Assembly: GCA_013288685.1 (NCBI GenBank)
Contig: JABDBM010000004.1
Span: forward strand, 42,502 to 106,501
DNA: 64,000 bases
Reading direction: 5' to 3'
Origin: Bacteroidota bacterium
GTDB taxonomy: Bacteria; Bacteroidota; Bacteroidia; Sphingobacteriales; Sphingobacteriaceae
The notes under the pieces were generated by a model. That model was not told the origin of the DNA. It was given only the letters and a program-made list of their open reading frames with translations, and made no database searches. This document shows, one piece after another, positions 1 to 64,000 of this stretch (position 1 is the first letter of the stretch; the number at the start of each line of letters is the position of its first letter). The position numbers were made by a program, and so were the translations under genes.

Positions 1-1417
1 AGCCTTCGCGATACTTACGTTTTACAAATTGGTTAACATCGTCAAAGTTTGTTATTTTCATGGCATTGTTATCCCATAATAACTTAATCCTGCCGCCTTT
101 AAGGTCGTGACCGCGTACAGCAAGATTAGCCATTAATAAAGCCTCGGTTAACGGACCAGCCACGTCAAACGACGAACTTAGCTCGGTATTACCATACCCC
201 GCAATACAACCCTCTACCCATTGCGCATAGTGTCCGTTAGCGCCGCCCGGAACACGCGCCCATTTTTGCGGGGCCTTTGCATCCTTAGTAAGATTGGTTG
301 GTAACAGGGTAGCCGCATCAGAATAGGTACTGGCATACATTTTACCTTTTGTACCAATAAACAGCGTACCGTTACCACCTTCTCCGCCAAAATTTTCATT
401 TGCGCCTAATTCTTCAGGACGCTCTGGCTGAATACCACCATCCATCCAATGTAAAGTAACGTCGCCTTTTGTTTTATCGGTTTTAGGGAAAGTTAATGTA
501 ATATGGCTCGACGGCGGACAGCTTTCAGGGAAATGTCCTTCTTTAAATTCATCAACGTAAACACTGCCCACGCTTGCCTGTACGTCTTTGGCATATTTTA
601 TACCCAGTACCCTGAATGGAGCTTCAACCAGGTGACAACCCATATCGCCAAGGGCGCCCGTTCCGTAATCCCACCATCCGCGCCAGTTAAACGGCACTAA
701 TTTATCTATGTAATCTTTTTTGGGAGCAGTACCTAACCACAGATCCCAGTCCAGTTCTTTCGGAATATTGGGTTGCGGTGCAGGCCAGGCAATGCCTTGT
801 GGCCAAACCGGGCGGTTTGTCCAGCAATAAACGGTATGTACATCGCCTATCAGGTCGGCATCATACCATTCAGACATTAAGCGCGTTCCATCATTTGAGG
901 CACCCTGGTTACCCATTTGGGTCACCACTTTATATTGTTTGGCTGCGGCAGTTAGTAAACGCGCTTCGGCAATATCATGGGTTAGTGGTTTTTGCACATA
1001 TACGTGTTTGCCCAGTTGCATAGCATGATAGGCCACAATAGCGTGGGTATGATCGGGCGTTGAAACTGACACAGCATCAAAATTCTTTGATTCTTTATCA
1101 AACATTTCGCGCCAGTCTTTATAGTATTTCGCCTTAGGGAACCTGCCTACGGTTTTTGCAGCACGTCTTTCGTCAACATCGCACAAATAAGCAATGTTGG
1201 CTTTGCCGCTTTTATCAAAGTTGAAAATATCGCTTTCGCCTTTGCCACCAACACCCACGCTGGCAATAGTAAGGCGGTCGCTTGGTGCAATGTAGCCTTT
1301 ACCGCCCAGCACAAAACGCGGAACGATCATGAAGCCGGCAGCGGCAACCGTACTTGTTTTTAAAAACTCCCTTCTGGAGGCGTTTGGTTTTTTATTATTA
1401 TCTTTTTCTTCGGCCAT
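1..1417 (-). CDS. Gfo/Idh/MocA family oxidoreductase, Tat-exported (partial, 3' end outside window)
   Basis: This ORF is absent from the track because it runs off the left edge. I read it from the ATG at 1417. The N-terminus carries a twin-arginine signal (SRREFLK, then a hydrophobic stretch AAAGFMIVPRFVLGG), so the enzyme is probably exported folded to the periplasm. A Rossmann-type NAD(P) domain follows (TIASVGVGGKG, then LCDVDERRA), and further on VSTPDHTHA and the family motif EKPLTHD in the variant form VQKPLTHD, which supplies the catalytic lysine. Members oxidise or reduce sugar hydroxyls or ketones. With three GMC flavoproteins and a sugar isomerase next door, a role in keto-sugar metabolism is likely; the substrate is inferred only from context. 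A 118-bp gap with a heptad array separates it from the upstream GMC gene. Confidence 0.88.
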   Translation of the reverse strand, partial: MAEEKDNNKKPNASRREFLKTSTVAAAGFMIVPRFVLGGKGYIAPSDRLTIASVGVGGKGESDIFNFDKSGKANIAYLCDVDERRAAKTVGRFPKAKYYKDWREMFDKESKNFDAVSVSTPDHTHAIVAYHAMQLGKHVYVQKPLTHDIAEARLLTAAAKQYKVVTQMGNQGASNDGTRLMSEWYDADLIGDVHTVYCWTNRPVWPQGIAWPAPQPNIPKELDWDLWLGTAPKKDYIDKLVPFNWRGWWDYGTGALGDMGCHLVEAPFRVLGIKYAKDVQASVGSVYVDEFKEGHFPESCPPSSHITLTFPKTDKTKGDVTLHWMDGGIQPERPEELGANENFGGEGGNGTLFIGTKGKMYASTYSDAATLLPTNLTKDAKAPQKWARVPGGANGHYAQWVEGCIAGYGNTELSSSFDVAGPLTEALLMANLAVRGHDLKGGRIKLLWDNNAMKITNFDDVNQFVKRKYREG

Positions 1418-1454
1418 TGTAATAGATATAATTGGTTTGTTTGAGTTTGTTCGT

Positions 1455-1530
1455 CAGTTGGCAGTTTTCAGTTGGCAGTTCGCAAGGGCGTAGCTTTTTC
1501 CTGCCGCCAACTGCAAACCGCCCACTCCAA
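1455..1530. repeat. 7-bp-period degenerate array (GTTGGCA type) with inverted return arm
   Basis: Reading 7 by 7 from about 1455 gives GTTGGCA, GTTTTCA, GTTGGCA, GTTCGCA. After about 25 bases a reverse-complement arm follows (GCCAACTGCAAACCGCC). It lies directly 3' of the minus-strand GMC gene that ends at 1536. The same unit recurs at 3251-3318. The arms could form a hairpin and act as a terminator, but there is no clean T-run. Confidence 0.7.
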
Positions 1531-1535
1531 ACTTA

Positions 1536-3218
1536 TTATATATTTCCCTTTTTCAATTCCTCAACCGCATGGTTAGCTGCCCGTGCTGTTATGGCCATAT
1601 AAGTTAATGACGGGTTTTGGCAGGCTGTTGAAGCCATACACGCCCCATCGGTAACAAATACGTTTTGGGCATCCCACACCTGGTTCCAACCATTCAACAC
1701 AGATGTTTTAGGATCGCGGCCCATACGCGCCGTGCCCATTTCATGAATGCCGCGGCCTAAATAAGGCTCGCCTTTAAAAGTGCCTACATTTTTAACACCG
1801 GCTGCTTCCAGCATTTCCTTGGCATCGTTCTCCATGTCAATACGCATTTTCTTTTCGTTGTCCTTAATTTCGGCATCGAAGGCTAAAACTGGCAGTCCCC
1901 ATTTATCCTTAACGGTTTTATCGAGCGTAATCTTATTTTCGTGATAAGGCAATGTCTCACCGAAGCCGCCTATACCCATCGTCCAGGCGCCAGGTTCGGT
2001 TAAGGCATCCTTAAATGCCCCGCCGATGTTCAGCTCGGGTATATCCCTGCCCCAGTCTTCGCGGCTTGCGCCACCCTGGTAACCAAAGCCGCGTATGTAA
2101 TCGCGCTTTTCGCCGCCGTCCAGATTTCTGAAACGCGGAATAAAAATACCGTTTGCCCTGCGGCCGAAAGTATATTTATCCTCAAAACCTTCTACCACAC
2201 CATAAGCACCTGCACCTAAGTGATGGTCCATCACATTATGACCCAGTTCGCCGCTACTGCTGCCCAAACCACCTGGCCAGATATCGGTAGCCGAATTCAT
2301 TAAAATCCAGGTACTATTAAATGTTGACGCATTGGCAAAAATGACTTTAGCAAAAAATTCGTAAGTCTGATTTGTTTCTGCATCAAGTACTTCAACTCCC
2401 TTTGCCTTTTTGGTATCCTTATCGTAAATTATTTTGGTAACTATTGACCATGGACGAACTGTTAAGTTCCCGGTAGCCGTGGCTGCCGGTAAAGTAGAAG
2501 ATTGCGTACTAAAATAAGCCCCAAACGGACATCCTAACCAGCATTTATCACGGTACTGGCAATTAGTGCGCGCATAATGTGGTTGTGTAATGTTAGCTGT
2601 ACGGCCAATAATAAAAGCACGGGTCTCTTTATAGTGCTCTTTAAAACGCTTGGCAACATCTTTTTCCACCACGTTCATATCCATAGGCGGCATAAAGTCA
2701 CCATCCGGCAGTACCGAAAGGCCGTCTTTATTGCCTGATATTCCTGCGAATTTCTCAACGTAACTGTACCAGGGAGCTAAATCATTATAACGGATGGGCC
2801 AATCAATACCTACGCCTTGTTTTAAATTCTCTTCGAAATTAAAATCGGCCCAGCGGTATGATTGTCTGCCCCACATTAATGAACGGCCGCCCACATGATA
2901 GCCCCTGAACCAGTCGAAACGTTTAACCTCAACATAAGGGCTGTCGATATCGCTGGCCCAATAATCAAGGTTAGTTTCGTTCAGCGGATAATCGCGTTTT
3001 AATTTGGGATAATCATGGATCATTTGCTGCGTACGCCCGCCCCTGTGCGGAAATTCCCAGGGATCTTTATTGGCGTTCACATAATCTTTTACGTGCTCGA
3101 TATTACGGCCACGCTCAAGCATAATAGTCTTTAACCCTTTTTCAGTTAGTTCTTTAGCAGCCCATCCGCCCGAAATCCCTGAACCGATGACAATTGCGTC
3201 ATAAGTATTTGCAGCCAT
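1536..3218 (-). CDS. GMC family oxidoreductase, glucoside 3-dehydrogenase-type large subunit (copy 1)
   Basis: This is an FAD-dependent sugar dehydrogenase of the glucose-methanol-choline family, 560 aa. The FAD-binding GSGISGG loop is at residues 12-18. The C-terminal catalytic pair is His492 (IHEMGTARMG) and Asn535 (QNPSLT), an arrangement like pyranose oxidase and glucoside 3-dehydrogenases. A cysteine motif, Cys220-x5-Cys226-x3-Cys230 (ending GCPFG), matches the placement of the iron-sulfur ligands described in the Burkholderia FAD-glucose dehydrogenase catalytic subunit; that function is inferred here. There is no signal peptide of its own, so export would depend on the Tat-bearing small subunit at 7051-7641. 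It is a tandem duplicate of 3320-4999 with most residues identical. Its exact sugar substrate cannot be read from the sequence. Confidence 0.9.
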   Translation of the reverse strand: MAANTYDAIVIGSGISGGWAAKELTEKGLKTIMLERGRNIEHVKDYVNANKDPWEFPHRGGRTQQMIHDYPKLKRDYPLNETNLDYWASDIDSPYVEVKRFDWFRGYHVGGRSLMWGRQSYRWADFNFEENLKQGVGIDWPIRYNDLAPWYSYVEKFAGISGNKDGLSVLPDGDFMPPMDMNVVEKDVAKRFKEHYKETRAFIIGRTANITQPHYARTNCQYRDKCWLGCPFGAYFSTQSSTLPAATATGNLTVRPWSIVTKIIYDKDTKKAKGVEVLDAETNQTYEFFAKVIFANASTFNSTWILMNSATDIWPGGLGSSSGELGHNVMDHHLGAGAYGVVEGFEDKYTFGRRANGIFIPRFRNLDGGEKRDYIRGFGYQGGASREDWGRDIPELNIGGAFKDALTEPGAWTMGIGGFGETLPYHENKITLDKTVKDKWGLPVLAFDAEIKDNEKKMRIDMENDAKEMLEAAGVKNVGTFKGEPYLGRGIHEMGTARMGRDPKTSVLNGWNQVWDAQNVFVTDGACMASTACQNPSLTYMAITARAANHAVEELKKGNI

Positions 3219-3250
3219 GTTTGATTTGTGTTTTATAAAAAATTATTCTA

Positions 3251-3318
3251 TTGGTTGGCAGTTTGCAGTTGCCGGTTTGCAGTTTTTTTTCGAACTGCCC
3301 ACCGCAAACTGCAAACTT
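3251..3318. repeat. 7-bp-period degenerate array (GTTTGCA type) between the tandem GMC copies
   Basis: Successive units are GTTGGCA, GTTTGCA, GTTGCCG, GTTTGCA, then a T-run and a reverse-complement arm ending GCAAACTGCAAAC. The unit is shared with the array at 1455-1530, which sits at the equivalent place after the other copy. The array may therefore have been copied with the gene. Confidence 0.72.
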
Positions 3319-3319
3319 T

Positions 3320-4999
3320 CTAAATATTACCTTTTTTCAATTCCTCAACCGCATGGTTTGCAGCGCGCGCCGTCATAGCCATATAAGTAAGCGATGGGTT
3401 TTGACAAGCTGTAGAAGCCATAGCTGCGCCATCAGTTACAAATACGTTTTGGGCGTCCCAAACCTGGTTCCAGCCGTTTAGTACTGAGGATTTTGGATCT
3501 TTACCCATACGGGCGGTTCCCATTTCGTGAATGCCACGGCCTAAAAATGGATTGGAGCTATGTGTTTTTACGTTTTTAACACCTACAGCTTCCAGCATTT
3601 CCTTAGCATCGTTCTCCATGTCAATCCGCATTTTCTTTTCGTTGTCCTTTATCTCGGCATCAAAAGCTAAAATTGGCAATCCCCATTTATCTTTCTTCGT
3701 TTTATCGAGGGTGATCTTGTTTTCGTGGTAGGGCAATGTTTCGCCAAAACCACCTATATTCATTTGCCATGTTCCAGGTTCAGTCAGCGCGTCCTTAAAG
3801 TCGCCGCCGATACTGAGTTCCGGAATATCCCGGCCCCAACTCGAACGGCTACCGCCACCCTGGTACCCAAAGCCGCGTATATAATCGCGTTTATCGCCAT
3901 TCAGGTTACGGTAGCGTGGAATGTATATACCATTTGCCCTGCGGCCGAAGATATATTTATCCTCAAAGCCTTCTACAGTACCCGATGCACCAACACCAAG
4001 ATGGTGGTCCATCACATTGTGACCCAATTCGCCACTGCTGCTGCCTAAGCCACCTGGCCAAATATCAGTGGCAGAGTTCATTAATATCCAGGTGCTGTTA
4101 AAAGTGGACGCGTTAACGAATACGATTTTAGCGAAGAACTCATAAGTTTGATTAGTTTCGGCATCCAGTACTTCAACTCCTTTTGCCTTTTTGGTATCCT
4201 TATCGTAAATAATTTTTGTTACGATTGACCATGGCCGCACGGTTAAATTGCCGGTAGCCATCGCAGCAGGCAATGTTGACGATTGTGTGCTGAAGTAAGC
4301 GCCAAACGGACAACCTAACCAGCACTTATTACGGTACTGGCAATTGGTACGCGCAAAATGCGGCACTGTAATATTAGCTGTACGGCCAATCACAAAAGCA
4401 CGGGCTTCCTTATAGTGTTCTTTAAAACGTTTGGCTACGTCTTTTTCAACCACGTTCATTTCCATAGGCGGCATAAAATCACCGTCGGGGAGGATAGAGA
4501 GCCCGTCTTTATTACCCGATATACCAGCAAATCTTTCAGCATAACCATACCATTGTTCCAAATCCTTATAGCGGATAGGCCAGTCGGTGCCGATGCCGTC
4601 TTTTGCATTGGCTTCAAAATCGATATCGGCCCAGCGGTATGATTGCCTGCCCCACATTAATGAGCGGCCACCTACGTGATACCCCCTAAACCAGTCGAAA
4701 CGTTTAATTTCTGTATACGGGCTATCCTTATCGCTTGCCCAATAATCCAGGTTGGTTTCGTTTAACGGATAATCGCGTTTAAGCACCGGATAGTCCTCGA
4801 TCATTTGTTGTGTGCGGCCTCCCCTGTGCGGAAATTCCCAGGGATCCTTGGTGGCGTTTACATAATCTTTAACGTGCTCAATATTGCGACCACGCTCCAG
4901 CATTATGGTTTTTAAGCCTTTTTCAGTTAATTCTTTAGCAGCCCAACCGCCCGAGATCCCTGAACCAATGACAATCGCGTCATAAGTATTTGCAGACAT
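3320..4999 (-). CDS. GMC family oxidoreductase, glucoside 3-dehydrogenase-type large subunit (copy 2)
   Basis: 559 aa, colinear with copy 1 and nearly identical over long stretches. It has the same FAD loop (GSGISGG), the same Cys triplet (NCQYRNKCWLGC), the same IHEMGTARMG histidine and the same QNPSLT asparagine. Differences cluster in surface-like segments around residues 125-155 and 340-400, for example YGYAERFAG against YSYVEKFAG, which could tune substrate choice. It is the first gene of this pair on the minus strand. The 334-bp region upstream (5000-5333) holds a perfect 21-bp palindrome about 135 bp before the start codon. A recent duplication followed by diversification is the simplest reading. 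Confidence 0.9.
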   Translation of the reverse strand: MSANTYDAIVIGSGISGGWAAKELTEKGLKTIMLERGRNIEHVKDYVNATKDPWEFPHRGGRTQQMIEDYPVLKRDYPLNETNLDYWASDKDSPYTEIKRFDWFRGYHVGGRSLMWGRQSYRWADIDFEANAKDGIGTDWPIRYKDLEQWYGYAERFAGISGNKDGLSILPDGDFMPPMEMNVVEKDVAKRFKEHYKEARAFVIGRTANITVPHFARTNCQYRNKCWLGCPFGAYFSTQSSTLPAAMATGNLTVRPWSIVTKIIYDKDTKKAKGVEVLDAETNQTYEFFAKIVFVNASTFNSTWILMNSATDIWPGGLGSSSGELGHNVMDHHLGVGASGTVEGFEDKYIFGRRANGIYIPRYRNLNGDKRDYIRGFGYQGGGSRSSWGRDIPELSIGGDFKDALTEPGTWQMNIGGFGETLPYHENKITLDKTKKDKWGLPILAFDAEIKDNEKKMRIDMENDAKEMLEAVGVKNVKTHSSNPFLGRGIHEMGTARMGKDPKSSVLNGWNQVWDAQNVFVTDGAAMASTACQNPSLTYMAMTARAANHAVEELKKGNI

Positions 5000-5134
5000 A
5001 TTTAAATATAATAAAGGTTAAAAAATTTATAGTATTGGTTATACTCCGACTAATGTATGAACAAAAAATTAGTGAACAAATATTTCATTGTGTTTTTTTA
5101 ACACAATAATGGGTTTGCAAAGCCACAGGGCCAA

Positions 5135-5155
5135 TTTATACAAAATTTGTATAAA
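5135..5155. promoter_or_regulatory. Perfect 10-1-10 palindrome, candidate operator
   Basis: The arms are TTTATACAAA and TTTGTATAAA around a single A. The element is AT-rich and not followed by a T-run on the minus strand, which argues against a terminator. A perfect palindrome of this length upstream of a catabolic gene suits a dimeric repressor or activator. No regulator gene lies next to it, so the protein that would bind is unknown. Confidence 0.5.
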
Positions 5156-5280
5156 CTTTTTATGCGTAATCAGCCCATTTTATTGTGTATTTGGCATTTG
5201 TTTTAACATTATTTGTATGCCCTTTTGGGGCTTTTTTAATAATTAACGGATGAGGAGTTAAGTCACTACAAGCATTTGTC

Positions 5281-5329
5281 ACGCCTCACCTAAATCCTCT
5301 CCAACGGAGAGGGGTTGGGGGTGAGGCGT
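5281..5329. repeat. CCTCACC...GGTGAGG dispersed palindromic repeat
   Basis: Outer arms ACGCCTCACC and GGTGAGGCGT enclose an inner TCCTCTCC/GGAGAGG stem. A longer relative of the same element is inserted in a coding sequence at 51656-51736. Here it lies within 5 bp of the stop codon of the GMC gene at 5334 and may double as a transcription terminator. Confidence 0.8.
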
Positions 5330-5333
5330 TAAC

Positions 5334-7046
5334 CTACACATTCCCCTTTTTTAATTCACTAACTGCATAGTCAGCCGCCCGTGCGGTTATTGCCATGTAA
5401 GTAAGCGAAGGATTTTGGCATGATGTTGATGTCATACAAGCGCCATCGGTTACAAAAACATTGTTGCAGGCATGTACCTGATTCCATTTATTCAGAATAG
5501 AGGTTTTGGGATCGTTGCCCATCCGCGCACCACCCATTTCGTGAATATCCAAACCCGGAGCCTGATGATTGGTTGATGGCTGGATGTTTTTGAACCCGGC
5601 AGAGGTAAACATTTCTGTCATCTGCTCGATATAATCCTTCTTCATCTTCTCGTCGTTATCATCATAATCAACCGATATGTTTAATAACGGCATGCCCCAA
5701 TCATCTTTCTTTTGGGCATCAAGGCTTACAAAGTTGCTTTCTTTCGGGATGGTTTCGCCCATCATGTGCGAGTTTACATACCATGGACTCAGTTCGCCTT
5801 TTACCAAACCTTCTTTAAGGCCGGCACCAACACCATCGTATTTGTGTTGCTGATAACGGTATCCGCTGAAACCTGCAGCATAACCGCGCAAAAAGTTGGT
5901 TTCCTGTTTGTAAACATTTCTGAAACGAGGAATATAACCGCCTGTTGGCGAGCGGCCATCAACTGTCCACTCTTTTAAGCCATCATATTCCGCGTTGATA
6001 TGGGCCGAATAGTTGTGGAAAGCCACATATTTTCCTAAAACGCCACTATCGTTACCAAAACCATTCGGGAACCGGTTTGATTTGGAGTTTAAGAGCAGCA
6101 GGTTGGTATTTAATGCCGCTGCATTTACAAAAATGATACGGGCGTAGTATTCAATGGTTTGCTTGGTTTGAGAATCGACAATGCGAACACCTGTTGCTTT
6201 GCCTTTTTGCTCATCGTAAATAATGGATTCAACTACCGAAAACGGCCGCAAAGTCATATTTCCCGATTTTTCGGCCCAGGGAATAGTTGAAGCATTACTA
6301 CTGAAATAGCCGCCAAACGGGCAGCCGCGCTGGCAAAGGGTGCGATTTTGGCATTGCGCCCGACCCTGCTCAAAATGTATAGGATTGGGTTTTGATAAAT
6401 GCGCGCATCGCCCGCTTATAACATGACGGTTTTGATATTTACTTTTTACGTGATTGCTAAAATAAGTTTCCACGTCATTTAGCGGATAGCCTGGTAAAAA
6501 TTCACCATCGGGTAATTCCGCAATACCATCTTTATTGCCTGCTATGCCTGCAAACTTTTCTACATAGCTATACCAGGGAGCAATATCTTTATAGCGGATG
6601 GGCCAGTCTACGGCAAAACTATCGCGGGCGGGGCCTTCAAAATCAAAATCGCTCCAGCGCTGGGTTTGCCTGGCCCAAAGTAACGACTTCCCTCCTACCT
6701 GGTAGCCGCGTATCCAATCGAACGGTTTTTGCTGTACGTAGGGATGTTCATTATCTTTTACAAAAAAATGTGCCGAATCCTCGCCAAAAGCATAGCAACG
6801 GCCCACAATCGGGTTTGCTTCCAATACTTCGGCGGGCAGCTGCCCGTGATGGTCAAATTCCCAGGGGTATTTATTAGTGGTGGGATAATCTTTTACGTGT
6901 TTTACATCGCGGCCACGCTCCAAAACCAGAGTTTTTAAGCCATTGCCAGTAAGCTCTTTTGCTGCCCAGCCGCCGCTAATGCCCGAACCGATGACAATTG
7001 CATCAAAGGTGCGCGCCTTTACGCTATCTATATTTAAGTTAGCCAT
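5334..7046 (-). CDS. GMC family oxidoreductase, divergent third paralogue
   Basis: The track begins at a TTG (7058) inside the upstream stop region. I prefer the ATG at 7046 (MANLNID), 4 bp after the stop of the small-subunit gene, giving 570 aa. It has the FAD loop GSGISGG, a Cys motif CQNRTLCQRGCPFG like that of the two paralogues, a catalytic His in IHEMGGARMG (GG where the others have GT) and Asn in QNPSLT. Sequence is far more divergent than between copies 1 and 2. Placement directly after the subunit-3 gene makes this the most likely cognate large subunit of the complex, oxidising a glucoside or disaccharide in the periplasm. The electron-accepting cytochrome is not in the window. Confidence 0.9.
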   Translation of the reverse strand: MANLNIDSVKARTFDAIVIGSGISGGWAAKELTGNGLKTLVLERGRDVKHVKDYPTTNKYPWEFDHHGQLPAEVLEANPIVGRCYAFGEDSAHFFVKDNEHPYVQQKPFDWIRGYQVGGKSLLWARQTQRWSDFDFEGPARDSFAVDWPIRYKDIAPWYSYVEKFAGIAGNKDGIAELPDGEFLPGYPLNDVETYFSNHVKSKYQNRHVISGRCAHLSKPNPIHFEQGRAQCQNRTLCQRGCPFGGYFSSNASTIPWAEKSGNMTLRPFSVVESIIYDEQKGKATGVRIVDSQTKQTIEYYARIIFVNAAALNTNLLLLNSKSNRFPNGFGNDSGVLGKYVAFHNYSAHINAEYDGLKEWTVDGRSPTGGYIPRFRNVYKQETNFLRGYAAGFSGYRYQQHKYDGVGAGLKEGLVKGELSPWYVNSHMMGETIPKESNFVSLDAQKKDDWGMPLLNISVDYDDNDEKMKKDYIEQMTEMFTSAGFKNIQPSTNHQAPGLDIHEMGGARMGNDPKTSILNKWNQVHACNNVFVTDGACMTSTSCQNPSLTYMAITARAADYAVSELKKGNV

Positions 7047-7050
7047 AATA

Positions 7051-7641
7051 TTAAGCAAGCTTTAGTTTTGAAACCGGATAATGAACGTTATAGCGGCCGG
7101 GTATCATATCGTAAAAAATTTGTTTGGTCATAAAATATTGCGAGGTGGTGTACCCGAATATGGTTTGCTGTTTCACCGTCCAGTAAAAAGCAAGTACAGG
7201 GTCGGCATTTGCAGCTTTCTGAGGTTTAAACCTGCGGGCGGGCGTTGCACCTGCCTTAGGTTTATTGGCATTTTCGATACCGGTAAGCACAGCCTCACGT
7301 TCTTTGGCATCCAAATCTGCGAAGGCTTTATTGTATTTAGATTTGACCAGATCGTTAAACGCCGACAATCCTTTTAAAAACGCCTCCTGATCTTTTTTGC
7401 CGTAGCAATCGTCAATCATTTTTAATACAAAAGCAGGCAGATTTAAATCTTTGGCTCCAGGGGTTGTTGTTTTTGGAATAATGGTATCTGCCACATCGGC
7501 AATTAGCTGTTGCTGATCGCTGTCAAGGGCTATGTGTTTTAACTGAACATAAGATGTCCCGTCTTTTCGCAAGCACGACGGCAATAATACCGCCCCACCA
7601 ACAACCAAAGCCAGGTTTTTGATAACCGTACGCCTGTTCAT
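7051..7641 (-). CDS. Gluconate 2-dehydrogenase subunit 3 family protein
   Basis: 196 aa. The N-terminus MNRRTVIKNLALVVGG is twin-arginine-like, followed by LLPSC, a lipobox-like site with Cys23, so the protein may be Tat-exported and lipid-anchored. The body resembles the small helical subunit that accompanies GMC sugar dehydrogenases (DSDQQQLIADVADTIIP, then LNLPAFVLKMIDDCY). In known complexes this subunit is needed for maturation and export of the flavin subunit. It is the first gene of a pair with the GMC gene 4 bp downstream. The other two GMC copies have no small subunit of their own and may share this one. Confidence 0.85.
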   Translation of the reverse strand: MNRRTVIKNLALVVGGAVLLPSCLRKDGTSYVQLKHIALDSDQQQLIADVADTIIPKTTTPGAKDLNLPAFVLKMIDDCYGKKDQEAFLKGLSAFNDLVKSKYNKAFADLDAKEREAVLTGIENANKPKAGATPARRFKPQKAANADPVLAFYWTVKQQTIFGYTTSQYFMTKQIFYDMIPGRYNVHYPVSKLKLA

Positions 7642-7685
7642 TTTGTTAAGTTTAATTAGTTATTTAGGGGTGTAAGGGTCATAAC

Positions 7686-7792
7686 GAGTTGTAAAAGTTG
7701 TAAGTGTTGTAAAAGTTGCGAGGACGAGAATTAAGAGTTATTACTCCTGCAACAATTTTAACTTATAACTTTTACAACATTTTTAACCTTTA
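7686..7792. repeat. 9-bp-period array (GTTGTAAAA type) with inverted arm
   Basis: From about 7689 the units read GTTGTAAAA, GTTGTAAGT, GTTGTAAAA, GTTGCGAGG. A reverse-complement arm (CAACAATTTT, then ACTTTTACAAC) ends near 7780. It fills most of the 182-bp gap between two minus-strand genes. A related array overlaps the 3' end of bioB at 60000-60055. Confidence 0.7.
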
Positions 7793-7823
7793 GATAACAA
7801 AGTGGGAAGTTAAAATAATATCA

Positions 7824-8738
7824 TTAAAATCCCCACTTTTTCATCATTTGTAAGTCAATTTTTACACAGTCGAACGGATCTTTGCCCTGATACGATTCCT
7901 GTTCGATAATAAATTGCGATGTACCGCCTATTTTTCTGGCTTCCTTTACAATATCCTTTACCGGCATCACGCCCTGGCCCAATATGGTGCTGTCATAGCC
8001 GTCCATGCCGCCGCCGGTTGTGCTTTTTATTTCGTCTTTAACGTGCATCAGTTCAAAACGGCCGGGATATTTCTTCAGCAAATCTAAAGCAATGCCGCCA
8101 GCGCCCAGCATATTACCTACATCCATTTGCTGTGCTACCAATTTTGGATCGGTATTGGCCAGTATATAATCGTACAAAGTACCGTCACCAATTTTTGTAC
8201 TGAATTCAAAGTTGTGGTTGTGGTAACCAAAGGTCATTCCATGAGCCTTGCATAGCTCGCCGCATTTATTGAACACATCCATAAAGCGCTTTAAGCCCTC
8301 CATGTCGGTACGCAGGTTTTCATCCAGCCATGGGCTTACAACATAACGCTGCCCCACTTCGGCGGCATCATCAATGGTAAATTTCCATTTGGCGGTAAAA
8401 TCATTAGCAGCTGCATCCCAATCGCTTCCCCGCATTACGGTATGGCCGCTTGGCATTTGCAAACCCAGGTCTGATAACAGTTTTTTAAATTCTTTGGCCG
8501 AATAGCCGTAAAATTTGCGGTCGATATAATTGGCATGCTCTACATGCAGGTAGCCCATGTCAGCAATTTTTTTCAACGAACCTGCCGGGTCCTTGCCCAT
8601 GGCATCGCGTACCGAATAGAGTTGTATCCCTACCCGTTCAATTTTTTTTGATGATGCAAAAACCTCGCTGCCCAACAACGAAGCACCCGCTGCCACCATA
8701 GCGGTATTTTTGATAAATTCTCTGCGTGAAGTACCCAT
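7824..8738 (-). CDS. Sugar phosphate isomerase/epimerase-like TIM-barrel protein, Tat-exported
   Basis: 304 aa. A twin-arginine signal (SRREFIKNTAMVAAGASLLG) is at residues 4-23. The body fits the xylose-isomerase-like TIM-barrel family: GIQLYSVRDAM at the first strand, then FGYHNHNFEF, QQMDVGNMLGAG, ELMHVKDEI and FIIEQESY, supplying the usual Glu/Asp/His metal site. In 3-keto-glycoside loci such exported proteins act beside Gfo/Idh/MocA enzymes and may cleave or isomerise the keto-sugar. That activity is inferred from context. Heptad and nonamer arrays lie on either side. Confidence 0.85.
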   Translation of the reverse strand: MGTSRREFIKNTAMVAAGASLLGSEVFASSKKIERVGIQLYSVRDAMGKDPAGSLKKIADMGYLHVEHANYIDRKFYGYSAKEFKKLLSDLGLQMPSGHTVMRGSDWDAAANDFTAKWKFTIDDAAEVGQRYVVSPWLDENLRTDMEGLKRFMDVFNKCGELCKAHGMTFGYHNHNFEFSTKIGDGTLYDYILANTDPKLVAQQMDVGNMLGAGGIALDLLKKYPGRFELMHVKDEIKSTTGGGMDGYDSTILGQGVMPVKDIVKEARKIGGTSQFIIEQESYQGKDPFDCVKIDLQMMKKWGF

Positions 8739-8751
8739 TTTTTTAAGTTTT

Positions 8752-8786
8752 TTCTTGGTTCTTGATTCTTGGTTCTTAGCTCTTAT
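8752..8786. repeat. 7-bp-period array (TTCTTGG type)
   Basis: Consecutive units TTCTTGG, TTCTTGA, TTCTTGG, TTCTTAG, CTCTTAT fill the 44-bp gap between two minus-strand genes and touch the stop codon of the gene ending at 8783. The unit is unrelated to the GTTGGCA and GATTAGA arrays elsewhere, but the period is the same. Confidence 0.75.
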
Positions 8787-10315
8787 TTAGCCATTGGAAA
8801 TATAGGAAACAATAATGAAGTATTGCTTACAAATGCCAAATGTTTGCTATCGGGCGCCCATGACGGTGTATTGATAGTACCCTGCCCGCCATATAAGTAC
8901 GCTATAACTTTTGAGGGTCCGCCCTCAACCGGCATTAGCCTAAGGTAAACATGCTTATAAAAAGGATGGTCGTTGGCTGCAACCTCATTTTTAAAGAAAG
9001 TAATATACACTATCCATTTGCCGTCAGGCGAAATATGTGGAAACCAGTTATCGTAATCATCATTGGTGAGTTGCGTTTGTTCGCTACCGTCCGCCTTCAT
9101 CCGCCAAATTTGCATAAGGCCGCTGCGTACCGAATTAAAGTAGATATATTTTCCATCAGGCGAATATTCAGGACCATCGTCCAAACCCGGAGCGGTTGTG
9201 AGTCGAACCTCGGGGCCACCGGCTGATGGGATACGATAAATATCAAACTCTTTATCGCGCTGTCCGGTAAATACCAAATACTGACCATCTGGCGACCAGC
9301 CATGCATATACGACGGACCAATATCATTCATCCGTTTGGGTTCGCCGCCGGTTATTGGCAATGTCCAACCAATAGATGCGCCGCTTTTATCACTGCTGCT
9401 TACAGCTAACTTTTTACCGTCAAATGAAATTACGTGGTCGTTATTATTATGATTAACGGTACCTGTGTTTAAAAGGGTTGGTGTTGAATTCTTCAAATCA
9501 AAAGTGTACAACAAACCATCGCTATTATACAATAAATGTTTGCCATCCTTCATCCAGTTTGGCGCTTGTATAGATATGGGTGATTGGTAGATGATTTTGC
9601 TGTTCTGCGTTTCCAAATCAAGCACTTCAATATCGCTGCCGATATATTGGCGATACGGTACCAAATCCTTGGGAGCCGGCACCACAATGCGAACATTGTT
9701 AAATACTGCTTTTTCCACAACGTTAGGATTGTGGGCGCAGATAAATAAGCCTACATATACATCATCACCTAAATCAACATCGCTTACTTCCTGGCTTACA
9801 AATAAATCGCCTTTGCGGGCTACTGACATGGTGTATACGCTGCCGCGTCTCTCCAACTGAATAATATCAGCCGAAGTCATATCGAATTTCTTTTCCTCGG
9901 TTATTCCGCCGGTTGTGCGACGAAACTGCAATGAAGTTAAACCCGCACCGTGTACCACCGCATTAATGTGTTTTGAACCGGTATCAAGCGAAGTGCGCAC
10001 CATCCACCCTATTTTGCGGTGCTCTTCAACGCCCTTGCCAATAAATGCGGCGTTGGCACGCAAAATAAAATCGCCTTTCATTTTTTTCCAAACAAAATGG
10101 AATTCATCGTGTGTAGCCCAAATATTGGTACCCGAACCGGATAAATGATATTCCTGCGCTTTGCCGTCGTAGGTACCAGTGCCCGCGTACTTCACCCTCC
10201 CTACATCATTCTGCCCATCAAATATGCCTAAGGAAGTTGACTGTGCAGCCGTTTTTTGAATAAACAACGCGCATACGCAGGTTAAAAAAAACAAGCTAAG
10301 TATTTTTTTGCTCAT
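8783..10315 (-). CDS. Secreted two-domain protein: concanavalin-like N-domain plus TolB-type beta-propeller
   Basis: 510 aa. A Sec signal peptide (KKILSLFFLTCVCALFIQKTAAQ) starts it. Residues 30-215 look like a beta-sandwich of the DUF1080/DUF1349 kind (FHFVWKKMKGDFILRA, then IGWMVRTSLD). Residues 225-505 carry TolB/WD40-like propeller repeats with recurring SPDGQYLVF, SPDGKYIYF and SPDGKWIVY blades. No obvious catalytic motif is visible. Position beside the keto-sugar enzymes suggests glycan binding or hydrolysis in the periplasm, since DUF1080 proteins include 3-keto-disaccharide hydrolases. A purely binding role is equally possible. A TTG-free 130-bp leader precedes it on the minus strand. 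Confidence 0.78.
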   Translation of the reverse strand: MSKKILSLFFLTCVCALFIQKTAAQSTSLGIFDGQNDVGRVKYAGTGTYDGKAQEYHLSGSGTNIWATHDEFHFVWKKMKGDFILRANAAFIGKGVEEHRKIGWMVRTSLDTGSKHINAVVHGAGLTSLQFRRTTGGITEEKKFDMTSADIIQLERRGSVYTMSVARKGDLFVSQEVSDVDLGDDVYVGLFICAHNPNVVEKAVFNNVRIVVPAPKDLVPYRQYIGSDIEVLDLETQNSKIIYQSPISIQAPNWMKDGKHLLYNSDGLLYTFDLKNSTPTLLNTGTVNHNNNDHVISFDGKKLAVSSSDKSGASIGWTLPITGGEPKRMNDIGPSYMHGWSPDGQYLVFTGQRDKEFDIYRIPSAGGPEVRLTTAPGLDDGPEYSPDGKYIYFNSVRSGLMQIWRMKADGSEQTQLTNDDYDNWFPHISPDGKWIVYITFFKNEVAANDHPFYKHVYLRLMPVEGGPSKVIAYLYGGQGTINTPSWAPDSKHLAFVSNTSLLFPIFPMAK

Positions 10316-10463
10316 TGGGTTAATGGTTTTAGTATGATTAAAATTGGTTCACTAAAGGTATAAAAATTCCATTTGTAAACAGAATAGTATTTCGTGATGC
10401 CATACAACATTTATACTACAACTTCGGATAATACATTGAATTTAAGTTTATTGTATTTAAAAT

Positions 10464-10498
10464 AAAAAAGCCACCCGCTTATGCAGATGGCTTTTTTT
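10464..10498 (-). terminator. Intrinsic terminator after the small secreted protein gene
   Basis: A stem AAAAAAGCCA/TGGCTTTTTT closes a loop of about 14 bases, 15 bp downstream of the stop at 10514 on the minus strand. A and T tracts on both sides could make it bidirectional. Confidence 0.75.
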
Positions 10499-10513
10499 GT
10501 TTTAAATGAGGAG

Positions 10514-10750
10514 TTAGTGTTTATCTTCCACCTTCTTTGTTGTTTTCACCATGTGGCCATTCACTTCAGTTTTATGTTTTACTTTATAACCATTATAGCG
10601 TTTGTGCCTGCTAAAGGTGTTGTGTACTTTTTCCCCTATGGTAGAAGTCTTTCTTACCTTTTCCTTCTCTTTATCTTTATGTTCTGTTTGTGCAAAGGCT
10701 GTTAAGCCAATTGTACAAACCATTACTAATACTGCAATTATTTTTTTCAT
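10514..10750 (-). CDS. Small basic secreted protein, function unknown
   Basis: The track starts at 10783, but the ATG at 10750 gives a classical signal peptide (MKKIIAVLVMVCTIGLTAFAQ), so I place the start there, giving 78 aa. The mature part is about 57 residues, rich in Lys, His and Glu (HKDKEKEKVRK, then KHKTEVNGHMVKTTKK), with no Cys. I do not recognise a family. It is followed by a clear terminator and stands alone between two longer genes. The charge pattern suggests an envelope or nucleic-acid/polyanion contact, which is only a guess. Confidence 0.65.
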   Translation of the reverse strand: MKKIIAVLVMVCTIGLTAFAQTEHKDKEKEKVRKTSTIGEKVHNTFSRHKRYNGYKVKHKTEVNGHMVKTTKKVEDKH

Positions 10751-10807
10751 GATTTTGATGTTTATTTCTTTATAAACCATCAATAATGAAAAATGTTTTA
10801 CTTTAAG

Positions 10808-10850
10808 TTAATGTTAGAAATTAGAGGCTGGAGATTAGAAAAAAGTAATG
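10808..10850. repeat. 7-bp-period array (AATTAGA/GATTAGA type)
   Basis: The units AATTAGA, GGCTGGA, GATTAGA occur in phase, followed by a short TTAGAACTGTCTCTAA hairpin-like arm. It lies 3' of the desaturase gene that ends at 10877. The same unit forms a cleaner array at 12068-12102. Confidence 0.6.
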
Positions 10851-10876
10851 TTAGAACTGTCTCTAATCTTTACCTA

Positions 10877-11947
10877 TCAATCAACAATCAAAATAGATTC
10901 TTCTGGAACCGCGATTACCTTTGCAACAGCAACCGGCGCATTTACATACTCGGCAAAAAACTGCTTTTTCGAGTCGCGGTATGAGCTTACAGCACCTATC
11001 ATACTCATAAATTTGATATAATACCAGGCAGTATCAACCTGGTAAGCCTTAAAGCCTGAACGGGCGCTATTGGGAAACAGGTGATGGTTATTATGCCATT
11101 CGCCAGCCACAAAACCCGGCCATATCTGGTTGATCGACATATCTTCGCGGTTATGATCTACTCCATCGCGGCGTTTATCCTTGCCTTTGCCGTGCCCTTC
11201 ATAATTAAAGGTACGCACGCCCACTGCCCAAAACCCAGCTGCAGCAAACATGGTGCAAGCAAGCGGAAAACCCCCGATTAAAAAGAACGCTGTAAACCAA
11301 AAGCCCCAGTTAAGCACAATAGCCAGCATGGTGCGGCCAGGGTTGCAAATGGTACCAAACTTTTGATATTGTGCGTAGGTATTGGGGGTAATTCCAACAT
11401 GATCCATTAAAGTTACACAGCGTGCATAGTCCTTTTCGCTCATGTTACGGTTTATTGGCTGGTGGTTTACATCGGCCAGAAAACAATACAGGAAGCCGCC
11501 ATTGGCATTATATGGGTCGCCGGGCTGGTCGGACAGTGCATGGTGCACATGATGCGATACAGCGTATATCTCTTCGGGAATAATACGTAATGTTAAATTT
11601 TGCGTAAAAAACCGCCAGAATTTGTTGCGAAATTTATAAGCACTATGCGTGCAATAACGGTGATGCCAGACGGTACCATGGGAGCCCATGACAATCATAC
11701 TGTAACAAAACGCGATAATGAGATGAGTAATTGTCAGGTACTTAAATACAAACAATACAAAAAAAGGAGCAAGACATGCGACTAACATCCAGCTGGTAAA
11801 AGAAAGCCAGTTTTTTTTATCCTTGAAAATATTTAACCTGGAAAAAAATTCTTTGAAAATTTGATTTTGGGTTGGTTTTGTTAGTTCACCATTGGTATCT
11901 CTCCAGCCATACGAGGGCGGTTCGAGTACATTTTTTAAAAAAGTCAT
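10877..11947 (-). CDS. Membrane acyl (delta-9-type) fatty acid desaturase
   Basis: 356 aa integral membrane di-iron desaturase. All three histidine boxes are present: HRYCTH, HHVHH and HNNHH, together supplying the metal ligands. Hydrophobic helices flank them (WMLVACLAPFFVLFVF, then LTITHLIIAFCYSMIVM; later WFTAFFLIGGFPLACTMF). The family introduces a cis double bond into acyl chains to control membrane fluidity. Electron donors are not encoded next door. A plausible promoter lies at 12002-12033. Substrate form (acyl-CoA, ACP or lipid) cannot be decided from the sequence. Confidence 0.9.
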   Translation of the reverse strand: MTFLKNVLEPPSYGWRDTNGELTKPTQNQIFKEFFSRLNIFKDKKNWLSFTSWMLVACLAPFFVLFVFKYLTITHLIIAFCYSMIVMGSHGTVWHHRYCTHSAYKFRNKFWRFFTQNLTLRIIPEEIYAVSHHVHHALSDQPGDPYNANGGFLYCFLADVNHQPINRNMSEKDYARCVTLMDHVGITPNTYAQYQKFGTICNPGRTMLAIVLNWGFWFTAFFLIGGFPLACTMFAAAGFWAVGVRTFNYEGHGKGKDKRRDGVDHNREDMSINQIWPGFVAGEWHNNHHLFPNSARSGFKAYQVDTAWYYIKFMSMIGAVSSYRDSKKQFFAEYVNAPVAVAKVIAVPEESILIVD

Positions 11948-12001
11948 TAAATGGGGGAGATCAGTTTTTATGTTTATAACCGTATCTTAATGATAACGTA
12001 C

Positions 12002-12033
12002 TAAAGGTAGACTAAATTACTTAAACATGACAA
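12002..12033 (-). promoter_or_regulatory. Bacteroidetes-type promoter for the desaturase
   Basis: On the minus strand, TTG (12033-12031), 21 bases, then TACCTTTA (12009-12002). This is one mismatch from the TAnnTTTG consensus at -7. It lies 55 bp before the start codon. Confidence 0.5.
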
Positions 12034-12067
12034 TAAATAAAACATTTTTAATATATATGATCCTTAG

Positions 12068-12102
12068 ATGATTAGAGGTTGGAGATTAGAGATTAGACGA
12101 TA
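12068..12102. repeat. 7-bp-period array (GATTAGA type)
   Basis: Units in phase are GATTAGA, GGTTGGA, GATTAGA, GATTAGA, CGATAGT. It shares its unit with the array at 10808 on the other side of the desaturase gene, so the desaturase is bracketed by two related arrays. Confidence 0.7.
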
Positions 12103-12202
12103 GTCATAGCCGGAAAAGGGCGTGAAGAGCATCGGAAAAGTGAGTAAAGCCTGAAAACGGGATAATTTGCCACAGCCATCAGCATACCACTCCTGCGCTT
12201 AT

Positions 12203-12276
12203 TTAAACTAATTCTAAATAATATTTTGAAATCCAAAGCCGCGTTATATCTTTGCGCTTAATTAGACTTAATCTAA
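12203..12276 (+). promoter_or_regulatory. Promoter flanked by two TTAGA-N5-TCTAA-type boxes, candidate iron-responsive control
   Basis: The -33 TTG is at 12226-12228 and the -7 TATCTTTG at 12247-12254, with 18 bases between. An inverted repeat TTAAA-N5-TCTAA (12203-12217) lies just upstream of the -33 element. A perfect one, TTAGA-N5-TCTAA (12262-12276), covers the expected start of transcription. The two share the extended right half TCTAAATA. Flanking boxes before a siderophore-type receptor suggest Fur- or DtxR-like repression; the regulator is not identified. Confidence 0.6.
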
Positions 12277-12285
12277 ATAAAAGCA

Positions 12286-14724
12286 ATGAAAAAACTCGAC
12301 ACCATAGTTCTTAAACTGACTTTCTTTATCTTAATCCTCTGCAATACCGTTAAAGCGGACGACCTTACCAGCGGTAAAATATCTGGAACAATCACAACAT
12401 CCGACGGCAAGCCAGCAGCGTTTGTAACCGTAGCCATTAAAGAAATAAACAGGGCAACCGTTACCGCTGACGACGGCAGCTTTGTAATCACCAATATTAA
12501 GGCCGGCAATTATACTTTGGTCGTTTCATTTATCGGCGCAAAAAGCCAGGAAAAGTATATTACCGTAACGGCGTCAAAAATTACAACAGCAAACTTTATC
12601 CTTTCCGAAAACTCATCGCAACTAAATGAGGTAATCATAAGTGCGAATAAAAGGCCCAAGCCAGTATCGGCAGACAAAGCGAATATCCGCTCTCTTGATC
12701 TTCCTCAAAGTACCGGGACGGTAAACAGCCGCGTTATTGAAGACCAGCAAATTAACCGCCTGGGCGATGCCGTTAAAAACGTAAGCGGCGTTTCGTTAAC
12801 GCAAACACGGGGAGGCGTAGGCGAAACGTTTTCGGCTCGCGGATACAGCATTGGTATAACCGGCGCATCGGGCAGTATTTTTAAGGATGGCGTGCTGACC
12901 AATACGGCAGGTTTCCCTGAAGCCAGCACACTGGAATCGGTAGAAATCCTGAAAGGTAGCGCGGCGCTGCTTTATGGCAACGTCTCGGGCGGGCTTATTA
13001 TTAATATGGTTACTAAAAAACCTAAGTTTGATTACGGTGGCGAGGTTTCCATGCGGTATGGAAGCTACAATATGTTTAAACCAAGCTTTGATGTTTACGG
13101 GCCGGTTAGCGAAAACACGGCTTTCAGATTGATAGGCGTTTATGAAAACGATGGTAGTTACCGCAACCATGTGTATACCATACGGAAATATGTAAACCCC
13201 TCTTTATTGTTTAACCTGGGCAAAAAAACTACGTTGCTGGTTGAGGGGGATTATTTGCGTGAAAGTCTGACGCCTGATTTCGGTATAGGATCGTTAAATA
13301 ACGGGAGGGCTATTCCAACTATGGTGGCGCGATCTCAATACATTAATACTTCATGGGCTTACAGCCACATGAACCAGTTTTCGGGAATGGCAACTTTAAA
13401 CCATCAGTTTAATGATAACTGGCATTTAAATGCGATCATATCCGGACAAGGTACTGATATTGATTCGTACCAGGCCAGTTTACCCAATACCGTAAGTGCA
13501 ACCGGCGAATGGAGCAGGGGGCTGGCCCGTGCAAACACCGTTGAAAATGATTATACAGGGCAAGTGAATTTAACAGGAAAATTCACTACCGGAACAGTAA
13601 GCCATCAGGTATTAATTGGAACGGATGCCACCAAAGTGCTAAATATCACCAACGGATACAGTATTAATGGCAAAAACATCAGCACCTATGTTTATGATAA
13701 GATAAACACCATCGACCTGACCAAGTATACACAACGTACAGATATTCCAAATGCTTTGGATACATCGCGCACCACAGCGCCGGTTTACCGTTTGGGCGCT
13801 TATGCCCAGGACCTGGTAAGTATCACCAATAAAATAAAAGTGCTGGCCGGAATAAGATGGTCGTGGCAGCAAACTTATCAAACCAATATTCAATACCTGC
13901 TGACACAAACATCGGCCGGCGGCACGGCCATAACCCGGTACGACCGGGCGTTTACGCCGAAAGTGGCATTTATTTATGAGCCGACTACAAACAACTCGTT
14001 CTATTTAAGTTACAGTAATAACTTTATGGTGAACAGCGGCACTGATGTAAATACGGGGCAGGGCCTGAAGCCCTCGCTGGTAAACCAGTACGAGGCCGGT
14101 TCAAAAAACGAACTGTTCGACGGCAAAATTATAGCTAATGTAAGCGTGTACCGCATTATTAACAGCAACCTGGCCGTTGTAGCGCCTTTTAAAGCCGACG
14201 GCACCATCAACAGTGACAATACCATAAAACAACTGGATGGAGAAACCACCAGCGATGGTGTTGATGTAGATATAACGGGACACCTTTCAAAAAACTTTTA
14301 TTTTATTACCGGCTATTCCTATAACAACGCACGGTACACAAAAACAACCGGCTTAAAAGGATCACCGCTATTGGGCGAACGGTTAGTAATTAGCCCGGTG
14401 AGCACTGCCAATGCTACCTTGTTTTATACCTTTACCAATCCGGGGCTTAAAGGATTTAAGGTTGGCGCAACTGCATTTTACACCGGGAACAGGATGGCGG
14501 GCTATAACAACACCGTTGGCCAGGCGCAGGCCTACAGCAGGCTGGTACCGGTTAGCGGCTTTACCACGCTCGATCTTTCGGCCGGGTATACCTATAAAAA
14601 AATATCGCTGCTGGCAAGTGTAACTAATGTAACCAATACGCTGAATTATTTGATACACGATAATTATAGCATTACACCTATTGCACCGCGCCAGTTTTTA
14701 ACGACATTGGCTTACCATTTTTAA
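12286..14724 (+). CDS. TonB-dependent siderophore receptor
   Basis: 812 aa outer-membrane receptor. A signal peptide covers residues 1-24. A carboxypeptidase-regulatory-like beta-sandwich spans about 28-112 (SGKISGTITTSDGKPAAF). The plug domain follows (VIEDQQINRLGDAVKNVSGV, with GETFSARGYSI and VEILKGSAALLYG), then a 22-strand-type barrel to the C-terminal aromatic end (FLTTLAYHF). Plug wording and the FSARGY motif match siderophore rather than SusC-type receptors, and no SusD partner follows. It would import a ferric chelate using TonB energy. The boxes around its promoter support iron control. It converges with the next gene, leaving only 14 bp. Confidence 0.9.
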   Translation: MKKLDTIVLKLTFFILILCNTVKADDLTSGKISGTITTSDGKPAAFVTVAIKEINRATVTADDGSFVITNIKAGNYTLVVSFIGAKSQEKYITVTASKITTANFILSENSSQLNEVIISANKRPKPVSADKANIRSLDLPQSTGTVNSRVIEDQQINRLGDAVKNVSGVSLTQTRGGVGETFSARGYSIGITGASGSIFKDGVLTNTAGFPEASTLESVEILKGSAALLYGNVSGGLIINMVTKKPKFDYGGEVSMRYGSYNMFKPSFDVYGPVSENTAFRLIGVYENDGSYRNHVYTIRKYVNPSLLFNLGKKTTLLVEGDYLRESLTPDFGIGSLNNGRAIPTMVARSQYINTSWAYSHMNQFSGMATLNHQFNDNWHLNAIISGQGTDIDSYQASLPNTVSATGEWSRGLARANTVENDYTGQVNLTGKFTTGTVSHQVLIGTDATKVLNITNGYSINGKNISTYVYDKINTIDLTKYTQRTDIPNALDTSRTTAPVYRLGAYAQDLVSITNKIKVLAGIRWSWQQTYQTNIQYLLTQTSAGGTAITRYDRAFTPKVAFIYEPTTNNSFYLSYSNNFMVNSGTDVNTGQGLKPSLVNQYEAGSKNELFDGKIIANVSVYRIINSNLAVVAPFKADGTINSDNTIKQLDGETTSDGVDVDITGHLSKNFYFITGYSYNNARYTKTTGLKGSPLLGERLVISPVSTANATLFYTFTNPGLKGFKVGATAFYTGNRMAGYNNTVGQAQAYSRLVPVSGFTTLDLSAGYTYKKISLLASVTNVTNTLNYLIHDNYSITPIAPRQFLTTLAYHF

Positions 14725-14738
14725 CAGAAAGGTAAATC

Positions 14739-17573
14739 CTAATAAATAAAACTTCCATCACCGCGCCTGCGCAACTGTTTACCATTGCGGGTTGGCACGC
14801 CGCTCCATTTTTGCAGGTTGAGCACAAAGCTCACCATCAAATACCTGCTTAGGGCGTTGGTTTTGGTGTCGGTGATGGAAGTTTGGGTAATTACCCGGTT
14901 AATGAAATTGTTCTGGTCGAAAATATCGAATGCCGAGATTCTTAAAATACCATTCTTCCGTTTAAAAAACTCTTGTTCCAGGTAAGCATTCATTACAAAA
15001 GGGTTTTTCGAAACGTTTGAACTTATACCGCTGATATAATTTTTGCTTGCGCTGTAACCAATAGTAAGTGTTCTTGATTTAAGCAGGAAAAACCGGCCAT
15101 CTACGCTTAACGCTGTTGTTTTTATATTACTATTGACGGAGTTCGGTAGGGTGTTATTTGATTTATTAACATCGTACGAAATATAGGGGTTTACTTCCAG
15201 CCAGTCGTTCGGGTCAATTCGCGGACCAAACCGCTCGTTGAAACGCCAACCGGTTACAACGTTCTCGATATTATTGCTCATACCCAACGAGTGGGTATAA
15301 GAGACCAAACCATTCAGCGCCAGGTTGTACGAACGGTCATCCGACTGTTTGGAAATATTGTAATTGGCCAGCATCGAACGGCCGCCGCTCAGGTTTACAT
15401 AATGCGTTTCATACAGGAAACTATGCAACGCCGGCTGCGCCACCTGTACTACGTTGCTCACAATCTGATCTTCGTAAAAGCTGGTATTGATATTGGCGGA
15501 TAAATTCAACTTCGAATTAGGCATGTAATTATTGTAGATGGTATTGATGCTATGCTTAAAGGAAGGTGACAAATCGGGATTACCAAATACCGGACTTTGC
15601 GGGTCGGAATAATCAGGCAATGGTTGTATTTGAGTAAACGTTGGCTCGGTTGGCGCACCTGAATAGTTGATTGATATACGATGTTGCCGCGACCATACGT
15701 ATTGAAACCTGAAAATAGGGATCAGGTAAAAATCATTCCGGTTGGATGATGTGGACTTGCTGATATTTGCCCCTTCCAAATGCGCCGGTATGGCCGTAGC
15801 CCCGATAGACAAATTGTACTTTGTTTTATTTAAACGGTAGTTTAACGATATGCGCGATTCGGTAAAGGAATAGCGGTAAACATTGCTCAACGAGTCGACT
15901 TCCATAGATGTACCATCCGGTCTTATATTGCTGGTGATGGCAGTGTTGTTGTACCCCCTGTAATTGATTTGACCGTTAAATTCCAGTTGCGACAGTTTGC
16001 CCAATGGCTCCACATAGGTAAGGCTGGTGCGGTAGTTTTTGGTGATGTTACTCCTATCCACCGTGCGGTGTACCAGCGAGTCTTTGACCACATTATTCAA
16101 CGAATCTTTATATTGTATTTCAGTATTTTGACCGGTGTTTTGCTGCTGATCGCCATGGGCTAAATTAAACTGGATAGAGATATTGCGGCGCGGTTTCTTA
16201 AAGATGTACTGGTATAAAATAACAGCTCCGTACGTAGGCGTAGAGTTTGTACCGGTTGACATCCCATTGGAAAATTGATTCTGCAAACCTGTTTGGTTAT
16301 ACTGCGTATTGTTGCTGGTATTGCTGCCGGTATAGCTAAAGCTTGGCGTTATGCGCAAAAAATTACTGCTGTCGGGTGTGTATTCCAGTTCGAAACTGGC
16401 AGTGTGGGTTTTATTGTTGTTGGTGCCCGTGCTTTGCCTGCTAAAATCGGTAGTGCCCAGCGAGCTAAAAGTTTGCCCAACGCTGTTGTTTATGGAATTT
16501 ACATCGTTAAAGGTATAGCGGTAGCTGGCATTCACCTGTACTGATTTGCTCCATTGATCGCGATAATTAAATGACGGGCCTCCCGATGTGGTGGTACCCC
16601 CACTCCCACCCGATGTACTGTTCCCGGTTGCTGTGCCGCCGGCGCCGTTTCCGCCGCCGCCTGCTGCTTGCCCGTTGGCCCCGGCATTAAGCCCGGTGCT
16701 GGCCACGCCATTTACCGTATTACGGATATTGCCGATTAGGCCCAGTTGCTCATTGGCATTTATCCGCTGCGCAAACAGCCGTTCGTCGTACCGGTCATCA
16801 TCTCCCGCACTGGCGGTGGCACGCACAATATTGCCAACCGATCTATCGGCACGAGTGGTAATATTCAATACTTTAGTGGGGTCGCCGTCTTTAATGCCTG
16901 TGCGGCCGGACTGGTCGCCGTAGTCGTCAACAATTTGAATTTTCTCTACGATGTCAGCTGGCAGGGTTTGAATGGCCTGCGCTACGTCGCCACCTGCGTA
17001 ATCTTTTCCATTAAGCCGGGCCTTGGTTACCTGCTGGCCCTGGTGGGTTAAGGTGCCGTCGGAACCGACTTCCATTCCCTCCATCTTTTTTAGCAGTTCA
17101 TCAACTGTTGCATTTTCGCGTACTTTATAATCGCTGGCGCGGTATTCAACGGTATCTGTTTTATAAGTAATGCTGGGCGCGCCGTTAATTTTAACCTCTT
17201 TCAGCATATTCACATCGTTTTTTAAAACCACCGGATCTAAAATTATCCGTTTTACCGCATCATTGTTTAAATACCGCCTTACCGAAGTGGCCAGCCCTAT
17301 TGATTTTATGGTGATGACAAAGGTGGCCATTTTTACATTTTTAAACACAAAAACGCCATCCTCGTTGGTAGCAGCATGCAACGTGTCCCTTTTGGACACC
17401 AGCGTTATGGTGGCGCCAATAACAGTTAGGCCATCGAGGCCTTTAACAATGCCGCTTACTTCGCGCAGCGGTAATGGTGGCGGCGCTTGTGTTTGCGGCC
17501 TGGAACGTGCCTGTTGTGCAAACAAGCCGGCAGAAAGCAGTATCAGTAAACTTGTAATAATTATGCGGCTCAT
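14739..17573 (-). CDS. Outer-membrane beta-barrel receptor (TonB-receptor-like, OMP_b-brl_3 type)
   Basis: 944 aa. Signal peptide, then a carboxypeptidase-regulatory-like domain at about 35-115 (LREVSGIVKGLDGLTVIGATI), a plug-like segment (NATVDELLKKMEGMEVGSDG; GGDVAQAIQTLPADIVEKI) and a long barrel. Residues 290-345 are an unusual Gly/Ser/Thr-rich insertion (GGGGNGAGGTATG...). The family is common in Bacteroidetes and its ligands are mostly unknown. It is a paralogue of 36169-39027, sharing the DDYGDQ...TGIK.GDP.K signature. The gene 31 bp upstream encodes another Gly-rich secreted protein, and the two are probably co-transcribed. Confidence 0.87.
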   Translation of the reverse strand: MSRIIITSLLILLSAGLFAQQARSRPQTQAPPPLPLREVSGIVKGLDGLTVIGATITLVSKRDTLHAATNEDGVFVFKNVKMATFVITIKSIGLATSVRRYLNNDAVKRIILDPVVLKNDVNMLKEVKINGAPSITYKTDTVEYRASDYKVRENATVDELLKKMEGMEVGSDGTLTHQGQQVTKARLNGKDYAGGDVAQAIQTLPADIVEKIQIVDDYGDQSGRTGIKDGDPTKVLNITTRADRSVGNIVRATASAGDDDRYDERLFAQRINANEQLGLIGNIRNTVNGVASTGLNAGANGQAAGGGGNGAGGTATGNSTSGGSGGTTTSGGPSFNYRDQWSKSVQVNASYRYTFNDVNSINNSVGQTFSSLGTTDFSRQSTGTNNNKTHTASFELEYTPDSSNFLRITPSFSYTGSNTSNNTQYNQTGLQNQFSNGMSTGTNSTPTYGAVILYQYIFKKPRRNISIQFNLAHGDQQQNTGQNTEIQYKDSLNNVVKDSLVHRTVDRSNITKNYRTSLTYVEPLGKLSQLEFNGQINYRGYNNTAITSNIRPDGTSMEVDSLSNVYRYSFTESRISLNYRLNKTKYNLSIGATAIPAHLEGANISKSTSSNRNDFYLIPIFRFQYVWSRQHRISINYSGAPTEPTFTQIQPLPDYSDPQSPVFGNPDLSPSFKHSINTIYNNYMPNSKLNLSANINTSFYEDQIVSNVVQVAQPALHSFLYETHYVNLSGGRSMLANYNISKQSDDRSYNLALNGLVSYTHSLGMSNNIENVVTGWRFNERFGPRIDPNDWLEVNPYISYDVNKSNNTLPNSVNSNIKTTALSVDGRFFLLKSRTLTIGYSASKNYISGISSNVSKNPFVMNAYLEQEFFKRKNGILRISAFDIFDQNNFINRVITQTSITDTKTNALSRYLMVSFVLNLQKWSGVPTRNGKQLRRRGDGSFIY

Positions 17574-17604
17574 GTAATGGGGTATCTAATAGGGGTTCGG
17601 AGTA

Positions 17605-18480
17605 TTATTTCGTCGCTAAAGTGTATTTGGCCCAAAAATCTGTTGGGGTAGTTAAGTCGGCAAAGTCAATATTATTACTTGCTCCACCGCTGTTTCTGCC
17701 ACCTGCACCGCCACCCCTTCTGCCACCACCACCTCCTCCGAAACCGCCACCTCCGCCGCCAAATCCGCCCCCGCCATTATCGCCGCCAGCTGCAAGGCCT
17801 TTAAATGCGCCACCCATGTTAACCTGCAAACCGTTTACTTTAATATTGTAGGCAATTTCTTTGATGCTATCGGGCGATATACCCAACACCTTTAGCGGGA
17901 TTGCCAGTTCATAACTGTAATTCCCCAGAGTATCATAACCTATCGCCACTTTAATCCCATACTCGTTGTAGATGGAGATCAGCGTATCGTCCATATCTTT
18001 AAACCCTAAAACCTTAATCTCTTTGGCTGATGAAATGAATTGTCTGTGCGCCGCATTAATGGCAGCGGTATCCGGTGCATCAGTTTGCGCCGCGCCACTG
18101 CGGCTGCCTCTTTGTCCGCGCCCACGGCCTGCCCGTGATATTACCGGGTAAGTAAGGCTATAGGCGTTTTTATCTTTCTTCTTCCCCGCCGTGTTAATCG
18201 TTAGTGTTATCCCGCCTGCCGCAATTTTGGTATTGTTACCCGCATCGGTTGAGGTTACTGCCAGGTACAGGTATTTTTCGTTATTAGATATGGTGTAAAA
18301 CAACCGGGTGCTTTTATTATAAGCCTGGAAGGAGTCTTCCCACTCATTAATCCTGCCGTCAATTTTGACACCAGCAGGCGCCCAAATACTGGTGGCCTGC
18401 ACATCCTTTAAATGCGATTGCGCAAATAGTTGATAACCTGAGAGCAAGAATAAAATTGTGAAGAGGCTATTTTTTTTCAT
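17605..18480 (-). CDS. Secreted Gly-rich protein with a CBM9/DOMON-like domain, function unknown
   Basis: 291 aa. Signal peptide KKNSLFTILFLLSGYQLFAQ. Residues 30-225 read like a family-9 carbohydrate-binding or DOMON-type beta-sandwich (GVKIDGRINEWEDSF, then LYLAVTSTDAGNNTK and YSYELAIPLKVLGIS). Residues 228-265 are a Gly run (GGGGFGGGGGGFGGGGGG) with Arg, then a short conserved-looking tail. A second short Arg/Gly patch (GRGRGQRGSRSG) interrupts the domain. It lies upstream of the barrel receptor, which also has a Gly-rich insertion, so a receptor-associated surface role is the natural guess. No catalytic residues are evident. Confidence 0.65.
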   Translation of the reverse strand: MKKNSLFTILFLLSGYQLFAQSHLKDVQATSIWAPAGVKIDGRINEWEDSFQAYNKSTRLFYTISNNEKYLYLAVTSTDAGNNTKIAAGGITLTINTAGKKKDKNAYSLTYPVISRAGRGRGQRGSRSGAAQTDAPDTAAINAAHRQFISSAKEIKVLGFKDMDDTLISIYNEYGIKVAIGYDTLGNYSYELAIPLKVLGISPDSIKEIAYNIKVNGLQVNMGGAFKGLAAGGDNGGGGFGGGGGGFGGGGGGRRGGGAGGRNSGGASNNIDFADLTTPTDFWAKYTLATK

Positions 18481-18609
18481 CGGGGTATTTATTTAATCAT
18501 CAAAAACAACTATGGTGTAAAATGCATTACTGACTACATAGATACACGGAAGTTTAATTGCTTTTTTTATGTATTAGAATTGTTGCAGAGAGGAGCGGGA
18601 GTCGGGAAT

Positions 18610-18650
18610 CCCGATAACTATCGGGGCGGAAAAGTCCGTGAGTCCGAAAG
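18610..18650. repeat. CCCGATA/TATCGGG palindromic repeat
   Basis: A stem CCCGATA-AC...TATCGGG is followed by GCGGAAAAGTCCG. A recognisable relative occurs at 46074-46105 in reverse orientation (TTCCGCCCCCGATAGCATCGG). This is a dispersed repeat with no gene content. Confidence 0.6.
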
Positions 18651-18725
18651 AAGCTGCAAGGGGTGTTGGATTGAGAGATTATATTCGCTAAAACTCTTGC
18701 GGCTAATGGTTCAAGCTATTCATTA

Positions 18726-18899
18726 TTAAAGTTCGTCTGTGAGAGGTTGAAGGGGTGGTCGAAGGTTTTTTTTCAGCTCTCGCCATAACGCAAATTGGGC
18801 TTCATTATCCTCCAGTGCAATTCGCAGGCGTTCTTCTGGCGGTTTGGCAAGCCAAATCTTCAAATGTATTTTTTTTATTTCGGGCGAAGTATCTTCCAT
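18726..18899 (-). CDS. 57-aa helical partner protein of a nucleotidyltransferase (below ORF-track cutoff)
   Basis: I found this by translating the minus strand after the nucleotidyltransferase stop. The ATG at 18899 lies 4 bp beyond the stop at 18904, and the ORF ends at 18726. The protein begins MEDTSPEIKKIHLKIW and contains KPPEERLRIALEDNEAQF, a charged helix. A similarly sized protein with SYSERLRYYFKL accompanies the second nucleotidyltransferase at 59227. The tight coupling and shared ERLR helix suggest a dedicated partner, perhaps an antitoxin or substrate adaptor. Function is unknown. Confidence 0.6.
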   Translation of the reverse strand: MEDTSPEIKKIHLKIWLAKPPEERLRIALEDNEAQFALWRELKKNLRPPLQPLTDEL

Positions 18900-18903
18900 C
18901 AGG

Positions 18904-19428
18904 CTATAGCAAGTTAAATGTATTCAAATTTAATTCATTTACCCAATAATGCACGTAATCCAATTGTAGCTCAGGAATCAAAGATAGGTTTTTTATATCT
19001 TCCATTTGTATTGCGTTTTGCCAATCCTGTATCCATATCAGCTTTGAAATCAGCAAATCCTCCAGCGAAACTGCGTAAACCGGAGTTCCATAAAAATCAG
19101 TTTTCAGCCTTCGTTCAAATTCAGTTTGCCGGTAGATATTTTTTTTTAGGATAACGAAGTCAGCCTTAAAACCTGACCTGTGGTCAATGATATTGAATAG
19201 GCTTTGCCTGTTTATGGCGTCGAGCGCAGCTTCTTTACTGCAATAATAGCCGTCTTTAAAAAAATCAATAAGACCGTCAACATCTCCAGCCTGTAAGTTC
19301 ACTACAAAATCGATGTCGCGGGTGGCCCGGGGAAGTGTATACAAACTCATGGCAAAACTTCCCGATAACATATAGGGGATATTATTTGCTTCGAAATAGG
19401 CTATTATCTTTTTAAAAAATTCAAGCAT
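18904..19428 (-). CDS. Nucleotidyltransferase (AbiEii/DUF6036-like, MNT fold)
   Basis: 174 aa. The polymerase-beta-type motif is clear: MLSGSFAMSLYTLPRATRDIDF, i.e. a GS loop then D-x-D metal ligands at about residues 37-39. A downstream segment VYAVSLEDLLISKLIW is the usual helix of small nucleotidyltransferases such as AbiEii toxins and related proteins. The enzyme would transfer a nucleotide to a tRNA, protein or small molecule; which is unknown. It forms an operon with the 57-aa gene that starts 4 bp after it. A second pair of this design is at 59227-59893. Confidence 0.75.
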   Translation of the reverse strand: MLEFFKKIIAYFEANNIPYMLSGSFAMSLYTLPRATRDIDFVVNLQAGDVDGLIDFFKDGYYCSKEAALDAINRQSLFNIIDHRSGFKADFVILKKNIYRQTEFERRLKTDFYGTPVYAVSLEDLLISKLIWIQDWQNAIQMEDIKNLSLIPELQLDYVHYWVNELNLNTFNLL

Positions 19429-19464
19429 TGCTTAAATGTAGAAATTTATTGTAAATGTCGCTGA

Positions 19465-22400
19465 TTATTTAGCCGGGTCCGCGCCTTCGCGGATAAATGC
19501 AGCCGCCTGTTGCATCACTTCTGTTAGCTTTTCAATCTTCATCGGTTTAGCCAGGTATTCGTCCATTCCGGCTTTTATACACACATCCCGGTCCTCGGGC
19601 ATTGCATTAGCGGTTAACGCTATTATATAAGGCTGTGTGTAATTTTGGTTTCGGATATTTCGGGTTGCCTCAAGACCATCCATCCCAGGCATTTGAACAT
19701 CCATAAACACCAGGTTATAACCACCTTTGGCCATCATTCCCAGTGCCTCGATGCCGTTAGCCGCCAAATCAATTTCATAACCAAGTTTATTTAAAACCCG
19801 CGCTATAAGTTTTTGATTGATCGGGTTATCTTCAGCAACCAGAATTTTGAACGGAAATTGCGCAGCAAATTTAACATCTAATAATTTCGTTTCTTTTGGA
19901 GCGGGCAGGGCCGGCGCATCTTTTAGCACCTCATTTATTTCGTTAAAAATCAGTTGCTGTTTAACTGGTTTGATCAATACCGACCTGAACAAATCCGGAA
20001 ACTTCCGACTATTTTCATCGCCCCGGCCGCCCATCAGCATCAACGGAATTTCGGCGATTTTGCTTTTGATAGCCCGGGCCAGCGCTACGCCATCCATCTC
20101 CGGCATTTTTAAATCCGTGATCACTAAATCCGGCGCGTTTTCTTTAGACAAAATCTCTAATGCCTGCTTTGCCGATGAGGCAGTAACCACATCGGCACCC
20201 CAATGGAGTAGTTGTTTGCCCAGGGTGCTGAGGCTTGTTAAGTTGTCGTCCACAATCAAAATCTTTTTACCGCTTAATCCACCCGTGGTTATGTACACTT
20301 CAGCCCCGGGAGAGTTTGCAGCGGTTGTTTTAATGGTAAAATTAAAAGTGGTGCCTTCACCAAACAAGCTTTCGGCCCAGACATTGCCGCCCATCAATTT
20401 TACCAGCCGTTCGCTAATAGCCAGGCCTAAGCCGGAGCCACCATATTTGCGGGTTGTTGATGAATCGACCTGCGAAAACGCCTGGAACAAGTTGGAAAGT
20501 TTATCCGTCGGTATTCCTATGCCCGTATCCTTAATACTAAATTTAATTTCCAGTTCAGTTTGTGTTGTTTCTGACACAACTGCGCCAATAAATACTTCAC
20601 CGTGTTTTGTAAACTTGAGCGCATTGCTGATAAGGTTTATCAATACTTGTTTTAAACGCAGATTATCGCCGATCACCTTACCGGGTAAGCTAACATCAAT
20701 GTCATACACAAGTTCAATCCCCTGTTCTTCCGCCTGCTGAATAAATAAATCTACAACATCTTCAACGCTGACGCGTAAATCGAAAATTTCTTTTTCGATC
20801 TCCATTTTACCGGATTCTATTTTCGAGAAATCCAATATATCATTGATAACGCGTACAAGGCTCTCGCCGGAGGAGATAATCGTATCAGTATACTCTTTTT
20901 GCTCCTTAGTTTGCTCTGTTTCGCGCAGCAAAGAGGCCATTCCGATAACACCATTCATCGGTGTTCGTATTTCATGGCTCATAGTGGCTAAAAAAGTACT
21001 TTTGGCCTGATTTGCGCGTTCTGCTTCTTCGCGCGCTATCTTTTCCTCTTCCTTCTTCTTTTCCAGTTCTTCATTTAATGTTTGTAAAAATACAGATTGC
21101 GAGTGAAGTTGTTCAACCTTTTGCGATACCTCGGCGGTCCGTATTTTCACCTGCTGCTCCAGCTCTATCTGCTGTTTTTCAATCATTCTTACCCTAAAAT
21201 GGTATAGTGCATATAACAGACCGGCAACCGAGACAATGAAAAAGAGCCGGAACCACCACGTTGCCCAAAAAGGCGGATCAATGATAATGGTTAAAGTGGC
21301 GCCGGTGTTATTCCACACGCCATCATTATTGGATGCCTTTACATGAAAGACATAGGTGCCGGGATTTAAGTTAGTGTACTCGGCTTTCTTTACATTGCCC
21401 GCGTATACCCAGTCTTTATCAAAATTATCCAGCTTCCAGGCGTATTGATTATTTTCGGGCTGCAAGTAATTTAATGCTGCGAAGCGAAAGGAAATATAGG
21501 ATTGATTGTGTTTCAGCCGGATTTGGCGTGTTAAACCTATATCGCCTTTTAGTATGGAATCCGCTTGCCCGGGGACGATGCTTTTATTAAAAATATTAAA
21601 ATCAGTAATGTACACCGGGGTAATAAAGTCATTGGTTTTTATTTTAGCTGGATAAAATGTATTAAAACCGTGAATGCCGCCAAAAAACATTTCGCCATCC
21701 CTGGTCATTAATGATGCGTTGTATTCAAATTCTTTACCCTGTATGCCATCATTGAGTTTAAATTTTCTGAAGAAATAGGTATCCGGATTAAATTTTGTTA
21801 ACCCTATCGCGCTTGAAATCCATAGGTTGCCGTCTTTGTCCTCGGCAATGCTTTTTATCAGTTCTTTGTCGAGCCCGCCCTTATTGGTGTACAGTCCAAA
21901 TTTTCGCCCCACGGGGTCAAAAAGATATAAACCGATTTTACCGAGCCAAACCCGCCCCTTACTATCGGTAAAAACAGTACCAACATCCTGGCTATAGTAA
22001 TTAAAATAATGTGTAAAACGTTTGGTATGCAGGTTATAGCAATTCAGCGCGCCGTCCACCGCGCCAAACCATACATTTCCAGCCTTATCCTCGTTAATCG
22101 TCCAAATATTGCTTCCCGAAAAGCTGGTCATACCATCAGGATCTTTGAATATCCGCTTAAATTTCCGCGTATTATAATCGAACAAATTGAGTCCCGCCCA
22201 GGTGCCTACCCATAAATTGCCCTCGCTGTCCTGGAAAGTTTTCACTACCCAGTTTGAACTGATAGTAGTGCTGTCGGCCGGATTATTAAGAAACCTCCTA
22301 AATGTTCCGCTTTTAGGATCAAACAAATTGAGCCCGCCCCAGGTGCTCACCCAGAGATTTTTGTCCCTGTCCTGCATAACATCCGTTACGGCATCTGAGC

Positions 22401-23691
22401 TGATGCTTTTGTTGTTACGCGGATTGTTTTTATACAATCGGAACGTTTGATGTTTACGGTTGAATAAATTTAAACCGCCGCCATCAGTACCTATCCAGAT
22501 ATTACCATTTACATCCTCGCAAAAAGATCTCACATCATTATTGCTGATGCTGCTTATGAGTTTTTCTTTACGATAAGTGTTGAATTTATAGGCGCCCGGG
22601 GTGTATAAACTCATCCCGCCGCGGCGTGTACCTACCCATAAGTTGCCTTCCTTGTCCTCAAACAACCCGCAGGCCGTTTTTTGCGACAGCGTTTCAGGGT
22701 CGTCGGATTCGTGCTTGTAATGAAAAAATGAATCCGTTTCCGGATCATACAGATTCAGTCCTCCATCCACGACCCCTACCCAAACACGGCCCTCTCTGTC
22801 AGCAAGCAATCCACCTGAAAAAAAACCAAGTATATTGGCCGACAAGCTGCCTTCGTTACTTACCTGGTGCTTATATTGCTTAAATGTTTTGTGCTTTAAA
22901 TTATAAACCACTACGCCATCGTAAGATGTACCTAACCACAAGTTCCCGTTTTTATCCTGCTGTATATAATTGATGATGTTGGCTGCTTCACCAAAGGGAT
23001 TTGCAATTAAGCTAAAGGTTTTGTTTTTGCGGTTAAACAACTCCAGGCCGGCGTTGGTGGCTACCCAAAGGTTATTGGCGGCATCTTCATAAATACAGTT
23101 GACGGTATCACTGCGTAAACTATTTCTATCCGCGGCATTATGTTTAAAATGCGTAAATACATTAGTTTCCCGGTTTAGCAAATTAAGGCCGCCGCCAATG
23201 GTACCTACCCATAAGTTATTCTGTTGATCTTCGTAAATATTGGTGATTTCATTTCCGCCAATGCTTTTGTCGTTACGCGGGTCATGATGATAGATGGTAA
23301 AATTGTTTTGGTAAGGATTAAAAAGATCAAGCCCGTTTTGAGTGCCTACCCAAAGCCTATGCCTATGGTCTTCATAAATATTACGAATTAAATTATTGCT
23401 TAAACTCAAGCGGTCTTTGGTACTGTTGCGGTATACCCGAATACTGTCACCATCGTAACGGTTTAATCCGTTAACAGTGCCAAACCACATGAAGCCGCGG
23501 TAATCCTGGTAAGTGCTGGTTATAAAACTATTGGAGAGGCCCTGCTCGTCGCTTATTTGTTTAAACTTTAAAACTGGCGCCTGAGCAACGGCAAAGAACG
23601 GGCAAAACGAAAGGAGCAAACATAACAGACCTAAGAGGTTGTAAAACCAAATGCCACCAAAACGACACTGACACTTTAAAATAACCTTCAA
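19465..23691 (-). CDS. Hybrid sensor histidine kinase with propeller sensor and two receiver domains
   Basis: 1408 aa. A hydrophobic N-terminus precedes about 14 Reg_prop repeats (motifs [33 protein letters not shown]) to about residue 700. A Y_Y_Y domain follows ([15 protein letters not shown]), a transmembrane helix near 810-830 ([21 protein letters not shown]) and a coiled coil. The kinase core is intact: [30 protein letters not shown] and GSGLGLAI. Two receiver domains close the protein ([12 protein letters not shown] and [12 protein letters not shown]). Unlike classical Bacteroides hybrid systems it has no AraC-type DNA-binding domain, so output must pass to another protein. The ligand is probably an extracellular glycan breakdown product, by family analogy only. 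Confidence 0.92.
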
Positions 23692-23947
23692 AACTCCCTT
23701 CCCGATTTATTTAGAAATATTATAATATATTATACGGAGTAATAAATGTAAGGTTGTTTATTAGTTATTAACAATTTATTTATAATTTATTTGTTATAAA
23801 AAATAAAGGTTTGCACTTTTTTACCATTTCGCGGCGTCGACTTTAGTCCATCAAACTCGCTGCAAACATGGAAAGCATACATAATTTGAAGATGCACAAG
23901 TGAAGCCAATAGTTTTTTATTTGCAGATATAAAGCATCCTGTGATTG

Positions 23948-24976
23948 TTATTTCAAAATATACAATACACTAAAAGCCACATCCACGTTTATTTTCCCTT
24001 TCGCGTCAGCAGCGTCGGCCTCATAAGTATCCGATTTCCTCCGCAACATCACATCGGCCAGTTTTTTCTTTTTATCAAGAATAGCATCCCGGTCGGCCTG
24101 GCGCAAAGTGTCATTTGGCTTATCCTTCAGACGTAGGGAATCCTTTAAAAGTTTGAGCCCAGGTGCAAAACTGAGCCTTAACGGCTTAAATACTACATCA
24201 GACCCATTGAACCATTTTACCATTTTGGTTTGCAGCTTAAATTTTACCGGCAGGCCCGCCAGGCCGCGCAGATTAAACAACTGTATATTATCTGCTTTAA
24301 TATAAAGTGTATCTATTTTATGCCCGAAGTTAATATCAAGCAGGTGGCCCGATGAAAAAACACAGGATGCGTTACCTGATATATCGCCGATTTTTATCGT
24401 GTTAAATCCTATAGCCGTCACGTTGCCTGTCTGTAGTTTGCCTATGGTCATACTGCCCTGCTCAATGCGGATGTGGCCTGCAGTTAGCAGCTTTCCGGCG
24501 GTAAAATCGCCAAATTTTTCATAAATAGTCAGTTCCCCTGCATAGTCGCCGGTATTAATGTTTCCGAATTGGTTGGTTACCGTCAGCGGTAAATCATCAG
24601 GAGCATATACCACATAGCTCACACTGCTTTGTATTTTGGAAAGAGACGAATTGGTATCGATAGTCGTGCGGCAGCTGATTACATGTTGAGTCCTGCCAGC
24701 GTAAATATGCACCCGGTTAGCCCGCTTATTTAATGGTGAATTTTGAGTTTGGGTGGCGATGGTGATAATGATACGCACTTTTCGATGTCGCCATGTTTTA
24801 ATTTCTACATCGCCATACTGGTTATCAATAACCAGTTGGTCATTTTTCAACAAGTTTAAAGTTTTGATGATGGTTTTATGACCAACAGGTGAGGGCACCA
24901 CTGCCCATAGGTTACCCCAACAAAGACTGCAGCACAGCAACAGCATTAAACTATATTTCTTTAACCGATTTTTCAT
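23948..24976 (-). CDS. DUF4097-like putative adhesin/envelope protein
   Basis: 342 aa. Signal peptide at residues 1-25 (LMLLLCCSLCWGNLWA). The body is a right-handed-helix-like series of short strands (VIDNQYGDVEIKTW, VTNQFGNINTGDY, TIYEKFGDFTAGKL, IEQGSMTIGKLQTGNV), typical of the DUF4097 adhesin-like family often placed in sigma/anti-sigma operons. A charged C-terminal tail (DRDAILDKKKKLAD) contrasts with the neutral repeat region. The start codon overlaps the anti-sigma-like gene by 26 bp, so the three genes 26182-23948 form one operon. Probably a stress-responsive envelope product. Confidence 0.7.
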   Translation of the reverse strand: MKNRLKKYSLMLLLCCSLCWGNLWAVVPSPVGHKTIIKTLNLLKNDQLVIDNQYGDVEIKTWRHRKVRIIITIATQTQNSPLNKRANRVHIYAGRTQHVISCRTTIDTNSSLSKIQSSVSYVVYAPDDLPLTVTNQFGNINTGDYAGELTIYEKFGDFTAGKLLTAGHIRIEQGSMTIGKLQTGNVTAIGFNTIKIGDISGNASCVFSSGHLLDINFGHKIDTLYIKADNIQLFNLRGLAGLPVKFKLQTKMVKWFNGSDVVFKPLRLSFAPGLKLLKDSLRLKDKPNDTLRQADRDAILDKKKKLADVMLRRKSDTYEADAADAKGKINVDVAFSVLYILK

Positions 24977-25637
24977 GATTACTGGTTGATTGCGCCTCGC
25001 GGATAATTTGCAATTGATTGCCTAATATTTTTTCCTGTAGTTGCAGGTTTTCTATCATCGACTCCAGCACTTTTTGCCTGTTGATGCTACTTGGTAATTG
25101 ATTTCTTAACTGGCTATAAGCGTCGCTTAAATCCAACAGGGCCTTTTGGCATTCTTTATATAAATCAGGGTCAGAACTTTGCAGGCGCCTGATCTGCCGC
25201 TGCCTGATCTCCACGAGCCGACTATAATAAAAAATTGATTGCCGGTATTCGTCACCTGTTAATTCATAAGCGCTATTTTTCCGGGATGGGCTGGTGCTGG
25301 TTTTTAAATCAATCTCCTTTTTTGCATCAATTGTATCTCCGTTTTTAATTTTTGGTATTTCTTTCGCTATGTTTTGACCAGTATGAATTTTAGGGCTGAT
25401 GTTGGTAATTTGCGTAGCCCCATGTTGTTTATTCACTATCAGCAACCCAACGCTCCCTAATAGAAGCAGGCTTGCCGCAATACTCCAGGCAATCCGCTGA
25501 ATTTTAACAATCCGCGCTTTCCGGGCTGTATGCAATATCAGTTGCTGTTCAATCTTATCCCATAAATCGGGCGATGGCGACCCTTTTTCAAATTGGTCGC
25601 GGTTTTGGCCCATATATTTTTCAAATTCCTCTTCCAT
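24951..25637 (-). CDS. Anti-sigma-factor-like membrane protein
   Basis: 228 aa. The short cytoplasmic N-terminus (FEKGSPSPDLWDKIEQQL) is typical of Bacteroidetes anti-sigma-like proteins. A single transmembrane helix is near residues 49-67 (IAWSIAASLLLLGSVGLLIV). The periplasmic half ends in a long helical coil (LRNQLPSSINRQKVLESMIENLQLQEKILGNQL). It begins 5 bp after the sigma-factor stop and would sequester that factor until a signal arrives. No zinc-binding HxxxCxxC motif is visible, so it is not of the ZAS type. Confidence 0.72.
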   Translation of the reverse strand: MEEEFEKYMGQNRDQFEKGSPSPDLWDKIEQQLILHTARKARIVKIQRIAWSIAASLLLLGSVGLLIVNKQHGATQITNISPKIHTGQNIAKEIPKIKNGDTIDAKKEIDLKTSTSPSRKNSAYELTGDEYRQSIFYYSRLVEIRQRQIRRLQSSDPDLYKECQKALLDLSDAYSQLRNQLPSSINRQKVLESMIENLQLQEKILGNQLQIIREAQSTSNHEKSVKEI

Positions 25638-25642
25638 AATCT

Positions 25643-26182
25643 TTATATTTTATGGCCTATACTGCTTAATATTTTCTGCCGTCCACGTAAATACTGGCTC
25701 CTTATGGTGGCCGACGGCGTTTCCATCATTGCAGCAATTTCTTCAAAACTCATTCCCTCAAACACGTGCAGGTTTATTACTATTCGGTATTTATCGGGCA
25801 GCAAACCCAAAGCCTCCGTTATCAGTTCTATTTTTTGCTGAAATGCGTGTTCGTCAATTTGCTCCTCAACGGCTGTATTGTATAAACCAGTTTCCTCCAG
25901 TTCCACCCAGCTTTGCCGGCTTCGCTTTATAAAGTTTAAAGATTTATTAATAACAATCCCTTTCAGCCAGCCTCCGAAAGCTTCAATATTCTTCAACTTA
26001 TCAAGCCTTGTAAAAGCTTCCATAAACGCTTCCTGCAAAATATCTTCAGCATCAGTATCGTATACTACAATGCGCAAACACGTATGATACATGGCCCGGC
26101 TATACCTGTTGTACAACAACCGGTAGCTTTTGATGTCACCCTTTTTGCATTTTTCTATTAAGTCGGCTTCTTCCTTACTCAA
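25643..26182 (-). CDS. ECF-type RNA polymerase sigma factor
   Basis: 179 aa. Region 2 includes AEDILQEAFMEAFTRLDKL with the conserved DAEDILQE core at about residues 43-50. Region 4 is a helix-turn-helix (LLPDKYRIVINLHVFEGMSFEEIAAMM, then SATIRSQYLRGRQKI). This is the standard two-domain ECF layout without extra domains. It heads an operon with an anti-sigma-like membrane protein and a DUF4097 protein, suggesting autoregulated envelope-stress control. The start could be a few codons later, but the N-terminal helix is normal for the family. Confidence 0.9.
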   Translation of the reverse strand: MSKEEADLIEKCKKGDIKSYRLLYNRYSRAMYHTCLRIVVYDTDAEDILQEAFMEAFTRLDKLKNIEAFGGWLKGIVINKSLNFIKRSRQSWVELEETGLYNTAVEEQIDEHAFQQKIELITEALGLLPDKYRIVINLHVFEGMSFEEIAAMMETPSATIRSQYLRGRQKILSSIGHKI

Positions 26183-26361
26183 CTGTTTTTGATGTTCCTT
26201 CTGGTTTCTACTTAATAAGTAGCAATTAACGCCGATTCGTTGCAGAAATAAATAAAATATTTTAATAGAACGGGTTACATTTAAATAAAAAAAAATAATT
26301 ACTAATCCTTACGCTTATCTTTATCGTAAAAGATTAAATAGCTTACCAGGTACCCGCAATT

Positions 26362-27603
26362 ATGAAATACAGGTTCTTACTTATTCTTTTGTTCTTTCCA
26401 TTTGGCGTATTATTTGCGCAGGGCACGCTGTCGTCTGATGACCTTTTTCAGCAGGCCCGAAAAATGGCCTTCGATAATAAAAACTACCCCGGCGCCATAG
26501 CCTTATGTAAAGAAGCACTTTCCAAAAGCCCGGATTATACCGACATACGCGTTTTTTTAGGGCGGCTTTATACCTGGTCAAAGTACACTGATAGTGCCCG
26601 CACCCAGCTTATTGAAGTTTTAACCAGGCACCCCGATAATGAAGATGGCGCCATTGCCTACGCCAGTTTAGAATACTGGAACAATAATTCGGCAAAAGCA
26701 TTGCAATTTGTACAACAAGGGTTAAAGTACCATCCGGCATCAACTGATCTGCTGCTGTTAAAAGCAAAAGTGCTTATTGATTTAAAGCGGTTTCAGGAAG
26801 CAAACCTGGCTATAGATACTCTACTAAAAGCCAATCCTAAAAATACGGATGCCCGGGCACTGGCGGACCGAATAAGCGATAACACATCTAAAAACAAGAT
26901 GAGCATCAACTATGATTTCGTTTATTTTGACAAACAATTTAATGATCCCTGGCACCTTGCAAGCGTAGATTATACCAGGCAAACGGATATAGGTTCAATA
27001 ACGGGCCGCGTAAACTTCGCCAATCGTTTTAACACCAATGGCGCCCAGCTTGAAATGGACGCGTATCCGCATCTGTCAAAAACGTTTTATGCCTATTTAA
27101 ACGCAGGCTACTCGGACAACGTAGGGGTATTTCCTAAATACCGGGCCGGATTTTCGTTATATGCCAATTTGCCGGCGAGTTTTGAAGGCGAGGCGGGCTT
27201 TAGGTTTTTGAGTTTTAGTGGCCCCACCTGGATATATACTGCATCGGTAAGTAAATATTATAAAGACTACTGGTTTAATTTCCGCACTTTCCTTACCCCC
27301 TCCAACAATAATATTTCGCAATCTTATGCGCTTAATGTTCGGTACTATTATGGGGGTGCTGACGATTATTTTAGCCTGGGGTTAGGCACTGGCATTTCAC
27401 CTGATGACCCGGGCAACAGTGTTTTATTGAATAGTGGTAACGTTTATAAGTTGCGATCAAATAACGTATCAGCAGGGTATCGCCATTCATTTAAAACCTT
27501 AAATGTGTTTTTTATAAATTTAAGTTTAGCCAACCAGGAATATCTGCCGCACACCAGGGGTAACCAGTTTGATGCCGGTGTTGGATACATCAGGCGTTTT
27601 TAA
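26362..27603 (+). CDS. TPR plus YaiO-family outer-membrane beta-barrel protein
   Basis: 413 aa. Signal peptide (FLLILLFFPFGVLFAQ), TPR repeats at about 25-180 (YPGAIALCKEALSKSPDYTD, then FQEANLAIDTLLKANPKNTD), and a YaiO-type beta-barrel from about 190 to the C-terminal phenylalanine (VGYIRRF). TPR-plus-barrel is the architecture of export channels for synthase-made polysaccharides (as in BcsC, PgaA and AlgK/AlgE). In E. coli yaiO lies beside the GT2 gene yaiP, and here a GT2 gene sits 3 kb away. A TATCTTTA element at 26316-26323 is one mismatch from a -7 box, but I see no matching -33. The gene 12 bp downstream is co-transcribed. Confidence 0.82.
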   Translation: MKYRFLLILLFFPFGVLFAQGTLSSDDLFQQARKMAFDNKNYPGAIALCKEALSKSPDYTDIRVFLGRLYTWSKYTDSARTQLIEVLTRHPDNEDGAIAYASLEYWNNNSAKALQFVQQGLKYHPASTDLLLLKAKVLIDLKRFQEANLAIDTLLKANPKNTDARALADRISDNTSKNKMSINYDFVYFDKQFNDPWHLASVDYTRQTDIGSITGRVNFANRFNTNGAQLEMDAYPHLSKTFYAYLNAGYSDNVGVFPKYRAGFSLYANLPASFEGEAGFRFLSFSGPTWIYTASVSKYYKDYWFNFRTFLTPSNNNISQSYALNVRYYYGGADDYFSLGLGTGISPDDPGNSVLLNSGNVYKLRSNNVSAGYRHSFKTLNVFFINLSLANQEYLPHTRGNQFDAGVGYIRRF

Positions 27604-27615
27604 TTTTCTTTTTTT

Positions 27616-28782
27616 ATGACCAAAAAACAATTGTTTCTGGGCGTACTGATCTTTATTGTTTTATTGCCGCTTTGGATGTGGCTGGCCTGGTTTTTTACAC
27701 CCCAAAAAAAACTGGTAGTAGCCATTATAGATAAAACCGTGCTAACCCCGCAAGGGCAGGAACATAAATCGTTAAACTGGATATTAACTAATGAACGCTA
27801 TACAAAAACACATCACAAAGGATATAAAATAAACCACGACTATTTTGGATTTTTCCCCTTACCTGACGAAAAATTTAAAATAAAAGGATTAGAACGATTT
27901 TCGGTAGCGCAACTACAGCAATTGAGTGCAGATGCCGATATGGTTTATGTTACCGATACTTACGGCATTTACAAAAACGAATGGTACAGCGGCAAGGGCA
28001 GTACAGAACGTTCGGGCATAGTATATGGTGGAATGAGCGATAACGACGTAACCTTACTCGACGATATGAAAGCGAAACACAAGCTAATTGTGACTGAGTT
28101 TAACAGCATAGGATCGCCCACTACCCTAGAAGTGAGGGGTCGGTTTGAACGTTTGTTTGCTATGCATTGGAGCGGTTGGACAGCAAGATATTTCGATAGT
28201 TTTGATACCCTTAAAAATAAAGAATTACCCAAATGGCTTATCAGGAGTTACAAAAGGGAGCATGATAATAAATGGCCGTTTCATAAATCGGGGATAGCAT
28301 TTGTGAGCGATGATGACCGGGTTGCCGTATTGGAGGACAGCACCCATTTGACCGACCCCGTACCACATATATTAACCCTGGCTTACGGCCAGGAAAAATT
28401 AGGACTTCCTGAAAAAATGAAATATCCCTTTTGGTTTGATATTATTATTCCAGACAAGGTGGTTAACCAGGTGGTTTCCACCTTTGACATTAGCGCAAAC
28501 GCTAATGGCGTAGCCGAATTAAAAAAATATGGTATCCCCTTAACTTTCCCTGCCGTATTGATGCATCGTGGGGCGGACTATCAATTTTATTATTTTTCGG
28601 GAGATTTTTGTGATAATCCCATTACTACAATAACCTCCTATTTTAAAGGCATCCATTATTTTAAATGGCTATTTTACAACGAGGATGATCCTATTGAACG
28701 CAACAGCTTTTTCTGGAAATTCTATCAGCCATTAATGAAGAATATTCTGAATGATGACGTGAATAGGCTATCGAAAAAATAA
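27616..28782 (+). CDS. Membrane-anchored periplasmic protein of a polysaccharide locus, function unknown
   Basis: 388 aa. One N-terminal transmembrane helix (LFLGVLIFIVLLPLWMWLAWFF) then a periplasmic region. Residues 35-230 have the alternating strand/helix pattern of a Rossmann- or amidotransferase-like fold (VVAIIDKTVL, ADMVYVTDTYGIY, KHKLIVTEFNSIG), without a recognisable catalytic triad. Residues 60-75 (HKGYKINHDYFGFFP) look conserved in style. It follows the YaiO gene by 12 bp. In synthase-dependent systems this position often holds a periplasmic scaffold or a modifying enzyme. I do not recognise the family. Confidence 0.6.
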   Translation: MTKKQLFLGVLIFIVLLPLWMWLAWFFTPQKKLVVAIIDKTVLTPQGQEHKSLNWILTNERYTKTHHKGYKINHDYFGFFPLPDEKFKIKGLERFSVAQLQQLSADADMVYVTDTYGIYKNEWYSGKGSTERSGIVYGGMSDNDVTLLDDMKAKHKLIVTEFNSIGSPTTLEVRGRFERLFAMHWSGWTARYFDSFDTLKNKELPKWLIRSYKREHDNKWPFHKSGIAFVSDDDRVAVLEDSTHLTDPVPHILTLAYGQEKLGLPEKMKYPFWFDIIIPDKVVNQVVSTFDISANANGVAELKKYGIPLTFPAVLMHRGADYQFYYFSGDFCDNPITTITSYFKGIHYFKWLFYNEDDPIERNSFFWKFYQPLMKNILNDDVNRLSKK

Positions 28783-28896
28783 GCAGGAACTCCGTCGAAA
28801 TAACTTCCGCAAAATCTACAATATCATTAACCTGGTAGTTGAGCAGCTTTTTTTCGATGTTTAATTGCGGAACTTATTTTGAAAGTATTAGCTAAG

Positions 28897-30945
28897 TTAT
28901 TTTTTGGGCGCATAATGCCGGCTAATGCTATCCGGGATGATTTTTGCGCCGTTTATTACCAGGTTATTACGCTTTTTAAACGCCTCAAAAGCATTTTGTA
29001 ACTGATTAAGCTTATTGTCGTCCTGTACCGGTTCCTCGCCTAAGTCGGATGACAGTTTAAATAGACTTGTACCGTTTAAATGATACTCCCCCATAATAAA
29101 ATCAATCATGTCGGTTTTAGTTTGCATCAGTGGGTATTGATGCAGGTTTTGAAAGTTAACGCTGGTATCTAAGCCCTGCCCCATCCAGCTTACCAATGAC
29201 GGCCCTTTAATTTTAAAATTAGTTTTCAAATAAGCCACCAAGCTTGGGCTGATGTCAAAATGAGTGGATATGGAAGACAGCTGAGCAGTTCGCTTTAGCA
29301 TTGGCGAGTAAATAATCAGCGGTACATGATAGCGATCTATCTTATCACTCATGGGTATTTCGGGCATACGGTGGTCGCCGGTAATTAAAAACATGGTGTT
29401 GGCGTAATCGCTTCTTTTACGGTAAGCCGCAAAAAAATCTCGCATGGCATCATCCAAATACAAAATACTGGCGTATTGATTTTGGTAACTGCGGTACTTG
29501 CTTTTCTTTGCGCCATCAAACCCTAATTTTACCATTCGCTGCTCAAACCGTTGCAGGTAGGCGGTTTCTTCATTTATTATAAAGGGATCGTGAGTGGCAA
29601 CGGTTAATATCACACTTAACTGCGGCGCAGATGGCTGGTTACCGGTACTTCTGGTTGTTAAATAATGACGGAATAATTCTTTATCATTATACCCCCAGGT
29701 AAACCCATTAGTTGCAGGTAATTTAGTATAACCTGCCGGGAACGATTTTTCATCATTCAGTTCATCAACCTGGTTTTTCCGCAAAAACACATCCATATTA
29801 TCAAAGTGCGAATCGCCCCCATAATAAAACGAAGTATGATAACCGTTATACTTTAATAAACTCATCAACGACAAATGTGCAGGCATCTGTTCGCCGAGTT
29901 CCAGGAACCCATTTTTAGCAAAAGGTAATGAGCCCAACAATGATGGCAGCACGGCAAAGGTGCGACCGCCTTCGCTTAAAAAATTGCGCCAGTATAAACT
30001 CTGGTTAGATAATGAATCGATAAAGGGCGTGAAATTACCCAGGTACGCGCCTTCATTGGTGAAAGCCCGACCCAGGCCTTCAACCAACACAATTACGATA
30101 TTGGGCGGTGTGGCTGTTGCTTTAAAAAATGGTGATAATACATCCTTGCTGCTATCGGTATGCAAAAATGGGAAGTTACCGGCATCAACGTAATTATAAG
30201 CCGCGATGCTTTGCTGTCCGCCGTAATCGCCAATATAGCTATCGGCATAAATGTCTACCTCATCTTCGTCCGGGAAAAAGTGATTTAGTGTAGAACTATA
30301 AAAGAAATCAGATTTATTGACCACTAAGCTGTTGGCAAAATCCGAATGAAGATTACCATGCGTAATCATTTTTGATGTACTGGTAACATACAGCAATAAC
30401 GACAGCGCCGGCAAAACCACAGCAGCGCCGAAACCTAACTTAATTTTGCCTGGAAGCCATTTAAGTACTGTAATAATACAGGCGATGCATACTACAAACC
30501 CTAAAACCATTATCACGCTTACCCCGCCCGATGCCCCTATGGTTTGTTTAATATCCGCTATTGAATATCCATACAGGTCGGCGCCTAATGGTAACAGGGC
30601 CTTGCTAAAATATAGGATAAGACTTATATGTATAACCACCAGCACCGCAATAAATACTTTGTAAAGTATTTTTGCCAGCAACGGGCGAAACAAGAATACC
30701 GGGATGTAAACCAGGTATATGATAAATAAATAATTAAGTAAAAAGAGTGTATCTGCCAGAAACGACCAAAATATGATTCCAGCTATATTGGGGGGAAACT
30801 CATGAATTTTTCCGTTATAAACTATCTCGAAAATGCTTAATACAAACAGCATTAAAAGCCATAACAGCGATAAAACCGAAAAGGAAATGGTTGCTGCTTT
30901 TATTTTGCCAACTATGGGCTGCGTTTTCAGATCCTCAAGCTTCAT
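28897..30945 (-). CDS. LTA-synthase-like sulfatase-fold phosphotransferase
   Basis: 682 aa. About five N-terminal transmembrane helices (residues 15-215) precede an extracytoplasmic alkaline-phosphatase-fold domain from about 265. Motifs are PNIVIVLVEGLGRAF (metal Glu), GGRTFAVLPSLLGSLP (candidate nucleophile Thr), FYYGGDSHFDN and ITGDHRMPE (metal Asp-His). The family includes lipoteichoic acid synthases and phosphoglycerol or phosphoethanolamine transferases. A Gram-negative Bacteroidete does not make lipoteichoic acid, so transfer of a phosphoglycerol-like group onto an envelope glycan or exopolysaccharide is more likely. Last gene of the four-gene operon, 6 bp after the GT2 gene. Confidence 0.85.
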   Translation of the reverse strand: MKLEDLKTQPIVGKIKAATISFSVLSLLWLLMLFVLSIFEIVYNGKIHEFPPNIAGIIFWSFLADTLFLLNYLFIIYLVYIPVFLFRPLLAKILYKVFIAVLVVIHISLILYFSKALLPLGADLYGYSIADIKQTIGASGGVSVIMVLGFVVCIACIITVLKWLPGKIKLGFGAAVVLPALSLLLYVTSTSKMITHGNLHSDFANSLVVNKSDFFYSSTLNHFFPDEDEVDIYADSYIGDYGGQQSIAAYNYVDAGNFPFLHTDSSKDVLSPFFKATATPPNIVIVLVEGLGRAFTNEGAYLGNFTPFIDSLSNQSLYWRNFLSEGGRTFAVLPSLLGSLPFAKNGFLELGEQMPAHLSLMSLLKYNGYHTSFYYGGDSHFDNMDVFLRKNQVDELNDEKSFPAGYTKLPATNGFTWGYNDKELFRHYLTTRSTGNQPSAPQLSVILTVATHDPFIINEETAYLQRFEQRMVKLGFDGAKKSKYRSYQNQYASILYLDDAMRDFFAAYRKRSDYANTMFLITGDHRMPEIPMSDKIDRYHVPLIIYSPMLKRTAQLSSISTHFDISPSLVAYLKTNFKIKGPSLVSWMGQGLDTSVNFQNLHQYPLMQTKTDMIDFIMGEYHLNGTSLFKLSSDLGEEPVQDDNKLNQLQNAFEAFKKRNNLVINGAKIIPDSISRHYAPKK

Positions 30946-30951
30946 AGTGAA

Positions 30952-32379
30952 TTATTTTTTTTTCGGTGATGACAAGCCCTGGCGGGTCATTTCGCCCCAT
31001 GCGTTCTTTTTCCGTAATAAATCAATATTGCCTTTTATAGCCGACCATACCACAAAAGGGTGAAAAATAAAAGGCTCTAAAAATGCAGTTAACATTAAGT
31101 TAGCAATATCTTTTTGCTGCTTGTATTGATGGTAAGTTAATACCTCCATTAAGACGGCAAAAATTGAATACAAAAACCCAAAGCAAAATACAAAAGCTAA
31201 CAGGATAAAAAAGAAACTCCAGTTTATTAATCCAAATATCCCGAAAATGATGAATACCGACATGCCAACAAATTCAACAATGGGGGCTAAAAATTCAAAA
31301 AAGAACCAATAGGGATAACTGATCATACCCAGCAAGCCATAGCTTGGGTTAAAGAACATAATTTTATGAAAACGCAATGTTTCAATGGTTCCGCGCGTCC
31401 ATCGGTTGCGCTGCCGGCCCAGTATTTTAAATGAAGCGGGAGCCTCCGTCCAGCATAGCGGATCGGGAATAAAAGCCACCTTATAGGGTTGTTTTAATTC
31501 TTCCATATAACGGCGCATCCTCACCACCAGCTCCATATCTTCACCTACAGTTTTATGGTTATAGCCGCCGCATTTTATTACAATTTCCTTATCAAAGGCC
31601 CCAAACGCACCCGATATAAGCAGCAAACCGTTTAGTCGGCTCCAGGCCATACGTCCCAGTAAAAAGGCACGTATGTATTCAAGTGTTTGTACACGCGGTA
31701 AAAACTGTTCGGGTAAGTGTACCTTTATCAGCCTTCCGTTTTCAATTTCGCAGCCGTTGGCAATGCGTATTACGCCGCCGGTTGCAATTACCCTATGATT
31801 TGGGTATTCCAAAAACGGTTTGGCCAATTTCAATAACGCGTCCTGCTCTAAAACACAATCCACATCAATGCATACAATATAATCGTTTTTGGCAATGTTA
31901 ACACCCACATTCAGGGCATCTGCTTTACCCCCGTTTTCTTTATCAACTACAATTAGTTTTCGGTACACGTGGTTACGGCTTTTATAAACGCCACGCACTT
32001 TTTTTGTGTGAATTTGCTGATTTACAAAAAAGTCGATTTTGTACAGGTCATAAGCGGCAATTAATTTTTCTAATGAATCGTCCTTACTGCCATCGTTCAG
32101 GATAATTACCTCCATATTATTATAATAAATGGAAAGCAGCGACCTTACGTTCTCAATTATATTTGCGCCTTCGTTATAGGCCGGCGCCAAAATACTCATG
32201 CTGGGCGTTTGTGTTGAACCAGCTAATATCCGGTAATCAGTAAAACTATTTTTATGCAGGTAATTATTTACGGCGCCACTGGAGTATATCCCAATAAAAA
32301 TATAGCACGACATTAACGTAACAGAATAAGCCAGTATAGCATAAGTAAAAAAATCAAATACAAAGGTTTGCCAACTCAT
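30952..32379 (-). CDS. Processive GT2 glycosyltransferase (PgaC/hyaluronan-synthase-like)
   Basis: 475 aa. An N-terminal transmembrane helix (FFTYAILAYSVTLMSCYIFIG), then a GT-A domain with ILNDGSKDDSL, VCIDVDCVLEQDALL (DxD), TVGEDMELVVRMRRYMEE (catalytic Asp after ED) and QRNRW, the QxxRW signature of processive synthases. Three or so C-terminal helices follow (FEFLAPIVEFVGMSVFIIFGIFG...). This layout makes and extrudes a linear polysaccharide across the inner membrane. It overlaps the HEAT gene by 4 bp. Neighbours supply an outer-membrane channel, a periplasmic protein and a head-group transferase. The sugar polymerised cannot be read from sequence. Confidence 0.9.
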   Translation of the reverse strand: MSWQTFVFDFFTYAILAYSVTLMSCYIFIGIYSSGAVNNYLHKNSFTDYRILAGSTQTPSMSILAPAYNEGANIIENVRSLLSIYYNNMEVIILNDGSKDDSLEKLIAAYDLYKIDFFVNQQIHTKKVRGVYKSRNHVYRKLIVVDKENGGKADALNVGVNIAKNDYIVCIDVDCVLEQDALLKLAKPFLEYPNHRVIATGGVIRIANGCEIENGRLIKVHLPEQFLPRVQTLEYIRAFLLGRMAWSRLNGLLLISGAFGAFDKEIVIKCGGYNHKTVGEDMELVVRMRRYMEELKQPYKVAFIPDPLCWTEAPASFKILGRQRNRWTRGTIETLRFHKIMFFNPSYGLLGMISYPYWFFFEFLAPIVEFVGMSVFIIFGIFGLINWSFFFILLAFVFCFGFLYSIFAVLMEVLTYHQYKQQKDIANLMLTAFLEPFIFHPFVVWSAIKGNIDLLRKKNAWGEMTRQGLSSPKKK

Positions 32380-33437
32380 ATAGCCAATTCGTTTTTAACC
32401 TGCGCAATTATTTCAATAAACGGATATTGCAACGCTTGTTTGTGGTTCATTAAACTTTCAAGTCCTTTGGCGCTAATATTTGCAAGTGCGCGGGCGGCAA
32501 ATAGTTTTATTTCTACATTTTCATGATCAAGCTGCTGTAGTAAAAAAGGAATATCATCATCAGTAGCAATATTTTGTAATACCTTAATAATGGCCAACTG
32601 ATGTTTGGGATGGGCGCTTAAAAACTGGCCAATTAACAGGCGGGAAGTTTCGGCAGTGTATATTTCGCCCAGGCTTATTATCGCCTGTAACTTCACTTGC
32701 TTATCGGCATCTGCCAGGCATCCCACCACACTATCGTGCAGCTCAAAACGATGATAGCCCCTAACTAACTTTAAGGCAAAAACAACCACCGTTTTATTCG
32801 GGGATTTAAGCCATTTCTCAATCCCCTTAAAATTATCGGGCGAGATACGTAACAGTTCCTGTAATAATTTAATTTGCTGCCATTCCGTAATAGGGTACGA
32901 TACCACATCTAAAAAGCGCAGGCCTTCAAAGCCATAAAAATTAACAATAGCAATCTGCGCCTCCATGCGCACCAGCTCGTTGGCGTTATTGGTAAACCTG
33001 TAAATTTTGGTTAAATATTCTTTAAGGCCCATAACAGATAATTCTTGTATGGCTTGTGCTTTTAAGTACCAACGGCGATTTTTAAGGCCGGCGAGGGCAT
33101 ATTGATTAAGGTTAAGCTGCAGGTACAGTTGTTTAATATTTTCGGCGGCACTGCCGCTTACATTCTTTTTGGCTTTTAACAGTTCGTTTGTTAAAAATTT
33201 CCGGAAGGGAGTTTGTTTTAATGATTGCTGCACCCGGAGAGTAACCGGTATATCATCCTCTATCTCTTCAAAAAATATAGCTTTCCTTATTAACAAATTA
33301 GCCATAACCGTCCATTTTTGTTGCTTTTTAGTACTCTTATTTCTTAAATACATATAAATAAGTATAAAAGCAATGAGCGATAAAGCAACTAAAATGAAAA
33401 AAAAGATAGCCAGAATAAAATAGTAAGGCCTAATCAT
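32376..33437 (-). CDS. Membrane-anchored HEAT-repeat protein
   Basis: 353 aa. A single N-terminal transmembrane helix (FILAIFFFILVALSLIAFILIYMYL) and a cytoplasmic array of HEAT-like helical pairs from about 100 to 345 (VRMEAQIAIVNFYGFEGLRFL; DKQVKLQAIISLGEIYTAETSRLL; NVEIKLFAARALANISAKGLE). It sits between the response regulator (18 bp gap) and the GT2 synthase (ATGA overlap), so it probably scaffolds or gates the synthase in response to the regulator. There is no enzyme motif. This gene order (REC, HEAT, GT2) is the most unusual part of the locus. Confidence 0.8.
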   Translation of the reverse strand: MIRPYYFILAIFFFILVALSLIAFILIYMYLRNKSTKKQQKWTVMANLLIRKAIFFEEIEDDIPVTLRVQQSLKQTPFRKFLTNELLKAKKNVSGSAAENIKQLYLQLNLNQYALAGLKNRRWYLKAQAIQELSVMGLKEYLTKIYRFTNNANELVRMEAQIAIVNFYGFEGLRFLDVVSYPITEWQQIKLLQELLRISPDNFKGIEKWLKSPNKTVVVFALKLVRGYHRFELHDSVVGCLADADKQVKLQAIISLGEIYTAETSRLLIGQFLSAHPKHQLAIIKVLQNIATDDDIPFLLQQLDHENVEIKLFAARALANISAKGLESLMNHKQALQYPFIEIIAQVKNELAI

Positions 33438-33455
33438 AATAGCTTACAAAGCGTT

Positions 33456-33830
33456 TTAAGCATGCACGGCGTGGGCAAAACCGAAACGTCTGACCCGTAC
33501 AGTGAGTTCATTTGGACTAAACGGCTTCGTAATATAATCATCGGCGCCTAATTGAAAAGCTTCCAGCACCACATCTTCCTGGTACATTCCCGAAAGTATA
33601 ATTATCGGAATCCGGTTCACATAATTTTGTCGTACAGCGCTTATAATTTCTAATCCCGATGAGTAGGGCATCATAATATCGGTAATCACCAGGTCGGGGC
33701 TGTGTATCGCTATTTGTTCTAAAGCCTCTTTACCATCGTGTGTCACAATCACTTCATGTCCGTCTCTTTTCAAACGAAATTCTAAAGTTTTAAGCATTAA
33801 ATCATCATCTTCCGCTACTAAAATCCTCAT
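33456..33830 (-). CDS. Stand-alone response regulator (REC only)
   Basis: 124 aa, a single receiver domain. Acidic pocket EDD at residues 7-9, phosphoacceptor Asp in VITDIMMP (about residue 53), switch Ser/Thr in IIILSG and Lys in ITKPFSPNEL are all present, so it should be phosphorylatable. There is no output domain, so it must act by protein contact, presumably on the HEAT protein or synthase encoded immediately downstream. The divergent gene encodes a kinase-like protein with a broken core, so the true phosphodonor is not evident in the window. Confidence 0.88.
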   Translation of the reverse strand: MRILVAEDDDLMLKTLEFRLKRDGHEVIVTHDGKEALEQIAIHSPDLVITDIMMPYSSGLEIISAVRQNYVNRIPIIILSGMYQEDVVLEAFQLGADDYITKPFSPNELTVRVRRFGFAHAVHA

Positions 33831-33878
33831 AACTCTTTATACTAAATAACACAACAAAAAGTTGTTAAGTAAAACGTA

Positions 33879-33886
33879 TATTTTTG
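33879..33886 (+). promoter_or_regulatory. -7 promoter element for the GAF/kinase-like gene
   Basis: TATTTTTG is a perfect TAnnTTTG match, about 120 bp before the ATG at 34009. It places transcription start downstream of the TTG used by the ORF track at 33862, which argues against that start. No well-spaced TTG lies at -33. Confidence 0.4.
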
Positions 33887-34008
33887 CGCAATGTGGTAAT
33901 ATCCCGCTAATTATAAAGCTACTATTAAATCTATTAAAATGCTATATTTACTTCAAAAAAGTTTATTTGCGGCATCATTGCTGCCTGCAATTGTCATTGA
34001 TTAAATAC

Positions 34009-35211
34009 ATGTTAAACAACAAGCCACCGGTACCAAAACATGAGTCGGATAGAATTTTAGAACTATCTAAACTCGATTTGGATTATTCAACACTCGAAGA
34101 TAATTTCAAGTACCTCACCAGGTTAGCCGCAAAAATAACCGGAAAGCCCATTGCTTTAATTAATCTGATTGATTCCTTTACCCAATGGACCATTTCAAAT
34201 CATGGGTTTCCTTTAAAATCAATGCCCCGCGAGGATTCTGTTTGTCAATATACAATTGCCGGTGATCACAACTATTTCGAGGTTAAGAACTTGTTACAGG
34301 ATGAACGATTTAAGGATAAGCCCTATGTTAGCCCGCCCGATGGCTTGCGGTATTATATGGGGGTTCCATTAAAAAGTGAAGACGGCAACTCTATTGGCGC
34401 CTTATGTGTTGTTGACATGCAGGTAAGTGAACTTAGCGCTGAACAAATAGATTTTTTAGAAATTATTGCTGATGAAATAGTTAACAGGCTGTACGAATTA
34501 AAACGTACGCACCAATTATTTAACAAGTTTACCGCAGCGCAGGAAGAGCATAAAACATTGGCGCGCAATATACGCGAGCCCTTAGCCGGTATAATTGGCA
34601 TTTTACAGGTAATAATAGAAGATGCCGGCAATACCAAAATTGACGGCGAGGTTTTACAATATATTAAACTGATAGAGAAAAGCAGTAATTCGATATTAAA
34701 CCTTACGGACGCTGTATTAGATACCGACGAAGAAAGGCACCTGAATAAAGACCAAGGCGATTTAATATGGCTAAAAACTACCATCGAAACGCTTTACATG
34801 CCCCTGTGCCTGCAAAAAAACATCGGCTTTAAAATAAACGTTTCAACCCGGACGGAACGAATACCTTTTTCAAAAAACAAGCTCGTGCAGATAACCGGTA
34901 ATTTAATAACCTACGCTATCCGGAGTATTCCTGATTTTGAAAACATAACGCTTGACTTAATTTTAAAAGTTGAAGCGAGCCAAAATGTTCTTTGTATAAA
35001 TTTATCGTTTTTGGATAGCGGAACGGACATCATCAATAAAGTATTTGATAAAACCGGGCTTTCCGCTTCCGAACAAAAAAACACCGGCGTTCAGGCTTTG
35101 GTACTTGTTCAAAAAATGATTGAGAGCTTAAATGGCCAAATAGAAACCAGTATTATGCCGGGAACAAAAAGAGTATTTAACATCATAATTCCACAAAATC
35201 AGCCGAAATAA
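34009..35211 (+). CDS. GAF-domain histidine-kinase-like protein with degenerate catalytic core (pseudokinase)
   Basis: The track starts at TTG 33862. I prefer ATG 34009 (MLNNKPPVPK), giving 400 aa. A GAF domain spans about 20-160 (TGKPIALINLIDSF, then YYMGVPLKSEDGNSIGALCVVD). The kinase region follows family spacing but has lost key residues. Where the H-box His is expected the sequence reads LARNIREPLAG (Arg). The N-box reads GNLITYAIRSI (the Mg-binding Asn is Tyr). The G1 box reads DSGTDI and the G2 box NTGVQALVL. Autophosphorylation and ATP binding are therefore unlikely. Divergent from the REC gene, it may sense a small molecule and bind the regulator without phosphorylating it. Confidence 0.75.
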   Translation: MLNNKPPVPKHESDRILELSKLDLDYSTLEDNFKYLTRLAAKITGKPIALINLIDSFTQWTISNHGFPLKSMPREDSVCQYTIAGDHNYFEVKNLLQDERFKDKPYVSPPDGLRYYMGVPLKSEDGNSIGALCVVDMQVSELSAEQIDFLEIIADEIVNRLYELKRTHQLFNKFTAAQEEHKTLARNIREPLAGIIGILQVIIEDAGNTKIDGEVLQYIKLIEKSSNSILNLTDAVLDTDEERHLNKDQGDLIWLKTTIETLYMPLCLQKNIGFKINVSTRTERIPFSKNKLVQITGNLITYAIRSIPDFENITLDLILKVEASQNVLCINLSFLDSGTDIINKVFDKTGLSASEQKNTGVQALVLVQKMIESLNGQIETSIMPGTKRVFNIIIPQNQPK

Positions 35212-35285
35212 AAATACTTTTAATTACCGGGCCCATCATGTTACCGGAATTTTACTAACTTCCACTATTAAACAAACCAGGCATT

Positions 35286-36050
35286 ATGAACCGTTTTAAA
35301 CTTATTCTCGTTTTTTTTGTGGTACAATTTTCATTTGCTTTCAGTACGATGGCGCAAAAGCAATTCAAAGTTCTATTGGTAACAACTACCAGGGGTTGGC
35401 ATCACGAGTCGTTGCATGCAGGTGTACTGGCCATTCAGCAATTAGGTGTCCACAATTTTTTTGATGTAGTTTTATGGGAAGATCCCAACGGATTCACCGA
35501 TAAATACCTGGAACAATTTCAGGCGGTGATATTTTTAAATACCACCGGCGATATTTTTGACGAAACCCAGCAAAAAGTAATGGAGCGCTTTATTGAATCA
35601 GGAAAAGGATTTGTGGGCATTCATAGTGCGTCGGATACGGAATATGGATGGGAATGGTACACCAAGCTTGTTGGGCGAATGTTTCATATTCATCCAGCGG
35701 TACAAACAGCCAAAATGAAGGTGCTCGACCCCTCGTTTCCCGGGCTGCAGGGTTTTGCTAACGACAAGCTATGGACGGAGGAGTGGTATGAATTCGGCCC
35801 CGAAAAAATTTCAGGCTTAAATTATATTTTAGGGGTGGATGAGTCTACCTACAATCCGAAGGCCGATTGGGGAGCAAGGGGAAAAGGAGAAGGAATGGGG
35901 AAATTACATCCGCTGGCCTGGTATCACAACTATGATGGCGGCCGCGCATTTTATACAGCGCTGGGGCACTTACCAACAAACTTTAGCGAACCTGCTTTTT
36001 TGGACCATTTATATGCCGGCATATTATGGGCTGCTACCGGTAAAAAATAA
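35286..36050 (+). CDS. ThuA domain-containing secreted protein
   Basis: 254 aa. Signal peptide (LILVFFVVQFSFAFSTMA), then a class-I-amidotransferase-like ThuA fold: FKVLLVTTTRGWHHESLHAGV, AVIFLNTTGDIFD, GKGFVGIHSASDTEYGWEWYTKLVGRMF, and a C-terminal AWYHNYDGGRAFYTALGH. ThuA proteins occur in trehalose and keto-sugar pathways with Gfo/Idh/MocA enzymes, so it may serve the same pathway as the 1-10 kb locus although it lies 25 kb away. The catalytic Cys of amidotransferases is absent, as usual for the family. It stands between the pseudokinase and a barrel receptor. Confidence 0.85.
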   Translation: MNRFKLILVFFVVQFSFAFSTMAQKQFKVLLVTTTRGWHHESLHAGVLAIQQLGVHNFFDVVLWEDPNGFTDKYLEQFQAVIFLNTTGDIFDETQQKVMERFIESGKGFVGIHSASDTEYGWEWYTKLVGRMFHIHPAVQTAKMKVLDPSFPGLQGFANDKLWTEEWYEFGPEKISGLNYILGVDESTYNPKADWGARGKGEGMGKLHPLAWYHNYDGGRAFYTALGHLPTNFSEPAFLDHLYAGILWAATGKK

Positions 36051-36168
36051 GTAATTGCTACTTTGGTGAAAATTGACGGGGCGGCCAGGGCTATCCCGTT
36101 TTTTTATGCTCTTTTATGCAACAAATTTACCTGCCCTGTTACTTCCATGTAAGCTAACTAAAGCAAAC

Positions 36169-39027
36169 ATGAAGCAAGTAACATTCACCCTATTATTTAT
36201 TCTTTCTATCAGCACCGCATCCGCCCAAACCGGCCGTCAAATACAAGGCATGCTCATCGACTCCTCAAAAACGCCGCTTACCGGAAGCAGCGTTAGGCTA
36301 AAAACAGAAAAAGGCGACAGCAGTACAACTATAGCTAATGCAAAAGGCATGTTTGTTTTTACCGGGATAACCGGCAATAAACTCACGCTGACCATCAGCT
36401 CAATTGGCTATCAAACATTAATAAGGCACTATATTTTGGATAACAATCCCGCCCCTGCCCTGCTTGGCGTTATCACCCTGAAACAACAACCCAATATGCT
36501 TAACCAGGTAAATATTGTGGCTACAAACGCTGTTTCGATAAAGGAAGATACCGTTGAATACAAAGCCAGTGCATACAAAGTACGCGATAATGCGCCGGTT
36601 GAAGACCTGTTGAGAAAAATGCCCGGGGTAGACGTTGATGCCAACGGCAATGTTACCGCGCAGGGAAAGGCAGTTACCAAAGTAAGAGTGAACGGTAAGG
36701 ATTTTTTTGGCGGGGATGTACAATCAGCCACACGAAACCTGCCGGCTGATATCGTAGATAATGTACAGGTGATTGATGACTATGGTGATCAGGCCAACCT
36801 CACCGGCATTAAAACCGGCGACCCGGCAAAAATCATGAACATCAACATCCGCAAGGATAAAAATTACGGTTACACCGGCCAGGCTACGCTTGGTGATGGT
36901 TCGGATGCCTTACCGGCAAACCCGGGTATAACAAACGATAATCGGTATATAGGTTTAGCAAATGCCTTTAAATTCAATGGCGATCAGCAAATTGCATTTT
37001 TGGGAAACATAAATAATACCAACGTTAATACATTTTCATTCGGATCGCCGGCAATGGGACCGTCATCCGGATCGGTGCTACTGAACAAAAAAATCGCTGC
37101 CGATGCCATGATGGGCGGTGGCGGTGTTAAACTCACCATTGGCAGCGGCGGCAACTTTACCAGCCAGGCCAGCCAGCAAAACGGCATAACTGATGCCCAT
37201 GCAATCGGCGCAAATTTCCGTGATCAATGGGGGAAAAACCTCTCGGTATATGGCAGTTATAGTTTTGCCGATAATACGATTTTTACCAAAACCAGCACCT
37301 TACAACAGAACACCTCGGCCGATAATCCAGGCAACACTAATCAAACCAACAATCAAATCGACAGAAACATTAATCATCGCTTTACATGGAACATGGAGTA
37401 TAAGCCTGATACGGTTAACTATTTTAAAATAACGCCAAACTTTTCGTACGCAAATACTATAAGCAATGGTAGTGGACAGGTTACCTCGGCACACAATAAC
37501 GTAATGGATGGCGCGTATAATTCAACCACTTATGGCACTTTAACTTCGCCCAATTATGGCTTTACGGCCTTATATAATCATCGTTTTAACAGCAAGGGAA
37601 GGGATTTCAGCATAAATATTAATCTAAATTCCTCGCACGAAACACAATATCAAAACCCGGTTTTTGATTATACCACCGGCACGGGAACTGCACCCTCAAA
37701 CCAAATGATCATCACCAGCAGTCGCTCCAACAATATCGGGACCACCCTATCCTACCTGGAGCCGTTGGGTAATTTTTCATACATGGAGTTTAATTACACG
37801 TTCAGCCGTTCGGCCACATCGAACGATAAAAAATCGGATGTTTTAGATACAGTGCAAGATGTTTTTAAACGGGACACTGCACTCAGTAACCGTTACAATT
37901 ACACATTTATCACCAACCGATTCGATTTAAATTACCATTATGCACAAAAAGGAAAATATAACTACACGCTGGGTTTAAGTGTTGAACCATCGGAACTGAA
38001 TGGAAATTCAGTTTTATCAGGTATTACCACCCATGTATCTGCAGTTAACCTTACGCCAACAGCACATTTTGTTTATAATTTATCGCGCAGCCGGTCGTTC
38101 AATTTTAATTACAGCGGATCAAGCAGTCAACCTAATTTTACTCAATTACAACCTGTTACCGATTTCACTAATGCTTTATATCCGGTAACTGGTAACCCCA
38201 ACCTGAAGCCTTCATTTACGAGCAATATATCTGCCAGGTATAATCAGTTTAGTTTTGATACGGGTAATTTGCTTTTTACCAATTTGTCGTATACGCAAAC
38301 TCAAAACCAGGTGGTAACCAATACCATTATTTATCCTGCAGTTTATAAACCAAATGCTGCACTTGAAAATACGTATTTAACCCGGTACCTAAATGCAAAC
38401 GGCTATTACACGGCGTCTGGTTACATAAGCTATGCCAAACCCTGGGATAACCGCAGGTACACCCTGATGTTTAACGGCACAGTTGCCTATACCAACAACA
38501 TTGGTTATATTACCGACATCGCCCCCGGTACCTATACCGAAGCTATGAACAAAAACATCGCAAAGAATTGGACGGTAGCGCCCGGCATACGTTTTCGCAC
38601 AGATATACCTGACGTAATTGACGCCCAGATTTTAACTAACTACAGTGTCAGTAAAACCGATAACTCCGTGCATAATGAATTTACCAATGCTTCGGCAAAC
38701 ATCCGTACCTGGAACATGGGCCTTAGTGGTAAAAATTACTTTCACAACTGGACGGTAAGCTACGATTACAGCAAGGCTATTAATTATGGCTATGCGCAAA
38801 GTATAAACGTCGTCAACCCTAATATTTTAAATATGTACGTTGAACGGCGTTTGATGAAGGGCAATAAAGCCACCATACGCTTTGCTGCATTTGATCTTTT
38901 TAACCAAAACACCGGTTTTTCGACGACGACAACCGCAAGCTCCGTAATACAAACCAACAACAACAGGCTGGGGAGGTATTACCTGGCTACGTTTACGCTT
39001 AGGCTACAGAAGTTTGCAGGAAGATGA
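36169..39027 (+). CDS. Outer-membrane beta-barrel receptor (TonB-receptor-like, OMP_b-brl_3 type)
   Basis: The track begins at 36073, but ATG 36169 gives a proper signal peptide (MKQVTFTLLFILSISTASAQ), so I use it, giving 952 aa. A carboxypeptidase-regulatory-like domain follows (GRQIQGMLIDSSKTPLTGSSV), a plug-like domain (EDLLRKMPGVDVDANGNVTA; FFGGDVQSATRNLPADIVDN) and a long barrel. It is paralogous to 14739-17573, sharing VIDDYGDQANLTGIK. The insertion where the paralogue is Gly-rich is here a short normal loop. The ligand is unknown and there is no SusD-like neighbour. Confidence 0.87.
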   Translation: MKQVTFTLLFILSISTASAQTGRQIQGMLIDSSKTPLTGSSVRLKTEKGDSSTTIANAKGMFVFTGITGNKLTLTISSIGYQTLIRHYILDNNPAPALLGVITLKQQPNMLNQVNIVATNAVSIKEDTVEYKASAYKVRDNAPVEDLLRKMPGVDVDANGNVTAQGKAVTKVRVNGKDFFGGDVQSATRNLPADIVDNVQVIDDYGDQANLTGIKTGDPAKIMNINIRKDKNYGYTGQATLGDGSDALPANPGITNDNRYIGLANAFKFNGDQQIAFLGNINNTNVNTFSFGSPAMGPSSGSVLLNKKIAADAMMGGGGVKLTIGSGGNFTSQASQQNGITDAHAIGANFRDQWGKNLSVYGSYSFADNTIFTKTSTLQQNTSADNPGNTNQTNNQIDRNINHRFTWNMEYKPDTVNYFKITPNFSYANTISNGSGQVTSAHNNVMDGAYNSTTYGTLTSPNYGFTALYNHRFNSKGRDFSININLNSSHETQYQNPVFDYTTGTGTAPSNQMIITSSRSNNIGTTLSYLEPLGNFSYMEFNYTFSRSATSNDKKSDVLDTVQDVFKRDTALSNRYNYTFITNRFDLNYHYAQKGKYNYTLGLSVEPSELNGNSVLSGITTHVSAVNLTPTAHFVYNLSRSRSFNFNYSGSSSQPNFTQLQPVTDFTNALYPVTGNPNLKPSFTSNISARYNQFSFDTGNLLFTNLSYTQTQNQVVTNTIIYPAVYKPNAALENTYLTRYLNANGYYTASGYISYAKPWDNRRYTLMFNGTVAYTNNIGYITDIAPGTYTEAMNKNIAKNWTVAPGIRFRTDIPDVIDAQILTNYSVSKTDNSVHNEFTNASANIRTWNMGLSGKNYFHNWTVSYDYSKAINYGYAQSINVVNPNILNMYVERRLMKGNKATIRFAAFDLFNQNTGFSTTTTASSVIQTNNNRLGRYYLATFTLRLQKFAGR

Positions 39028-39146
39028 TTTATTGCTTCATAATATATTCAGATTTGGCTTGTATTATTGTTCAGAAAATTCAAATATTATCGGAGTTATT
39101 AAACTCAATAATAAATGCCGTTTCATGTTAACAACCATTTAAACTA

Positions 39147-39162
39147 ATGCTTTTTAAAGCAT
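39147..39162. terminator. Short palindrome, possible terminator
   Basis: ATGCTTT-TT-AAAGCAT is a perfect short hairpin 120 bp after the receptor stop. The stem is weak and there is no T-run. Confidence 0.3.
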
Positions 39163-39200
39163 CGCAACCCTGATTATTATTTCCGTTACGCCGTAAGCTC

Positions 39201-40742
39201 TTGAATTACCCAAAAAGGCTTTTACTGTTAATAACCATTTTTACAGCTTTAAGGTTGTTATTTAGCTGCGCTACAGAATTGGGCGCCGACGAGGCTTATT
39301 ACTGGACCTATGCATTAAAATTGCAATGGAACTATTTTGACCACCCGCCAATTGTAGGCTGGCTGATACGATTAACTACTTTAAACCTTTTAATTCATAA
39401 TGAACTTTTTGTACGGCTGGGCGCGGTAATTTGCTGCGGCGTTTGCACCTGGCTAATTTTTAAAATCGGCAACGTTATTCATAATGAACGGGCCGGCTGG
39501 TTTGTCGCCTTATTATACACTTCGTCTATTTACTGCAGCATCAGAGTGGGTGCGAATATTTTGCCCGACAGCCCCCAAATGATTTTTTGGCTCGCCGGCG
39601 TTTTAATCTTAGTAAAAATTACACGCCTGTCAAATTGCAGCCCAAAATCCAATTTACTTTGGTGCCTCTTTGGGCTGACGGCGGGATTGTGCATCATGTG
39701 CAAAATTCATGGGTCATTTTTATGGCTTGCTGCGTTGCTTTACCTATTGCTATTCAGCCGTAACTGGCTAAAAAACAGCGGCATTTATTTAGCAGCTATT
39801 ATTACCCTGGTTATTATATCCCCAATCGTCATCTGGAATATCCAAAATAACTTTATCAGTTACCAGTTTCACAGTAGCCGTGTCAGTCCTGCCGGGTCGG
39901 GCATTGACCTGTTGAGGTTTATCAAGGCTATATTACAACAAATCGGTATCTGTAACCCTATCAATTTCTTCCTCATTTGCAGCAGCGGTGTGTGGCTTTA
40001 CAAAAGGAAAGCTGTGGTTGATAAAAAGGCAATAATCATTATATTATGCTGCAGTCTGCCACTCATTTTAACTGTAATATTTCTCTCTTTATTCAGGGAG
40101 ACATTTCCGCATTGGAGTGGTCCGGCTTACAGTAGTCTTTTGATATTGCCTGCAATACATTTGGCATCGGCCCCCAAAAACCAAACACGCATCGTTCCAA
40201 AAGTGCTTAAATGGGCGTTGGCGTACATGGTATTTATCGGATCATTACAAATTCTGTCCACAAACTTTTTCCCGGGAGCGTTATCAACACAACAAGAGGG
40301 ACCGAAATTGGGTTCGGGGGACCTTACATTAGATAGCTATGGATGGAAGGATGCGGGCGAAAAAATCGACTCGTTATACCGAAGCGACGTGGCAAAAAAT
40401 ATTATGCCCAATGGCGCTCCTATAATTATCACCAATTGGGATTCGGCCGCGGCTATTGAATTTTACGTAACCAACAAAACAAAGCAGGAAGTAATTGGCA
40501 TTGGCGACGTTGCTGACCTTCATCAATATTATTGGACCAATAAATATAAAAAACAATTAAGGCGAGGAGACTGCGCTTACTTTATAGTTCCTTCGGAGAC
40601 ATTTTACTTTCGGACGTCAAATTTAGTATACAAAAACTTCGCTGGCCATAACAACCCGTTTGTATTTTATCAATATCGTGGCGGACTACCGTGCAGGCTT
40701 ATATCTGTTTACAGAATGCTGGGGTACCTGGGAGACCGTTAA
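39201..40742 (+). CDS. GT39-type membrane glycosyltransferase (ArnT/PMT-like)
   Basis: 513 aa with about ten transmembrane helices. The N-terminal loop has ELGADEAYYWTYALKLQWNYFDHPP, the acidic DE motif and aromatic DHPP of polyprenyl-phosphate-sugar transferases of the ArnT class, which move a sugar from a lipid carrier onto an envelope acceptor on the periplasmic side. The soluble C-terminal part begins near residue 370. The start is a TTG (39201); an in-frame stop at 39171 leaves little room upstream and no ATG is available before the first helix. The acceptor is unknown. No operon partner is close. Confidence 0.85.
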   Translation: MNYPKRLLLLITIFTALRLLFSCATELGADEAYYWTYALKLQWNYFDHPPIVGWLIRLTTLNLLIHNELFVRLGAVICCGVCTWLIFKIGNVIHNERAGWFVALLYTSSIYCSIRVGANILPDSPQMIFWLAGVLILVKITRLSNCSPKSNLLWCLFGLTAGLCIMCKIHGSFLWLAALLYLLLFSRNWLKNSGIYLAAIITLVIISPIVIWNIQNNFISYQFHSSRVSPAGSGIDLLRFIKAILQQIGICNPINFFLICSSGVWLYKRKAVVDKKAIIIILCCSLPLILTVIFLSLFRETFPHWSGPAYSSLLILPAIHLASAPKNQTRIVPKVLKWALAYMVFIGSLQILSTNFFPGALSTQQEGPKLGSGDLTLDSYGWKDAGEKIDSLYRSDVAKNIMPNGAPIIITNWDSAAAIEFYVTNKTKQEVIGIGDVADLHQYYWTNKYKKQLRRGDCAYFIVPSETFYFRTSNLVYKNFAGHNNPFVFYQYRGGLPCRLISVYRMLGYLGDR

Positions 40743-40875
40743 TGTTTAAATGTATTACATAATATTGCAGCCGGTATTATCGTTATTATTTACAAACCAA
40801 AATCTTTTAACGCGCTGTAGCGTTTAACCTTTTAAAACCGTTATAATTTATATTTTCGTTAAATATTTCCGCATT

Positions 40876-41598
40876 ATGATTATAAACCCTACAAATTTTA
40901 AAAAAACATTACCCCTTATCTGCGTCGTTGGTTTACTTGGCTTGTTATTTGCCTCGTGCCAAAAAATAACAGTGCCTCCGGTGTCGAATACACCCAGTGC
41001 AAAATTAGCGATCACACAAGGTTCACCTGATCAGCCCTTTTTGGATATATCAATAGATAACATATTGGTTAACCAGGCGCCGGTTGAATATGCTACAAGC
41101 TCTTCATACATTAGTGTTGCAGCGGGGCCAACCCCCGTAGTTTTCATGAATGACGGCACCGGGAAAACAGTTTTGATGGATACACTTAATTTGGCGCAAA
41201 ATACCTATTACTCCCTTTTTTTAGCTAATACAACAAGCAAAACCGAAAGTTTTTTATTGACAGATACCCTGAACAAGCCGGCAGCCGGTAATGCCTCATT
41301 ACGCTTCATTAACCTAAGCCCTGATGCACCCGCAGTTGACCTTGTTGTAACCGGTGGCGCCACACTGGTATCAAACCGGGGATTTAAAGGATTTTCGTCG
41401 TTTGCACCTATGGCAGCAGCTAATGGCTATAATTTAGAAGTTCATAAGGCCGGTACAAGTACAGTATTAGCTACCTTTACAAATTTCAACATGAACGCGG
41501 GTTTTGTTTATACCATTTGGCTGCACGGTCTTGTTGCCGGCACTACCTCTGCCGATAAACTGGCGCTCGACGTTATTGATAATGCAGCGTTTTTGTAA
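40876..41598 (+). CDS. DUF4397 domain lipoprotein
   Basis: 240 aa. A lipoprotein signal ends LLGLLFASC, with the lipidated Cys at residue 28. The mature part has two beta-rich repeats around ASLRFINLSPDAPAVDLVVTG and YTIWLHGLVAG, the DUF4397 pattern. Such proteins are surface or periplasmic lipoproteins of unknown function in Bacteroidetes. It is followed after 26 bp by a strong palindromic terminator (41624-41650). There is no obvious operon link to the GT39 gene 134 bp upstream. Confidence 0.8.
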   Translation: MIINPTNFKKTLPLICVVGLLGLLFASCQKITVPPVSNTPSAKLAITQGSPDQPFLDISIDNILVNQAPVEYATSSSYISVAAGPTPVVFMNDGTGKTVLMDTLNLAQNTYYSLFLANTTSKTESFLLTDTLNKPAAGNASLRFINLSPDAPAVDLVVTGGATLVSNRGFKGFSSFAPMAAANGYNLEVHKAGTSTVLATFTNFNMNAGFVYTIWLHGLVAGTTSADKLALDVIDNAAFL

Positions 41599-41623
41599 AA
41601 GCGTCTGTTATATCCCTCCCAGG

Positions 41624-41654
41624 CTTACGAAGTTTTAAAAACTTCGTAAGTTTT
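41624..41654. terminator. Repeat-family palindromic terminator (CTTACGAAGTTTT arms)
   Basis: A perfect 13-1-13 palindrome, CTTACGAAGTTTT then A then its complement, followed by TTTT. It begins 26 bp after the DUF4397 stop. Close copies occur at 44511-44545 (one base different in the core) and, degenerate, at 43566-43590. Confidence 0.75.
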
Positions 41655-41834
41655 CACCCTCTTTCAATTTAGCCATAGTGATAGCCGCATGAAAAAACTT
41701 CTTTTGGTTTCAATTAATCGTGCTTTTTAATATCTTGCAACTCAGTTTATTTGCAAGGCTATATAAATCCCCTTCTTGCGCGCTCAACTTATTAATTGTA
41801 ACGCACTATCAACCAAACTCCTAAAAACTATCAA

Positions 41835-43544
41835 ATGAAATTAAATGTTTTTTTGCTTACGCTGATCATTTCTGCTGTTTTTTCTGTAAATACTTTTGGC
41901 CAGGCCACCAAATTAATAGCCGGGCAAACCGTCGAAAAAAAATTACTAAAAGGAGAAGATCACCTTTATACCTTTTTTCTTAAAAAAGGTGAATATGCAA
42001 CGTTAGTTGTGATGCAAAAAGGTGTGGACCTGGCTGTTGATATCAAAGACCCTTCGGGCAAAAAGCTAAATACGGTAGATTCACCTAACGGCAAACAAGG
42101 TCCCGAGCCAGTGTCAATTGAAGCGTTACAAACCGGGAACTATCAATTGAGCATTTACCCAATGCTGGAACAAACTGGCATGAGCGATGCGGAGAAAACC
42201 AAATGGGCCGAGGAGGATCAGGGCGACTACGCTATTACTGACATTAAAAAACTTACAATAAAAGAATACGAGCAAAAGTTGGCCAAAATAGCAGCAGACA
42301 AAAATGTATTTGCCCAATGGGTAGCCAATAATGCCAACGAAATAAAATCGGTTGATGCCGGTAGCGGTTTTGAAGACCTGCAGGTTTTTAAGTCTGTTTT
42401 AAAAGATGTGCGTGTGGTTGGTTTCGGCGAGGCATCGCACGGCACGAGCGAATTTTTCAGGATGAAACACCGGATGCTGGAATTCCTGGTTAAGGAAATG
42501 GGCTTTACCTCGTTTTATATTGAGGCCAGTATGAGTCGTTGCCGCTATATTAATAATTATGTATTGACCGGAAAAGGCAACCTGGACACGGCAACAGCAA
42601 TACAGGGTTTTGTTACCTGGCGGGTAGAGGAAGTCAAAAACATGATTGGCTGGATGCGTCAATATAATGCATCTGTACCGGACGAAAAGAAAGTGAAGTT
42701 TTATGGATACGATTTGCAGGTAAACGATGCAGGCTGGAAAGAATTAAAGGCCTTTTACAGTACGGTAAACCCCTCGAAATTGCCACACCTCGACAGTTTA
42801 CAAAGCAAATTGGATACCGCCGCAAAAATATCAAACAACACCGAGAGGCGAATGGAAGGTGCTAAGCTTTTTAAAGATGCCTATAAACAGTGTTTAACCC
42901 TAATGGACGACATGGTGCTGAACCAGGGTCAGTACGCCTATATTACGGATAAACAGGTTTACGACGAAAACGAACTAAACATCAGGCTGATTGTGGAGGA
43001 AGTGGAATCGTACCAGGAGGGCTTTAACGACCGGCGCGATTATTACATGGCGCAAAATATTTTATACCTGCTAAATCACGAAAAACCAAATACAAAAGTG
43101 ATGGTTTGGGCACACAACGGCCATATTCAAAAAAAATTGGGCGATGGTTTTGGCAGCATGGGCGGTTATTTGGCAAATACATTGAAAGATAAATATTATG
43201 CCGTTGGCTTTGAATTCTACTCGGGGTCATTCCAAACGCGGAATATGGATATCAATAATAAATCGAAAAACTGGGATGTAATGTCGGTTGGCGAACCGCC
43301 GGCGGAATCATTAGCCTGGTATTTTAATAAAGCAGGTAAAACAAAGTTTTTTATTGATTTCAGGAATACAGGGGCTGATAAAGTGGCGATTTTCCCAAAT
43401 ATGTTTAATATGCACTCCTTCGGGTCTATGAATTCGGCAAAATGGCCGCAAATTTTTCCCGATTTGCTGACAAGTTTTGATGGGATGATTTATATTAAGG
43501 AATCCACGGCTGCGAAGAATTTAACTACGGTTTATTTGAGGTAA
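41835..43544 (+). CDS. Erythromycin esterase-family protein, secreted
   Basis: 569 aa. Signal peptide (FLLTLIISAVFSVNTFG), a beta-rich N-terminal domain to about residue 120 resembling pre-peptidase C-terminal modules (GEYATLVVMQKGVDLAVDI), then the esterase-family core: VVGFGEASHGTSEFFRMKHRML with the catalytic-region Glu and His, FYIEASMSRC, and VMVWAHNGHIQK. Family members include macrolide esterases EreA/EreB, but most Bacteroidetes homologues are uncharacterised hydrolases, so resistance should not be assumed. It ends just before a degenerate copy of the palindromic terminator repeat. Confidence 0.85.
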   Translation: MKLNVFLLTLIISAVFSVNTFGQATKLIAGQTVEKKLLKGEDHLYTFFLKKGEYATLVVMQKGVDLAVDIKDPSGKKLNTVDSPNGKQGPEPVSIEALQTGNYQLSIYPMLEQTGMSDAEKTKWAEEDQGDYAITDIKKLTIKEYEQKLAKIAADKNVFAQWVANNANEIKSVDAGSGFEDLQVFKSVLKDVRVVGFGEASHGTSEFFRMKHRMLEFLVKEMGFTSFYIEASMSRCRYINNYVLTGKGNLDTATAIQGFVTWRVEEVKNMIGWMRQYNASVPDEKKVKFYGYDLQVNDAGWKELKAFYSTVNPSKLPHLDSLQSKLDTAAKISNNTERRMEGAKLFKDAYKQCLTLMDDMVLNQGQYAYITDKQVYDENELNIRLIVEEVESYQEGFNDRRDYYMAQNILYLLNHEKPNTKVMVWAHNGHIQKKLGDGFGSMGGYLANTLKDKYYAVGFEFYSGSFQTRNMDINNKSKNWDVMSVGEPPAESLAWYFNKAGKTKFFIDFRNTGADKVAIFPNMFNMHSFGSMNSAKWPQIFPDLLTSFDGMIYIKESTAAKNLTTVYLR

Positions 43545-43565
43545 ATTGCAATTGGTACTCCGCCA

Positions 43566-43590
43566 AACTTAGTTTTGAAAACTTCGTAGA
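43566..43590. terminator. Degenerate copy of the palindromic terminator repeat
   Basis: AACTTAGTTTTGAAAACTTCG resembles the CTTACGAAGTTTT palindrome, with several changes in the left arm. It lies 22 bp after the esterase stop. Confidence 0.45.
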
Positions 43591-43642
43591 TTTTACATCC
43601 ACCGCGTTCGCCACCTATTTTATTTCTCTTAGCGCCTTAATT

Positions 43643-43966
43643 TTAGATGGCTTTCTTGCGGAATGAATAATACCAAGCACAAATTATTTGTGGCGGAACA
43701 ATCTTGTAAATGATGTACCATTTAAAGCAAGATTTTTGCCGGTACATTTTTGATTTAGTAGGTATTAAGCTACATTCTTTATATATATGGGGATACTTTT
43801 CAATTTTCGAAAATGCTTTAAAAAAAGCATCGCCAACTTTTATAGCGTTCAGAGGCTGATGATTAATGAACGCTATATAGCCTGTTATTTCATCAATATT
43901 TTTAACAGCATTTTCCGAAAGCCTTATTTGATAAGTTGTAGCAGCTTTTCGCGTTGGTTTGTCCAT
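43643..43966 (-). CDS. ParE/RelE-family toxin
   Basis: 107 aa. Fits the ParE/RelE fold: YQIRLSENAVKNIDEITGYI at the N-terminal strand-helix, FFKAFSKIEKYPHIYKEC in the middle, and MYRQKSCFKWYIIYKIVPPQII then the basic end FRKKAI. ParE members poison gyrase; RelE members cleave mRNA. Which applies is not clear. The ATG at 43966 overlaps the upstream antitoxin-like gene by 43 bp, an unusually deep overlap that implies translational coupling, and no later in-frame Met would preserve the first strand. Confidence 0.75.
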   Translation of the reverse strand: MDKPTRKAATTYQIRLSENAVKNIDEITGYIAFINHQPLNAIKVGDAFFKAFSKIEKYPHIYKECSLIPTKSKMYRQKSCFKWYIIYKIVPPQIICAWYYSFRKKAI

Positions 43967-44214
43967 TGGCTTTTGGCATCTTCTAAAGAAATAGTTGGCA
44001 TTAATTCAGCCTGTTTAATCCAATTTACAAACTGATGGTTAGTTAATGGACTGCCTGGCAATGCCGGCGACACCATCCCTGCTGATTCAAATTCTTGTAA
44101 ACCATCTTTTTTTAGAAATGCAATAACTTCCATTTCTTCCCCAATAAAATCTTCGGGAACAGCAATGGCAAGATTTACCAAACGAGTTTTGGGTACTATA
44201 ACTTTATGTATCAT
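43924..44214 (-). CDS. Antitoxin-like protein paired with the ParE-type toxin
   Basis: 96 aa. Residues 1-35 (IHKVIVPKTRLVNLAIAVPEDFIGEEMEVIAF) are beta-rich and suggest a small dimerisation domain. The C-terminal half is a charged helix (IKQAELMPTISLEDAKSQWTNQREKLLQLI), suited to wrap a toxin. No helix-turn-helix or ribbon-helix-helix is obvious. The role is inferred from position, size and overlap with the toxin gene. The DUF2283-like gene 62 bp upstream is on the same strand and may belong to the unit. Confidence 0.6.
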   Translation of the reverse strand: MIHKVIVPKTRLVNLAIAVPEDFIGEEMEVIAFLKKDGLQEFESAGMVSPALPGSPLTNHQFVNWIKQAELMPTISLEDAKSQWTNQREKLLQLIK

Positions 44215-44276
44215 AATGCTAGTATTTCTTCAATGTTTAAAGTTAGCGATAATTAATAAAAGTGTTGCAAAATCAT

Positions 44277-44477
44277 TTACCCAACAATTTCAATTCCAAT
44301 TAATTCATTATTATCAAAATCTAAATATATCGACGGTCCAATATATTTCCCTATCAAGTCATTTAGTGAAATCACCTTATCAGATTGACGAGTACCGGGT
44401 TCGCGACCGTCTAGATAGATATACCCAACGGCAGGATCGCTTTTACTCACTTTCAACAAAATTTTCTTTTTTTCCAT
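44277..44477 (-). CDS. DUF2283-like small protein
   Basis: 66 aa beta-rich protein ending in SIYLDFDNNELIGIEIVG, close to the D-D-LVGIEI end of the DUF2283 family. The N-terminus KKKILLKVSKSDPAVGYIYLDG fits the paired strands of that fold. DUF2283 genes are often found beside toxin-antitoxin genes in bacteria and their role is unknown. Here it lies 62 bp upstream of the antitoxin-like gene on the same strand. Confidence 0.6.
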   Translation of the reverse strand: MEKKKILLKVSKSDPAVGYIYLDGREPGTRQSDKVISLNDLIGKYIGPSIYLDFDNNELIGIEIVG

Positions 44478-44510
44478 ACCAGCAAAGATTTATATTTTAA
44501 ATCGGACACC

Positions 44511-44545
44511 AAACTTACGAAGCTTTAAAAACTTCGTAAGTTTTT
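44511..44545. terminator. Repeat-family palindromic terminator, second copy
   Basis: Arms AAACTTACGAAG and CTTCGTAAGTTT around a 9-base loop. It differs by one base from the copy at 41624-41650 over the shared 27 bp. On the minus strand it lies 18 bp after the stop of the glucoamylase-family gene. Confidence 0.75.
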
Positions 44546-44562
44546 CCCGGCATCGAAGCAAT

Positions 44563-45984
44563 TTATTTCTTTACCGTAAATCCCAGTTTTTTCAACCCAT
44601 CCTGAATCTCCGGACAACCCATAAACAGTTTCCATATCAACCCGCTGCGGTAGTTTTCAATCATTACTACAATAGGGCCCTGGTCAATGGCTAAGTGTGT
44701 TTTGGCGTACCAGTTATGGCTCTCGCTAAAGCCATCCGCAAAGCCGTATGGTCCCCATATTTTATCACCCAAATCATAATAAAAATGTTTTAATGCCTGC
44801 ATGGAATATTCCGGTGTGTAGGGAAATGATGATAAGGCAGCTGTCGGCTGTATTACACCCCGGTCATCCTCGGGGCAATGGGCAACGTAGCCTTTAAAGC
44901 TATCGCCGGCGGTAAGGCCCCAGCAGTTTTCGCCATAACCTTTGAATTTTTTAGGGTTAGCTATACAATAGGCCCGGTTAATGAGCGTATGATTTTTTGT
45001 TTGTTCAGCATAATCAATGCCGTTATCATCTTTCAATCCATTGGGGTTTATCCCCATATAGGTATATTGCTCAAAAAACAACGGACCACCGCCTTCGTAG
45101 TTTCCTAAAGGCAGTTTGTAACCATAATAGGTTTTGCCATTCTTCCAGCCGTTGCCTTTTACCCATGAGTTTTCGTACAACTCCTTTGATATGGGATGGT
45201 TAGGCGATGACGCCGCAACAATATAGGTAATTAGCGCTTCATCATAGCCAAATACCGGGAAGTTCATATCAAAATCGTTAGCAGGGCTCCAATGCCAGTA
45301 CAGGTGCTTGTCGTCGCCTTTGCTGTGCCAGTTCCAATCGGCCGAGCCCCACATATCAGCTACCCTGTTACGGAAATATTTTTCGAGCGGAGTATCCCCG
45401 TTAAAATACTGGCGGGCGGTGAGCAGGCCCATAAAAAGGTAAGATGTTTCTACGATATCGGCGCCGTCATCCAACCTGCCAAAGGGAATGGTTTTGCCGG
45501 TTACGCCGTTCATAAAATGCGGATAAATACCGTGATAGCAGTCAGCTTTTATTAAAAAATCAACAATTTTAACTAATCGTTTTAAGGCTGTGTCGCGGCC
45601 TATCCATCCTCTGTTAACGGCAACAACGGTAGACATAATGCCAAATCCGCTGCCGCCAATGGCGCAGGCCTCCGGGCCAAAAGTGCCCTTGCTAAAGTTA
45701 GGCTGATCATCGGCTTCGTTAATATAATCCCAGTAATAATTTGCCTTTACCGTATTATCCCGCTCGCGGGCTAAACCACTTACCGGATGACCAAAATCCC
45801 AGAAATAACGAAAAGTTTGCCGTTGTACAATATCCAGCAAAACGGAATCCGGGATATTTTTGATGATGCCAACAGGAACTATGGTACTCTTAGCAGCAAT
45901 ATGCGCCTTTTTTACCGGCAACTGGGCAAATAAATTAAAGGCGACCAGCAAAGAAGCCGCCAAAACAGACAAATAACGAAACAT
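44563..45984 (-). CDS. Glucoamylase-family (GH144-like) secreted protein
   Basis: The track starts at 46056; the ATG at 45984 (MFRYLSVLAASLLVAFNLFAQ) gives a clean signal peptide, so I use it (473 aa). The mature part fits the glycoamylase-like (alpha/alpha)6 family seen in beta-1,2-glucan hydrolases: RQTFRYFWDFGHPVSGLARER, GSGFGIMSTVVAVNRGWI, WSPANDFDMNFPVFGYDE, and GPYGFADGFSESHNWYAKTHLAIDQGPIVVMIENYRSGL. It probably cleaves a periplasmic glucan; linkage specificity is not readable. A terminator at 46018-46046 separates it from the M1 peptidase upstream. Confidence 0.85.
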   Translation of the reverse strand: MFRYLSVLAASLLVAFNLFAQLPVKKAHIAAKSTIVPVGIIKNIPDSVLLDIVQRQTFRYFWDFGHPVSGLARERDNTVKANYYWDYINEADDQPNFSKGTFGPEACAIGGSGFGIMSTVVAVNRGWIGRDTALKRLVKIVDFLIKADCYHGIYPHFMNGVTGKTIPFGRLDDGADIVETSYLFMGLLTARQYFNGDTPLEKYFRNRVADMWGSADWNWHSKGDDKHLYWHWSPANDFDMNFPVFGYDEALITYIVAASSPNHPISKELYENSWVKGNGWKNGKTYYGYKLPLGNYEGGGPLFFEQYTYMGINPNGLKDDNGIDYAEQTKNHTLINRAYCIANPKKFKGYGENCWGLTAGDSFKGYVAHCPEDDRGVIQPTAALSSFPYTPEYSMQALKHFYYDLGDKIWGPYGFADGFSESHNWYAKTHLAIDQGPIVVMIENYRSGLIWKLFMGCPEIQDGLKKLGFTVKK

Positions 45985-46017
45985 AAGGTACAATAATTGG
46001 GTTGCACAATTATAAGC

Positions 46018-46046
46018 AAAAAGGCCCGCTTCTTTCAAAGCAGGCC
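46018..46046 (-). terminator. Intrinsic terminator after the M1 peptidase gene
   Basis: On the minus strand, a 9-bp stem GGCCTGCTT/AAGCGGGCC (one wobble pair), loop TGAAAG, then five T. It lies about 105 bp after the M1 stop, beyond the repeats at 46074-46148. Confidence 0.75.
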
Positions 46047-46073
46047 CCTTTATCATTGTTATTTTTTTGATTC

Positions 46074-46105
46074 CGCCCCCGATAGCATCGGGACGAAATT
46101 CCGAC
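46074..46105. repeat. CCCGATA/TATCGGG repeat, second copy
   Basis: The core CCCCGATAGCATCGGG, with TTCCG before and CCGAC after, matches the element at 18610-18650 in opposite orientation. Confidence 0.6.
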
Positions 46106-46111
46106 TTCCGA

Positions 46112-46148
46112 AATAAAAAGCTTTCGCCTTTTACCTTTCGGCTTTCAC
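46112..46148. repeat. 7-bp-period array (CTTTCGC type)
   Basis: Units in phase are CTTTCGC, CTTTTAC, CTTTCGG, CTTTCAC, ending next to the M1 stop codon at 46150. The unit again differs from all other arrays but keeps the 7-bp period. Confidence 0.7.
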
Positions 46149-46149
46149 T

Positions 46150-48117
46150 TTATTTCCCGTTCCACACATTATTTTTCCTGTCAACATCAGGTAACTGATG
46201 ATCAGGATCGAGTTCGATGGATTGAATAGCCGAAGTGGATGGATATTTAAACGTCCAAACCCCATTACGTTGCCAAATGTTAACCGGCAGGTGGATGGTT
46301 TCTACCGTTCCGTTTGCCTGCGTAATTTTTGCATCAACCGGCATCGCCATTTTTTCTTTATTAACAAAAGTGATTAAGGCGCCGTTCGCAGCGTCATCCT
46401 TTACATATTTAACGCCTTGTACAGCCTGATCCAATTTCCAGGTGGTGAAGAACCAGGGTTGGAAAAACCAGTTCAAATCCTCGCCCGAAGCATCGTTCAT
46501 GGCGCGGAAAAAGTCGTAAGGCAGTGGGTGTTTAAATGCCCAGTGTTTAATATACTCGTGGAAAGCATAATCAAACCTGTCCGGACCAAGTACTACGTTG
46601 CGCAGCATATCTAAACCCAAAGCGGTTTTGTTATAATACTGACCATAATCGTTAATAGCCTCAGGAGCTACCATTAACGGGTCCTTTGCCCTGCGCATCA
46701 AGCCGGCAATACCGTTTGCCGCACGGCCTTTAGCATTAAAATATTCGCCGTTGTTAAATTTTTCGGTCGAGTATTCGTTGATAAAAGTGTTGAAACCTTC
46801 GTCCATCCACATGTATTTACGCTCGTTCGAGCCGACGATCATCGGGAACCAGTTGTGCCCAATTTCGTGGGTAACATCGCCAAAAAGGTTGCCATTTTTT
46901 AAGTTGCTCAAGCAAAAAATAGCGCCGGGATATTCCATACCCAATGCCACACCTGATACGTTTACAGCAGAGTTCCATGGATATTCGTAATATTTTTCTG
47001 AATAAATTTCCATACTGCGTTTCAGGTACTCGGTTGAGCGGCCCCATGATTCGTTGCCCGAACTTTCAACCGGATAAGCACTCATCGCAATACCCTTACG
47101 GCCGGATGGGAAGTTAACCTTAGCAGCATCCCAGATAAACGAAGTTGAAGCACCCCAGGCAATATCGCGGGTATTCTCCATTTTAAAATGCCAGGTTAAC
47201 GTGCCTTTAAAAGGATGTGTTGCAGCTTGCCCTACTTCATCAGGATTAATGATCATTACGGTTTTGTCGCTTTTGCGTGCTTCGGCCAACCGGCTTTGCT
47301 GGGTTGCAGAAAGCACCTGTGCGCCGTTTTGCAAATCGCCCGAGCCAACAACTGTCATGTTTGCGGGTGCGGTTATATAGTAATCAAAATCGCCGTATTC
47401 GCAATAAAACTCGCCTAAGCCCATGTAGGGTAAAGTGTTCCAGCCTTCCACGTCGTCATAAACGCACATGCGGGGATACCATTCGGCAATTTCATAAACA
47501 TAGCCATCTTTAAACTTTTTGCGGCCCATCCTGTCGGCGCCATAAAAAGGGATCGAAAAGCTGTAGTTTACTTTTACCTGTATTTTATCGCCTTTACCAC
47601 TCATTGGCGTATTTAAACGCAACTGCATACGGGCATCGGTAATAACAGGATCGGTTTTATAGGTTTGACCTTTGTAGGTTACCGAAACCGATTCGATATG
47701 GTAACCGCCGCGGCTAAAACCTTTAACGTCAAAGCGGTCGCCCCCTATTGGTACGGTAGCTGCTCCGCGCGAATCGGGTTTAAACAGGTTCTGATCTAAT
47801 TGCAGCCATAAATAATCCAAATTATCCGGACTGTTATTGGTATAAGATATAGTTACTTCGCCGGTAATGGTTGTATCTTTTGCATCTTCGTTAAGGCTCG
47901 CTTTAATTAAATAATCAGCGCGGTTTTGCCAGTAATGTTCACCGGGGGTTCCGTTTGCCGAGCGTGTGCCGGCACCGGTAACCGGCCAGGTAATAGGTCC
48001 GAAAACATCAAGGTGGTTATATTGAATAGAATCGGGCGTAGTTTGCGCCGATGCTGTTACAGTGGCAAGGCATAACCCCACGCCGCATAGTAAATAGTTT
48101 AATTTTTTACTGAACAT
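46150..48117 (-). CDS. M1-family zinc metallopeptidase, secreted
   Basis: 655 aa. Signal peptide ([16 protein letters not shown]), an N-terminal beta-saddle domain ([24 protein letters not shown]) and the thermolysin-like catalytic domain with HEIGHNWFP followed after 18 residues by the third zinc ligand Glu in MDEGFNTF. The exopeptidase GxMEN motif appears as GMEYPG, a variant common in bacterial M1 relatives. A periplasmic or surface aminopeptidase role is likely. The gene stands alone with an upstream region of almost 600 bp and its own terminator. Confidence 0.9.
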
Positions 48118-48265
48118 TTTTTAGTTTTAATATTAAAGAGGGCGAATCTATTGAAAAAATTATGAATTTGATAATTTGTATGATTGATGATACAATGCGG
48201 ATAACTACCGTCAAGTCCTATTTGTAATAACACCCAAATTTCGCATATTTATATTTATGTCCCAG

Positions 48266-48290
48266 TCACCCTTAGAGGGTGATTTTTTTT
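48266..48290 (+). terminator. Orphan intrinsic terminator on the plus strand
   Basis: Stem TCACCCT/AGGGTGA with loop TAG, followed by eight T. No plus-strand gene precedes it within the intergenic region, so it would end an untranslated transcript or one starting near 48120. Confidence 0.6.
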
Positions 48291-48572
48291 AATATCTACT
48301 GCCATCGCTAATGCGAGTTCTTGCGGTGAAACCAGGTTACTCACCCGCGTAGCGTTCCATTTTTAAATTTCCGGAACACCTTATGCATTATGGAACATGC
48401 TGGTTATCAGGGCATTTATTTTACAAATCGCTAAATTTCCGTAAACATCTGATTATCAATATCTATTTGAACTACATTTCAACACCACCGATGTAATTAT
48501 CTAAAAATCAAGAGTTCCAGGTTTTATCGTCCTGAAAATTTGGTAAGATTGATAATTTTGTGCGTTTTTCTG

Positions 48573-48612
48573 GTATTGTCGGGGTTGTCACCAACGATCC
48601 GGAATGAGAGTC
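48573..48612. repeat. Short repeat flanking the YoeB-type module (left copy)
   Basis: The TATTGTCGGGGTTGTCACCAAC core recurs, with changes, at 49187-49235 on the far side of the toxin pair. Confidence 0.45.
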
Positions 48613-48710
48613 GGGCCCCCATTTAGATGTTGAGTGAACGGAAAACATTACGCGCGTAAATATTAATTGCTTGACAAATAATGTAAAAGGTAATTTACTA
48701 TTTTTGTAAT

Positions 48711-48914
48711 ATGGAAACAGTGATAATGCACCCCAAAACACAGGATCAATTAGATGCGTTAAAAGCCATAGCTAAAGCATTAAAAGTTTCTTTTGAAACC
48801 GATAAAGGTTCCACTTATGATCCTGTATTTGTAGCAAAAATATTAGCTGGTGAGAAGGCAAAAAATGAAGGCAAAGAGCCGTTGATTGTTGACGTTGACA
48901 ATTTATGGAAATAG
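48711..48914 (+). CDS. Antitoxin of a Txe/YoeB-type module (DUF2683-like)
   Basis: 67 aa. METVIMHPKTQDQLDALKAIAKALKVSFE is the usual N-terminal helix of small Bacteroidetes antitoxins, and the C-terminal tail (YDPVFVAKILAGEKAKNEGKEP) is the part expected to bind and block the toxin. Its last 10 bp overlap the toxin start. Probably autoregulates its own promoter, as is general for such modules, although no operator is apparent. Confidence 0.8.
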   Translation: METVIMHPKTQDQLDALKAIAKALKVSFETDKGSTYDPVFVAKILAGEKAKNEGKEPLIVDVDNLWK

Positions 48915-49162
48915 CCTTACACGAAGATGCCAAATTAGACTTCGAATATTGGTCTAAATCGGGGAATAAAGCAATCCAAAAGAAAATTCAACAACTATTT
49001 GTAGATATGAAAGCCCATCCTTTTGAAGGCCTAGGTAAACCAGAACGGCTTAAATACGCACTTTCCGGTAAATGGTCGAGGCGCATTAATGACGAGCATC
49101 GGATTGTTTATGATGTTGAAGGTGACTTTATAAACGTCTATTCTTTAAGGGGGCATTATTAG
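48905..49162 (+). CDS. Txe/YoeB-family mRNA interferase toxin
   Basis: 85 aa. The YoeB pattern is complete: DAKLDFEYWSKSGNKAIQKKIQQLF, HPFEGLGKPERLKYALSGKWSRRINDEHRIVY and the end INVYSLRGHY, with the catalytic-region Glu46/Arg65/His83-type residues in place. These toxins cleave mRNA in the ribosomal A site. Overlap with the antitoxin gene is 10 bp. The module sits in an otherwise sparse accessory patch between two copies of a short repeat, suggesting it entered as a unit. Confidence 0.88.
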   Translation: MEIALHEDAKLDFEYWSKSGNKAIQKKIQQLFVDMKAHPFEGLGKPERLKYALSGKWSRRINDEHRIVYDVEGDFINVYSLRGHY

Positions 49163-49186
49163 CCAATGTTTACTTTGCGTATGTCA

Positions 49187-49235
49187 ATATTGTTGTCTGT
49201 GTTAAGGTTGTCGCCAACAGTCTATTATAGAAGTC
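49187..49235. repeat. Short repeat flanking the YoeB-type module (right copy)
   Basis: TATTGTTGTCTGTGTTAAGG then TTGTCGCCAACAGTC is a diverged partner of the element at 48573. Confidence 0.4.
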
Positions 49236-49329
49236 AAAAAAAAATTCGGCGGTTGCGATGAAATCGAAACATGTATTTTGTGACAATTGCGGAGTAGGAC
49301 GCTGATGTTAAACCATATTTTATATTGAA

Positions 49330-49740
49330 ATGACGACAACGAGAAAAATATTAATCGGCGCTGTTGGCGTGATTTGTTTTTTTGTTATTACCAATCCATC
49401 TATAAGGTCTTTTAAAGAGCATCAAGGTAAATCAAGCCTTGCCGGGCTTGTCAGAAAATACGACTTCTTTATATTCAGCATATATTATGATCGAGCAAAT
49501 TATTTGGGTATTGCCGGAAACTTTTTTCAAATTAAAGAAAGTGACATAATCGTAAAGACTGACTATTCAAAAACTCATTTGGTGAAAGTGGATTCCCCAG
49601 CTACTCTTGACAGGAATAATAATATGAGTAATGGCATTGATCTTTTCTCTAAAGACTCAACAACTCATTATGTACCTAATGCTAAAATTGATAGTGAACT
49701 TGATGCTTATATAAAAAAACACCCAATCAAAAAGAAATAA
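49330..49740 (+). CDS. Small membrane-anchored protein, DUF4359-like
   Basis: 136 aa. One N-terminal helix (ILIGAVGVICFFVITNPS); the helix ending in TNPS and the later segment FIFSIYYDRANYLGIAGNFF resemble the DUF4359 family, which is uncharacterised. The rest is polar and probably periplasmic, ending in a Lys-rich tail. A 67-aa gene follows after 2 bp. Both lie in a low-GC accessory patch. Confidence 0.5.
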   Translation: MTTTRKILIGAVGVICFFVITNPSIRSFKEHQGKSSLAGLVRKYDFFIFSIYYDRANYLGIAGNFFQIKESDIIVKTDYSKTHLVKVDSPATLDRNNNMSNGIDLFSKDSTTHYVPNAKIDSELDAYIKKHPIKKK

Positions 49741-49742
49741 CG

Positions 49743-49946
49743 ATGGATGAGCTCGAAGAAAAAATCATATCGCTGCTTAAAGCAAAAAAAGAAAGTGGCG
49801 AAGAGAAAAATCTCACAGAAAATGATTTAAGAGGAATACAGTACGGATGGACCGACAAGGATTCTCCTTTTATTTCAGAAACTATCGCGAGGAAAATATC
49901 ACCCCAAACTCTTAAAGAGGTTTACCATCTGTTCCCGAAAGTATAA
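49743..49946 (+). CDS. Small hypothetical protein
   Basis: 67 aa, start 2 bp after the preceding stop. Begins with a charged helix (LEEKIISLLKAKKESGEEK) and has a mixed second half (DLRGIQYGWTDKDSPF). I recognise no family. Coupling to the membrane protein upstream suggests they work together. Confidence 0.5.
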   Translation: MDELEEKIISLLKAKKESGEEKNLTENDLRGIQYGWTDKDSPFISETIARKISPQTLKEVYHLFPKV

Positions 49947-50283
49947 TAAACCCCTATTTTCATCTTGAATAAATTAAAATACATATCGTCGCTAATAACC
50001 TGTCAGAACCCCTATAACAATGTGTTTTTTCACTTACCGACACAGGGTTCCAAAGCTATCGGCAATGAAGACAAGTGGAATCCACTAATAAAACCTAGCG
50101 GTACGAGTAATCATCTAAGCATTCTCGGTGGACCTTGGTATCCACTGCCATCCTCTAACGCAGCCGTTTCATGCAAAAATTCCCAACGATTCGTTTATTT
50201 ATTTTGTAAAACTTTCCCAAAATCTCATTAGGCTACCTTAAAATGCCTCATTTATCGCCACTTTTGCCTTACAAACACTTACT
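49947..50283. other. 337-bp intergenic stretch before the DUF255 gene
   Basis: An 88-aa ORF crosses it but its composition is not protein-like. I see no repeat, hairpin or clear promoter. The promoter of the 50284 gene probably lies in the last 80 bp. Confidence 0.45.
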
Positions 50284-52362
50284 ATGAATCATCTCGCTAA
50301 TTCCACCTCGCCATACTTGCTGCAACACGCCAATAACCCCGTTGACTGGTATCCATGGGGACCCGAAGGTTTGCAAAGAGCCAAAGACGAAAATAAACTG
50401 ATATTGGTTAGCATCGGCTACTCGGCCTGCCACTGGTGCCATGTAATGGAGCACGAAAGCTTTGAGGACGAAAAAGTAGCTGCCGTAATGAACGAATATT
50501 TCATCTGCATCAAAGTTGACCGTGAAGAACGCCCGGATGTTGACCAGGTGTACATGAGCGCTATACAACTCATGAGCGGCCGCGGCGGCTGGCCCTTAAA
50601 CTGCATCTGCCTGCCCGATCAGCGACCCATTTATGGTGGCACTTATTTCCGTAAAAACGAGTGGACCAGCTTGCTTTTTAATCTTGCTGATTTTTACAAA
50701 CAAAAACCCGAAGAGGCTGAAGAATATGCTGCCCGCCTTACCGAAGGCATTCAACAATATGAATCGGTTCCCTTTGTTAAGGAGCAGCCCACGTATACCA
50801 AAAATGACCTGGAACGAATCATCACCGCCTGGAAAGGATATTTTGATAAAAACGAGGGAGGTATGGGCACTGCGCCCAAGTTCCCCATGCCCAATAACTG
50901 GCAATGTTTAATGCGCTATGCCCATTTGGCCAATGACGAAGTTGCAGCAAAAGCAGTAAAGCTAACTCTGCACAAAATGGCATTCGGGGGAATTTATGAT
51001 CATGTTGGCGGCGGCTTTGCGCGGTATTCGGTTGACGGGTTGTGGCATGTGCCGCACTTTGAAAAAATGCTGTATGATAATGCGCAGTTAATTAGCCTGT
51101 ATGCCGAAGCGTATACCTGGAATCCTGATCAGCTATATCAAAAAGTTGTGGATGAGATCATCAGTTTTACCTTGCGGGAACTAACATCGCCTGATTTTGG
51201 ATTTTACTCGGCGCTTGATGCCGACAGTGAAGGCAAGGAAGGCAAGTTTTATATTTTTGCTAAAACCGAAATCGAAGAAATATTAGGCGACGATGCGGAA
51301 GTGTTTTGCATCTATTATCGCATTACCGATGATGGTAACTGGGAGGAAGAACGGTCAAATGTGCTGTTTCGCCGCGAGAGTGATGACAATTTGGCAAAAA
51401 AGTTAGGTTTGCCTGTTGATGAACTATTAGAAAAAGTCGAAACATCCCGCCAAAAAGTATTTGAAGCCCGCAGTCACCGTGTTAGACCGGGGTTAGATAA
51501 TAAGATATTGGCATCGTGGAATGGTTTGATGCTAAAAGGGCTTTGCGATGCCTATCGCGCGTTTAATAAGCCGGAATATTTGGAAGTGGCGCTAAAGAAC
51601 GCCGGGTTTATTTTGGATAACCTGGTGACTTTAGGTGGCAGGTTGAATCGCATATACGCCTCACCTAAATCCTCTCCAAAGGAGAGGACTTTAAACAGCC
51701 CCCCTCTCCTTTGGAGAGGGGTTGGGGGTGAGGCGTTTACCAACCAGGTTGTGGCCTTCCTGGATGATTACGCCAACCTCATCGATGCTTTCATCGCCTT
51801 ATATGAAGTAACCTTTGATGAACAATGGCTTGCACAAGCCAAAAAGCTTAGCAACCAGGCCATCAAACACTATTACAACCAGGAAAACGGCATCTTCTTT
51901 TACACCGCCGAAGATGATGAACAATTAATTGCCAGAAAGTCAGAAATTATGGACGGGGTGATACCAGCTTCTAACTCGGTTATGGCCCGAAATCTTAAAA
52001 AACTGGGCTTATTATTCGATAATGAGCAGTACCTGGAAATATCGGCTCAATTATTGAGAAACATTTTTCCGCATCTGGCGCGATATGGTTCGTCCTATTC
52101 AAACTGGATCATGTTATTAACAGAAGAGGTTTTCGGTACGTACGAAATAGCTATAGCAGGAGAACAGGCTGAAGGCTTCCGCCGGCAAATGGAAAATAAT
52201 TACATCCCCAACAAAATAATGTTGGGCGGTAAAAAAGGAAGTTTACCTTTGCTGCAGGATAAATTTGGCGCTGAAACACAAATATTTATTTGTAAAGATA
52301 AAACTTGCGGGCTGCCTGCTAACACTATTGAAGATGCGTTAAAAGAACTGAACCGGGAGTAG
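50284..52362 (+). CDS. DUF255 thioredoxin-fold protein (YyaL/SSP411-like) with an in-frame repeat insertion
   Basis: 692 aa. The N-terminal thioredoxin-like domain has [14 protein letters not shown], with the redox CxxC as CHWC. A long (alpha/alpha)6 domain follows ([26 protein letters not shown], then [35 protein letters not shown]). At about residues 458-485 a foreign peptide ([20 protein letters not shown]...) interrupts the helical domain. It is encoded by the CCTCACC repeat at 51656-51736, exactly 27 codons, so the frame is kept. The family's biochemical role is unsettled. Fold tolerance of the insertion is inferred. Confidence 0.88.
51656..51736. repeat. CCTCACC-type palindromic repeat inserted in frame in a CDS
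   Basis: 81 bp with outer arms ACGCCTCACC and GGTGAGGCGT plus two inner CTCTCC/GGAGAG stems. Length is a multiple of three, so the host ORF continues. It shares both ends with the intergenic copy at 5281-5329. Confidence 0.85.
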
Positions 52363-52390
52363 AAAGCCTACTATGCTATCGAACGTCCGC

Positions 52391-52526
52391 TATGTCATTT
52401 CGAACGAAGTGAGAAAACTTTTGAGACATACAAATCGAACAATGCATAACAAACTATACGGAGCTTGCAATGGATGGCGCTTAAGCAAAGATTGTAAAGT
52501 TTTCTCACTGCGTTCGAAATGACATG
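52391..52526. repeat. TGTCATTTCGAACG repeat pair in inverted orientation
   Basis: Left arm ATGTCATTTCGAACGAAGTG and right arm ending TTCGAAATGACAT enclose about 75 bases. The ACTTT/AAAGT continuations also pair. A diverged copy is at 55881-55983 and a weak half at 59169-59200. Confidence 0.75.
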
Positions 52527-52534
52527 GCTTTTTA

Positions 52535-52567
52535 AATCACTGTAATCAAAAATAATCACTGTAATCC
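52535..52567. repeat. AATCACTGTAATC direct repeat before the slyD-like gene
   Basis: Two AATCACTGTAATC units separated by about 5 bases, followed by AAATAAAAATAAG and the start codon of the PPIase gene. The same arrangement lies before xylA at 55995-56029. Confidence 0.65.
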
Positions 52568-52594
52568 CCATAAATAAAAATAAGAACGATAATA

Positions 52595-53092
52595 ATGAAG
52601 ATTAATCCCCAACACGTAGTGTCACTAACTTACGATTTGTATGTTGACCAGGAAGGTGCCGAAGTTTTAGCCGAAAGTGCAACTGAAGAGCAGCCGCTTA
52701 CTTTTTTATATGGCGCAGGACAAATGCTGCCAAAATTCGAGGAAAATTTAAGCGCCCTTTCAACAGGTGATGCTTACGATTTCCATTTATCAGCCGAAGA
52801 CGCTTACGGCGAATACGACGAAGAAGCCGTAGCCAATCTACCTTTAGATATGTTTAAAGAATCGGGCACACCCGAAATCGGCAGCATATTACCTTTGCAG
52901 GATAATCATGGCAACCGTTTTCAGGGCCAGGTAGTATCAGTTGCCGAAGATTCGGTAATTGTTGATCTTAACCACCCTATGGCCGGCCAGGAGCTACATT
53001 TTAAAGGCAATATTATCAATGTTCGACCGGCTACGCCAGAGGAACTATCGCATGGACATGCACATGGTGCGGATGGACATCATGCGCACTAA
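52595..53092 (+). CDS. SlyD-like FKBP-type peptidyl-prolyl isomerase
   Basis: 165 aa. The N-terminal FKBP half and inserted IF loop fit SlyD: VVSLTYDLYVDQEGAEVL, FLYGAGQMLPKFEENLSAL, GDAYDFHLSAEDAYGEYDEEAV, and a second FKBP part VDLNHPMAGQELHFKGNI. The C-terminus is a short His-rich tail (HGHAHGADGHHAH), the nickel/zinc-binding feature of SlyD. It would catalyse proline isomerisation and may act as a metallochaperone; no nickel enzyme gene is close. The cytosolic location follows from the lack of a signal peptide. Confidence 0.9.
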   Translation: MKINPQHVVSLTYDLYVDQEGAEVLAESATEEQPLTFLYGAGQMLPKFEENLSALSTGDAYDFHLSAEDAYGEYDEEAVANLPLDMFKESGTPEIGSILPLQDNHGNRFQGQVVSVAEDSVIVDLNHPMAGQELHFKGNIINVRPATPEELSHGHAHGADGHHAH

Positions 53093-53103
53093 GTAAAAAA
53101 TTA

Positions 53104-53204
53104 GTAGAGGCGCGATGCATCGCGTCTCCCACATGCAGGTAACGACATAAATGCAAGTGCATTAATTGATACGTATGGTGGGAGACGCGAAGCATCGCGT
53201 GTTT
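53104..53204. repeat. Paired GCGATGCATCGCGTCTC palindromic repeat
   Basis: Left arm GAGGCGCGATGCATCGCGTC and right arm GGGAGACGCGAAGCATCGCG are in opposite orientation, about 50 bases apart, filling the convergent gap between the PPIase gene and the LacI gene. The arrangement resembles a REP doublet. Confidence 0.75.
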
Positions 53205-53210
53205 ACGAAA

Positions 53211-54242
53211 TTAACTATTCTTTAACGTCGACCCCCTCACCATTAATTTCGGTTTGATACTGATAATTTTCGGTATCACCACTGTATCATTATTTTCCAT
53301 TTCCTGAAAATACAAATTGGCTACGGTTTTACCCATGTACACGCTAAACTGATCAATTGTGGTGATGGATGGGCTGGTTATTTCGGTAAATGCTTCGTTG
53401 GAGTAACCGCAAATACCCAACTCGGATGGCACTTTAATCGCCAGATCGTTCGCTACTTCCAATACACCGAGGGCCGAAAAATCGGAGGTGGAAGCAAATA
53501 TAGCATCTGGCAAATCGGTTAGGCTTAGCAGTTTGCGGGTTGCTTCGGCGCCCAGTTCTTTTGTCCAGGCGTTGGCGATGATAAACTCCTCTCTGATGGG
53601 CATATTATATTTTTTGAGCGCATTCAGATACCCCTCCTTTCGCTGCCTGAAAATATTTAGGTTTTGCGGTCCTTCTAACAAGGCAATTTTCTTGTAGCCC
53701 TGTTCAATCATGTGGCAAACGGCTTCAAACGATGCCTGTTCATTATCATTTATTACTTTCAGCGTTTCTAACTCATCAGCCACGCGGTCAAATTGGATGA
53801 GTTGAATTCCCTGATCGAGCACATTTTGCAGGTGCTGGTAGTCGTTACTATCTACCGATACCGAAATCACGATGCAATCCACATGCTGATTGATCAGGGT
53901 GTTTACACATTTTATCTCCTTTTCGTGCGATTCGTTCGACTGGCAAATAATTAAATTATAGTTTTTTTGATAGGTAGCTTCTTCAATTCCGGCAATAACA
54001 TTCGAAAAAAAGTTCTGATTAATACGCGGAACAACTACGCCAATGGTTTTTGTTTGCCCCTTACGCAGGTTTGATGCCAGGGTATTGCGCTTATAATTGA
54101 GTTCCTCGGCCGTTTTAAGGATCAGCTTTTTGGTAGCCTCATTTACATAACTGCTGTTATTTAGCGCTCTGGATACAGAAGAAGCGGTAATATTCAGCTT
54201 TTCGGCAATGTCATAAATGGTGGTGCGTTTCTTTCCTCTCAT
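53211..54242 (-). CDS. LacI-family regulator of xylose genes
   Basis: The track starts upstream at 54287; I choose ATG 54242 (MRGKKRTTIYDIAEKL), giving 343 aa, since the HTH must be near the N-terminus. The LacI helix-turn-helix is TTIYDIAEKLNITASSVSRALNN. A periplasmic-binding-type ligand domain follows (TIGVVVPRINQNFFSNVIAGIE to ITTIDQFSVYMG). It is divergent from xylB-xylA-symporter and likely represses them until xylose or a derivative binds. A palindrome in the shared intergenic region overlaps both candidate promoters. Confidence 0.87.
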   Translation of the reverse strand: MRGKKRTTIYDIAEKLNITASSVSRALNNSSYVNEATKKLILKTAEELNYKRNTLASNLRKGQTKTIGVVVPRINQNFFSNVIAGIEEATYQKNYNLIICQSNESHEKEIKCVNTLINQHVDCIVISVSVDSNDYQHLQNVLDQGIQLIQFDRVADELETLKVINDNEQASFEAVCHMIEQGYKKIALLEGPQNLNIFRQRKEGYLNALKKYNMPIREEFIIANAWTKELGAEATRKLLSLTDLPDAIFASTSDFSALGVLEVANDLAIKVPSELGICGYSNEAFTEITSPSITTIDQFSVYMGKTVANLYFQEMENNDTVVIPKIISIKPKLMVRGSTLKNS

Positions 54243-54259
54243 ATAGATTGTAAATATGA

Positions 54260-54310
54260 CAAAATAAATTTCGACAATCGATTGCAATTTGAAAAAATAA
54301 TTTAATTTCG
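54260..54310. promoter_or_regulatory. Divergent promoters with a CAATCGATTG operator candidate
   Basis: Perfect palindrome CAATCGATTG at 54275-54284. It overlaps the -33 TTG (54282-54284) of a plus-strand promoter whose -7 is TAATTTCG (54303-54310, 18-base spacer). It also lies in the spacer of a minus-strand promoter (TTG 54287-54285; TTATTTTG 54267-54260). LacI operators typically have a central CG like this one. Each -7 box has one mismatch, so the call is tentative. Confidence 0.45.
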
Positions 54311-54370
54311 TTGCGTTAAAAGTTCAAATTGTAAACCAATACGTCTTTCGTACAAACTATTATATAAAGC

Positions 54371-55849
54371 ATGTTATTATTAGGCATTGATATAGGCACC
54401 TCGTCCATAAAAGCGTCCATTGTTGATGCGGCTACTCAAAAAGTAGTAGCATCGGCACAATACCCCGATGAGGAATCGCCCATCATTGCGGTACACCCCG
54501 GCTGGGCCGAACAATCGCCCGATATGTGGTGGGAGCATACCCAAAAAGCTATTGAAATGTGCCATAGCACAGCAAAATACAGCCCTGCCGATATTGCAGC
54601 CATTGGCATTGCCTATCAAATGCATGGCTTGGTGCTGGTGGATAAACACCAAAACGTACTGCGTAACAGCATTATATGGTGCGATAGTCGCGCGGTTGAA
54701 ATTGGCGACGAAGCATTTGAGGCTATTGGTCCCGAGCATTGTTTATCGCACCTGTTAAATTCGCCCGGCAACTTTACCGCATCCAAATTAGCCTGGGTAA
54801 AAAAGAACGAGCCCGAAATTTATGCCCAAATTGATAAATTTATGCTTCCCGGCGATTTTATCAGCATGAAACTGACCGGCGAAATCACCACTTCTATAGC
54901 ATCTTTATCCGAAGGCGTTTTTTTTGACTTTAAAAACAATCGATTGTCGAAAGATATAATCGACTATTTTGGCTTCGACGAGTCTCTGTTTCCTGAAATT
55001 AAACCAGTATTTTCCGAACATGGCGGACTTAGGGTAGCTATAGCACAAAAATTACAGTTAAAGCCCGGTATCCCGGTTACCTACAAAGCCGGCGACCAGC
55101 CGAATAATGCACTCTCGTTAAATGTTTTAAACCCCGGCGAGGTTGCCGCAACGGCAGGCACCTCGGGCGTTATTTATGGCGTAAGTGACCAATTGGCTTA
55201 TGACCCGCAATCGCGGGTAAACACATTTGCGCACGTAAACTATACCGAAGAACAACGCCGGTTAGGTATATTGCTTTGCATCAACGGTACGGGCAGCCTA
55301 AACCGCTGGGCCAAAAACGCGTTCGGCAGTACGTTAAACTACCTGCAAATGAATAACGAAGCCAGCACGGCTCCTATTGGCAGCGATGGCCTGTTTGTAT
55401 TGCCGTTCGGCAACGGTGCCGAGCGTATGCTGAACAACAAGCAAATTGGCGCCCATTTCCACAATATCGATTTAAACTTACATACCCGTGCACACTTGTT
55501 AAGGGCGGTTCAGGAAGGGATTGCCTTCTCGTTCCGCTACGGGTTGGATATTATGCGTTCCAACGGAATGAATCCAACCGTAATCAGGGCCGGTAAGAAC
55601 AACCTGTTTTTAAGCGAGCTGTTTACCGAATCGTTTGTAAACATAACCGGTGTACCCGTTGAACTTTATAAAAATGACGGCAGTGCCGGCGCGGCGTTAG
55701 GTGCAGGCATAGGGGCAAAAATATTCGCCTCTCCTGCCGAAGCATTTGAATTTATGCATCCGGTACAATTGGTTGAACCAACGCACCGGGATTTGGAGTG
55801 GCCTTACCAGGAATGGAAAATATTGTTGGAAAGGCAATTAGCGGGGTAG
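54371..55849 (+). CDS. xylB: Xylulokinase
   Basis: 492 aa FGGY-family kinase that phosphorylates D-xylulose to xylulose 5-phosphate. GIDIGTSSIKASIVD forms the phosphate-binding start, IAYQMHGLVLVD matches the xylulokinase MHG motif, and KAGDQPNNALSL holds the catalytic Asp (GDQ). The second nucleotide domain shows VAATAGTSGVIYG and the C-terminal ATP motif AGAALGAGIGAK. First gene of the xyl unit, divergent from the LacI regulator, and directly adjacent to xylose isomerase, which decides xylulose over other FGGY substrates. Confidence 0.93.
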   Translation: MLLLGIDIGTSSIKASIVDAATQKVVASAQYPDEESPIIAVHPGWAEQSPDMWWEHTQKAIEMCHSTAKYSPADIAAIGIAYQMHGLVLVDKHQNVLRNSIIWCDSRAVEIGDEAFEAIGPEHCLSHLLNSPGNFTASKLAWVKKNEPEIYAQIDKFMLPGDFISMKLTGEITTSIASLSEGVFFDFKNNRLSKDIIDYFGFDESLFPEIKPVFSEHGGLRVAIAQKLQLKPGIPVTYKAGDQPNNALSLNVLNPGEVAATAGTSGVIYGVSDQLAYDPQSRVNTFAHVNYTEEQRRLGILLCINGTGSLNRWAKNAFGSTLNYLQMNNEASTAPIGSDGLFVLPFGNGAERMLNNKQIGAHFHNIDLNLHTRAHLLRAVQEGIAFSFRYGLDIMRSNGMNPTVIRAGKNNLFLSELFTESFVNITGVPVELYKNDGSAGAALGAGIGAKIFASPAEAFEFMHPVQLVEPTHRDLEWPYQEWKILLERQLAG

Positions 55850-55880
55850 CGCAATGCTGCCCTTTTGCAAGTAACCCGCC

Positions 55881-55983
55881 ATGTCATTTCGAACGCAATG
55901 AGAAAACTTTACAAACATGCGTAGCGAATGTGCGCGGCAGGCTACATGACGCAAAAGATCTCTCAATGCGTTTATAATGACAT
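55881..55983. repeat. TGTCATTTCGAACG repeat pair, second copy
   Basis: Left arm ATGTCATTTCGAACGCAATG and a diverged right arm TCAATGCGTTTATAATGACAT between xylB and xylA. Placing a repeat inside the operon suggests partial uncoupling of the two genes. Confidence 0.65.
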
Positions 55984-55994
55984 CAGAGGGAGCA

Positions 55995-56029
55995 AAATCA
56001 CCGTAACAAAAAGATAATCACTGTAATCC
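55995..56029. repeat. AATCACTGTAATC direct repeat before xylA
   Basis: AATCACCGTAAC then AATCACTGTAATCC, 30 bp upstream of the xylA start. Same unit and order as at 52535-52567. Confidence 0.6.
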
Positions 56030-56059
56030 AAAAAAAATAAAAATAAATAATATAACATC

Positions 56060-57388
56060 ATGAGTATCATCACAGGCGACAAAGAATTTTTTAAAGGCAT
56101 AGGCCAAATAAAATACGAAGGGCTACAATCAGACAACCCGCTGGCATTCCGCTGGTACGACGAGAACCGCGTTGTTGCGGGTAAAACCATGAAAGAGCAT
56201 TTGCGCTTTGCATGCGCCTACTGGCATTCGTTCTGCGGCAACGGCGCCGATCCGTTTGGCGAGGCTACCCACATTTTTCCATGGAATGAAAAAAGCGATG
56301 CCGTTGAACGTGCAAAAGACAAAATGGATGCTGCGTTTGAGTTCATCACCAAAATGAACATGGAATATTATTGCTTCCACGATGTTGACGTGGTTGACTA
56401 TACCAACGACATTAAAGAAAACGACCGCCGCTTACAGGCGCTGGTTGAATATGCTAAACAAAAACAAGCCGCCAGCGGTGTAAAACTACTTTGGGGTACT
56501 GCCAACCTGTTTAGCAACCGCAGGTATATGAACGGTGCGGCTACCAATCCTGATTTTCATGTGTTGAGCCATGGGGCTGCACAGGTGAAAGCTGCATTGG
56601 ATGCTACAATCGCTTTAGGTGGTGAGAATTATGTGTTCTGGGGTGGCCGCGAAGGCTATATGTCGCTGTTGAATACCAACATGAAACGCGAACAGGAACA
56701 TTTGGCCAAATTCCTTCATGCATCTAAAGATTACGCCCGCAAACAAGGCTTTAAAGGCACTTTCTTTATCGAACCAAAACCATGCGAGCCTACCAAGCAT
56801 CAATATGATTACGATGCTGCAACCGTTTTAGGCTTCTTGCAGAAATACGATTTAATCAACGATTTTAAATTAAACCTGGAAGTAAACCACGCTACCTTAG
56901 CCGGTCACACTTTCCAGCACGATTTACAGGTAGCTGCTGATGCCGGTATTTTAGGTTCGATAGATGCCAACCGTGGTGACATCCAAAACGGGTGGGATAC
57001 CGACCAGTTCCCGTATGACGTTACCGAAGTAACCGAATACATGCTGATTATATTGGAAGCTGGCGGTTTCGGCGGTGGAGGTATCAACTTTGATGCTAAA
57101 ATTCGCCGTAACTCAACCGATCCGGCTGATTTATTCTACGCACACGTTGGCGGTATGGACGTGTTTGCCCGCGCATTGGTAACGGCTGATAATATCCTTC
57201 AAAAATCAGAATACAAAAAACTGCGCAGCGACAGGTATTCATCGTACGATAGCGGTAAAGGAAAGGACTTTGAGGACGGAAAACTGACCCTGGAAGACTT
57301 ACGCGCGTATGCCATTGAAAACGGCGAACCGAAAGTAACCAGCGGAAAACAAGAATATATAGAAAATTTGATAAACAGATATATATAA
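56060..57388 (+). CDS. xylA: Xylose isomerase
   Basis: 442 aa class II xylose isomerase converting D-xylose to D-xylulose. Catalytic His is in [10 protein letters not shown], metal ligands in [36 protein letters not shown] and [20 protein letters not shown], and the aromatic xylose pocket in [21 protein letters not shown]. Length and N-terminal extension fit the Bacteroidetes class II type. It lies downstream of xylB and 42 bp upstream of the symporter gene. Confidence 0.96.
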
Positions 57389-57430
57389 CCTATAATTGTC
57401 AAACCAACAAATTAAAATTAAACTATAATT

Positions 57431-59107
57431 ATGAGACAATTATCTTACGGCGATTACATAGTATTCTTTATATACTTTGTAATTGTCGCATCCTACGGCT
57501 TAATCGTTTATCGCCGGAAAAAAATTGCAAGCGTTTCCCAATCAAAGGACTATTTTTTAGCAGAAGGTTCACTTACCTGGTGGGCCATTGGCGCGTCATT
57601 AATTGCGTCGAATATATCTGCCGAGCAAATGGTTGCCATGAGCAGCAACGGGTTTACAATGGGCCTGGCCATATCAACCTACGAATGGATGGCTGCGCTT
57701 ACATTGGTCATTGTAGCCGTGTTTTTCATCCCGGTTTATCTTAAGAATAAGATATTTACGATGCCGCAGTTTTTACATCAACGGTACAATAGTACAGTTG
57801 CCATGATTATGGCGGTGTTTTGGTTATTACTTTACGTAATTGTAAATCTTACCTCCATACTTTATCTGGGCGCAATTGCTATCCATGGAATATCCGGTGT
57901 TGATTTTAATGTTTGTATTGGCTTACTGGCTGTTTTTGCAATAATTATTACCCTTGGCGGGATGAAAGTTATTGGCTATACCGACGTTATACAGGTATTT
58001 TTCCTGATATTAGGTGGCCTTGTAACTACCTACATAGCCGTTAACCTGGTATCAACTCATTATGGGCAAAGCGGATTTGGCAGTGGTTTATCTATTATGT
58101 ACAATCAATTTCATGATCACTTTCACATGATCCTGAAAAAAGACAATGCCAGTTATGGCGACCTGCCGGGATTAACCGTGTTAATTGGCGGTATGTGGAT
58201 AGTTAATTTAAATTATTGGGGATGTAATCAATATATTACACAACGTGCGCTGGGTGCCGATCTGCCAACAGCACGCGGTGGCATTTTATTCGCTGCATTT
58301 TTGAAGCTTTTAATGCCGATGATTGTGGTATTGCCCGGAATTGCTGCTTTTGTTTTATACAAACAAAACGTGTTTAACAGCGATATGACCAGCAGTATTA
58401 CCAATAATCATGACAATGCTTATCCTGTTCTGCTAAACTTACTGCCGAGCGGGATAAAAGGCTTGGCATTTGCTGCATTAACAGCTGCCGTTGTAGCATC
58501 GTTAGCCGGTAAAGCAAATAGTATAGCAACCATATTTACGCTTGATATTTACAAAAAGAAAATTAACCCCGGAGCGTCAGAAACTAAATTGGTTTCGGTA
58601 GGTAAAATCGCGGTTGTAGTGGCTATGATACTTGGGGTAGTTATTTCACCATTTTTGGGAATAGATAAAAAAGGCGGCTTCCAGTTTATACAGGAATATA
58701 CAGGCTTTGTATCTCCCGGGATTTTTGCAATGTTTATTTTAGGATTTTTCTGGAAAAAAGCATCCTCAAATGCGGCCATGTTTGCTACAATAGGCGGCTT
58801 TATTTTCTCGGTATTCTTTAAATTTTTGCCGAAGATGACCGACCTCTCCTACCTGGCGTCATCTGGTTTTTCTTATAAAAATGCCGATAGTGGTCTTTAC
58901 GAAATCCCTTTTCTTGACCGGATGGGGTTTGTTTTCGTAATCTGTATTGTGGGTATGATTGTAATCAGTTTAATTGACCATGCACGCGGTAAAGCAACGC
59001 ATGGATTAGAAATTGATGCTAAAATGTTCCGTACCACCAATGGTTTTGCAGTAGGCGCATTGCTTATTTGCGGAATACTGGCAGCTTTATATACCGTGTT
59101 TTGGTAG
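57431..59107 (+). CDS. Sodium/sugar symporter (SSS family), probably xylose
   Basis: 558 aa with about 14 transmembrane helices. SSS-family features: IGASLIASNISAEQMVAMSSNGFTMGLA (sodium site helix), then GGMWIVNLNYWGCNQYITQRALGA and FAALTAAVVASLAGKANSIATIFTLDIY. SglT-like transporters carry glucose, galactose or xylose; the position after xylA makes xylose the likely substrate. Ends the unit before a strong terminator at 59126-59162. Confidence 0.9.
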   Translation: MRQLSYGDYIVFFIYFVIVASYGLIVYRRKKIASVSQSKDYFLAEGSLTWWAIGASLIASNISAEQMVAMSSNGFTMGLAISTYEWMAALTLVIVAVFFIPVYLKNKIFTMPQFLHQRYNSTVAMIMAVFWLLLYVIVNLTSILYLGAIAIHGISGVDFNVCIGLLAVFAIIITLGGMKVIGYTDVIQVFFLILGGLVTTYIAVNLVSTHYGQSGFGSGLSIMYNQFHDHFHMILKKDNASYGDLPGLTVLIGGMWIVNLNYWGCNQYITQRALGADLPTARGGILFAAFLKLLMPMIVVLPGIAAFVLYKQNVFNSDMTSSITNNHDNAYPVLLNLLPSGIKGLAFAALTAAVVASLAGKANSIATIFTLDIYKKKINPGASETKLVSVGKIAVVVAMILGVVISPFLGIDKKGGFQFIQEYTGFVSPGIFAMFILGFFWKKASSNAAMFATIGGFIFSVFFKFLPKMTDLSYLASSGFSYKNADSGLYEIPFLDRMGFVFVICIVGMIVISLIDHARGKATHGLEIDAKMFRTTNGFAVGALLICGILAALYTVFW

Positions 59108-59125
59108 CAATTGGTTATTGATCAT

Positions 59126-59162
59126 AAAAAAAGCGTTGGGTTTAAAATCCAACGCTTTTTTT
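59126..59162 (+). terminator. Intrinsic terminator of the xyl unit
   Basis: AAAAAAGCGTTGG pairs with CCAACGCTTTTTT around a loop of about 9 bases, 18 bp after the symporter stop. It has a T-run and is near-symmetric. Confidence 0.9.
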
Positions 59163-59226
59163 GTGATAAAATGTCATTTGAAAAGCAAATGAGAATTGAT
59201 CTGAGAGATCAGGAATGAACAATTTA

Positions 59227-59715
59227 CTAATCCTTTTCACTTTTCTTTTTAAATTCATCTAACTGAACCACATCCAACCAATCTTTTGCCCGGTGCGTTA
59301 GGACTTTCATTTTTCTCAAATAGTCAAAATCAACTACTCTCAAAACAACTCCATTACCAATATCGTGTTTTATCGCATGGTTTTCAGCATCGTCAAAATT
59401 GATGTTCGGGTGAACTATTGTTAAGCAATCTATTGTAAAAGGAGGTTCGCCTATTTCACATTTAAAGAAAGTTGTGAAATCTTCCTTTTTGTATTCAGAA
59501 ATTTCTTCATCGGTATACCCTAAATCAAGCAGTACTTTATAAAAAACATCACGATTTTCGTTAGTTGGCGCAAGCCAAATATCCATATCCTGCGTATTGC
59601 GAGACACTCCGTGAAAATTTACGGCAAGGCCGCCAATTAACATATACCTTACCTCCCTGTGTTGCATAGCAGCGAGAAATGCCACAAAAAACTCGTCTCC
59701 AATATCAAATTGCAT
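59227..59715 (-). CDS. Nucleotidyltransferase (DUF6036-like), second copy of the pair type
   Basis: 162 aa. YMLIGGLAVNFHGVSRNTQDMDIWL is the nucleotidyltransferase loop with D-x-D metal ligands; a C-terminal VVDFDYLRKMKVLTHRAKDWLDVVQL matches the helix end of this group. Unlike the pair at 18.9 kb, here the small partner gene comes first and overlaps by 11 bp. Substrate is unknown. It may be a toxin-like or housekeeping modifier; sequence does not decide. Confidence 0.75.
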   Translation of the reverse strand: MQFDIGDEFFVAFLAAMQHREVRYMLIGGLAVNFHGVSRNTQDMDIWLAPTNENRDVFYKVLLDLGYTDEEISEYKKEDFTTFFKCEIGEPPFTIDCLTIVHPNINFDDAENHAIKHDIGNGVVLRVVDFDYLRKMKVLTHRAKDWLDVVQLDEFKKKSEKD

Positions 59716-59893
59716 CGTGCGAACGGTATATCTTAAATATCTTGCCCTTTGGAAAGGATTGTTTACGAAAATTGACGAAAGTTCGTAGTTTGAAATAATA
59801 CCTCAACCGCTCCGAATACGATAAACCCGCAAAAAACTTTATGCGTTCGTCATTGTCTTCCTCCCAGGTGGTATTAAATTTAATGCGCTTCAT
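59705..59893 (-). CDS. 62-aa partner protein of the nucleotidyltransferase
   Basis: The track begins with a TTG at 59905; ATG 59893 (MKRIKFNTTWEE) is preferred. The product is basic and helical (DERIKFFAGLSYSERLRYYFKLRTF). The ERLR helix echoes the 57-aa partner at 18726-18899, though overall similarity is slight. Overlap with the downstream nucleotidyltransferase gene implies coupling. Function is unknown. Confidence 0.65.
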   Translation of the reverse strand: MKRIKFNTTWEEDNDERIKFFAGLSYSERLRYYFKLRTFVNFRKQSFPKGKIFKIYRSHDAI

Positions 59894-59999
59894 ATTAGTT
59901 ATCAACGGTTATAAATAGCTGCAAGAGTTATAAAGTTTTAAAATTTCGGTTGATAAACTGATGTCAACGTCTTAAACCTTTATAATAGCAAGTGAAACT

Positions 60000-60055
60000 T
60001 TTTCAACTCTTACAACATCTTCAACCTTCCACAACTTCTCCAACCTCTTTGGCAA
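60000..60055. repeat. 9-bp-period array (GTTGNNNAN type) overlapping the bioB stop
   Basis: On the minus strand, units GTTGGAGAA, GTTGTGGAAG, GTTGAAGAT, GTTGTAAGA, GTTGAAAAA run through the bioB stop at 60021. The last codons of bioB (EVVEG) are written by the array. Confidence 0.7.
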
Positions 60056-61028
60056 CCCCCGGCTTCCCGTTCTTAAATGCTTTCCTCGGTTTCAAGCCCA
60101 GCAATTCAAACATGGCCATATCTGTATCAAATGATGGATTTGGCGTGGTCAGTAATTTTTCGCCGGCAAAAATAGAGTTTGCGCCGGCCATAAAACAAAA
60201 AGCCTGTTCAACCACACTCATTTCGGTGCGGCCGGCTGAAAGGCGCACTACAGTTTTTGGCATAATAATGCGTGTCGTAGCTATCATCCGTACCATATCC
60301 CAAATGGATACCCTTGGCTGATCGGCCATTGGCGTGCCCTTAACGGGAACCAACGCATTGATAGGCACTGATTCAGGGTGTTTGGGCAAATTTGATAATG
60401 TTTTCAGCATAGATATACGATCAGCTACCGTTTCGCCCAGGCCGATTATGCCGCCGCTGCAAACGGTAATTTTCGCTTTGCGCACATGCTCCAGTGTTTT
60501 TAAACGATCATCATAAGTACGGGTGGTGATGATCCGTTTGTAATCTTCTTCGGATGTATCGAGGTTATGGTTATAGGCATACAAACCGGCATCGGCCAGG
60601 CGCTGGGCCTGGTGTTCGTTCAGCATGCCTAATGTGCAGCAAACTTCCATATCCATAGCATTAACAGCGGTTACCATTTCAATCACCTTGTCGAAATCGC
60701 GGTTATCGCGTACTTCGCGCCATGCTGCACCCATACAAAGGCGCGATGCGCCGCCATCTTTGGCTTTTTGCGCCGCCATAATTACTTCGTTCATCGGCAT
60801 AATGGCATGCACATCAACCCCTGTATTATAACGCGCCGCCTGGGGGCAATACGCGCAATCCTCCGGGCATCCGCCGGTCTTTATCGATATCAATGAGCTG
60901 ATCTGTACTTCTGAATAATCCTTATTTTCGCGATGTACGGTTGCTGCTTCGTAAACCAAATCCAGTAATGGGCGGTGGTATATTTCAGCTATCTCTTCCT
61001 TTGTCCAGTTATGTCTAACTTCAGTCAT
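60021..61028 (-). CDS. bioB: Biotin synthase
   Basis: 335 aa radical-SAM enzyme converting dethiobiotin to biotin. The cluster motif is in GGCPEDCAYCPQAARY (CxxxCxxC), followed by the BioB-typical GASRLCMGAAWRE, NHNLDTSEEDYKRIITTRTYDDRL and SVPINALVPVKGTPM. Arg and Cys residues of the second [2Fe-2S] site lie in VCCTLGML, CSGGIIGLGE and RLSAGR. No other biotin gene is near. Its C-terminal codons are made by a nonamer array, so the tail (AKEVGEVVEG) may be variable between strains. Confidence 0.96.
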   Translation of the reverse strand: MTEVRHNWTKEEIAEIYHRPLLDLVYEAATVHRENKDYSEVQISSLISIKTGGCPEDCAYCPQAARYNTGVDVHAIMPMNEVIMAAQKAKDGGASRLCMGAAWREVRDNRDFDKVIEMVTAVNAMDMEVCCTLGMLNEHQAQRLADAGLYAYNHNLDTSEEDYKRIITTRTYDDRLKTLEHVRKAKITVCSGGIIGLGETVADRISMLKTLSNLPKHPESVPINALVPVKGTPMADQPRVSIWDMVRMIATTRIIMPKTVVRLSAGRTEMSVVEQAFCFMAGANSIFAGEKLLTTPNPSFDTDMAMFELLGLKPRKAFKNGKPGVAKEVGEVVEG

Positions 61029-61070
61029 TCTGTTATGTTTATTATATATATAAATCGTAAAGTTCGTAAA

Positions 61071-61101
61071 GATTTGACAACTTTTAAAAAGTTGTCAAAT
61101 C
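61071..61101. terminator. Perfect 31-bp palindrome, terminator of mgtE
   Basis: Arms of 15 bp (GATTTGACAACTTTT) around one A. It has the same CTTTT-A-AAAAG core style as the CTTACGAAG palindromes. It lies 10 bp after the mgtE stop and 43 bp before the bioB start. Confidence 0.7.
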
Positions 61102-61111
61102 TATTCCATTG

Positions 61112-62428
61112 TTAATGTTTCAATAAAAGTTTGGTGGCAAACCACAACGGCAGTAAAAATCCCGCGCAATCCGTAAATGTGGTAATGATGATAGATGATG
61201 CCACAGCCGGGTCAATACCCACTCTTTTTAAAACTAACGGTATCGAGGCTCCTGTTAAGCCTGCTACAATGAGGTTGCCGGTCATTGCTAAAAACAACAC
61301 CAGGCCCAGCATGGGGTTGCTGTCATAAAACAGCGCTATTACAAAAACTATCAGCCCGTTGGCAGCGCCGTTTAGTAATCCTACCAGAAACTCTTTTAAT
61401 ACCGTATTATACGCTTGTTTATCGGTTAGATCACTCAGCGAGATACGCCTTACAGTTACTGCCAGCGCCTGCGTGGCGGCGTTGCCTCCCATACCGGCAA
61501 TGATCGTCATGTATGCCGCCAGAATAGGCAATTTTTCGACGGTTGCATCAAAATGCCGGATAACCGAAGCTGCTAAATAAGCAGTACCCAGGTTAATAAC
61601 CAGCCAGGGAAGGCGGCTTTTTACGGCTTCTTTCCAGTTACCGCTCAACTCTTCGTCTTCGGATACACCGGATATCTTCAGGATGTCCTCGGTACTTTCC
61701 TGCTCCATTACGTCCATGATGTCATCGACCGTAACACGACCGAGGAGCTTCATATTGTCATCAACAACAGGGATAGTAGTTAAGTTATATTGAGATATCA
61801 GGCCGGCTACGTCTTCCTGATCCAGATCGGCCTTAACGTATACAAAATCGGTGTTTACCAAATCGCGCACATGGGCATCGGCTTTGGCTTTGATGATGGA
61901 TTTTACGGATAAAATCCCGAGCAAAATATCATAGTCGTCCACCACGTAAATGGTGTAAAACTCTTCCATTTCTTCGCTTTGGCGGATAATCTCGTCCAGC
62001 GCGTCTTTTTTATCAAGGTTAATATTTACCTTGATAATTTCGGAGTTCATCAAACCACCTGCGGTATCCTCATCGTATTTTAACAGCGCGCGGATACTGT
62101 CGGCATCGTCCTGGTCAATGTCGCCCAATATTTCTTTCTGCTCATCTTCGTCAAGCTGCGAAATAATATCGGTGGCATCATCATAATCCAGCTCCTCCAC
62201 AATCTCCGATCGTTTTTCGGGATGCAGGTTAATCAACAACTCCCCCGGACGATGTTCCTCATCCATTTCCGAAATCACTTCCGATGCGATGTCGGTCGGC
62301 AGGATATTGATGATTCTTTCTTTAGCTTCCTGCGGCAGTCGTTCAAATAGCTCTAAACCAGCGTCATCACCCTCAAGCGCCGTTTCGAAGCGCGCCAGGT
62401 CGGTTTTATCAATTTCAAACGATTGCAT
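61112..62428 (-). CDS. mgtE: Magnesium transporter MgtE
   Basis: 438 aa. N-terminal MgtE_N helical domain (residues 15-125), two CBS domains (EIIKVNINLDKKDALDEIIRQS and TDFVYVKADLDQEDVAGLISQYNLTTIPVVDD), and five transmembrane helices from about 275, with YMTIIAGMGGNAATQALAVTVRRI and DCAGFLLPLW at the pore. MgtE is a Mg-gated channel; the N and CBS domains close it when magnesium is high. It ends 10 bp before the palindromic terminator. Confidence 0.95.
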   Translation of the reverse strand: MQSFEIDKTDLARFETALEGDDAGLELFERLPQEAKERIINILPTDIASEVISEMDEEHRPGELLINLHPEKRSEIVEELDYDDATDIISQLDEDEQKEILGDIDQDDADSIRALLKYDEDTAGGLMNSEIIKVNINLDKKDALDEIIRQSEEMEEFYTIYVVDDYDILLGILSVKSIIKAKADAHVRDLVNTDFVYVKADLDQEDVAGLISQYNLTTIPVVDDNMKLLGRVTVDDIMDVMEQESTEDILKISGVSEDEELSGNWKEAVKSRLPWLVINLGTAYLAASVIRHFDATVEKLPILAAYMTIIAGMGGNAATQALAVTVRRISLSDLTDKQAYNTVLKEFLVGLLNGAANGLIVFVIALFYDSNPMLGLVLFLAMTGNLIVAGLTGASIPLVLKRVGIDPAVASSIIITTFTDCAGFLLPLWFATKLLLKH

Positions 62429-62469
62429 ACGCGCCTAAAATACGCATTTATTTATTGGAATTTTCCACC

Positions 62470-63084
62470 CTACAAACTAAAATCATACTTCACCCCTACC
62501 CCAACCAGCTTATTTAATTTCGCCAGCGTTTGATTAACCTGTGTCTTCCGGATGGATACTTGTACAGTGCAGCTATTATCAAACGATTGATGTATCACAC
62601 CCAAATTTTCCTCCTTTATCAGCCGCATTATATCATTCATCAGCAAATAATCAAAAGCTATAGTATAAACGTCGTTCGCGGTTTTTTCTAAAATCACGGC
62701 GATTTTTAAAGCTTCTTCCGTTGCTGCTTTATAGGCATTAATTAATCCGGGCACACCCAACAAGGTTCCGCCAAAATAGCGGACAACAACCACGGCAATA
62801 TTGGTTAAATCGCGCGACAGCAGCGTGTTTAATATCGGGCGGCCGGCGGTTCCGGAAGGTTCACCATCGTCACTAACTCTGAAAACAGAACGGTCAATAG
62901 TTAAACGCATGGCCCAGCAATGATGATTTGCTTTGGGATGCTGGCTTTTTAAAATGGTAAGGTGTTGCCTCAGATCACTTTCTCCGGCAACCGGATAGGC
63001 GAAAGCCAAAAACTTACTGCCCCGGTCGCGAAAAATGCCTTCGGCAGGTTTTGCAATAGTGCGGTAAGTATCGTCAAATAACAT
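62470..63084 (-). CDS. YigZ/IMPACT-family protein
   Basis: 204 aa. The UPF0029/IMPACT core is visible: EGIFRDRGSKFLAFAYPV, KANHHCWAMRLT, VSDDGEPSGTAGRPIL and NIAVVVVRYFGGTLLGVPGLINAY, then a ferredoxin-like C-terminal half. The family is linked to translation regulation in eukaryotes and is of uncertain function in bacteria. Its ATG overlaps the stop (TAATG) of the intact reading frame of the transporter upstream, so the two are coupled. Confidence 0.9.
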   Translation of the reverse strand: MLFDDTYRTIAKPAEGIFRDRGSKFLAFAYPVAGESDLRQHLTILKSQHPKANHHCWAMRLTIDRSVFRVSDDGEPSGTAGRPILNTLLSRDLTNIAVVVVRYFGGTLLGVPGLINAYKAATEEALKIAVILEKTANDVYTIAFDYLLMNDIMRLIKEENLGVIHQSFDNSCTVQVSIRKTQVNQTLAKLNKLVGVGVKYDFSL

Positions 63085-63975
63085 TAAAAAATATGGGAGA
63101 ACAGGTGTGTAAAATAATCGGCATAAAAATTAATAGTAATGGCAATAACGGCCAGTAAGATACCAGCTTTGTTCATCATACTTAGTTTTTCTTTAAATAT
63201 AAAGATACCTATCAGCGTGCCTAAAACTATTACCCCGATATTTACCGACGAAAAAAACGGTTGAGGGTGATTTGGCTAAAACCTGGTGCGCCTTTATATA
63301 AAACAGGATATTGGCAAAGTTAGTCACACCCAACGCCCAGCCAATTAAAATATGCGGCCATGAAAATTTCATTTTTTTGGTAAATACCTGGTAAAACAGC
63401 CCCGCCAGCGAAAGAATAAATGCCAGCGAATAGACTATAAAAAGCGAGGTGCCGTTTGATACGTCTTTAAATACGGCAACTTGTTTAAACAAAACATCAA
63501 TAATACCCATCCCCAAAAAAACAGTTAACAGGTATACCCAGCTATTGGCCGGCACCCGCTTGCCGGCAATTTGCCTTTGCCAGGGTATAGAACATACAAT
63601 TGCTCCAAAACCGATAACAATACCGATGATTTTGACGGCAGAAGTTGTTTCGCCAAAAATAAAAAAGGCCGCTAAAACAGGAATAAATAGCGATAACCGC
63701 TGGGCCACATCCGTGCGTACAATGCCGGTAATCTTTACCGAGGCGGCAATAACAATAAACAGCAGCGGCAGCAACAAACCAAGCAAGCAATACAAAACAA
63801 AGGGCGCCTGTTGCAGGTGATCAAACTTTGGTTTTAAAAATACCCAGGTCAGCAAAATGGCCATTGAATAGTTCCATGTAATGGCCTGGTAAACGTCGAT
63901 ATGGTACCGTTTGGCCAGTTTTAACATCACTGAAACGACAACACTAAAGCAAACACTTAGAAAAACGTATATCAT
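63084..63975 (-). pseudogene. EamA/DMT-type drug/metabolite transporter with a one-base frameshift
   Basis: The track shows a 260-aa ORF ending KSPSTVFFVGKYRG..., but removing one base from the A7 run at 63251-63257 joins it to a second frame: STVFSSVNIGVIVLGTLIGIF, then KEKLSMMNKAGILLAVIAITINFYADYF, ending TAA at 63086-63084. The joined protein would be 296 aa with about ten transmembrane helices, normal for the family, and its stop overlaps the YigZ start. Either a sequencing error, a slippage-prone phase-variable site, or a true mutation. The current reading would lack the last two helices. Confidence 0.8.
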
Positions 63976-64000
63976 TCGTATGGTTTAAGTTTGGTTCTGT

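Follow-up and report, generated by a model that had tools for sequence, protein, structure and literature searches.

The gene at positions 34009–35211 (forward strand) of the window, the whole 64,000-nucleotide stretch of DNA that we analysed, is judged from its sequence to be a retained pseudo-histidine kinase: it combines kinase homology with the loss of catalytic residues, and it has been kept by selection across species (eight loci in three genera, with omega far below 1 in a trio of close relatives). We think it rather more probable than not that this protein evolved from the kinase of an exopolysaccharide locus, and that it would now gate the polysaccharide machinery by docking to a neighbouring response regulator (REC), instead of by catalysis.

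The 400 codons of the gene are free of stops, as compared with about 27 stops in the shuffled gene, and the start codon is backed by an MLNN start that is conserved in the nearest relative. The histidine-kinase layout proposed in the original prediction is borne out by Pfam: a GAF domain (aa 29–159; 34093–34485), the best conserved part of the protein, scores 3e-8, above its cut-off, and matches to HisKA (2e-5) and HATPase_c (7e-4) fall below theirs. The remainder of the protein is a degenerate DHp region, of the type that dimerises and docks REC (aa about 166–250; 34504–34758), and a degenerate CA, or ATP-binding, domain (aa 251–400; 34759–35208). Every motif quoted in the prediction is present, and each could be aligned with about 60 full-length, intact relatives from the same, apparently Mucilaginibacter-like genus (mostly 42–49% identical to the window protein). 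LARNIREPLAG pairs with VAHDIRGPLGG, which places Arg186 (34564–34566) at the phospho-acceptor His position and Glu190 (34576–34578) at H+4, the HisKA phosphatase residue (PMC3510030); NLITYA pairs with NLISNA, the N-box Asn being replaced by Tyr302 (34912–34914); DSGTDI (35014–35031), the G1-box remnant, pairs with DTGVG; and the NTGVQAL stretch (35080–35100) falls opposite the G2 region, GYGFGLAL, with four residues missing. The features of an active HisKA histidine kinase are therefore missing: there is no H-box His, and the N, G1 and G2 boxes are lost. A PDB search with the window protein returned only general GAF and kinase relatives, a search of genome contigs for homologues yielded only one distant match, from Omnitrophota, and a single-sequence structure model (pLDDT 37) was unusable.

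The best match within the genus, from genome G150 (51% identity), has lost the same motifs (Ala for His, Tyr for Asn, no G1 or G2 box) and lies in a syntenic locus: its pseudokinase gene is divergent from REC, which is followed by genes for HEAT, GT2, sulfatase, unknown and YaiO proteins. It follows that the loss is not specific to one strain. A family-level homologue search followed by locus inspection added six further pseudokinases, each an open frame of 381–391 codons. Eight are thus known from three genera: those of the window (genome G000) and G150; G572, G619, G632, G628 and G609, from one other genus; and G599, from another. All eight are divergently adjacent to the REC gene of a locus of the REC-HEAT-GT2-(sulfatase)-YaiO type. 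The prediction had proposed alignment with close homologues as a check on whether the losses are conserved, and at the ATP site they are: the N-, G1- and G2-boxes are lost in 8/8 of these syntenic proteins, and none of the six that were tested reaches the Pfam cut-off for HATPase_c, whereas four intact relatives score 66–81 bits. Since the same ATP-site motifs are gone in seven further syntenic homologues, and the window frame stays open where shuffling creates stops, we do not attribute the combination of motif loss and open frame to chance. The phospho-acceptor position is more varied: Arg in the window protein, Ala in G150, Gln in G572 and Asn in G599, with His kept in G619, G632, G628 and G609.

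It had also been proposed that homologues with an intact H-box would indicate recent or strain-specific decay. Such homologues do exist, namely the 60 or so described above, but the conclusion drawn from them does not hold: the intact genus kinases that were examined are orphans elsewhere in the chromosome (among 19 flanks, none lies in this locus and none has a conserved response regulator alongside), and the losses are common to three genera. Strain-specific decay was ruled out as an explanation, given losses common to several genera and close relatives that are under selection.

That selection is best seen away from the window itself. When the window gene is compared with its G150 counterpart, the tests on GAF, DHp and CA all reject omega = 1, but they are weak because dS is saturated; for this reason we estimated omega from G619, G632 and G628 (dS about 0.5–2.3). 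The joint values are 0.055 for GAF, 0.015 for DHp and 0.141 for CA, and single-pair tests reject omega = 1 in each domain. Intact paralogues from the same three genomes give 0.042, 0.039 and 0.065, respectively; CA evolves faster in the pseudokinases than in intact kinases. Furthermore, when we consider columns that are near-invariant in 60 intact kinases, the two pseudokinases of the window's genus both keep 54 of 62 in GAF, 14 of 34 in DHp and 13 of 51 in CA. From the omega values and column counts we conclude that the GAF sensor and, in the close trio, DHp have been held while the ATP site has been released. A gene decaying towards loss would also show a fast-evolving CA, and would be missing from some loci, as this one is from G141 (see below) and most loci of the genus; we nevertheless regard such decay as very improbable in view of the open frames, the strong purifying selection on all domains of close relatives, and retention across three genera. 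A GAF ligand sensor with an output other than REC, for example the synthase or the HEAT protein through direct contact, would fit the observations that no domain is better conserved than GAF in the window/G150 pair and that the gene's linkage extends to the locus as a whole. We find this improbable as well, if less so: in the close trio it is DHp, the REC-docking domain, that is the most constrained, and the slot always adjoins REC.

Another key observation concerns what else occupies this genomic slot. Intact kinases are found in exactly the position of the pseudokinase in G719, G799 and G649 (a fourth genus, g26), and at the opposite end of the locus in G717, G793, G751, G769, G705 and G753 (g26) and G564 (g202); these placements, in three and seven genomes respectively, tie the kinase lineage to this REC. 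Other loci have either a slot without a kinase or a hybrid kinase within the operon. With the dead form next to REC in eight loci of three genera, intact kinases in the same slot of related loci, and purifying selection on every domain in close relatives, the central proposal of the original prediction, a catalytically dead kinase beside a live REC, is supported. As that prediction also suggested, the pair may signal by binding and control the glycan locus.

Most REC-HEAT-GT2 loci in the window's own genus contain no pseudokinase; in the one that is closest to the window's (G141), REC is present and the pseudokinase absent. We conclude that REC can work without it. The slot in G141 (L144, 9588–10577) holds an open reading frame that by eye resembles an RlmF-like rRNA methyltransferase, and this locus is missing both the sulfatase and the unknown gene of the 27616–28782 type. 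Two other genus loci (L155, 8551–9108; L159, 9922–10563) have a PAS + HisKA protein (YKNSHLLRSPVA) upstream of REC that stops after DHp and has no ATPase domain; its domain content predicts that it could be another REC partner unable to autophosphorylate. In G012 and G008 the gene upstream of REC encodes a protein of this PAS-DHp type, lacking an ATPase domain (Pfam was run on the latter).

In the best tree all eight pseudokinases group together as a single clade (bootstrap/SH-aLRT 95/87; 98/93 without CA columns), which is placed next to intact kinases linked to exopolysaccharide (EPS) loci, inside a 16-row clade (97/93; 95/94 without CA columns). A single origin is thus the best-tree result, although alternative topologies survive AU tests (p = 0.087, 0.116 and 0.308), which reject neither two origins nor placement with the orphan kinases. 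Descent from the genus orphans is not the origin favoured by the best tree once EPS-linked kinases are added, and again AU does not reject it. The common slot, while not a test of the tree, argues for one origin. The pseudokinase appears to descend from the kinase that belonged to this locus.

The rest of the locus lies on the other side of a 178-bp divergent intergenic region (33831–34008), around which a promoter scan detected nothing above shuffles. The adjoining gene, read in the opposite direction (33456–33830, reverse strand), encodes a single-domain response regulator that satisfies the description of a receiver domain: the acidic residues (EDDD), the phospho-accepting D(IMMP), S(G) and K(PF) are all present, as the prediction had stated, and the divergent orientation is confirmed. 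These phosphorylation residues are retained in the pseudokinase loci. Also on the reverse strand are genes for a HEAT-repeat protein whose N-terminal segment is hydrophobic, by eye a probable membrane anchor (32376–33437), a GT2 glycosyltransferase (30952–32379) and a sulfatase-fold enzyme that resembles LtaS and phosphoglycerol transferases but scores below the cut-offs for those families (28897–30945). PgaC/IcaA is the nearest named family to the GT2 enzyme, which reaches 129 bits against a cut-off of 422 for NCBIfam TIGR03937; it belongs to the same superfamily as this synthase and is not a member of the family. On the forward strand lie genes for a conserved locus protein that matches no family in Pfam or NCBIfam (27616–28782), which adjoins YaiO in most loci, and for a TPR + YaiO outer-membrane beta-barrel protein (26362–27603). 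A single long open frame comprises both GT2 and the sulfatase-type enzyme in L239 (8862–12401), L242 (8658–12200), L191 (12142–15786) and L163 (9176–12865); such frames occur in several genera, which suggests that the two enzymes act together. A second REC-HEAT-GT2-sulfatase locus in the window's genome (L149, contig C176 of G000, 818–5661) belongs to another clade of the locus tree and has no pseudokinase in the 817 bp of upstream sequence covered.

Exopolysaccharide systems of the PgaC/IcaA and NfrA/NfrB types also feature a GT2 synthase, which here is accompanied by a TPR/outer-membrane-barrel protein; the E. coli N4-receptor system is reported to be controlled by c-di-GMP (PMC8669469, PMC8669472). 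The window locus differs in that control appears to be exerted via REC and the HEAT protein, and in the addition of the LtaS-like enzyme.

What might a dead kinase do for a live REC? The residue at H+4 is instructive. It is Gly in 35 of 36 sampled intact kinases (Arg in the other) and in none of the eight pseudokinases, which have Asn (four), Asp (G150, G572 and G609) or Glu (the window). One intact genus kinase, L045, carries Arg in place of Gly (VAHDIRRPLAG). In HisKA proteins, Thr or Asn at H+4 is required for phosphatase activity; in CrdS the acidic neighbour is dispensable, the H+4 Asn is the sole residue that is strictly required, and loss of the His merely lowers activity (PMC3510030). 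The appearance of Asn in four pseudokinases, when neither Asn nor Thr occurs there in any of the 36 intact relatives, therefore raises the idea of a signal-gated REC~P phosphatase that has lost kinase activity and has gained or kept this second role. The four Asn-bearing proteins may indeed be phosphatases. As an account of the pseudokinase, we consider it unlikely, though the strongest competitor: the window protein has Glu, three others have Asp, and the N375D mutant of CrdS has no significant phosphatase activity (PMC3510030). For the window protein, with Glu190, we predict no autokinase, phosphotransfer or phosphatase activity; as the Asn/Thr that a phosphatase requires is absent too, this member most likely works by binding alone.

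A further proposal is that the pseudokinase is a regulatory subunit, which would pair with an active paralogous kinase as a heterodimer and direct it towards or away from REC. Intact paralogues are carried by G619, G632, G628 and G572, and in the first three of these genomes they are only 5–7 kb away. There is also a precedent: in ChrS-fs, a laboratory-evolved Corynebacterium pseudokinase with a frameshift in CA, a CA-dead kinase retains a regulatory effect and is proposed to act in this way with its paralogue, HrrS (PMC9491836). That case differs in being one laboratory mutation and not a conserved family, with a paralogue as partner. On the other hand, no intact close paralogue is present in G150 (99% complete) or G609 (100%), and none was found in the window genome (only 71% complete), so that no close intact kinase was found in these three genomes as a source of REC phosphorylation. 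The proposal is, in our estimation, marginally more doubtful than that of a phosphatase.

The reading that we prefer, then, is that the dead kinase probably acts by binding and not by catalysis, and that its most likely role is to bind REC under the control of GAF. The DHp dimer would still form and dock REC; sensing of a cytoplasmic ligand by GAF would alter the docking; and the pseudokinase would thereby sequester, shield or position REC, which would itself receive its phosphoryl group from a different kinase or from a small phosphodonor. REC output would run via HEAT to the PgaC-like synthase and the LtaS-like enzyme, so that the HEAT-GT2-sulfatase-YaiO polysaccharide machine is gated through protein contacts.

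The nearest characterised parallel is DivL of Caulobacter, a proven case of a kinase core converted into a REC binder: it shows neither kinase nor phosphatase activity, and DivK~P is bound by its kinase core (PMC4211667). In common are a HisKA-type core that lacks the phospho-acceptor His, a response-regulator partner and, here by inference, action through binding. Yet DivL has PAS sensors and, where the His would be, Tyr (the family also allows Ala), and apart from this retains its H, N, G1, F and G2 boxes (PMC4211667), whereas the window protein has Arg, a destroyed ATP site, a GAF sensor and a gene in a polysaccharide locus; it is not a DivL member, and the homology is compared at the level of the kinase fold only. 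By analogy, we would describe it as a DivL-like principle in a new family. Closer in sequence are the intact GAF-HisKA-HATPase kinases of the same bacterial family (e.g., L229 and L002), with full-length homology and the same length and domain order; unlike the window protein, these keep every catalytic motif.

Few bacterial pseudo-histidine kinases have been characterised: our literature search yielded mainly DivL and the laboratory-evolved ChrS, and among open-licence papers there was no description of this pseudokinase family or of the REC-HEAT-GT2 locus. We offer, as a tentative generalisation that we hold with somewhat less than even confidence, that this is a natural family in which a REC's kinase turned into a phosphorylation-independent, GAF-gated switch of that REC, which would drive a polysaccharide synthase via a HEAT adaptor; the order of losses would be visible (ATP binding first, the phospho-acceptor His later and more than once), and some members would perhaps be dedicated phosphatases. 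The locus would probably represent an exopolysaccharide system under the control of a HEAT protein and a stand-alone REC. One genomic slot beside the same REC is shared by active kinases, half-dead members in which the His survives, and fully dead members; with all stages in that slot, both the step from kinase to pseudokinase and the role of the dead form are directly testable.
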